DNA of 20,477 bases from a virus. Positions within the stretch are counted from its first letter, which is position 1, and each line of letters opens with the position of its first letter. The DNA lies in the IMG/VR virus record IMGVR_UViG_3300004097_000082, positions 1-20,477 of that record; one strand, given 5' to 3'. A program made the translations under genes and the position numbers. Positions 1 to 20,477 of the stretch are shown here, one piece after another. The notes beneath the pieces were generated by a model. The model did not search any database. It was not told the DNA's origin and saw only the letters and a program-made list of their open reading frames with translations.

Positions 1-310
1 TGAATACACCTCTGAAGATTATCCTCAGTATGAATTAGTTCGTGAGACAAAGAAGTTTGTCGAGTTCTACGGCATGAGCAGCAAGAAGGCAAATGACATT
101 CACTTCGGTGGTCTGAAAGACTATCGGGCCGCTGAAGGTCGTGAGGTGCGGGTGCCCTATCGTGGTGAAGTTGCTAATACTGTTCAAGAAATTCTTGGTG
201 GTCTCAGAAGTGCCTGCACATATGTTGGTGCAGATCAATTAAAAGACTTGACAAAATGTGCCACATTTGTTAAAGTATCGAATCAGTACAACACAACTTT
301 CTCTGCATAA
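1..310 (+). CDS. guaC: GMP reductase, C-terminal fragment (5' end outside window)
   Basis: The open frame enters the window at base 2 and gives 102 residues before TAA. The fragment carries the end of the IMP dehydrogenase/GMP reductase barrel. Visible are the flap-like stretch YRAAEGREVRVPYRG, then ILGGLRSACTYVGA, and a tail with TTF-like and VxNQxN-like elements (ATFVKVSNQYN). These match the GMP reductase C-terminus (YRASEGKTVEVP, ILGGLRSTCTYVGA, TFIRVTQQ) better than IMP dehydrogenase. The enzyme converts GMP to IMP with NADPH, so in a phage it would rebalance the purine pool. The catalytic cysteine lies upstream of the window. The gene ends 11 bp before gp46 and appears co-directional with the replication genes. 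Residue-level similarity is judged by eye. The family call is fairly secure, and the exact split from IMP dehydrogenase slightly less so. Confidence 0.85.
   Translation, partial: EYTSEDYPQYELVRETKKFVEFYGMSSKKANDIHFGGLKDYRAAEGREVRVPYRGEVANTVQEILGGLRSACTYVGADQLKDLTKCATFVKVSNQYNTTFSA
248..276 (+). promoter_or_regulatory. Candidate sigma70-type promoter inside the end of guaC
   Basis: TTGACA (248-253), a 17-bp spacer, then TAAAGT (271-276) preceded by TGT, an extended -10. The start site would fall near 283, about 40 bp before the gp46 ATG. The -10 hexamer matches only 4 of 6 consensus bases and the site is inside conserved coding sequence, so chance is possible. It resembles the stronger promoter at 8271-8299, which also lies in the end of the preceding gene. 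Confidence 0.35.
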
Positions 311-321
311 GGACATTCTAT

Positions 322-2058
322 ATGATCATTGAATTTGAAAAAATCTCTTTCAAGAACTTTCTTTCTTTTGGTGACACGCCAACTGAAGTCAACTTGAAGG
401 ATTTTAAAACAACATTGGTGACAGGTGCAAACTTTTCAGGAAAGTCCTCATCAATTCTTGATACGATTACCTTTGCCTTGTTTGGCAGGCCTTTTCGTAA
501 CATCAACAAACCTCAATTGATTAATGTTTACAATAAAAAGAATTGTTTAGTTGAGTTAACGTTTACTAAAAACAAAACTCATTATCGAATTGTTCGTGGT
601 ATTAAGCCGAATGTTTTCGAAATCTATCGTGACGGCGAACAATTTGATATTCAATCATCATCAAAAGATCAGCAAGATGAATTTGAGAAAACAATTCTTA
701 ATTTTACATATCAAACATTTCAGCAGATTGTAGTTTTAGGTTCTGCAAATTATATTCCTTTCATGAAGATGAAGCCAAATGATCGTCGACAAGTTGTCGA
801 TGATATTTTGAATCTTCATGTGTTCACACAAATGAATGATTTATTGCGTAATGATATTTCAGAAACGAAATCAGAAATTCAATCAATTGATAATCAGCTA
901 TATTTAAAGTCAGAGTTGCTTCAACAAAAAGAAGATTATCTTGAATCATTAAAAAATATAAATGTTTCATCAGTTGATAAGGAAGAAGTTGATGCATTAC
1001 TTAAAAAAATAAAAGATATTGTTGACCAACAAGAAGCAAAACGAGATGAACTTGATAATCTTGATATTGGTTCATTTATTGAAGAAGATGATTTGCTAGT
1101 TAAGATTCGAAAGTATGAAAAGGTAAAAGAAAAAATTATGTACTCTGTAAACTCACAGAAGAAAACATATGATTTCTTTATTGATAATTATAAATGTCCA
1201 ACTTGTGAGCAAGAGATTGAAGAAACATTTCGTGAAGATAAAATCAATTCTCTGAAAAATGCAATGCTTGAAAAGAAAGAAGGTGTTGAACAACTAGTTG
1301 ATAAAATCAGCGAACTTCAAACTGAGAAGCATCAAGTTGATCATCACAATAGTCTTGTACAATATAAGATACAGCAACGAGGTGGCCTGTTATCTGACAT
1401 TGAAAAGTTGAAGATTGAACATGGTGCATCAACTGATAAGTATCGTTATCTACAGAAACCACAGACATTAGATAATGAAAAGATTCACCGAACAGAACAG
1501 GAGATACAACAACTTAAAGATCAAATTCAAGAATATCAAGAACAATTAGATGCATTGCATACTGATGCAGAAATTCAAAAAGATTGTTCTTTTTTGTTAA
1601 AAGATTCAGGTATTAAATCACTCATTATGAATAAATACTTAAATCTTTTAAATAAAAATATGGAATTCTATCTTAAAAAGTTTGGTCTTAAATTAAACTT
1701 TGAGCTTGATAGTTCATTCAATGAAAAGATTACAAATTTTTCAGGACATAGTTTTTCATATTATTCTTTGAGTGAAGGCGAAAAGCTTCGTGTTGATTTG
1801 TCAATGATGCTATCATGGAGAACACTTGCAATTAAACGTGCAAAGATGAAAACTAATCTATTGATTTTAGATGAAGTAATGGATGGTGCTGCTGACTCAA
1901 GTCTTCAGCATGAAATTGTTTCAACACTACATGATTTAAAGGATACAAATGTATTTGTGATTTCTCATCGTACAGAAGGTCTCGTTGAAAAGTTTCAACG
2001 TAATTTACATGTTACTCGACATATTGGTTTTTCAAGTATTCAAGAAACTTTAATCTGA
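322..2058 (+). CDS. 46: gp46-like recombination endonuclease subunit (SbcC/Rad50 family ATPase)
   Basis: Large subunit of the phage gp46-gp47 nuclease, the Rad50-Mre11/SbcC-SbcD counterpart. It resects DNA ends for recombination-dependent replication and helps degrade host DNA. The N-terminal half-ATPase has Walker A GANFSGKSS (residues 35-43). A long charged coiled coil runs from about 170 to 430, interrupted by a zinc hook CPTC (C292, C295). The C-terminal half has the ABC signature LSEGEK (483-488), Walker B LLILDE (D517, E518) and a switch histidine in VISHR (H549). At 578 aa it is close to T4 gp46 (560 aa). The start follows AAGGA at suitable spacing. A gp47 partner is not in this window; the gene before it is guaC. 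It is followed after 7 bp by the amidoligase-like gene. Confidence 0.95.
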   Translation: MIIEFEKISFKNFLSFGDTPTEVNLKDFKTTLVTGANFSGKSSSILDTITFALFGRPFRNINKPQLINVYNKKNCLVELTFTKNKTHYRIVRGIKPNVFEIYRDGEQFDIQSSSKDQQDEFEKTILNFTYQTFQQIVVLGSANYIPFMKMKPNDRRQVVDDILNLHVFTQMNDLLRNDISETKSEIQSIDNQLYLKSELLQQKEDYLESLKNINVSSVDKEEVDALLKKIKDIVDQQEAKRDELDNLDIGSFIEEDDLLVKIRKYEKVKEKIMYSVNSQKKTYDFFIDNYKCPTCEQEIEETFREDKINSLKNAMLEKKEGVEQLVDKISELQTEKHQVDHHNSLVQYKIQQRGGLLSDIEKLKIEHGASTDKYRYLQKPQTLDNEKIHRTEQEIQQLKDQIQEYQEQLDALHTDAEIQKDCSFLLKDSGIKSLIMNKYLNLLNKNMEFYLKKFGLKLNFELDSSFNEKITNFSGHSFSYYSLSEGEKLRVDLSMMLSWRTLAIKRAKMKTNLLILDEVMDGAADSSLQHEIVSTLHDLKDTNVFVISHRTEGLVEKFQRNLHVTRHIGFSSIQETLI

Positions 2059-2065
2059 GAATATT

Positions 2066-2923
2066 ATGTTGCTGCATTCTGAACTGACTGTAGGAATGGA
2101 AATTGAGGCAATTGCTTTCGAATCAAATTACAATGCAATCAAAAATATACTCAAAGGTAACAAAACTGAAACAAATGAATGGTCTTATGCAATCACTGGT
2201 GATTGCTCAATCGCAATTGATCCAGATATTGATGACCTGTCTGAATTTGAAATCTGCAATTCAGATGGCAGTGTAAGATATGATCGTGAACAGATTGTTC
2301 CATTTGAAATTGATACTGGCTATTTCTCATACACACCAGAGAATCAATTAAAGTTTCGTAAATTATTAGTTAATTTGTATAAGTCAGGTATCATTACAAA
2401 TTCAACATGTTCACTTCATGTGCATTTTAAACCTAAGTTTTTAAATATGCGAACAAATGAAGCAAAAATATATTCAGTAATGTTGTTGGCATATATTGTC
2501 GAAAGTAAATTATATGAAAAGTATTTAAAGTTTCAGAATCAAGACATGACAAATACGGCATGGTCATCAGTTGATTATATGATTGATGAATATAATTTTT
2601 ATAAAAATGCCAAATCGTTGTACAGTAAATATGAATATCGAAATCGTGGTTTGTTTCATGTTCATGAACAAGGCACTTTAGAGTGGCGTGGGAATCGTAA
2701 AGTTTTTGATTGTAATCCAATTATATTCTGCAATAATCATTCATCACAATATGAACAAGATATTGTCAAACATTCAAAGTTTATGTTTTCATTTCTAAAT
2801 GATATGTTTAATGCAATGAATGGTAAAGTTGATCTTGATAAAAAGAATTCATTGTATTGGAAACTTTATGATAATAAAAATTTAATGTATAGTAAATTAT
2901 TAAGGAAGAAAGAAAATGTTTAA
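2066..2923 (+). CDS. Putative amidoligase (glutamine synthetase-like COOH-NH2 ligase fold)
   Basis: The 285-residue product shows the motif set of the amidoligase family. These are an early VGMEIE (9-14) with two acidic residues, a central acidic strand EFEI (60-63), a histidine pair CSLHVHF (115-121), and a late RG...H...GTLEWR (194-208). Members of this family are predicted to join a carboxyl and an amine with ATP, making peptide-like bonds or tagging proteins, and are known in some phages and peptide-modifying clusters. The substrate cannot be read from sequence. The stop overlaps the start of the peptide deformylase gene by 8 bp, so the two are translationally coupled. The second half (about 130-200) is rich in Tyr, Asn and Lys and is probably helical. 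The family assignment rests on motifs seen by eye. Confidence 0.72.
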   Translation: MLLHSELTVGMEIEAIAFESNYNAIKNILKGNKTETNEWSYAITGDCSIAIDPDIDDLSEFEICNSDGSVRYDREQIVPFEIDTGYFSYTPENQLKFRKLLVNLYKSGIITNSTCSLHVHFKPKFLNMRTNEAKIYSVMLLAYIVESKLYEKYLKFQNQDMTNTAWSSVDYMIDEYNFYKNAKSLYSKYEYRNRGLFHVHEQGTLEWRGNRKVFDCNPIIFCNNHSSQYEQDIVKHSKFMFSFLNDMFNAMNGKVDLDKKNSLYWKLYDNKNLMYSKLLRKKENV

Positions 2924-3434
2924 GTTTACATTAGTAACTGAAGATTCTAAAGAATATCTATCTCAGGTTTCAAAAGAATATGATTACATGAATAGTCCAT
3001 CTTCTCCATATGAGATTGATGAATTCATGCAACAGTATATTCGTGAAGCAAAGGCATTTGGAATTTCCGGTGTTCAGCTATCCTTTCCGTATCGTGTTTT
3101 TGCTATTCATACAGATGAAGGCACAATTACAACAATGTTTAATCCTAAACTAATTGAAGTAATTGATGATACTCAAATTCGTATGGAAGAAGGATGCCTA
3201 AGCTTTCCCGGGTTATTTTTAAATGTTAAACGACCAAGAGGTGTACGAATTGAGTACCAAGATAGATTAAAAAAGCTAAATACTATGGAACTATATGATT
3301 ATTATGCTAGAGGATTTTTGCATGAATTAGATCATTTGAATGGTGTAGTGTTCACTTCTCATGTAGGAAGACTTTCTTTGAAGATGGCAAGAAAAAAACT
3401 TTCTAAAAGAAAGAAGCGGTACAACATACAATAA
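2916..3434 (+). CDS. def: Peptide deformylase
   Basis: Removes the N-terminal formyl group from new proteins. The metal site is intact: motif 2 EGCLS (92-96, cysteine ligand C94) and motif 3 HELDH (136-140, ligands H136 and H140, catalytic E137). Motif 1, usually GxGxAAxQ, is altered to GISGVQ (49-54), keeping the glycine and Q54 but losing both alanines. The length of 172 aa is normal for the family. The C-terminus ends in a very basic stretch rich in Lys and Arg (about 155-168) that could touch RNA or ribosomes. Phage deformylases are known, especially in aquatic T4-like phages. The start lies inside the end of the amidoligase gene, preceded by AAGGAAG. Confidence 0.92.
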   Translation: MFKFTLVTEDSKEYLSQVSKEYDYMNSPSSPYEIDEFMQQYIREAKAFGISGVQLSFPYRVFAIHTDEGTITTMFNPKLIEVIDDTQIRMEEGCLSFPGLFLNVKRPRGVRIEYQDRLKKLNTMELYDYYARGFLHELDHLNGVVFTSHVGRLSLKMARKKLSKRKKRYNIQ

Positions 3435-3446
3435 AGGATATAAAAA

Positions 3447-4244
3447 ATGGCTGTTGATTTAACTCAAGTCTTAGAAAAACATTTTTCACATATTGGTGGA
3501 AATTGGGCTGCTCGTAGTGGTCCATCACAACAAAAGATTACACATTCATTGTCAAAGCCTCACTATTTAACAACTGAAGAAGCTGGACGATGCATTGCGA
3601 CAGAAAGAGGATGGGAATTAATACCACCAGGGCAGACTATGGTAGGTAGGAAATCAACTGAACTACTACAGGCGATTCCTGGTTTAACTGCACTTCTCGA
3701 TGTTGATAATATGTCTGCACCACAACAAGCTTTGTTCAATGATGTAGTCAATAATATTGGTCAAGGTTTAGGAGGTTCTGGTTTCACAGCAATAACTCAA
3801 GCAGTACAATTTACTGGTGCGCAAATTGCAAGACGTACAAAACAACGTTATGTGGTTAATGTAGTGTTCTCAGAAAATATTGTATTTGCCTCAGCTGGTG
3901 GTGGAACAGCAAAGTTTCGAGCAACATTTAATAATGTACCCCAGGGAACAAATGATGGCGGCGTAAATGTGCATCCCACAGATGCAAATTCAAACACTGT
4001 AGATTATGATGTAAATGTTGCTGCTGGCTCAACTTTGGATGTTGCAAGAGTTCCATTCATGATTGAGTATACAGGCGTAACAGATGGAGTTGATGCAATT
4101 AAGGCATTCGAAGTAAGTAATGTTATAATTGTATCTTCAACTGGCGTAACTGCAGCAGACCGCCAAGGTACTACTATTGATTTAGGTGCAACAGTCCAAA
4201 TTGTTAATGGACCTTATGATGTATCTTATGGTACACAATGGTAA
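3447..4244 (+). CDS. Unrecognised protein, probable virion structural protein
   Basis: I do not recognise this 265-aa protein. The first 120 residues are mixed and include RCIATERGWELIPPG. From about 120 to the end it is rich in Gly, Ala, Val, Thr and Asn with alternating hydrophobic residues (VVNVVFSENIVFASAGGG, VIIVSSTGVTAAD), typical of beta-sandwich virion or decoration domains. There is no signal peptide or membrane segment. It is preceded by AAGGATAT and followed 6 bp later by a perfect hairpin terminator, so it is the last gene of the unit starting near gp46. The structural role is inferred from composition only. Confidence 0.6.
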   Translation: MAVDLTQVLEKHFSHIGGNWAARSGPSQQKITHSLSKPHYLTTEEAGRCIATERGWELIPPGQTMVGRKSTELLQAIPGLTALLDVDNMSAPQQALFNDVVNNIGQGLGGSGFTAITQAVQFTGAQIARRTKQRYVVNVVFSENIVFASAGGGTAKFRATFNNVPQGTNDGGVNVHPTDANSNTVDYDVNVAAGSTLDVARVPFMIEYTGVTDGVDAIKAFEVSNVIIVSSTGVTAADRQGTTIDLGATVQIVNGPYDVSYGTQW

Positions 4245-4250
4245 TTAATC

Positions 4251-4280
4251 ATGAGACATCAATTGATGTCTCATTTGTTT
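4251..4280 (+). terminator. Rho-independent terminator
   Basis: A 24-bp perfect inverted repeat at 4251-4274: arm ATGAGACATC, central AATT, arm GATGTCTCAT, followed by TTGTTTT. It sits 6 bp after the stop of the 265-aa gene and closes the gp46 unit. No promoter is visible between it and the next gene, so the small genes after it probably depend on read-through or on a promoter type I cannot see. Confidence 0.85.
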
Positions 4281-4304
4281 TACTCAATTAGGAGATGTTA
4301 ATCT

Positions 4305-4496
4305 ATGCGTGACCGTGAATATCGTAGAAAACAAGATCAGAAGAAAAGTTATAAAAAGTTTGTAGCAGAAATGAACCGTGGCAAGATCAAAGGTAACCGA
4401 AAGAAAGGTTCAAAAAACTTAAATAATATTGATTTTGAAAATCTTACGGAAGAAGAACTTGATGAATTATATGATGACATGCAAGACGGGGATTAA
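4305..4496 (+). CDS. Small charged protein, unknown
   Basis: This is a 63-aa protein with a strongly basic first two thirds (many Arg and Lys, about residues 2-38) and an acidic tail (LTEEELDELYDDMQDGD). That split is common in small phage proteins that bind nucleic acid or capsid, but no family is recognised. The start has a good ribosome site (AGGAGAT, about 10 bp upstream). Its stop shares one base with the next start (TAATG), indicating translational coupling. Confidence 0.75.
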   Translation: MRDREYRRKQDQKKSYKKFVAEMNRGKIKGNRKKGSKNLNNIDFENLTEEELDELYDDMQDGD

Positions 4497-4963
4497 TGGG
4501 AGTTACAGGTCCATCACTTGCTGATATTCGTGCAGTAAAACAACTATATAATGATGAGACACATTCACTTAATATTGAGAAAAATATTTTAAAGCCATTA
4601 AAAAATATTGTTGATACTCATATTAAAGTATTATATAAAAAATACAATTATAAGTTTTCAGATAAAATTGATAACCGAATAATTGAAGATATCGAACATC
4701 TTCGTTCGAAAATAATGGTGATTCTTGAACAAAGATGCACCGAAATAGTAAATTTATTTGATTCAGATTATGAAAGATTTTGTAAAGCATATGGCTGGTG
4801 GGCACATCGTGGTGCCCGGGTTCGCCATAATGTTACAAGAGATGAATTGGCATATGAATTAAGTGAAGTTATTCGTAAATTATATTTTGTTTATATGGAA
4901 AGTAAATTTCCTAAAATATATCAAGCAAAAAGTGTAGAGGAATTTTTATTAAGAGAAGATTGA
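4496..4963 (+). CDS. Unknown protein, mostly helical
   Basis: A 155-aa protein, not recognised. It begins MGVTGPSLADI, continues as a predominantly helical and charged chain, and has a conspicuous CKAYGWWAHRGARVRH segment (about 95-110). It is coupled to the preceding 63-aa gene by a TAATG overlap and followed after 1 bp by the next gene. Clean coding potential and tight packing support it as real. No catalytic motif or membrane segment is visible. Confidence 0.75.
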   Translation: MGVTGPSLADIRAVKQLYNDETHSLNIEKNILKPLKNIVDTHIKVLYKKYNYKFSDKIDNRIIEDIEHLRSKIMVILEQRCTEIVNLFDSDYERFCKAYGWWAHRGARVRHNVTRDELAYELSEVIRKLYFVYMESKFPKIYQAKSVEEFLLRED

Positions 4964-4964
4964 A

Positions 4965-5180
4965 ATGAGTAAAAAAGGGACTGGCGATGTTATTGCATCC
5001 ACTCCACAGTGGGCTGCTTATTGCGCAAATGAAAAAGGAAAAGGTAAGCCACAATTACCTGACTTCGTTGTAGATAAAAGAACTGTTGTTGTTGATCCAG
5101 TGAGTAAAAAGAAATTCTACAGATGTAGAATGGTCTCAGAATCTGAAATTTACAGAGAAATTAAAAACATGTTGCTATAG
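4965..5180 (+). CDS. Small unknown protein
   Basis: A 71-aa protein that begins MSKKGTGDVIASTPQWAAYC and ends with a short helix, EIYREIKNMLL. It contains only two cysteines (about C20 and C54), which is not enough for a zinc motif. It is packed 1 bp after the previous gene and 6 bp before the next. The family is not recognised. Confidence 0.7.
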   Translation: MSKKGTGDVIASTPQWAAYCANEKGKGKPQLPDFVVDKRTVVVDPVSKKKFYRCRMVSESEIYREIKNMLL

Positions 5181-5186
5181 GTAAAA

Positions 5187-5360
5187 ATGATTTTTAAGAA
5201 AAAAGGACCTGACGTTTTCATGTTTGAATCTGAAGAAGATTTTAAAAACTTTTGTGCTGATACGAAATCATTGACTACAAGCATGTTTAAAGATTTTGTT
5301 ATTCAAAGATATAATAAACGCACAAAAAGAATTGATAAAATAAGTTCGAATAAATTATAA
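5187..5360 (+). CDS. Small unknown protein (57 aa)
   Basis: ATG at 5187 opens a 57-codon frame ending TAA at 5360. The product starts MIFKKKGPDVFMFESEEDF and is charged, with a basic C-terminal part (QRYNKRTKRIDK). It exactly fills the space between the neighbouring small genes (6 bp after one stop, 1 bp before the next start). That packing is the main evidence that it is a gene. The ribosome site is weak (TAGGTAAAA). No family is recognised. Confidence 0.6.
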   Translation: MIFKKKGPDVFMFESEEDFKNFCADTKSLTTSMFKDFVIQRYNKRTKRIDKISSNKL

Positions 5361-5361
5361 T

Positions 5362-5565
5362 ATGCATCAAAAAATTGAGTTTGATAATTACAAACAATAT
5401 CCCGAACATTTACAAAAGGAATTGTATCTACTTGATATGGAATACTTTTGTATTGAGAAGACACAACTTGCCGGTAAGTTGCCTGAAATCCATATACCGG
5501 AATATCCTCTAGGACTTGGACTTTACATTGACTTATTAAAAGATAAAAAAAACTTGACATTTTAA
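5362..5565 (+). CDS. Small unknown protein (67 aa)
   Basis: The product starts MHQKIEFDNYKQYPEHLQKE and contains a proline-rich middle (LPEIHIPEYPLGLGL). No domain is recognised and the ribosome site is poor. The last codons overlap the -35 box of the consensus promoter that drives the following VWA gene, so this is the last gene of the small-gene string. Confidence 0.6.
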   Translation: MHQKIEFDNYKQYPEHLQKELYLLDMEYFCIEKTQLAGKLPEIHIPEYPLGLGLYIDLLKDKKNLTF

Positions 5566-5582
5566 ATTTTTTCTGATATGAT
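5554..5582 (+). promoter_or_regulatory. Consensus sigma70-type promoter for the VWA gene
   Basis: TTGACA (5554-5559), 17-bp spacer, TATGAT (5577-5582) with an extended -10 TGA. The predicted start is near 5589, a leader of about 30 nt before ATG at 5621. It shares a 14-base core, TCTGATATGATCTG, with the promoter of the HNH gene at 19894-19921. Confidence 0.88.
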
Positions 5583-5620
5583 CTGTTGAGATTCTTTTTA
5601 AACTCAATCGGAGACAATCT

Positions 5621-8293
5621 ATGCAAGAAATTTATAGTGAGAGCCTAGCTAGGCTCTTCTCTGCTGAAAATATCAAAATTGAAATCAAGAATACGCCAAC
5701 AGCATACTTCGATATTGAAAAACGAAGAATGACATTTCCAAAATGGATTCTACAGTTACCTGTTGCATCCCGTGAACTGTTGATGCTTCATGAATCTTCA
5801 CATGCTCTACACACACCCGAATTTGGTACTCACGAAAAAGCTAAAGACAACCCAATGGTCTTCAAGAATATTTTAAACATCCTTGAAGATAAAAGAATCG
5901 AAGATGCCATGAAAGATAAATTTCCTGGCTCAAAATCAACATTTATCCGTGGCTTTTATGAGTTAGTAAATCGTAATTTATTTGGTATTGTGTTTGATGA
6001 AAATACAACAGACATGTGTTTGCTTGATCGTATGAATCTTCATTTCAAGGGTGACTACTATTTCGATTGTGAGTTTTCAGAAGAAGAACAGTATTGGGTG
6101 GACCGTGCTGCAAAAAATAAGACCTTTGAAGAAGTTCAACAAAATGCTATTGAATTATATGAATGGCTTAAAGACAAACATGCCGAAGAACTGATGAAAG
6201 ATGTTAGGTATGTACATGGTGAATATGATCCAGATGCTAAACCTGCTGATGAATATGAAGATTATTTTGATGACAGATCAGACATTACGGACATTCTATC
6301 AGATGAGGAAATTGAACAAGCTAAAGAAATGATTGATGATGGTCAAGAAGAAGAACTTAGAAAGTTTTTAAAGAATAAAATTGAAGAAAATCCAGGTAGC
6401 TTTGAAGATCAAGAATCATCAATGACCGACAATCATTGGGAACGAAATCAAGAACAAATGATGTCAGAAAATAAGCATACTTCAAATCCTGTCAATGCTT
6501 CATTTCCTAAGCATTTAAAAACTGAAGATTTTATTATCGACAATAAAATGTGTATTTCGGTTTTATCAAAGAATATGCAAAGTATGTCGCCTCATCAAAG
6601 AAGTCTATATGATTTGTTTATGAGTGAATATAAAAAAGAAACGGCTCCAATACAGTCACATATGGTAAGAGAATTCTATCGTATGAAAGCGGCTGAAGAT
6701 TATCGCAGAACTCAAGAGTCAAAGACAGGTAATTTAGACCTACATAAATTGGCACATTATAAGTACACTTCGGATGTATTTTTAAATAAGTCAATTATAA
6801 AAGATGAAAAAAATCATGGCTTTGTTTTGTTACTTGATTGGTCTGGCTCAATGAGCGGAATTATGACAAATGCAATTCTGCAATTGATCAATAATGTAAT
6901 GTTCTGCCGAAGTATTCAAGTGCCATTTGTTGCTTATGCATTCACAACGGATGGTGGAAACTGTTGTGATTATCCAATCAATGTAGTTACTCACGCAACA
7001 GAGCCTGGTGATTTAAGAATGCCAATTAAATATAAATTATTAAAGTTAGCCGATTCTTCAAGACAAAATTATGATGAGCAGTTAAGAACGTTGTTCTATC
7101 TTGCTTATTGTTTTCTTGGTACAACACATGCGTACAAAGAAACGGCGTTTGCACGTTATAAAAATAATATTCGTGAAAGACTTGAAAAGGTTTATAGTCC
7201 TGAAGAATATGATGCAAAGCAAAGACAATATGAGGCAGAGACAGAAAACATAGTTGAATTGAGTGATCTATTTGACCTAAGTTCAACGCCACTAAATGAT
7301 TCATTAATTATGATGAACTACCTTTTGCCTAAACATCAAAAAGAAATGAATGTTGATGTAATGAATCTAATTGTAATTACAGATGGTGACAGTGATGGTC
7401 TTCAGGGAATTGCAAATAGTTATGTAGACCGCCATGAAATCGTAACACCGGCGTTTACTGATCGTTTGCGAAAAGAAAAACTGATGGCTGAAAATAACAC
7501 TGCATCAGCAAAAGACGAATTTAGTCTTTTTGAAGACCGGTACTTTGACCGTCATGATACATGGAAAAATGATAGTGGTTCAGATACCGGACCTGTTTCA
7601 GAAACAGATGCCGGAGGATTTCATCGTCTATATGAAAAGAATGGCTGTTACAATCATACCGGCAATCCAAATGTTAATGACCGAGACCTATTTGTTCGTG
7701 GTCTACATAAGTCAACAACATACCGAGTTTATCCAAGAGGGTATGATACTTCAATTTCAAATTATAATCGTGCGAGAACAAGAGAATGGGCTCGAATCTT
7801 AAAAGCGGAAACTGGTGCAAACGTTGTTTGTATTGAACTAGTCAATCATACAAGAAATTCATTCAAGTATGATGCACCTAAAAATTATGGAGACTTTACT
7901 TTTGAAGAAGTCGAAAAAATGCTCAAAGATTTTCGAACACATGGCTTTATTGCAATTGATAAGAATACTGGTTATGATAAAATTTTTGTAGTGAACATTC
8001 AATCAATTGGCAATCCTAAGTATAATTCTTACAATTATTTCTATCTTCCTGATGATGAATCATTATTTAGATCTGAAGATGTTGACCATCTTGTAGGAGT
8101 TGAACAATCTGAAAAAACTGGCAAGTTTACTTCGAAATCATTAGCGAATGCTTTGAGTAAAAACGCATCAGTAAAGAATAAAAGAAAGTTTCTTGCTACT
8201 CGTATTGTTGAACTGGTCTCAGAGCAGCAATACGTTAAGAAAGAAAAATTCGATTTAGTAAAAAAATATGTTGACAATTTAGAAGAAGTGTGA
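5621..8293 (+). CDS. HExxH metallopeptidase-like plus VWA domain protein (CobT-like)
   Basis: An 890-aa protein. The N-terminus has a zinc-protease-type motif HESSH (H57, E58, H61) followed by NILEDKRIED (86-95), which resembles the ALEQARVE-type segment of CobT-like proteins and could supply a third acidic ligand. An acidic linker (about 205-260) follows. A VWA domain then carries a complete MIDAS: DWSGS (D406, S408, S410), T556 in SSTPLND, and D588 in VITDGDSDG. A long helical insertion sits between the first strand and T556 (about 470-545). VWA proteins of this type work with MoxR/CobS AAA+ ATPases, and such an ATPase is the next gene. Cobalt chelation is unlikely in a phage. A role in remodelling or maturing a protein complex is an inference. 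It has its own promoter and the ribosome site CGGAGAC. An 18-bp palindrome lies just after the start codon. Confidence 0.85.
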   Translation: MQEIYSESLARLFSAENIKIEIKNTPTAYFDIEKRRMTFPKWILQLPVASRELLMLHESSHALHTPEFGTHEKAKDNPMVFKNILNILEDKRIEDAMKDKFPGSKSTFIRGFYELVNRNLFGIVFDENTTDMCLLDRMNLHFKGDYYFDCEFSEEEQYWVDRAAKNKTFEEVQQNAIELYEWLKDKHAEELMKDVRYVHGEYDPDAKPADEYEDYFDDRSDITDILSDEEIEQAKEMIDDGQEEELRKFLKNKIEENPGSFEDQESSMTDNHWERNQEQMMSENKHTSNPVNASFPKHLKTEDFIIDNKMCISVLSKNMQSMSPHQRSLYDLFMSEYKKETAPIQSHMVREFYRMKAAEDYRRTQESKTGNLDLHKLAHYKYTSDVFLNKSIIKDEKNHGFVLLLDWSGSMSGIMTNAILQLINNVMFCRSIQVPFVAYAFTTDGGNCCDYPINVVTHATEPGDLRMPIKYKLLKLADSSRQNYDEQLRTLFYLAYCFLGTTHAYKETAFARYKNNIRERLEKVYSPEEYDAKQRQYEAETENIVELSDLFDLSSTPLNDSLIMMNYLLPKHQKEMNVDVMNLIVITDGDSDGLQGIANSYVDRHEIVTPAFTDRLRKEKLMAENNTASAKDEFSLFEDRYFDRHDTWKNDSGSDTGPVSETDAGGFHRLYEKNGCYNHTGNPNVNDRDLFVRGLHKSTTYRVYPRGYDTSISNYNRARTREWARILKAETGANVVCIELVNHTRNSFKYDAPKNYGDFTFEEVEKMLKDFRTHGFIAIDKNTGYDKIFVVNIQSIGNPKYNSYNYFYLPDDESLFRSEDVDHLVGVEQSEKTGKFTSKSLANALSKNASVKNKRKFLATRIVELVSEQQYVKKEKFDLVKKYVDNLEEV
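5640..5657 (+). repeat. 18-bp perfect palindrome at codons 7-13 of the VWA gene
   Basis: AGAGCCTAG followed directly by CTAGGCTCT. In RNA this can fold as a 7-bp GC-containing stem with an AGCT loop, 19 nt after the first base of the start codon. It could be a protein-binding site on DNA or a translational control hairpin. No binding protein is known. Confidence 0.6.
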
Positions 8294-8299
8294 TATAAT
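8271..8299 (+). promoter_or_regulatory. Perfect-consensus promoter for the AAA+ ATPase gene
   Basis: TTGACA (8271-8276), 17-bp spacer, TATAAT (8294-8299) with an extended -10 TGA. Both hexamers are exact consensus. The -35 and spacer lie in the last codons of the VWA gene, and its stop codon TGA (8291-8293) is the extended -10 element. The predicted start is near 8306, with a leader of about 40 nt before the ATPase ATG. Confidence 0.93.
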
Positions 8300-8344
8300 A
8301 CATCAGACCACTCTATCTTTTATTATCCAACAAAGGAGTCCTAT

Positions 8345-9823
8345 ATGATGAACCGAATTGAACAACTTCGTGAAGTGATTGACAAAACTACTGTAACTCG
8401 TAAAGAGATTGCCGAAGCCGCAGAAAAGCTTGGATTTCCATGCAATACAAAACTTTTGAAACAACTTCAAAAAGTTTCTCATGGCGTATATAATCTTGAA
8501 CTTGCATCCAAAAATGAAGATAATGTTGTGACATTTAAACCTAAGAAAACACAATCAGTGGTTGAACTAACAAAAGGTTATATACCTGAACGTGATATAT
8601 GTTTTGTGCCGTTTGGTGATTTCGGTGTAATTGATGCTGTAGTCAAATCAAAGAAGTTCATGCCTGTTGTAATTACTGGTGATTCTGGTAATGGTAAAAC
8701 AAAGATGGTAGAGCAGGCTTGTGCAAAAAACAAGCGTAATTTCTATCGTATGAATATTACGGTTGAGACCGATGAAATGGATATTCTCGGTCACTATAAT
8801 CTGATCAACGGTGAAACAATTTGGGAAGATTCACCTCTTGTAGAAGCAGCAAAAACTGGTGGTGTTGTATTGCTTGATGAAATCTTTGCAGGAAATCCAG
8901 CCAGAATGCTTGCTCTTCAAGGCATCCTCGAAGGTAAACCATTCTTAGTTAAAAAGACTGGTGAACGAATCATACCTGTTGAAGGCTTCAATATCATTGC
9001 AACTGATAATACAAAAGGTAATGGTTCAGATACTGGACGTTATATTGGCACAAACATTCAGAACACTGCATTCCTTGAGCGTTTTGTAATGTGCATTGAG
9101 CATGATTATCCGTCAAAGTCAAAAGAAACACGAATGCTTGAGAAATATATTGAAGCAAAATCAATTCCAGTTGACGATGCTTTGTTTCCTGAGAAGCTTT
9201 GTCAGTGGGCAGAAGTAACCAGAAAGTCCTATAAAGATGAGGCAATTGATGAAATGATCACAACTCGTCGACTGTTTCATATACTCGATATTTATTCTGT
9301 TTTGAAAGATAAAGAAAAAGCAATTTTATACGCAATTGCTCGTTTTGATGATGAAGTTCGTGATGCATTTATCTCACTTTATAAGAAAATTGATGATACT
9401 ATTTTCGATGATAATCATGAACCAATTGATCCAAATAACATGATGTCTACTGAAGATATTATTCAACTTGCCTGGGATGAATTTTCAGACCACTTTAATC
9501 AAGTTTCAATAAGTGAAAGTAAAACTAAGTTGTCGGATCAATTATCAAACAAGGCGTTAGAATATGCATTTCGTGCAATGCAACTTGAAGAGACAAAGAC
9601 CTATATTAAACAAACGTATGATCGAACAGATCCTAAAGATGTAGCTAATGGTAAAGAATATTTTAAAATGTTATTCAACTTTATCATTGAAGGATTCTAT
9701 GATCATACCGGAGAAGATCATCCTTATTTCAGAAAGAGTAGAACAAATTGGTCTGCCGTTGAAAATCCAGAAGGATTTTATGCAGATGTTGTTTTGAAAA
9801 TAAGAGAAGAAATTATTTATTAA
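8345..9823 (+). CDS. cobS-like: AAA+ ATPase of the CobS/MoxR type
   Basis: A 492-aa protein. A short N-terminal helical segment (about 1-50) precedes the ATPase core. Walker A is GDSGNGKT (112-119) and Walker B is VVLLDE (D178, E179). Sensor 1 lies in FNIIATDN, followed by the CobS-style stretch NGSDTGRYIGTNIQNTAFLERF, which ends in the arginine-containing LERF. The roughly 190-residue C-terminus is helical and unrecognised. Such ATPases are often annotated as cobalamin biosynthesis CobS in aquatic T4-like phages, but no other cobalamin gene is here. The partner is more likely the VWA protein encoded just upstream. It has its own perfect promoter and the ribosome site AAAGGAGTC. Translation may begin at 8345 or at the adjacent ATG 8348. 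A terminator follows. Confidence 0.9.
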   Translation: MMNRIEQLREVIDKTTVTRKEIAEAAEKLGFPCNTKLLKQLQKVSHGVYNLELASKNEDNVVTFKPKKTQSVVELTKGYIPERDICFVPFGDFGVIDAVVKSKKFMPVVITGDSGNGKTKMVEQACAKNKRNFYRMNITVETDEMDILGHYNLINGETIWEDSPLVEAAKTGGVVLLDEIFAGNPARMLALQGILEGKPFLVKKTGERIIPVEGFNIIATDNTKGNGSDTGRYIGTNIQNTAFLERFVMCIEHDYPSKSKETRMLEKYIEAKSIPVDDALFPEKLCQWAEVTRKSYKDEAIDEMITTRRLFHILDIYSVLKDKEKAILYAIARFDDEVRDAFISLYKKIDDTIFDDNHEPIDPNNMMSTEDIIQLAWDEFSDHFNQVSISESKTKLSDQLSNKALEYAFRAMQLEETKTYIKQTYDRTDPKDVANGKEYFKMLFNFIIEGFYDHTGEDHPYFRKSRTNWSAVENPEGFYADVVLKIREEIIY

Positions 9824-9837
9824 TAATTTTTAAACTC

Positions 9838-9845
9838 ACTAAATA
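9838..9845 (+). promoter_or_regulatory. Possible T4-type late promoter element
   Basis: ACTAAATA is a 6-of-8 match to the T4 late consensus TATAAATA. It overlaps the start of the terminator 5' arm. A start about 6-7 bp downstream would leave a leader of about 50 nt for the glycosyltransferase gene, which has no sigma70-type promoter. The evidence is weak. Confidence 0.25.
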
Positions 9846-9876
9846 GTAGAGAATTGAGATGATTCTCTACTATTTT
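9841..9876 (+). terminator. Terminator hairpin after the AAA+ ATPase gene
   Basis: 14-bp perfect stem: arm AAATAGTAGAGAAT (9841-9854), loop TGAGATG, arm ATTCTCTACTATTT (9862-9875), then TTAATTATTAATTTTT. The 3' arm supplies part of the T-rich tail. It lies 17 bp after the ATPase stop and ends the VWA/ATPase module. Confidence 0.8.
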
Positions 9877-9901
9877 AATTATTAATTTTTATGGAGTTTT
9901 T

Positions 9902-10858
9902 ATGGCTGAAGAACAAGCACAACCAGCAGTACAAGATGTTGGTGATGAGCAACCTCAAGATACTGGAATGAAACAGCAACTTGAACCAAAAGACTTTGAA
10001 GGTAAAAGTCTAATGGTTTGTATGCCATGTTATGGTGGACAGATGATTGCTGAAACTGCATCCAGATTAATTGACTTAAATACATTGTGTTCTTACTTTG
10101 GTATTAAACTACAATGTAAGTTTATTATGAATGAAAGTTTAATTCAAAGAGCAAGAAACTATCTAACACATTATTTTGAAGTATCAGATTTCACTCATAT
10201 GATCTTTATTGATGCTGATGTTGTTTTTGATCCTCGTGACGTATTGCATCTACTTCACCTTTCTGATGAAGAACATGAAATCATTGGTGGTCTATATCCT
10301 AAAAAACATATTCTCTGGCCAAGAGTAAATAAAGCCGCAAGCATTGATGGATTCTTAGATGATCCAAATAAACTTGCTGATTTTGGTGGTGACTTTGTTT
10401 TCAATCCTGTTAATCGTGGTGAAATCGAAATCTTCAAACCAGTTGAAGTTCTTGAAATTGGAACTGGTTTCATGATGATTCGAAAGTCCGCACTTGAAAG
10501 ATATAAAACAGAATTCCCACATTATGAATATAAGCCAGATCATAATCACTCAGCCGATTTCAATGGTTCAAAACTCATTACTGCTTATTTTCATTGTGAC
10601 TTTGACCGACCAGATACAACAGGTGGTGAAACAAATCGTCTACTATCCGAAGATTACTTCTTCTGTCAAATGTCTCGAAAAGTTGGCACTAAGATTTGGG
10701 CATGTCCTTGGATGCAATTGAGTCATGTAGGCACCTATGTCTATCGTGGTTCTGTTCAAGCACTCGCCGCAATGGAACATGTGTTGTCTACACAAACAAC
10801 ACAAAGTGTTCCTTCAATTGATGTAGGACCTCCACCTCCTGCTGCTGAGGCTGCATAA
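9902..10858 (+). CDS. Glycosyltransferase, GT-A fold (family 2-like)
   Basis: A 318-aa protein. A 35-residue Gln/Glu-rich leader precedes a GT-A domain that begins VCMPCYGG (39-46). The DxD-type metal and sugar-nucleotide motif is FIDADVVFDP (D104, D106). A later SEDYFFC (249-255) fits the catalytic-base region, and H275 in LSHVGTYVYRG fits the usual C-terminal metal-binding histidine. The tail is proline- and alanine-rich (PPPPAAEAA). No membrane segment is present, so it should act in the cytoplasm. Possible substrates are modified phage DNA bases, virion proteins or host surface sugars, and the sequence does not decide. It is a single-gene unit bracketed by terminators. Confidence 0.82.
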   Translation: MAEEQAQPAVQDVGDEQPQDTGMKQQLEPKDFEGKSLMVCMPCYGGQMIAETASRLIDLNTLCSYFGIKLQCKFIMNESLIQRARNYLTHYFEVSDFTHMIFIDADVVFDPRDVLHLLHLSDEEHEIIGGLYPKKHILWPRVNKAASIDGFLDDPNKLADFGGDFVFNPVNRGEIEIFKPVEVLEIGTGFMMIRKSALERYKTEFPHYEYKPDHNHSADFNGSKLITAYFHCDFDRPDTTGGETNRLLSEDYFFCQMSRKVGTKIWACPWMQLSHVGTYVYRGSVQALAAMEHVLSTQTTQSVPSIDVGPPPPAAEAA

Positions 10859-10863
10859 AAGCC

Positions 10864-10892
10864 TTGACATTGATTTAATATTATGTTATAAT
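10864..10892 (+). promoter_or_regulatory. Perfect-consensus promoter for the sliding clamp gene
   Basis: TTGACA (10864-10869), 17-bp spacer, TATAAT (10887-10892) with an extended -10 TGT. The predicted start at about 10898-10900 lies inside the 5' arm of the adjacent terminator. The leader to the clamp ATG (10951) would be about 52 nt. Confidence 0.93.
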
Positions 10893-10895
10893 ACA

Positions 10896-10922
10896 GGGCG
10901 CCTTTGCGCCCTTTTATTTTTT
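10896..10922 (+). terminator. GC-rich rho-independent terminator after the glycosyltransferase gene
   Basis: GGGCGC (10896-10901), loop CTTT, GCGCCC (10906-10911), then TTTTATTTTTT. This is the clearest terminator in the window, 37 bp after the glycosyltransferase stop. It lies downstream of the clamp promoter, so its 5' arm is only completely transcribed by RNA coming from upstream. Confidence 0.9.
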
Positions 10923-10950
10923 GATCATTATTATATACGAGGTGATTATT

Positions 10951-11631
10951 ATGGAATTATCAAAAGTTGATTTACATCTACTCTCAAACTTCTCTTCAAT
11001 CAATCAATCAATATCCTTTAAAGAAGGTGTAACACAAAGAACAAAGGCAGATTCTGGCAATGTGTTTGCCATTGCCGAATTCAATCTCGATTTACCTAGA
11101 GAGTTTTGCATTTTTGATTTAAATCATTTTATCAATGTGTTCAGCCTTGTTCAATCAACTGGCGATGCTGAACTATATTTTCCTAAAGATGAAGAACATT
11201 TGATTATTCGTTCTGACAAAACTGAGCAAGGTATTCGTTTTGCTGATCCTGAAATCATTGCAGAATTTGATGATACAAAAGATTATAACATTCGTAAACC
11301 AGATGCAGAATTTGTATTGACTGAAGATATGCTTGCATATGGTATTAAAGCTACCAATGTAAACGGCTATCAGCATCTAGCATTTGTTGGAGATGAAAAA
11401 GAAATCTATATGGTTTCAAATGATTTTTCAAACCCAAGTGCTGAGAAACATAGTAGAAAACTTGACCAAAAAAATAATAGTGAACCATTTGAAGCAATCT
11501 TTGATATTGCTAAATTAAAAATGATTCCCGATGATTATACAGTAAAGATTAATTTAAAAGGCGGTGCCCAGTTTACATCAAAGAACCGTTCTTATGATTT
11601 CTTTTCCGTAATTGAAAACCCAAATAGGTAA
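10951..11631 (+). CDS. 45: gp45-like DNA polymerase sliding clamp
   Basis: A 226-aa protein (T4 gp45 is 228). It starts MELSKVDLHLLSNFSSINQS, matching the T4 clamp start (MKLSKDTTALLKNFATINSG) in spacing. Further matches are AIYDLN-like CIFDLNHFINVFSLV and the late segment IAKLKMIPDDYTVKINLKG. The clamp trimer tethers the polymerase and in T4 also activates late transcription with gp33 and gp55. A longer frame opens with TTG at 10921, but ATG 10951 is preferred because GAGGTGA stands 8 bp before it and the homology begins there. It is driven by the consensus promoter at 10864-10892. The gene ends 4 bp before the next. Confidence 0.92.
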   Translation: MELSKVDLHLLSNFSSINQSISFKEGVTQRTKADSGNVFAIAEFNLDLPREFCIFDLNHFINVFSLVQSTGDAELYFPKDEEHLIIRSDKTEQGIRFADPEIIAEFDDTKDYNIRKPDAEFVLTEDMLAYGIKATNVNGYQHLAFVGDEKEIYMVSNDFSNPSAEKHSRKLDQKNNSEPFEAIFDIAKLKMIPDDYTVKINLKGGAQFTSKNRSYDFFSVIENPNR

Positions 11632-11635
11632 TATA

Positions 11636-11941
11636 ATGAAAGTATATTCTATGAAAATGATCACTGGTGAAGAGGTACTCGCTAGAGTAGGTCTTGATGA
11701 TGTAGAGTTTTGGCAATCACAAAGCAAACTAAGTTTGTCTAATCCATCTGTTTTTGTTCAATCACCTCAAGGTGTTGCCTTAATGCCCTGGATAAATACT
11801 GGTGATAAAGATTCAGTAATCACTGTTGAAACAAGTAAAATTGTGGCAATGGTAAAACCAAACAAGGAAGTTGAAAGTGCTTATTTAGGAGCAGTTACAG
11901 GTATCGATGTTAGCGCAGAGCAATCACAAATTATACTCTAA
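11636..11941 (+). CDS. Small Sm-like fold candidate, conserved in T4-type phages
   Basis: A 101-aa protein starting MKVYSMKMITGEEVLARVG. The ITGEEVLARV strand-turn-strand and later VTVETSKIVAMV recall Sm/LSm-like beta-barrel proteins, and similar small proteins are familiar beside replication genes in aquatic T4-like phages. A frame 24 bp longer exists (ATG at 11612), but that would overlap the clamp gene. ATG 11636 sits just after the clamp stop and starts at the conserved segment. The last 35 bp overlap the transglycosylase gene in another frame. An RNA- or protein-binding role is inference. Confidence 0.7.
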   Translation: MKVYSMKMITGEEVLARVGLDDVEFWQSQSKLSLSNPSVFVQSPQGVALMPWINTGDKDSVITVETSKIVAMVKPNKEVESAYLGAVTGIDVSAEQSQIIL

Positions 11942-12503
11942 GATTTTAATTGGTATTTCAGCACTTTTATTAATGGGTGCTGAACGTGATCCTTTTAACA
12001 TGTATTCAAATAGTTCATATTTTAAATATCATGTAAAGAAGTGTGTAAGTAAAGCAAAGACTGATGGTTATCTTGAATACATTATACCAGAACTTTATAA
12101 AAATAAATTGCCTTATGAACTGGCATATTTGCCGATCATTGAAAGTTGTTTTGAACCTACTGCGGTTTCAATAAAAGGAGCCAAAGGTCTTTGGCAAATA
12201 AATGATTTGACTGCAAAGCATTTAGGTATGGAAACTCGTATCTTAATTGATGAAAGATATGATTGGCGAAAGTCAACACATGCCGCAATAAATTATTTAA
12301 AGTTTTTGAAAGCAAGATTTCCATCCTGGATACAAGTTCTTGCCGCCTACAATGTAGGTCCAACTTATATCCGTGATCAAATGAGAGAAAAAAATTCTGA
12401 TAAACTTGGTGATTTAAAACTACCAAGAGAAACAGTAAAGTATATTAATCAGTTTGTTGCAATGATTGATATCTTGCGGAATATTAATCGTAATAAAATA
12501 TAA
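11907..12503 (+). CDS. Lytic transglycosylase (SLT domain, MltD-like)
   Basis: A 198-aa protein that cleaves the MurNAc-GlcNAc bond of peptidoglycan. An N-terminal basic and hydrophobic segment (about 8-24, KLYSKILIGISALLLMGA) looks like a signal peptide or releasable signal anchor. The SLT domain has YLPIIES with catalytic E79, then KGAKGLWQ (90-97), DERYDWRKST (115-124), AINYLKFL and LAAYNVG (145-151). The order matches MltD. The start overlaps the previous gene by 35 bp. AGGAG lies about 15 bp upstream, longer than ideal, and the later ATG would remove the hydrophobic segment. It is unusual inside a replication block and may aid genome entry or lysis. Confidence 0.9.
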   Translation: MLAQSNHKLYSKILIGISALLLMGAERDPFNMYSNSSYFKYHVKKCVSKAKTDGYLEYIIPELYKNKLPYELAYLPIIESCFEPTAVSIKGAKGLWQINDLTAKHLGMETRILIDERYDWRKSTHAAINYLKFLKARFPSWIQVLAAYNVGPTYIRDQMREKNSDKLGDLKLPRETVKYINQFVAMIDILRNINRNKI

Positions 12504-12513
12504 TGGAGTGAAA

Positions 12514-12792
12514 ATGTCAGAAGAAATTGAAGCAAGTGTGCTACCTTCATTGGAAGAAGACCGTGAGCAAATTCAAAAAGTGATTCGAGAAATTTCAAAT
12601 TGTAAAACAAGAATCGAAGGCGAAAATGAATACATCAAGGATGCCTTGTCTGATTTGTCGAAGCAATTTAAAATTCCGAAAGCAAGTTTGGTTAAACTTG
12701 CTAACATCTACCACAAAAGAAATAGTGCTGAAGAAAGAGCAAAGTCAGAAGAAGTTTTCAATATGTATGATGTAATCTTCAAAACTTCTTGA
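12514..12792 (+). CDS. dsbA: DsbA-like double-stranded DNA-binding protein (late promoter accessory)
   Basis: A 92-aa protein (T4 DsbA is 89 aa). The C-terminal two thirds match T4 DsbA in order: NEYIKD (about 43-48), a segment like LVKLANIYHKRN (63-74), and EEVFNMYDVIF ending at the C-terminus, as in T4 (ELYDTVFSK). In T4, DsbA binds DNA near late promoters and assists late transcription. The ATG at 12514 is chosen over an upstream in-frame ATG (12466), which lies inside the transglycosylase gene; TGGAGTG stands before 12514. It lies between the clamp and clamp loader genes, unlike T4, where dsbA neighbours gene 33. Confidence 0.82.
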   Translation: MSEEIEASVLPSLEEDREQIQKVIREISNCKTRIEGENEYIKDALSDLSKQFKIPKASLVKLANIYHKRNSAEERAKSEEVFNMYDVIFKTS

Positions 12793-12817
12793 TTTTAATT
12801 TATAAACATGTTATAAT
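12789..12817 (+). promoter_or_regulatory. Sigma70-type promoter before the 66-aa gene and clamp loader
   Basis: TTGATT (12789-12794), 17-bp spacer, TATAAT (12812-12817) with an extended -10 TGT. The predicted start is near 12824, only about 9 nt before the ATG at 12833, with AAGGAG at 12819-12824. That would leave little or no ribosome site for the 66-aa gene. The main product of this promoter may therefore be the gp44/gp62 message. Confidence 0.75.
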
Positions 12818-12832
12818 GAAAGGAGTCTGCCT

Positions 12833-13033
12833 ATGAAAGGTGGTTCTGCTGCAAAAAGATTTCGTCAGAAGTCTGCTGTGAAACGTCTTGAGAATAACAT
12901 CAAGGAATATACTGACTTGATTTCAAAGACAAAAGATGAAGATGAATTAAAAAAATTTGGCGATAAGGTCAAAAAGCATACACTCACTATTGAGAATACA
13001 AACAAAAAGATAAGTGAGAAGAAAGCCTATTGA
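12833..13033 (+). CDS. Small basic coiled-coil protein, unknown
   Basis: A 66-aa protein starting MKGGSAAKRFRQKSAVKRLE. The rest is a single Lys/Glu-rich helix with heptad-like spacing of Leu, Ile and Phe, suggesting a coiled coil. It is very basic overall. The ribosome site AAGGAG is at 12819-12824. It lies immediately before gp44, so a replication or transcription accessory role is plausible, but I recognise no family. Confidence 0.7.
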   Translation: MKGGSAAKRFRQKSAVKRLENNIKEYTDLISKTKDEDELKKFGDKVKKHTLTIENTNKKISEKKAY

Positions 13034-13060
13034 TTAACATTTTTATTATGAGGTTATATT

Positions 13061-14002
13061 ATGAGATTCGAATTTCTATGGTCACAAAAATACCGACCTG
13101 AAACTGTGAACGACCTTGTCTTGCCTGAAGATATCAAAGAAACTCTCAGCGGTTTCATTCAGCAAGGCGACTTGACAAACTTCCTATTTCATTCTCAATC
13201 TGGCGGTACAGGTAAAACCAGTGCTGCTCTCGCCATTGCAAATGAACTAAAACTTGAAGTGATGATGATCAATGCTTCAGAAGAGAGAAGCATTGATGTT
13301 ATCCGTACCAAGATGGCAGATTTCTCTTCTACAAAATCGTTTGATGGTCGCAGAAAGATGATGATTCTTGATGAGGCCGACCATCTTCCTGACCTTAGTC
13401 AAAATGCCTTACGAAACTTTTTTGAAAAGTATTCTTCAAATTGTTGTTTCGTGATGACCGCAAATCAAGCACAAAGAATCATTCCTCCTTTGCAATCAAG
13501 ATGTGCTGTAATTCATTTCAATTTTCCTAAAGAACAAAGACCTGCATTAGCAAAAACGTTCTTCAAGAGAATTTGTGATATTCTTGAAAAAGAAAATATA
13601 TCATATGATAAGAAATTAGTTCAGCATGTTGTGATGCATTTCTTTCCTGATTTTCGCCGATGTATTAATGAGATTCAAAGATATAGTGCAACAGGCACAT
13701 TATCAGAAAAGATTTTGACTTCAATTGAAAATGAAAACATCACCGTCTTGATGACAGCAATCAAAGAAAAGAAGTTTCAAGATATACGAAAATTTGTTCT
13801 TGAAAAGTGGCATGGTACAGAACAGGAATTATATCGTGCAGTCTATGATGAATTGTTGAGAACCGCATCGGCATCTTGTTTGCCAGAGGCAATTTTAATT
13901 CTTTCGAGATATGGCTTTGAATCGACATTTGCAGTTGATAAAGAAATTCATTCAGTTGCCTGTATGATTGAATTGATGATGTTACCTTGTGAATTTGAGT
14001 GA
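13061..14002 (+). CDS. 44: gp44-like clamp loader large subunit
   Basis: AAA+ ATPase subunit of the gp44/gp62 clamp loader that opens and places the gp45 clamp on primed DNA. It is 313 aa (T4 gp44 is 319). Features in order: LWSQKYRPETVNDLVLP (6-22), the typical clamp-loader opening; Walker A SGGTGKTS (47-54); Walker B MILDEADH (101-108, D104, E105); sensor-1 region VMTANQ (131-136); and the SRC motif (S146, R147, C148) carrying the arginine finger. The start follows TGAGGTTAT. The stop is 7 bp before the preferred start of gp62, allowing coupled translation, which suits the fixed ratio of the two subunits. Confidence 0.96.
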   Translation: MRFEFLWSQKYRPETVNDLVLPEDIKETLSGFIQQGDLTNFLFHSQSGGTGKTSAALAIANELKLEVMMINASEERSIDVIRTKMADFSSTKSFDGRRKMMILDEADHLPDLSQNALRNFFEKYSSNCCFVMTANQAQRIIPPLQSRCAVIHFNFPKEQRPALAKTFFKRICDILEKENISYDKKLVQHVVMHFFPDFRRCINEIQRYSATGTLSEKILTSIENENITVLMTAIKEKKFQDIRKFVLEKWHGTEQELYRAVYDELLRTASASCLPEAILILSRYGFESTFAVDKEIHSVACMIELMMLPCEFE

Positions 14003-14009
14003 GGTAACT

Positions 14010-14444
14010 ATGACAAACTTTTTTGGCTTTGAGGAAAAAGAAGAAGAAATAATTGAACCATACAAAAGGACTAAGCTAGGCCCTTTTGACTATGTGAAAT
14101 CAATATGTAATAAAACAGAATATCTAGGAGAAAGGCTTGAGGATTATCCACCGTTTATTGTGAATCGTGCCATGGCGAGTTATGTTGATTGTGTATTATA
14201 CGCAAAAGAATTGAATATGTATCCATCGTTTCACTCCCGAATGGACTATGATTTCTATTATTATGCCATCAGTAAGAAAAAAAGATTTGCACAATGGTAT
14301 AAGAATAATGACGAGGTGATTCAAAATCTTATTGATTATTTTAAAATATCAAGAAAAAAGGCAAGTGAAGTAATTGATATTTTAACAGAAGAAGATCTAA
14401 AAAAGATAAAGAATTCGCTAACTTATGGAATTGTAGAAAAATGA
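14010..14444 (+). CDS. 62: gp62-like clamp loader small subunit
   Basis: A 144-aa protein (T4 gp62 is 187 aa). It has the order of segments typical of gp62: PFDYVKSICNKTEYL, then YPPFIVNRAMASYVDCVLYA (52-71 region), YDFYYYAISKKKRFAQW, and a C-terminal helical part ending ILTEEDLKKI. It has no ATPase motif. It bridges and activates gp44 in the loader. A frame starting 21 bp earlier (13989) would overlap gp44; GAGG at 14001 supports ATG 14010. It lies directly after gp44 and before regA, exactly as in T4. Confidence 0.9.
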   Translation: MTNFFGFEEKEEEIIEPYKRTKLGPFDYVKSICNKTEYLGERLEDYPPFIVNRAMASYVDCVLYAKELNMYPSFHSRMDYDFYYYAISKKKRFAQWYKNNDEVIQNLIDYFKISRKKASEVIDILTEEDLKKIKNSLTYGIVEK

Positions 14445-14449
14445 AAAAA

Positions 14450-14457
14450 TATAAATA
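14450..14457 (+). promoter_or_regulatory. T4-type late promoter (TATAAATA) before regA
   Basis: The exact octamer TATAAATA, in the 71-bp gap between gp62 and regA and outside coding sequence. A start about 6 bp downstream gives a leader of about 50 nt before the regA ATG at 14516. The sequence is AT-rich, so chance is possible, but the position is apt. Confidence 0.5.
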
Positions 14458-14459
14458 TG

Positions 14460-14490
14460 TATAATCTATTATATGATTTTTTCGTTTTTA
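14460..14490 (+). terminator. Weak all-AT hairpin with T-tract before regA
   Basis: TATAA (14460-14464), loop TCTA, TTATA (14469-14473), followed by TGA, TTTTTT, CG and TTTTT. The stem is weak (5 A-T pairs plus wobbles), so termination would be partial at best. It overlaps the expected start of the late promoter just upstream. It could instead be part of the regA leader. Confidence 0.3.
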
Positions 14491-14515
14491 TATTTAAATT
14501 TAATGGGAGATTTTT

Positions 14516-14932
14516 ATGACTGTTGAAATGGTGGAAGATTTGTTTCGAGGCGTGGGTGCGGAAGTCACTTTGAAAAGCCAAGATGATTTTTTAAAAGTCC
14601 GGGAAACTTTAACTCGTATCGGTATTGCTTCAAAGAAAGAACGTAAACTTTATCAATCATGTCACATATTACATAAACGTGGTAGATATGTGATTCTTTC
14701 TTTCAAGGAACTTTTCAAACTTGACGGAAAAGAAAGTAACTTTACTGAATCTGATCTGGCACGAAGAAATACTATTGCTAAACTCCTACATGACTGGGGA
14801 CTTGTTAATTTAATTGATATAAGTAAAGTAGAAGATCCTACTATTCCTATTTCACAGATTAAAATTATTCCGCATAAGGAACGAACTCAGTGGGAATTAA
14901 TAGCTAAATACCAAGTAGGCTCAAAAAATTAA
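14516..14932 (+). CDS. regA: RegA translational repressor
   Basis: A 138-aa protein (T4 RegA is 122 aa). The core closely follows T4 RegA: TLKSQDDFLKVRETLTRIGIA (about 18-38), LYQSCHILHKRGRYVILSFKE (44-64), FKLDG, then ARRNTIAKLLHDWGLV (81-96). RegA binds ribosome sites of early phage mRNAs, including its own and those of clamp and clamp-loader genes, and blocks translation. The N-terminus is about 14 residues longer than in T4. ATG 14516 has a good site, GGGAGA, 8 bp upstream. In T4 gene 43 (DNA polymerase) follows; here two unrecognised genes follow instead. Confidence 0.93.
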   Translation: MTVEMVEDLFRGVGAEVTLKSQDDFLKVRETLTRIGIASKKERKLYQSCHILHKRGRYVILSFKELFKLDGKESNFTESDLARRNTIAKLLHDWGLVNLIDISKVEDPTIPISQIKIIPHKERTQWELIAKYQVGSKN

Positions 14933-14951
14933 TTAAATAAAAAAAGTTTAG

Positions 14952-15452
14952 ATGGACTTTAATACATTTTCTGAACGCATTGAAATATATGCAAGGTTTA
15001 TAAATAAACTTAAATATTATGAAAATATATTATTACAACCAACAACTGTACTGAATGCAACTAAAATTGCAGCCGCCGAAGTATATGTAACAACATACAC
15101 ACCTTGGTCAGTTCAGTGTAACGTATCAACGTTTAAATTAAAAGATGCATTTGTTGAAAGACATGACAAGGCTTTAGATTTAATAGATGAATTGATTGGA
15201 AATGGATACAATCCTACTGATGCAACTAAACTTACGGATTTGAAAGATGTGAGATACAATAAGTTACTTGTTGTTGAAGCAGAGCAAATCTTTAAGATGT
15301 ATTACATTATGGATTATTATCGACGGATGTGTGACGAAACACATCCTGATAGTTGGTTAAATGATTTGAATTTATTTCAAACAATTAATGACGTATCTTA
15401 TTCAAATTTAAAGACGGATACTACCAAATTTTTTAGTAATCTATTAATATAA
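14952..15452 (+). CDS. Unknown protein, helical
   Basis: A 166-aa protein, not recognised. It is mostly helical, rich in Tyr, Asn and Thr, with a central segment (ATKIAAAEVYVTTYTPW, about 36-52) and a DETHPDSW element near 133. There are no membrane segments or catalytic motifs. The ribosome site is poor (AAGTTTAG). It is paired with the following 321-aa gene (15 bp gap), and both sit where T4 carries the DNA polymerase gene. They may be structural or accessory genes inserted after regA. Confidence 0.65.
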   Translation: MDFNTFSERIEIYARFINKLKYYENILLQPTTVLNATKIAAAEVYVTTYTPWSVQCNVSTFKLKDAFVERHDKALDLIDELIGNGYNPTDATKLTDLKDVRYNKLLVVEAEQIFKMYYIMDYYRRMCDETHPDSWLNDLNLFQTINDVSYSNLKTDTTKFFSNLLI

Positions 15453-15467
15453 TATAAAGGTAAAAAC

Positions 15468-16433
15468 ATGCTATCGTTTACTTCGCCGCAAATTAAAGCA
15501 ATCTTAATGAAGCCTATTCAAATTAAGGCTTGTATTAATGAAGTTATTACACTAGAAAGCACTAGTGTTATTTCTACAAGTACTTGTATGGATATTGTTG
15601 TTGAATTGTTTGATGATATTCGAACGGGTGATGCAGTTACTTTATTTGCTGAATTAGCAACACTTGAAACTCAACTTCATGAATGGAGTTCTTATCTATA
15701 TCGCACAACTGATGAACTAAATGCAGAGATCGGTCTTGCGGGTTCTGACATAAGTCGAGTAAACACACTGAGGTCTGAACTTACAAATGTGTTTAATTTG
15801 ATGAATTCAGGTTATAGTGCTGCCGCAAAGGTAACACAACATACAGATTCATTGTCAAATGATTTTTTTGGTAGTACACCATATTATCAATTAAATTATC
15901 TAACAGCATATCCTGCTTCAACATTTGATTTTATTTATAATGAAACAATAATTGATACTATTGTTTCTGAAATCGAAACTGCTAAAAACACATTGCTAAA
16001 TCAACAATCTGAATTGACAAGATTGAAAGCAACTTATGCAACAACAATTGAACCAACTCCTTTAGTTGGTTCTGCATCTTGGATGCCAGCAACAATTTGG
16101 ATTCGTGCAGAAGACAATAATGTCAATCCACGATTAACATTCTATACTGATGCAAATTTAATTACTGGTATGGGCTCACGTTTCCCAGTTGATTCTCTAC
16201 TTGTTCGTTCAGGTAGTGCGTATACGATCAACTATGATGATTCATTAGCAGTAAATACAGCACTTAAAATTGTTGATTCAGGTGCAAATGTTGTTAGTAT
16301 TGTTTCTGGATCACAAGGTGTATTCACTGGAGATAAGTTCCGCTCAATGATTGTTCGACAAACTTCTGGTACACCAGCAGATTTATCAACCCAAAATAAT
16401 GCTGGTGTAAATTCGTTTGTTGTTGTTCCCTAA
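15468..16433 (+). CDS. Unknown protein with helical N-half and beta-rich C-half, possibly structural
   Basis: A 321-aa protein with no recognised family. Residues about 50-200 are helical, with probable coiled coil (AELATLETQLHEW, about 62-74, and ETAKNTLLNQQSELTRLKA near 168-186). Residues 200-321 are rich in Ser, Thr, Val and Asn with alternating hydrophobics, such as PRLTFYTDANLITGMG and ALKIVDSGANVVSIVSGSQG, and end PVVVFSN-like in reverse sense (NSFVVVP). The layout recalls virion or fibre-associated proteins. No signal peptide is seen. Ribosome site AAAGGT. A structural role is inference from composition. Confidence 0.62.
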   Translation: MLSFTSPQIKAILMKPIQIKACINEVITLESTSVISTSTCMDIVVELFDDIRTGDAVTLFAELATLETQLHEWSSYLYRTTDELNAEIGLAGSDISRVNTLRSELTNVFNLMNSGYSAAAKVTQHTDSLSNDFFGSTPYYQLNYLTAYPASTFDFIYNETIIDTIVSEIETAKNTLLNQQSELTRLKATYATTIEPTPLVGSASWMPATIWIRAEDNNVNPRLTFYTDANLITGMGSRFPVDSLLVRSGSAYTINYDDSLAVNTALKIVDSGANVVSIVSGSQGVFTGDKFRSMIVRQTSGTPADLSTQNNAGVNSFVVVP

Positions 16434-16448
16434 TTAAAAGGATATATT

Positions 16449-16946
16449 ATGAAATTAAAAGTTTTTAAACTGAATGAAAAAGCAATAATGCCTTCCTTTG
16501 CAACGGAAGGCTCTGCTTGTTTTGATTTGTGCGCTTGTCTATGTGAAGGATCAGACGAAATACTAGTATATCATAATATTGATAGTGAAAACATTATCAT
16601 TGCAGATAATGTTTTTGTACTTGAGCCAAGAAAACGTGTAATGATTCCAACGGGATTAATATTCGATATACCAAAAGGCTATAGTGTTCGTTTGCATCCA
16701 CGGTCTGGACTTGCATTAAAAAGTGGAATTAATTTAGTCAATCAAGAGGCTGTTATTGATTCCGATTATGTACATGAAGTAAAAATACTCCTCACAAATA
16801 CAACAAGTACATCATTTATAGTTGAACATGGTATGCGAATATGCCAAGGTGAACTTGTCAAATCAGTAAATACAGAGTTTTCCGAAACAAAAAAGAAACC
16901 TGTAGAATCTACTCGAAATGGTGGTTTCGGCTCAACAGGTGTTTAA
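16449..16946 (+). CDS. dut: dUTPase (dUTP diphosphatase)
   Basis: Hydrolyses dUTP to dUMP, keeping uracil out of phage DNA and feeding dTMP synthesis. The 165-aa protein has all five trimeric dUTPase motifs. These are GSACFDLCA (21-29), HPRSGLA (83-89), the segment NQEAVIDSDY with catalytic-type D104 (98-107), HGMRICQ (127-133), and the C-terminal RNGGFGSTG (156-164). Between motif 1 and motif 2 there is an insertion (about 33-55) longer than in E. coli Dut. Motif 3 has QEA where GVG-type residues are usual. The start is preceded by AAGGATAT. The stop overlaps the next start (TAATG). Confidence 0.94.
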   Translation: MKLKVFKLNEKAIMPSFATEGSACFDLCACLCEGSDEILVYHNIDSENIIIADNVFVLEPRKRVMIPTGLIFDIPKGYSVRLHPRSGLALKSGINLVNQEAVIDSDYVHEVKILLTNTTSTSFIVEHGMRICQGELVKSVNTEFSETKKKPVESTRNGGFGSTGV

Positions 16947-17119
16947 TGTTATTCACACCAAAAGAAGTCCGTGATTACAGATATGATATCTGTCAAGCAT
17001 GTCCTAAATTTAAAAGAAAAATAAAAATGTGTGGCGTTTGTAAATGTTTTATGCCTGTAAAGGTTAAAATAGCAAGCACACATTGTCCTGATAATAAATG
17101 GGGACCACATCGAAAATAA
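16946..17119 (+). CDS. Small zinc-ribbon-like protein
   Basis: ATG at 16946 overlaps the dUTPase stop and opens a 57-codon frame ending TAA at 17119. The cysteines are C16, C19, C29, C32, C34 and C47, with an arrangement (CxxC, CxxCxC, then CPxxKW) typical of a zinc-binding mini-domain seen in small phage proteins. The signature CGVCKCFMPVK and a final CPDNKWG are the recognisable parts. The function is unknown. The coupled start supports it as real. Confidence 0.8.
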   Translation: MLFTPKEVRDYRYDICQACPKFKRKIKMCGVCKCFMPVKVKIASTHCPDNKWGPHRK

Positions 17120-17132
17120 ATAAAGGAGCAAA

Positions 17133-17333
17133 GTGAAATCTGTATTTTATGTAATTTATGTAATTGCTGCTTATCTAGTTTTAACTTCTTTATTTTCTGC
17201 TATATTTTCAGTACAGCAAACTAAGCAAACCAGTTTTCATTATGAAACGTTTGTAAAACTTTGCGATAATAATTATGTTGATTTAGCAGATGATGCAAGA
17301 AGAAAATGTGATCAAATATATTCTAATCGATAA
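17133..17333 (+). CDS. Small single-span membrane protein beside the endolysin gene
   Basis: A 66-aa protein with a GTG start, supported by AAGGAGC 5 bp upstream. Residues 4-27 form one strong hydrophobic segment (VFYVIYVIAAYLVLTSLFSA). A short soluble tail has two cysteines (C44, C59) that could form a disulfide if periplasmic. It sits 16 bp before the endolysin gene. By position and shape it could be a holin, antiholin (T4 RI has a similar anchor plus cysteine tail) or spanin-like protein, but no sequence family is recognised. Confidence 0.65.
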   Translation: MKSVFYVIYVIAAYLVLTSLFSAIFSVQQTKQTSFHYETFVKLCDNNYVDLADDARRKCDQIYSNR

Positions 17334-17349
17334 ATAATATAGGAGGAAG

Positions 17350-17808
17350 ATGGCTTTTAAATTATCACAAAGGTCTCTCGGTAGACTTGAAGGTGTTAAA
17401 CCAGAATTAGTTGATGTTGTTAAGAGAGCAATTGAATTGACAACTGTAGATTTTGGCGTCACTGAAGGAGTCCGCACAGTTGAGCGGCAAAAGGAACTTG
17501 TTGAAAAAGGTGCCTCTCAAACAATGAAGTCAAAGCATATCACAGGTGATGCCGTTGATTTGATGGCATACATTGGTGGTAAAGGTTGCTGGGAATTAAA
17601 TGTCTATGATGAAGTTGCTGATGCAATGAAGGCTGCAGCAAAGGAACTTGATGTAAAAATCAAGTGGGGTGCAGCATGGTCAGTTGATTGTCTCAATGAT
17701 TGGGAAGACACTGCAGAGGCTGCAATGAATTCATATGTAGATTTGAGAAGAAGTCAAGGTCGCCGACCATTCATTGATGGACCACATTTCGAACTTGTAA
17801 TTTCATAA
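17350..17808 (+). CDS. Endolysin, M15-type L-alanyl-D-glutamate peptidase
   Basis: A 152-aa protein that cuts the peptide stems of peptidoglycan to release virions. Zinc ligands are H63 and D70 in SKHITGDAVDL (61-71) and H146 in DGPHFEL (143-149). D143, three residues before H146, fits the catalytic aspartate, as in the T5 endolysin. WGAAW (106-110) is the family's substrate-side segment. There is no signal peptide, so export needs a holin or similar protein, perhaps the membrane protein just upstream. Ribosome site AGGAGGAAG. The second peptidoglycan enzyme in the window is the transglycosylase at 11907-12503, which cuts a different bond. Confidence 0.92.
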   Translation: MAFKLSQRSLGRLEGVKPELVDVVKRAIELTTVDFGVTEGVRTVERQKELVEKGASQTMKSKHITGDAVDLMAYIGGKGCWELNVYDEVADAMKAAAKELDVKIKWGAAWSVDCLNDWEDTAEAAMNSYVDLRRSQGRRPFIDGPHFELVIS

Positions 17809-17823
17809 ATATTATTATATAAT
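17795..17823 (+). promoter_or_regulatory. Possible secondary promoter at the end of the endolysin gene
   Basis: TTGTAA (17795-17800), 17-bp spacer, TATAAT (17818-17823). The -10 is consensus but the -35 matches only 4 of 6, and there is no extended -10. It lies 60-90 bp upstream of a better promoter. Confidence 0.3.
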
Positions 17824-17881
17824 GATCAAGTGATTGTCCTCTCACAGTAGAGAGAGTTTGCCGATCTTTCACAACCAAAAC

Positions 17882-17910
17882 TTGACAAAGAGGAAGTACA
17901 GTGCTATACT
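17882..17910 (+). promoter_or_regulatory. Sigma70-type promoter before the 65-aa gene
   Basis: TTGACA (17882-17887), 17-bp spacer, TATACT (17905-17910) with an extended -10 TGC. The predicted start is near 17917, a leader of about 42 nt. It drives the 65- and 86-aa genes up to the hairpin at 18477. The gap 17809-17958 also holds a small inverted repeat CTCTC-acagta-GAGAG (17839-17854). Confidence 0.9.
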
Positions 17911-17958
17911 GATCTTACTGGGAGAGATTTTTTCAACCCGTAATTCTGGAGATCATTC

Positions 17959-18156
17959 ATGTACACATCGATTCCGTCCTTTGAAGACACTGAGGTAAAT
18001 ATTACGAAAGTAATGTATCAGTATCCTAAAGCCTGGGAATTTGATTTCGTTTCATCGGGAAATGAACGAATAATGCGAGGTAGATTTCAATCACCTCTTG
18101 ACGGAAATGATTTAATCTGGCGAAATATCGCCAAACTTCAGAAGCATGTATTTTGA
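17959..18156 (+). CDS. Small unknown protein (65 aa)
   Basis: The product starts MYTSIPSFEDTEVNITKVMY and includes KAWEFDFVSSGNERIMRGRF. It is soluble, of mixed charge, with no recognised family. CTGGAG stands 9 bp before the ATG. It is the first gene behind a near-consensus host-type promoter, so it may be made early and abundantly. Small phage proteins in such positions often act on host functions, but nothing in the sequence shows a target. Confidence 0.7.
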   Translation: MYTSIPSFEDTEVNITKVMYQYPKAWEFDFVSSGNERIMRGRFQSPLDGNDLIWRNIAKLQKHVF

Positions 18157-18197
18157 AAAAACATTTGTTTTTTGACCAGTAATTTATAGGAGGTCTC

Positions 18198-18458
18198 ATG
18201 TCTCGAACATACCGAAATCCCAATGCTAAATTTAATCTTTTTCGCAAGCCAAAGCATAAAGGTGTTCTTCAAGCCGCTACAGATGAATATGGAATTCGCC
18301 CAGGTGCAAAGCCACCAACTGACAGAGAGGATATATTTGTGAAGGCCCGCCGAGAAGACTTTAACTTTTATAAAAAGGAGCAAAAGTATGACAAAATTTT
18401 TCGGGATCATCGTAAGGTTAAAGAAAGGAGCTTAGACCGAATTGACATTTCTGCATAA
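18198..18458 (+). CDS. Small basic unknown protein (86 aa)
   Basis: The product starts MSRTYRNPNAKFNLFRKPKH and is strongly basic, with many Arg and Lys. A central PGAKPPTDRED turn is followed by a charged helical part (about 50-80). The very good ribosome site AGGAGGTC lies 6 bp before the ATG. No family is recognised. A nucleic acid-binding role is possible from charge alone. It is the second gene of the unit from the promoter at 17882, and a hairpin follows 18 bp after its stop. Confidence 0.7.
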   Translation: MSRTYRNPNAKFNLFRKPKHKGVLQAATDEYGIRPGAKPPTDREDIFVKARREDFNFYKKEQKYDKIFRDHRKVKERSLDRIDISA

Positions 18459-18476
18459 CTTAACAATCTAAAACTG

Positions 18477-18503
18477 TGAGGACATTAAGTTGTCCTCATT
18501 ATT
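18477..18503 (+). terminator. Hairpin terminator before the Mom-like gene
   Basis: TGAGGACA (18477-18484), loop TTAAGT, TGTCCTCA (18491-18498), then TTATT. The 8-bp stem is perfect and GC-containing, but the T-tract is short, so termination may be partial. No promoter of the consensus type is visible between it and the next ATG at 18518. Confidence 0.6.
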
Positions 18504-18517
18504 AAGGCTATTATATT

Positions 18518-19501
18518 ATGAGTAAAAACAGACAAGGTTCTGCATTCAATCCAGAAACTCAAGTTCGTAAAATAGAATTTAAAGTTGAAACTATAACAAA
18601 AGATCGTGCAATTGCTTTTGTTTCAAAATATCATTATTCACCTGTGATGCCTGTACAAACAAAATATTTTCTCGGTTTCTTTGATGAAGGTAAGTTAAAA
18701 GGTGTTTTGACATTAGGTTATGGTGTGCAGCCAAGACATACAATTAATAAAATATTACCAACATGTAGTGATGAAATCATGGAACATCACATTGAGTATA
18801 AAGGAAAAAAGTCTAAGAAAATATATCATAATCCACTAGATGAATGGTATTTTGAAATTGGTAAAATGTGTATGTCTGATGATATGCTAAAGAATTCCGA
18901 AACACAAATGCTTTCTGCAACTGTAAAATGGTTGAAACGCCACTCGAAAAAAACTAAGTTTTTGTATACTATGGCTGATGGCATCATGGGTAAGCATGGT
19001 GGTGTATATCAAAGTTTTAGTATGTACTATGGTGGTATGAAATCAACTGAAATCTATCGTAGCAAAACAGGCGAGAGAATTCATCCTAGAAGTTCAGCCG
19101 CAATGTGTAAAGAAGATGCTAGAATAGAAGGTATTGATAAGAGAACAAGATTATCGATATCATATATGGAAAGTAAAGGTATACAACATGTACATGGATA
19201 TATGGTTTGTTATATGATACCTCTCAATCCAGAAGGTAAAAGACTTATAGCTGAAGCAATGCCTTTTGAGAGAACTTCAAGTACATGTAAATGGCAAAAG
19301 GGAAACTATCCTAAATTTGAAGATTTACGATGGTTTATAAGAGTTCGCAAAGAAGGTGATAATGATTATAATCCAAAAACAGAAAAAGTTGAGATTAATC
19401 AACCTGAATTTAATTATGACAATATTGAGTATAATCCTCAATTAAAAAAACGATTGTATAAATCTAACATACCAAATTTAGAAGATATTCTTTCAGAATA
19501 A
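18518..19501 (+). CDS. Mom-like GNAT-fold protein, candidate DNA adenine modifier
   Basis: A 327-aa protein. Segments recall the Mom family (phage Mu Mom adds a methylcarbamoyl group to adenine and protects DNA from restriction). These are FVSKYHYSPVMP (34-45), the GNAT-like strand KGVLTLGYGVQPRHTINK (61-78), YFEIGKMCMSDDMLKNSETQ (111-130) with E113, FLYTMADGIMGKHGGVYQ (148-165) with D154, and YYGGMKSTEIY (170-180). The C-terminal third (about 230-327) is unrecognised and ends acidic. It has a weak ribosome site and no visible sigma70 promoter. Alternatively it could be an acyltransferase with another substrate. The family is inferred by eye. Confidence 0.6.
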   Translation: MSKNRQGSAFNPETQVRKIEFKVETITKDRAIAFVSKYHYSPVMPVQTKYFLGFFDEGKLKGVLTLGYGVQPRHTINKILPTCSDEIMEHHIEYKGKKSKKIYHNPLDEWYFEIGKMCMSDDMLKNSETQMLSATVKWLKRHSKKTKFLYTMADGIMGKHGGVYQSFSMYYGGMKSTEIYRSKTGERIHPRSSAAMCKEDARIEGIDKRTRLSISYMESKGIQHVHGYMVCYMIPLNPEGKRLIAEAMPFERTSSTCKWQKGNYPKFEDLRWFIRVRKEGDNDYNPKTEKVEINQPEFNYDNIEYNPQLKKRLYKSNIPNLEDILSE

Positions 19502-19513
19502 AAGGAGGTATAA

Positions 19514-19690
19514 ATGTTTGATATAGTATTTGGTGGCCTTTTATTTTTTGCATTTGGATTGGGAGCAGTTTTGATTCTATTATTTTTTGTCTTTTGGCCT
19601 ATGCAAATAAAGAAACGCCATGATTATTGGTGTCATCGTCAGAATATTGAACATGGTGATGACCATGGAAATCAGGAGCCACATGTATAA
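19514..19690 (+). CDS. Small membrane protein (58 aa)
   Basis: ATG at 19514, with AAAGGAGGT just upstream, opens a 58-codon frame ending at 19690. Residues 3-29 are almost entirely hydrophobic (FGGLLFFAFGLGAVLILLFF), one membrane span. The tail is His- and Asp-rich (about 35-58, with HGDDHGNQEPH). It overlaps the next small membrane protein gene by 8 bp. No family is recognised. A membrane-pair function, such as superinfection exclusion or lysis control, is only a guess. Confidence 0.7.
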   Translation: MFDIVFGGLLFFAFGLGAVLILLFFVFWPMQIKKRHDYWCHRQNIEHGDDHGNQEPHV

Positions 19691-19868
19691 ACTAATTGAT
19701 TATATAACACATCATCTGCCCGAGACAATTCATATCAATCCTAAAAGAAGAAAGATCCTCTCAAACATTCTGTACTATGGTGCATTAGTCAATGCAATTG
19801 TTTTTATGTTTTTATATGTGACTTTATATTATGGATATGATGTTTTTGGTCTCAAAGGATTAATCTGA
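19683..19868 (+). CDS. Small membrane protein (61 aa)
   Basis: ATG 19683, with CAGGAG 5 bp upstream, is preferred over earlier in-frame ATGs inside the preceding gene. A short amphipathic start (MYKLIDYITHHLPETIH) and a basic PKRRK precede a single hydrophobic span (about 30-54, ILYYGALVNAIVFMFLYVTL). The 8-bp overlap with the 58-aa gene shows coupled translation. No family is recognised. Confidence 0.68.
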   Translation: MYKLIDYITHHLPETIHINPKRRKILSNILYYGALVNAIVFMFLYVTLYYGYDVFGLKGLI

Positions 19869-19893
19869 AACTCAAAATCGACGAAAAAAGTTC

Positions 19894-19921
19894 TTGACAT
19901 TTACATTTCATCTGATATGAT
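19894..19921 (+). promoter_or_regulatory. Sigma70-type promoter before the HNH gene, with overlapping operator-like palindrome
   Basis: TTGACA (19894-19899), 16-bp spacer, TATGAT (19916-19921) with an extended -10 TGA. The inverted repeat ATGATC-T-GATCAT (19917-19929) covers the -10 and the start region. The 14-base core TCTGATATGATCTG is shared with the promoter at 5554-5582. Confidence 0.85.
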
Positions 19922-19948
19922 CTGATCATTCATTTTTCAAGGAGTTCT

Positions 19949-20377
19949 ATGAAACGTTCAGAGTTGCCAGAAGGAATTGAAATTATTGATAATCGTGAAA
20001 AATGTGTTGTGATTGGCTGCAACAAAGTCGGTCAGCACATGGGACAATACCGCAAAGATGGATCAGTGGTTCGCCGAGCAACCTGTGATATGCATCATGG
20101 CCTTCGCTACAACATTGGTGGCTGGGAATACAAGCAATATCGCAAAGACTATTGTGAGAACAAAGATGGTCGCCTCGGTTTCGAATGTACTGCAACAATC
20201 ATCATGCAATTGATGCTTGACGTAGATCATATCGATGGAAACCCTGAGAACAATTCACAAGAAAACTTGCAAACTCTCTGCAAGAATTGCCACGCCTACA
20301 AGACTTGGGTCAATCAGGACGGTTTGACCGAAGGCCGAAAGACCTTGAAAGAAAAACGTAAACTCTCCAATCAGTGA
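19949..20377 (+). CDS. HNH endonuclease
   Basis: A 142-aa protein. The HNH core is LDVDHIDGNPENN (90-102) with D93 and H94, then NLQTLCKNCHAYKT (106-119) with C111, C114 and H115. Upstream cysteines and histidines (C19, C24, C46, H49) could form an additional zinc site, with C69 and C80 a second pair. HNH enzymes of this size in T4-like phages are often free-standing homing endonucleases, and others nick host DNA. Ribosome site AAGGAGTTC. It has its own host-type promoter and is followed 8 bp later by the start of another gene. Confidence 0.9.
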   Translation: MKRSELPEGIEIIDNREKCVVIGCNKVGQHMGQYRKDGSVVRRATCDMHHGLRYNIGGWEYKQYRKDYCENKDGRLGFECTATIIMQLMLDVDHIDGNPENNSQENLQTLCKNCHAYKTWVNQDGLTEGRKTLKEKRKLSNQ

Positions 20378-20385
20378 GGTATATT

Positions 20386-20477
20386 ATGATAGATAGAGAT
20401 CTTGAATTCCAGCTGGAAGAAAGACAACATCTCAAAGTTCTGCATCAATCAATGCAAATGCTCCGTGATGACTTGGC
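20386..20477 (+). CDS. Start of an unrecognised gene (3' end outside window)
   Basis: ATG at 20386, with GTGAGGT upstream, opens a frame of 30 codons that runs off the window. The visible part starts MIDRDLEFQLEERQHLKVLH and is a charged helix. No family can be assigned from so little. Confidence 0.6.
   Translation, partial: MIDRDLEFQLEERQHLKVLHQSMQMLRDDL

Follow-up and report, generated by a model that had tools for sequence, protein, structure and literature searches.

The window analysed here, a 20,477-nucleotide stretch of viral DNA, derives from a marine T4-like phage and carries two adjacent genes on the plus strand, which we refer to as T (positions 5621-8293, 890 aa) and S (8345-9823, 492 aa). 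Both open reading frames were found at these positions, and the first 16,290 bases of the window were matched at 99.9% by two other contigs, which encode identical T and S proteins. T matched phrog_459 ("peptidase") over most of the protein (E 3.6e-119) and S matched phrog_249 ("porphyrin biosynthesis"), likewise over most of the protein (E 1.5e-94). Adjacent to each other, the two genes constitute a phrog_459/phrog_249 pair of T4-like phages. The gene pair itself is already known from many phages and is not a novelty; relatives of T and S are a core pair of cyanophages (PMC3037559, PMC8651126). Such pairs have been named viral cobST, with the "peptidase" annotation judged mistaken (PMC8651126), and a chaperone or assembly machine made of MoxR and a metallopeptidase-vWA protein has earlier been proposed for group 2.2 jumbo phages (PMC7824862). 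What is new in this work is the test between the chelatase (cobST) and the metallopeptidase-chaperone readings.

Domains and motifs of the two proteins

S is an AAA+ ATPase of the CobS/MoxR type, as had been proposed from the sequence alone. It matched AAA_5 at 76 bits (cut-off 22) and contains a Walker A motif, GDSGNGKT, at aa 112-119 (8678-8701; G112, G115, G117 and K118 invariant) and a Walker B motif, D178-E179 (8876-8881; invariant). S resembles CobS, NorQ and midasin, and it scored 46 bits against the CobS equivalog TIGR01650, far under the cut-off of 558 bits. A single-sequence AF2 prediction of S reached a pLDDT of 34 and was left out of the analysis.

T combines a gluzincin-like N-terminal domain (approximately aa 1-145, 5621-6055; assigned by AF2 topology, a PF06213 profile link and alignment), an acidic linker (aa 205-275, 6233-6445) with 37% Asp/Glu, a VWA domain (approximately aa 395-600, 6803-7420) with an insertion at about aa 500-545, and a C-terminal extension. 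The VWA domain was assigned by alignment and by a fold resembling the NorD VWA and the midasin MIDAS. Its MIDAS is complete (DxSxS, T, D), comprising DWSGS at aa 406-410 (6836-6850; D406, S408 and S410 invariant), T556 (7286-7288; at least 90% conserved) and D588 (7382-7384; invariant). These assignments confirm the layout described in the sequence-only reading, which runs from an N-terminal HESSH through an acidic linker to a VWA domain whose MIDAS is complete.

HESSH, a putative metal-binding and catalytic motif, occupies aa 57-61 (5789-5803) and is followed by NILEDKRIE at aa 86-94 (5876-5902), in which E89, located on the next helix (79-100), is the putative third metal ligand. An HExxH motif occurs in 6.7% of shuffled 890-aa sequences, so that the motif by itself is weak evidence and its weight comes from conservation. 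H57, E58, H61, N86, E89, D90 and R92 are invariant across 77 T4-like proteins with a mean column identity of 32%. The first set of relatives had been gathered with a HExxH-containing pattern, which biases the count, and VWA- and S-anchored sets were used instead for counting the motif. All complete T4-like N-termini in the set gathered by VWA pattern (70/70) contained HExxH and the downstream N-x-x-E-D-x-R.

In the AF2 model of T, strands at residues 19-23, 29-31 and 36-40 precede the HExxH helix, which is followed by the E89 helix (pLDDT approximately 75-92). The scaffold of a minimal zincin consists of a sheet of three strands (PMC3890501), and the topology predicted for the N-domain, in which a small sheet leads into the HExxH helix and the following helix carries E89, fits the gluzincin type. 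The sequence-only reading had hinged on a zinc site in the predicted structure, and the AF2 model, checked at topology level, fits such a site. No Pfam or NCBIfam model recognises the N-domain, neither T nor its N-domain gave a significant hit in PDB profile searches, and the only zincin match of the whole T chain in Foldseek was weak (ArdC, E 0.5). A PDB profile match to AcrIIA26 (E 0.054) was taken as chance.

Relation to cobaltochelatase and cobalamin metabolism

T and S could be viewed as an auxiliary cobaltochelatase, that is, as viral CobT and CobS that join host CobN and raise cobalamin output, as proposed in the literature (PMC8651126). We consider this quite improbable, although the homology of S to CobS is real and that of T to CobT is found through intermediates. 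The CobT equivalog TIGR01651 did not match T of the window, eight phage T proteins or a 58-kb sister contig, and Sinorhizobium CobT, used as the control, scored 1167 bits. Comparison of N-domains by hhalign linked T4-like T to mostly HExxH-bearing PF06213 proteins (98.2%, E 4e-14, against at most 1.9% in 40 column shuffles). The same PF06213 proteins were linked in turn to CobT of cells (95.6%, E 1e-8, against at most 44% in 40 column shuffles). The direct profile comparison of T with cellular CobT (5%) was not significant, and the homology link therefore rests on the PF06213 intermediates. Judged from these profiles, the N-domain of T is homologous to that of cellular CobT, through intermediates only.

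The alignment places HExxH opposite DSMAL of cellular CobT; the E-x-x-R-[VI]-E that comes next is retained. HExxH was found at the aligned place in 0/124 rows of cellular CobT; these proteins were retrieved with a VWA stretch as query and then verified by TIGR01651 and Pfam. The motif is thus strictly kept in T4-like T and absent from all chelatase-lineage cellular CobT examined, which argues against a chelatase function of the phage pair. CobN was detected in 0/18 phage, plasmid and island records, with control genomes positive, and no B12-dependent ribonucleotide reductase was found above cut-off in 13 records. Cyanobacteria do possess CobN (the Synechococcus elongatus control was positive), and the CobN of such a host could serve. 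HExxH pairs, however, also occur in E. coli elements, and the E. coli control genome was negative for CobN. Our literature search found nothing on the expression timing of phage cobS or on the essentiality of cobT in Caulobacter.

Pseudomonas phage nickie, Stenotrophomonas phage BUCTxx99 and an Acinetobacter phage-plasmid have lost HExxH and kept the pair, which adjoins polymerase genes in all three, so the site is not required by every member. The co-occurrence of HExxH and the ATPase, to which the sequence-only reading had tied its proposal, held for the T4-like phages, with the motif in each of the 70 N-termini and T upstream of S on the same strand in 41/42 S-anchored loci, but did not extend to these homologues.

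In zincins, the HExxH glutamate is required for catalysis and not for metal binding, and this residue is invariant in both sets of T proteins (77 and 70 sequences). This argues against a further reading, to which we give a slim chance, namely that HExxH binds metal without cutting and that T, in the manner of NorD or CobT, is a cochaperone that loads metal or is purely structural, in a machine that does no more than remodel or insert metal. Among characterised AAA+/VWA pairs, the closest ones, NorQ-NorD and CobS-CobT, do both serve metal cofactor insertion, and the persistence of the pair after loss of HExxH is in line with such a role. The minimal Glu-zincin, moreover, is one without detected peptidase activity (PMC3890501).

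Genomic context and proposed function

Promoter-like sites are located before T (TTGACA-17-TATGAT, 11/12; 5554-5582) and before S (TTGACA-17-TATAAT, 12/12, with TG ahead of the second hexamer; 8271-8299), both being consensus matches only, and a terminator-like hairpin of 16 pairs is located behind S (9841-9875). Both promoter-like sites look sigma70-like and not of the T4 late type, the two being established promoter classes. Such elements had been described in the sequence-only reading; the isolation that it supposed for the pair did not stand, since the pair sits within a conserved co-oriented block, gp47-gp46-(PDF)-T-S-(glycosyltransferase)-gp45-gp44-gp62-regA. A promoter of at least 11/12 was present in the T-S gap of 7/80 relatives versus 0/800 shuffles, and a strong gap promoter is therefore not general. 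T4-like phages carry T-S among genes for replication, recombination and late transcription (gp46/gp45/gp44), and the neighbours of the pair in unrelated elements include DNA polymerase III alpha, primase, DNA polymerase and ssb/bet. No annotated replication neighbour was found within 5 kb of the pair in the CRP-810, GMA3 and TIN4 lineages. Neighbouring genes are weak evidence as an indicator of the target.

A role in virion assembly or maturation, in which S and T would remodel and cut structural proteins of the head or tail, was suggested for the pair of group 2.2 jumbo phages (PMC7824862) and in the sequence-only reading; we regard it as unlikely. It draws on an architecture equal to that of the pair in PMC7824862, and on the precedent cited there of an archaeal virus tail that needs a MoxR-vWA system. 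The genes around the pair are, however, not structural ones, the promoters do not look late, and the two cyanophage-core proteins detected in virions belong to gene clusters 15 and 190, not to those of T (146) or S (150) (PMC3037559), although an assembly protease need not remain in the virion. We favour a role on replication complexes over virion assembly because of where the pair sits: in T4-like phages it is surrounded by genes of replication, recombination and late transcription, and in several elements unrelated to these it adjoins genes for a polymerase or primase. The earlier interpretation stands in that the HExxH of this AAA+/VWA pair is intact and that evidence for a cobalamin role was not found.

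Considering the architecture, the conservation, the homology through intermediates, the gene context and the absence of CobN, we give about an even chance to T and S being an ATP-driven AAA+/VWA machine that remodels complexes and includes a gluzincin-like domain; it would probably act on replication or recombination proteins. S would form an AAA+ ring of the CobS/NorQ/MoxR type, on which the VWA domain of T may dock and thereby couple ATP hydrolysis to the target. The gluzincin-like N-domain of T would bind metal and probably cut or clip the target presented by the ring. This target would most likely be a phage or host complex for DNA replication, recombination or late transcription, and neither corrin nor the virion. 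Cellular cobaltochelatase CobST would then be a relative that has lost the metal site. More tentatively, CobS-CobT might have begun as a mobile-element AAA+/VWA/gluzincin machine for DNA-replication complexes, with cellular CobT as a branch with a decayed protease site, and cobS of the cyanophage core might belong to a protein-remodelling protease and not to B12 metabolism; we consider this broader proposal possible but doubtful.

In surveys of ocean viruses, cobS, which belongs to the core of T4-like cyanophages, is routinely listed among the auxiliary B12 genes. Should T prove to be a gluzincin-like cochaperone, this annotation would be misleading, a widespread phage machine would become testable through point mutants of H57, E58 and D406, and the origin of the N-domain of cellular CobT would be explained as well.

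Comparison with known systems

Like S and T, NorQ-NorD and midasin associate an AAA+ ring with VWA/MIDAS, be it on a partner protein or as a domain; neither is known to contain a zincin domain. Cellular CobS-CobT (TIGR01650/TIGR01651; PF06213 and PF11775) shares the acidic linker, the VWA domain with MIDAS, the AAA+ partner and, through intermediates, the homology of the N-domain, but has a DSMAL-type sequence in place of HExxH and works with CobN, which is missing from the phage records. The MoxR and metallopeptidase-vWA pair of group 2.2 jumbo phages (ASV44728/ASV44729; PMC7824862) is likened to T and S by domain architecture only. Among other phages, phage-plasmids and islands, the cobST-like pairs of SSU5, RHEph10, CRP-810, ICP2, BS162P1 and a Salmonella island include a VWA protein that bears HExxH, next to which an AAA+ gene is mostly found, and have replication neighbours in most cases; several are recognised by PF06213 and/or PF11775, and they fall outside the T4-type cluster. 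Ochrobactrum phage vB_OspM_OC, in which the genes are labelled CobT and cobalt chelatase subunit, has the same order gp46-PDF-T-S-glycosyltransferase-gp45-gp44, with T 22% and S 32% identical to those of the window. The 'peptidase' and 'cobS' pair of T4-like cyanophages (T4-GC 146 and 150, e.g. S-PM2p119/p120) shares the order, domains, invariant residues and gp46-gp45 position. Compared with that pair, T of the window is longer (890 versus mostly 700-770 aa), about 25-29% identical and extended by insertions both within the VWA domain and behind it, and S has a longer C-terminus.

The T-S pair and its locus

The window originates from a T4-like phage, with gp46, peptide deformylase, gp45, gp44, gp62 and RegA recognised around gene T (5621-8293; the 890-aa HESSH and VWA protein) and gene S (8345-9823; the CobS/MoxR-type AAA+ ATPase). 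Both genes are intact and adjoining, as the sequence-only reading had correctly observed. T matched phrog_459 "peptidase" (E 3.6e-119) and S matched phrog_249 "porphyrin biosynthesis" (E 1.5e-94); T is present in 463 phage records, nearly all of them cyanophages. The proposal that T and S form an isolated unit was not borne out, because the surrounding gene order is shared with S-PM2, P-SSM4, the two closest uncultured relatives and Ochrobactrum phage OC, in which the likeness includes the deformylase and a glycosyltransferase. The proposed signals were recovered, with a promoter-like site ahead of T and of S and a strong terminator-like hairpin behind the pair.

Two other contigs, the longest of 58 kb, match the first 16.3 kb of the window at 99.9%. 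A perfect sigma70-type promoter-like site (TTGACA-17-TATAAT) at 10864 directly precedes the gp45 gene. An Amidoligase_2-like protein (2066-2923; PF12224, E 5.9e-5) adjoins gp46 and peptide deformylase and has counterparts in the two closest relatives, and between gp45 and gp44 a lytic transglycosylase-like gene overlaps a phrog_639 transcription regulator gene (11907-12792). A Mom-like DNA modification protein is found at 18518-19501 (PF25680, E 2.6e-42), and further along the 58-kb sister contig an ADP-ribosylglycohydrolase-like gene (10689-11573 of that contig; phrog_6572, E 5.7e-67).

The HExxH domain and cellular CobT

HExxH appeared in 6.7% of shuffled T sequences, so chance could explain it in a single sequence. 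Among 77 T4-like proteins, H57, E58, H61, N86, E89, D90 and R92 were invariant at a mean column identity of 32%. Because the pattern of that scan itself contained HExxH, a second set was collected by VWA pattern only; HExxH and N..ED.R occurred at the right spacing in 70/70 complete N-termini, and the one apparent exception is truncated by the end of its contig, so that it starts within the domain. Judged from these sequences, the motif across T relatives is evidently not a chance occurrence. An AlphaFold2 model (77 input sequences, mean pLDDT 76) predicts, for the N-domain, three strands followed by the HExxH-bearing helix and then the E89-bearing helix, matching the minimal zincin layout, whose scaffold is a three-stranded sheet (PMC3890501). 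The metal ligands of T are putative.

The window's T matched no CobT model, and its direct profile comparison with cellular CobT was not significant. PF06213 recognises relatives with intact HExxH in other mobile elements and bacterial contigs, namely proteins of an E. coli phage-plasmid (E 6.8e-27), Roseobacter phage CRP-810 (E 2e-15), a Salmonella island (E 5e-6) and bacterial contigs (E 6e-13 and 2e-6). In profile comparisons, a PF06213-type intermediate set (six rows, five with HExxH) matched the T4-like N-domains at 98.2% (E 4e-14; best of 40 column shuffles, 1.9%) and cellular CobT at 95.6% (E 1e-8; best of 40, 44%). Cellular CobT aligns DSMAL opposite HExxH and retains the later glutamate motif. 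Among 124 rows of cellular CobT of the chelatase lineage, which include near-identical sequences, none had HExxH at the aligned place; HEIPH in one row (L209) lies elsewhere in the protein and is unrelated to that site. HExxH is also lost in phages nickie (SEISK) and BUCTxx99 (REVST) and in an Acinetobacter phage-plasmid (QEVAK). On the unrooted tree, loss from a metal-binding ancestor would be simpler than repeated gain. In the S tree, the T4-like phages form one well-supported group and cellular CobS another. Apart from the lost motif, the nickie, BUCTxx99 and Acinetobacter proteins are laid out in the usual domains, and their loci still have the AAA+ gene and, close by, one for DNA polymerase III alpha.

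Candidate functions

The earlier scepticism towards a cobalamin role was supported by three points. CobN was absent from 18 phage, plasmid and island records (controls positive); a B12-dependent ribonucleotide reductase scoring above the cut-off was found in none of 13 records, and the weaker match that 12 of them gave, in a frame of 700-800 aa, we take to be class I NrdA; and E. coli, with no CobN match in its control genome, has elements that carry HExxH pairs as well. Among CobT-positive genomes (a Pseudomonadota sample plus named controls), a hand count gave a CobN match in 64/84 and none in 20/84; the Caulobacter control had a CobT match and no CobN match. Such orphan CobST may serve a function other than B12 synthesis.

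The VWA domain of T is closest to the MIDAS domains of NorD and midasin, each of which operates with an AAA+ ring, and S resembles CobS, NorQ and midasin, the midasin scores being sums over several AAA domains. These likenesses point to a remodelling machine, and a protease plus remodeller, with putative catalysis, is the best reading available.

DNA polymerase III alpha lies no more than a few genes downstream of the pair in SSU5, RHEph10, nickie, BUCTxx99 and the E. coli and Acinetobacter phage-plasmids. Nearby genes elsewhere are a primase (Vibrio phage ICP2 and three bacterial contigs), a DNA polymerase (Bacteroides phage BS162P1), ssb and bet (Salmonella island) and gp46, gp45 and gp44 (T4-like phages); CRP-810, GMA3 and TIN4 have no such neighbour annotated within 5 kb. 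Several of these loci are mutually related, leaving about 5 independent cases out of 8. Such guilt by association suggests, as a hypothesis, action at replication or recombination, and does not establish a target.

Comparison with known gene pairs

The T-S pair is already known. The gene cobS is a cyanophage core gene (PMC3037559), and cobS and cobT are both listed for pelagimyophages (PMC7029224). No paper linking CobT to zincin or HExxH terms was among those listed by a literature search, though such papers may still exist. In other jumbo phages, a MoxR ATPase adjoins a vWA protein that carries a metallopeptidase domain at its N-terminus, and virion assembly accompanied by peptide processing has been proposed as the role (PMC7824862).
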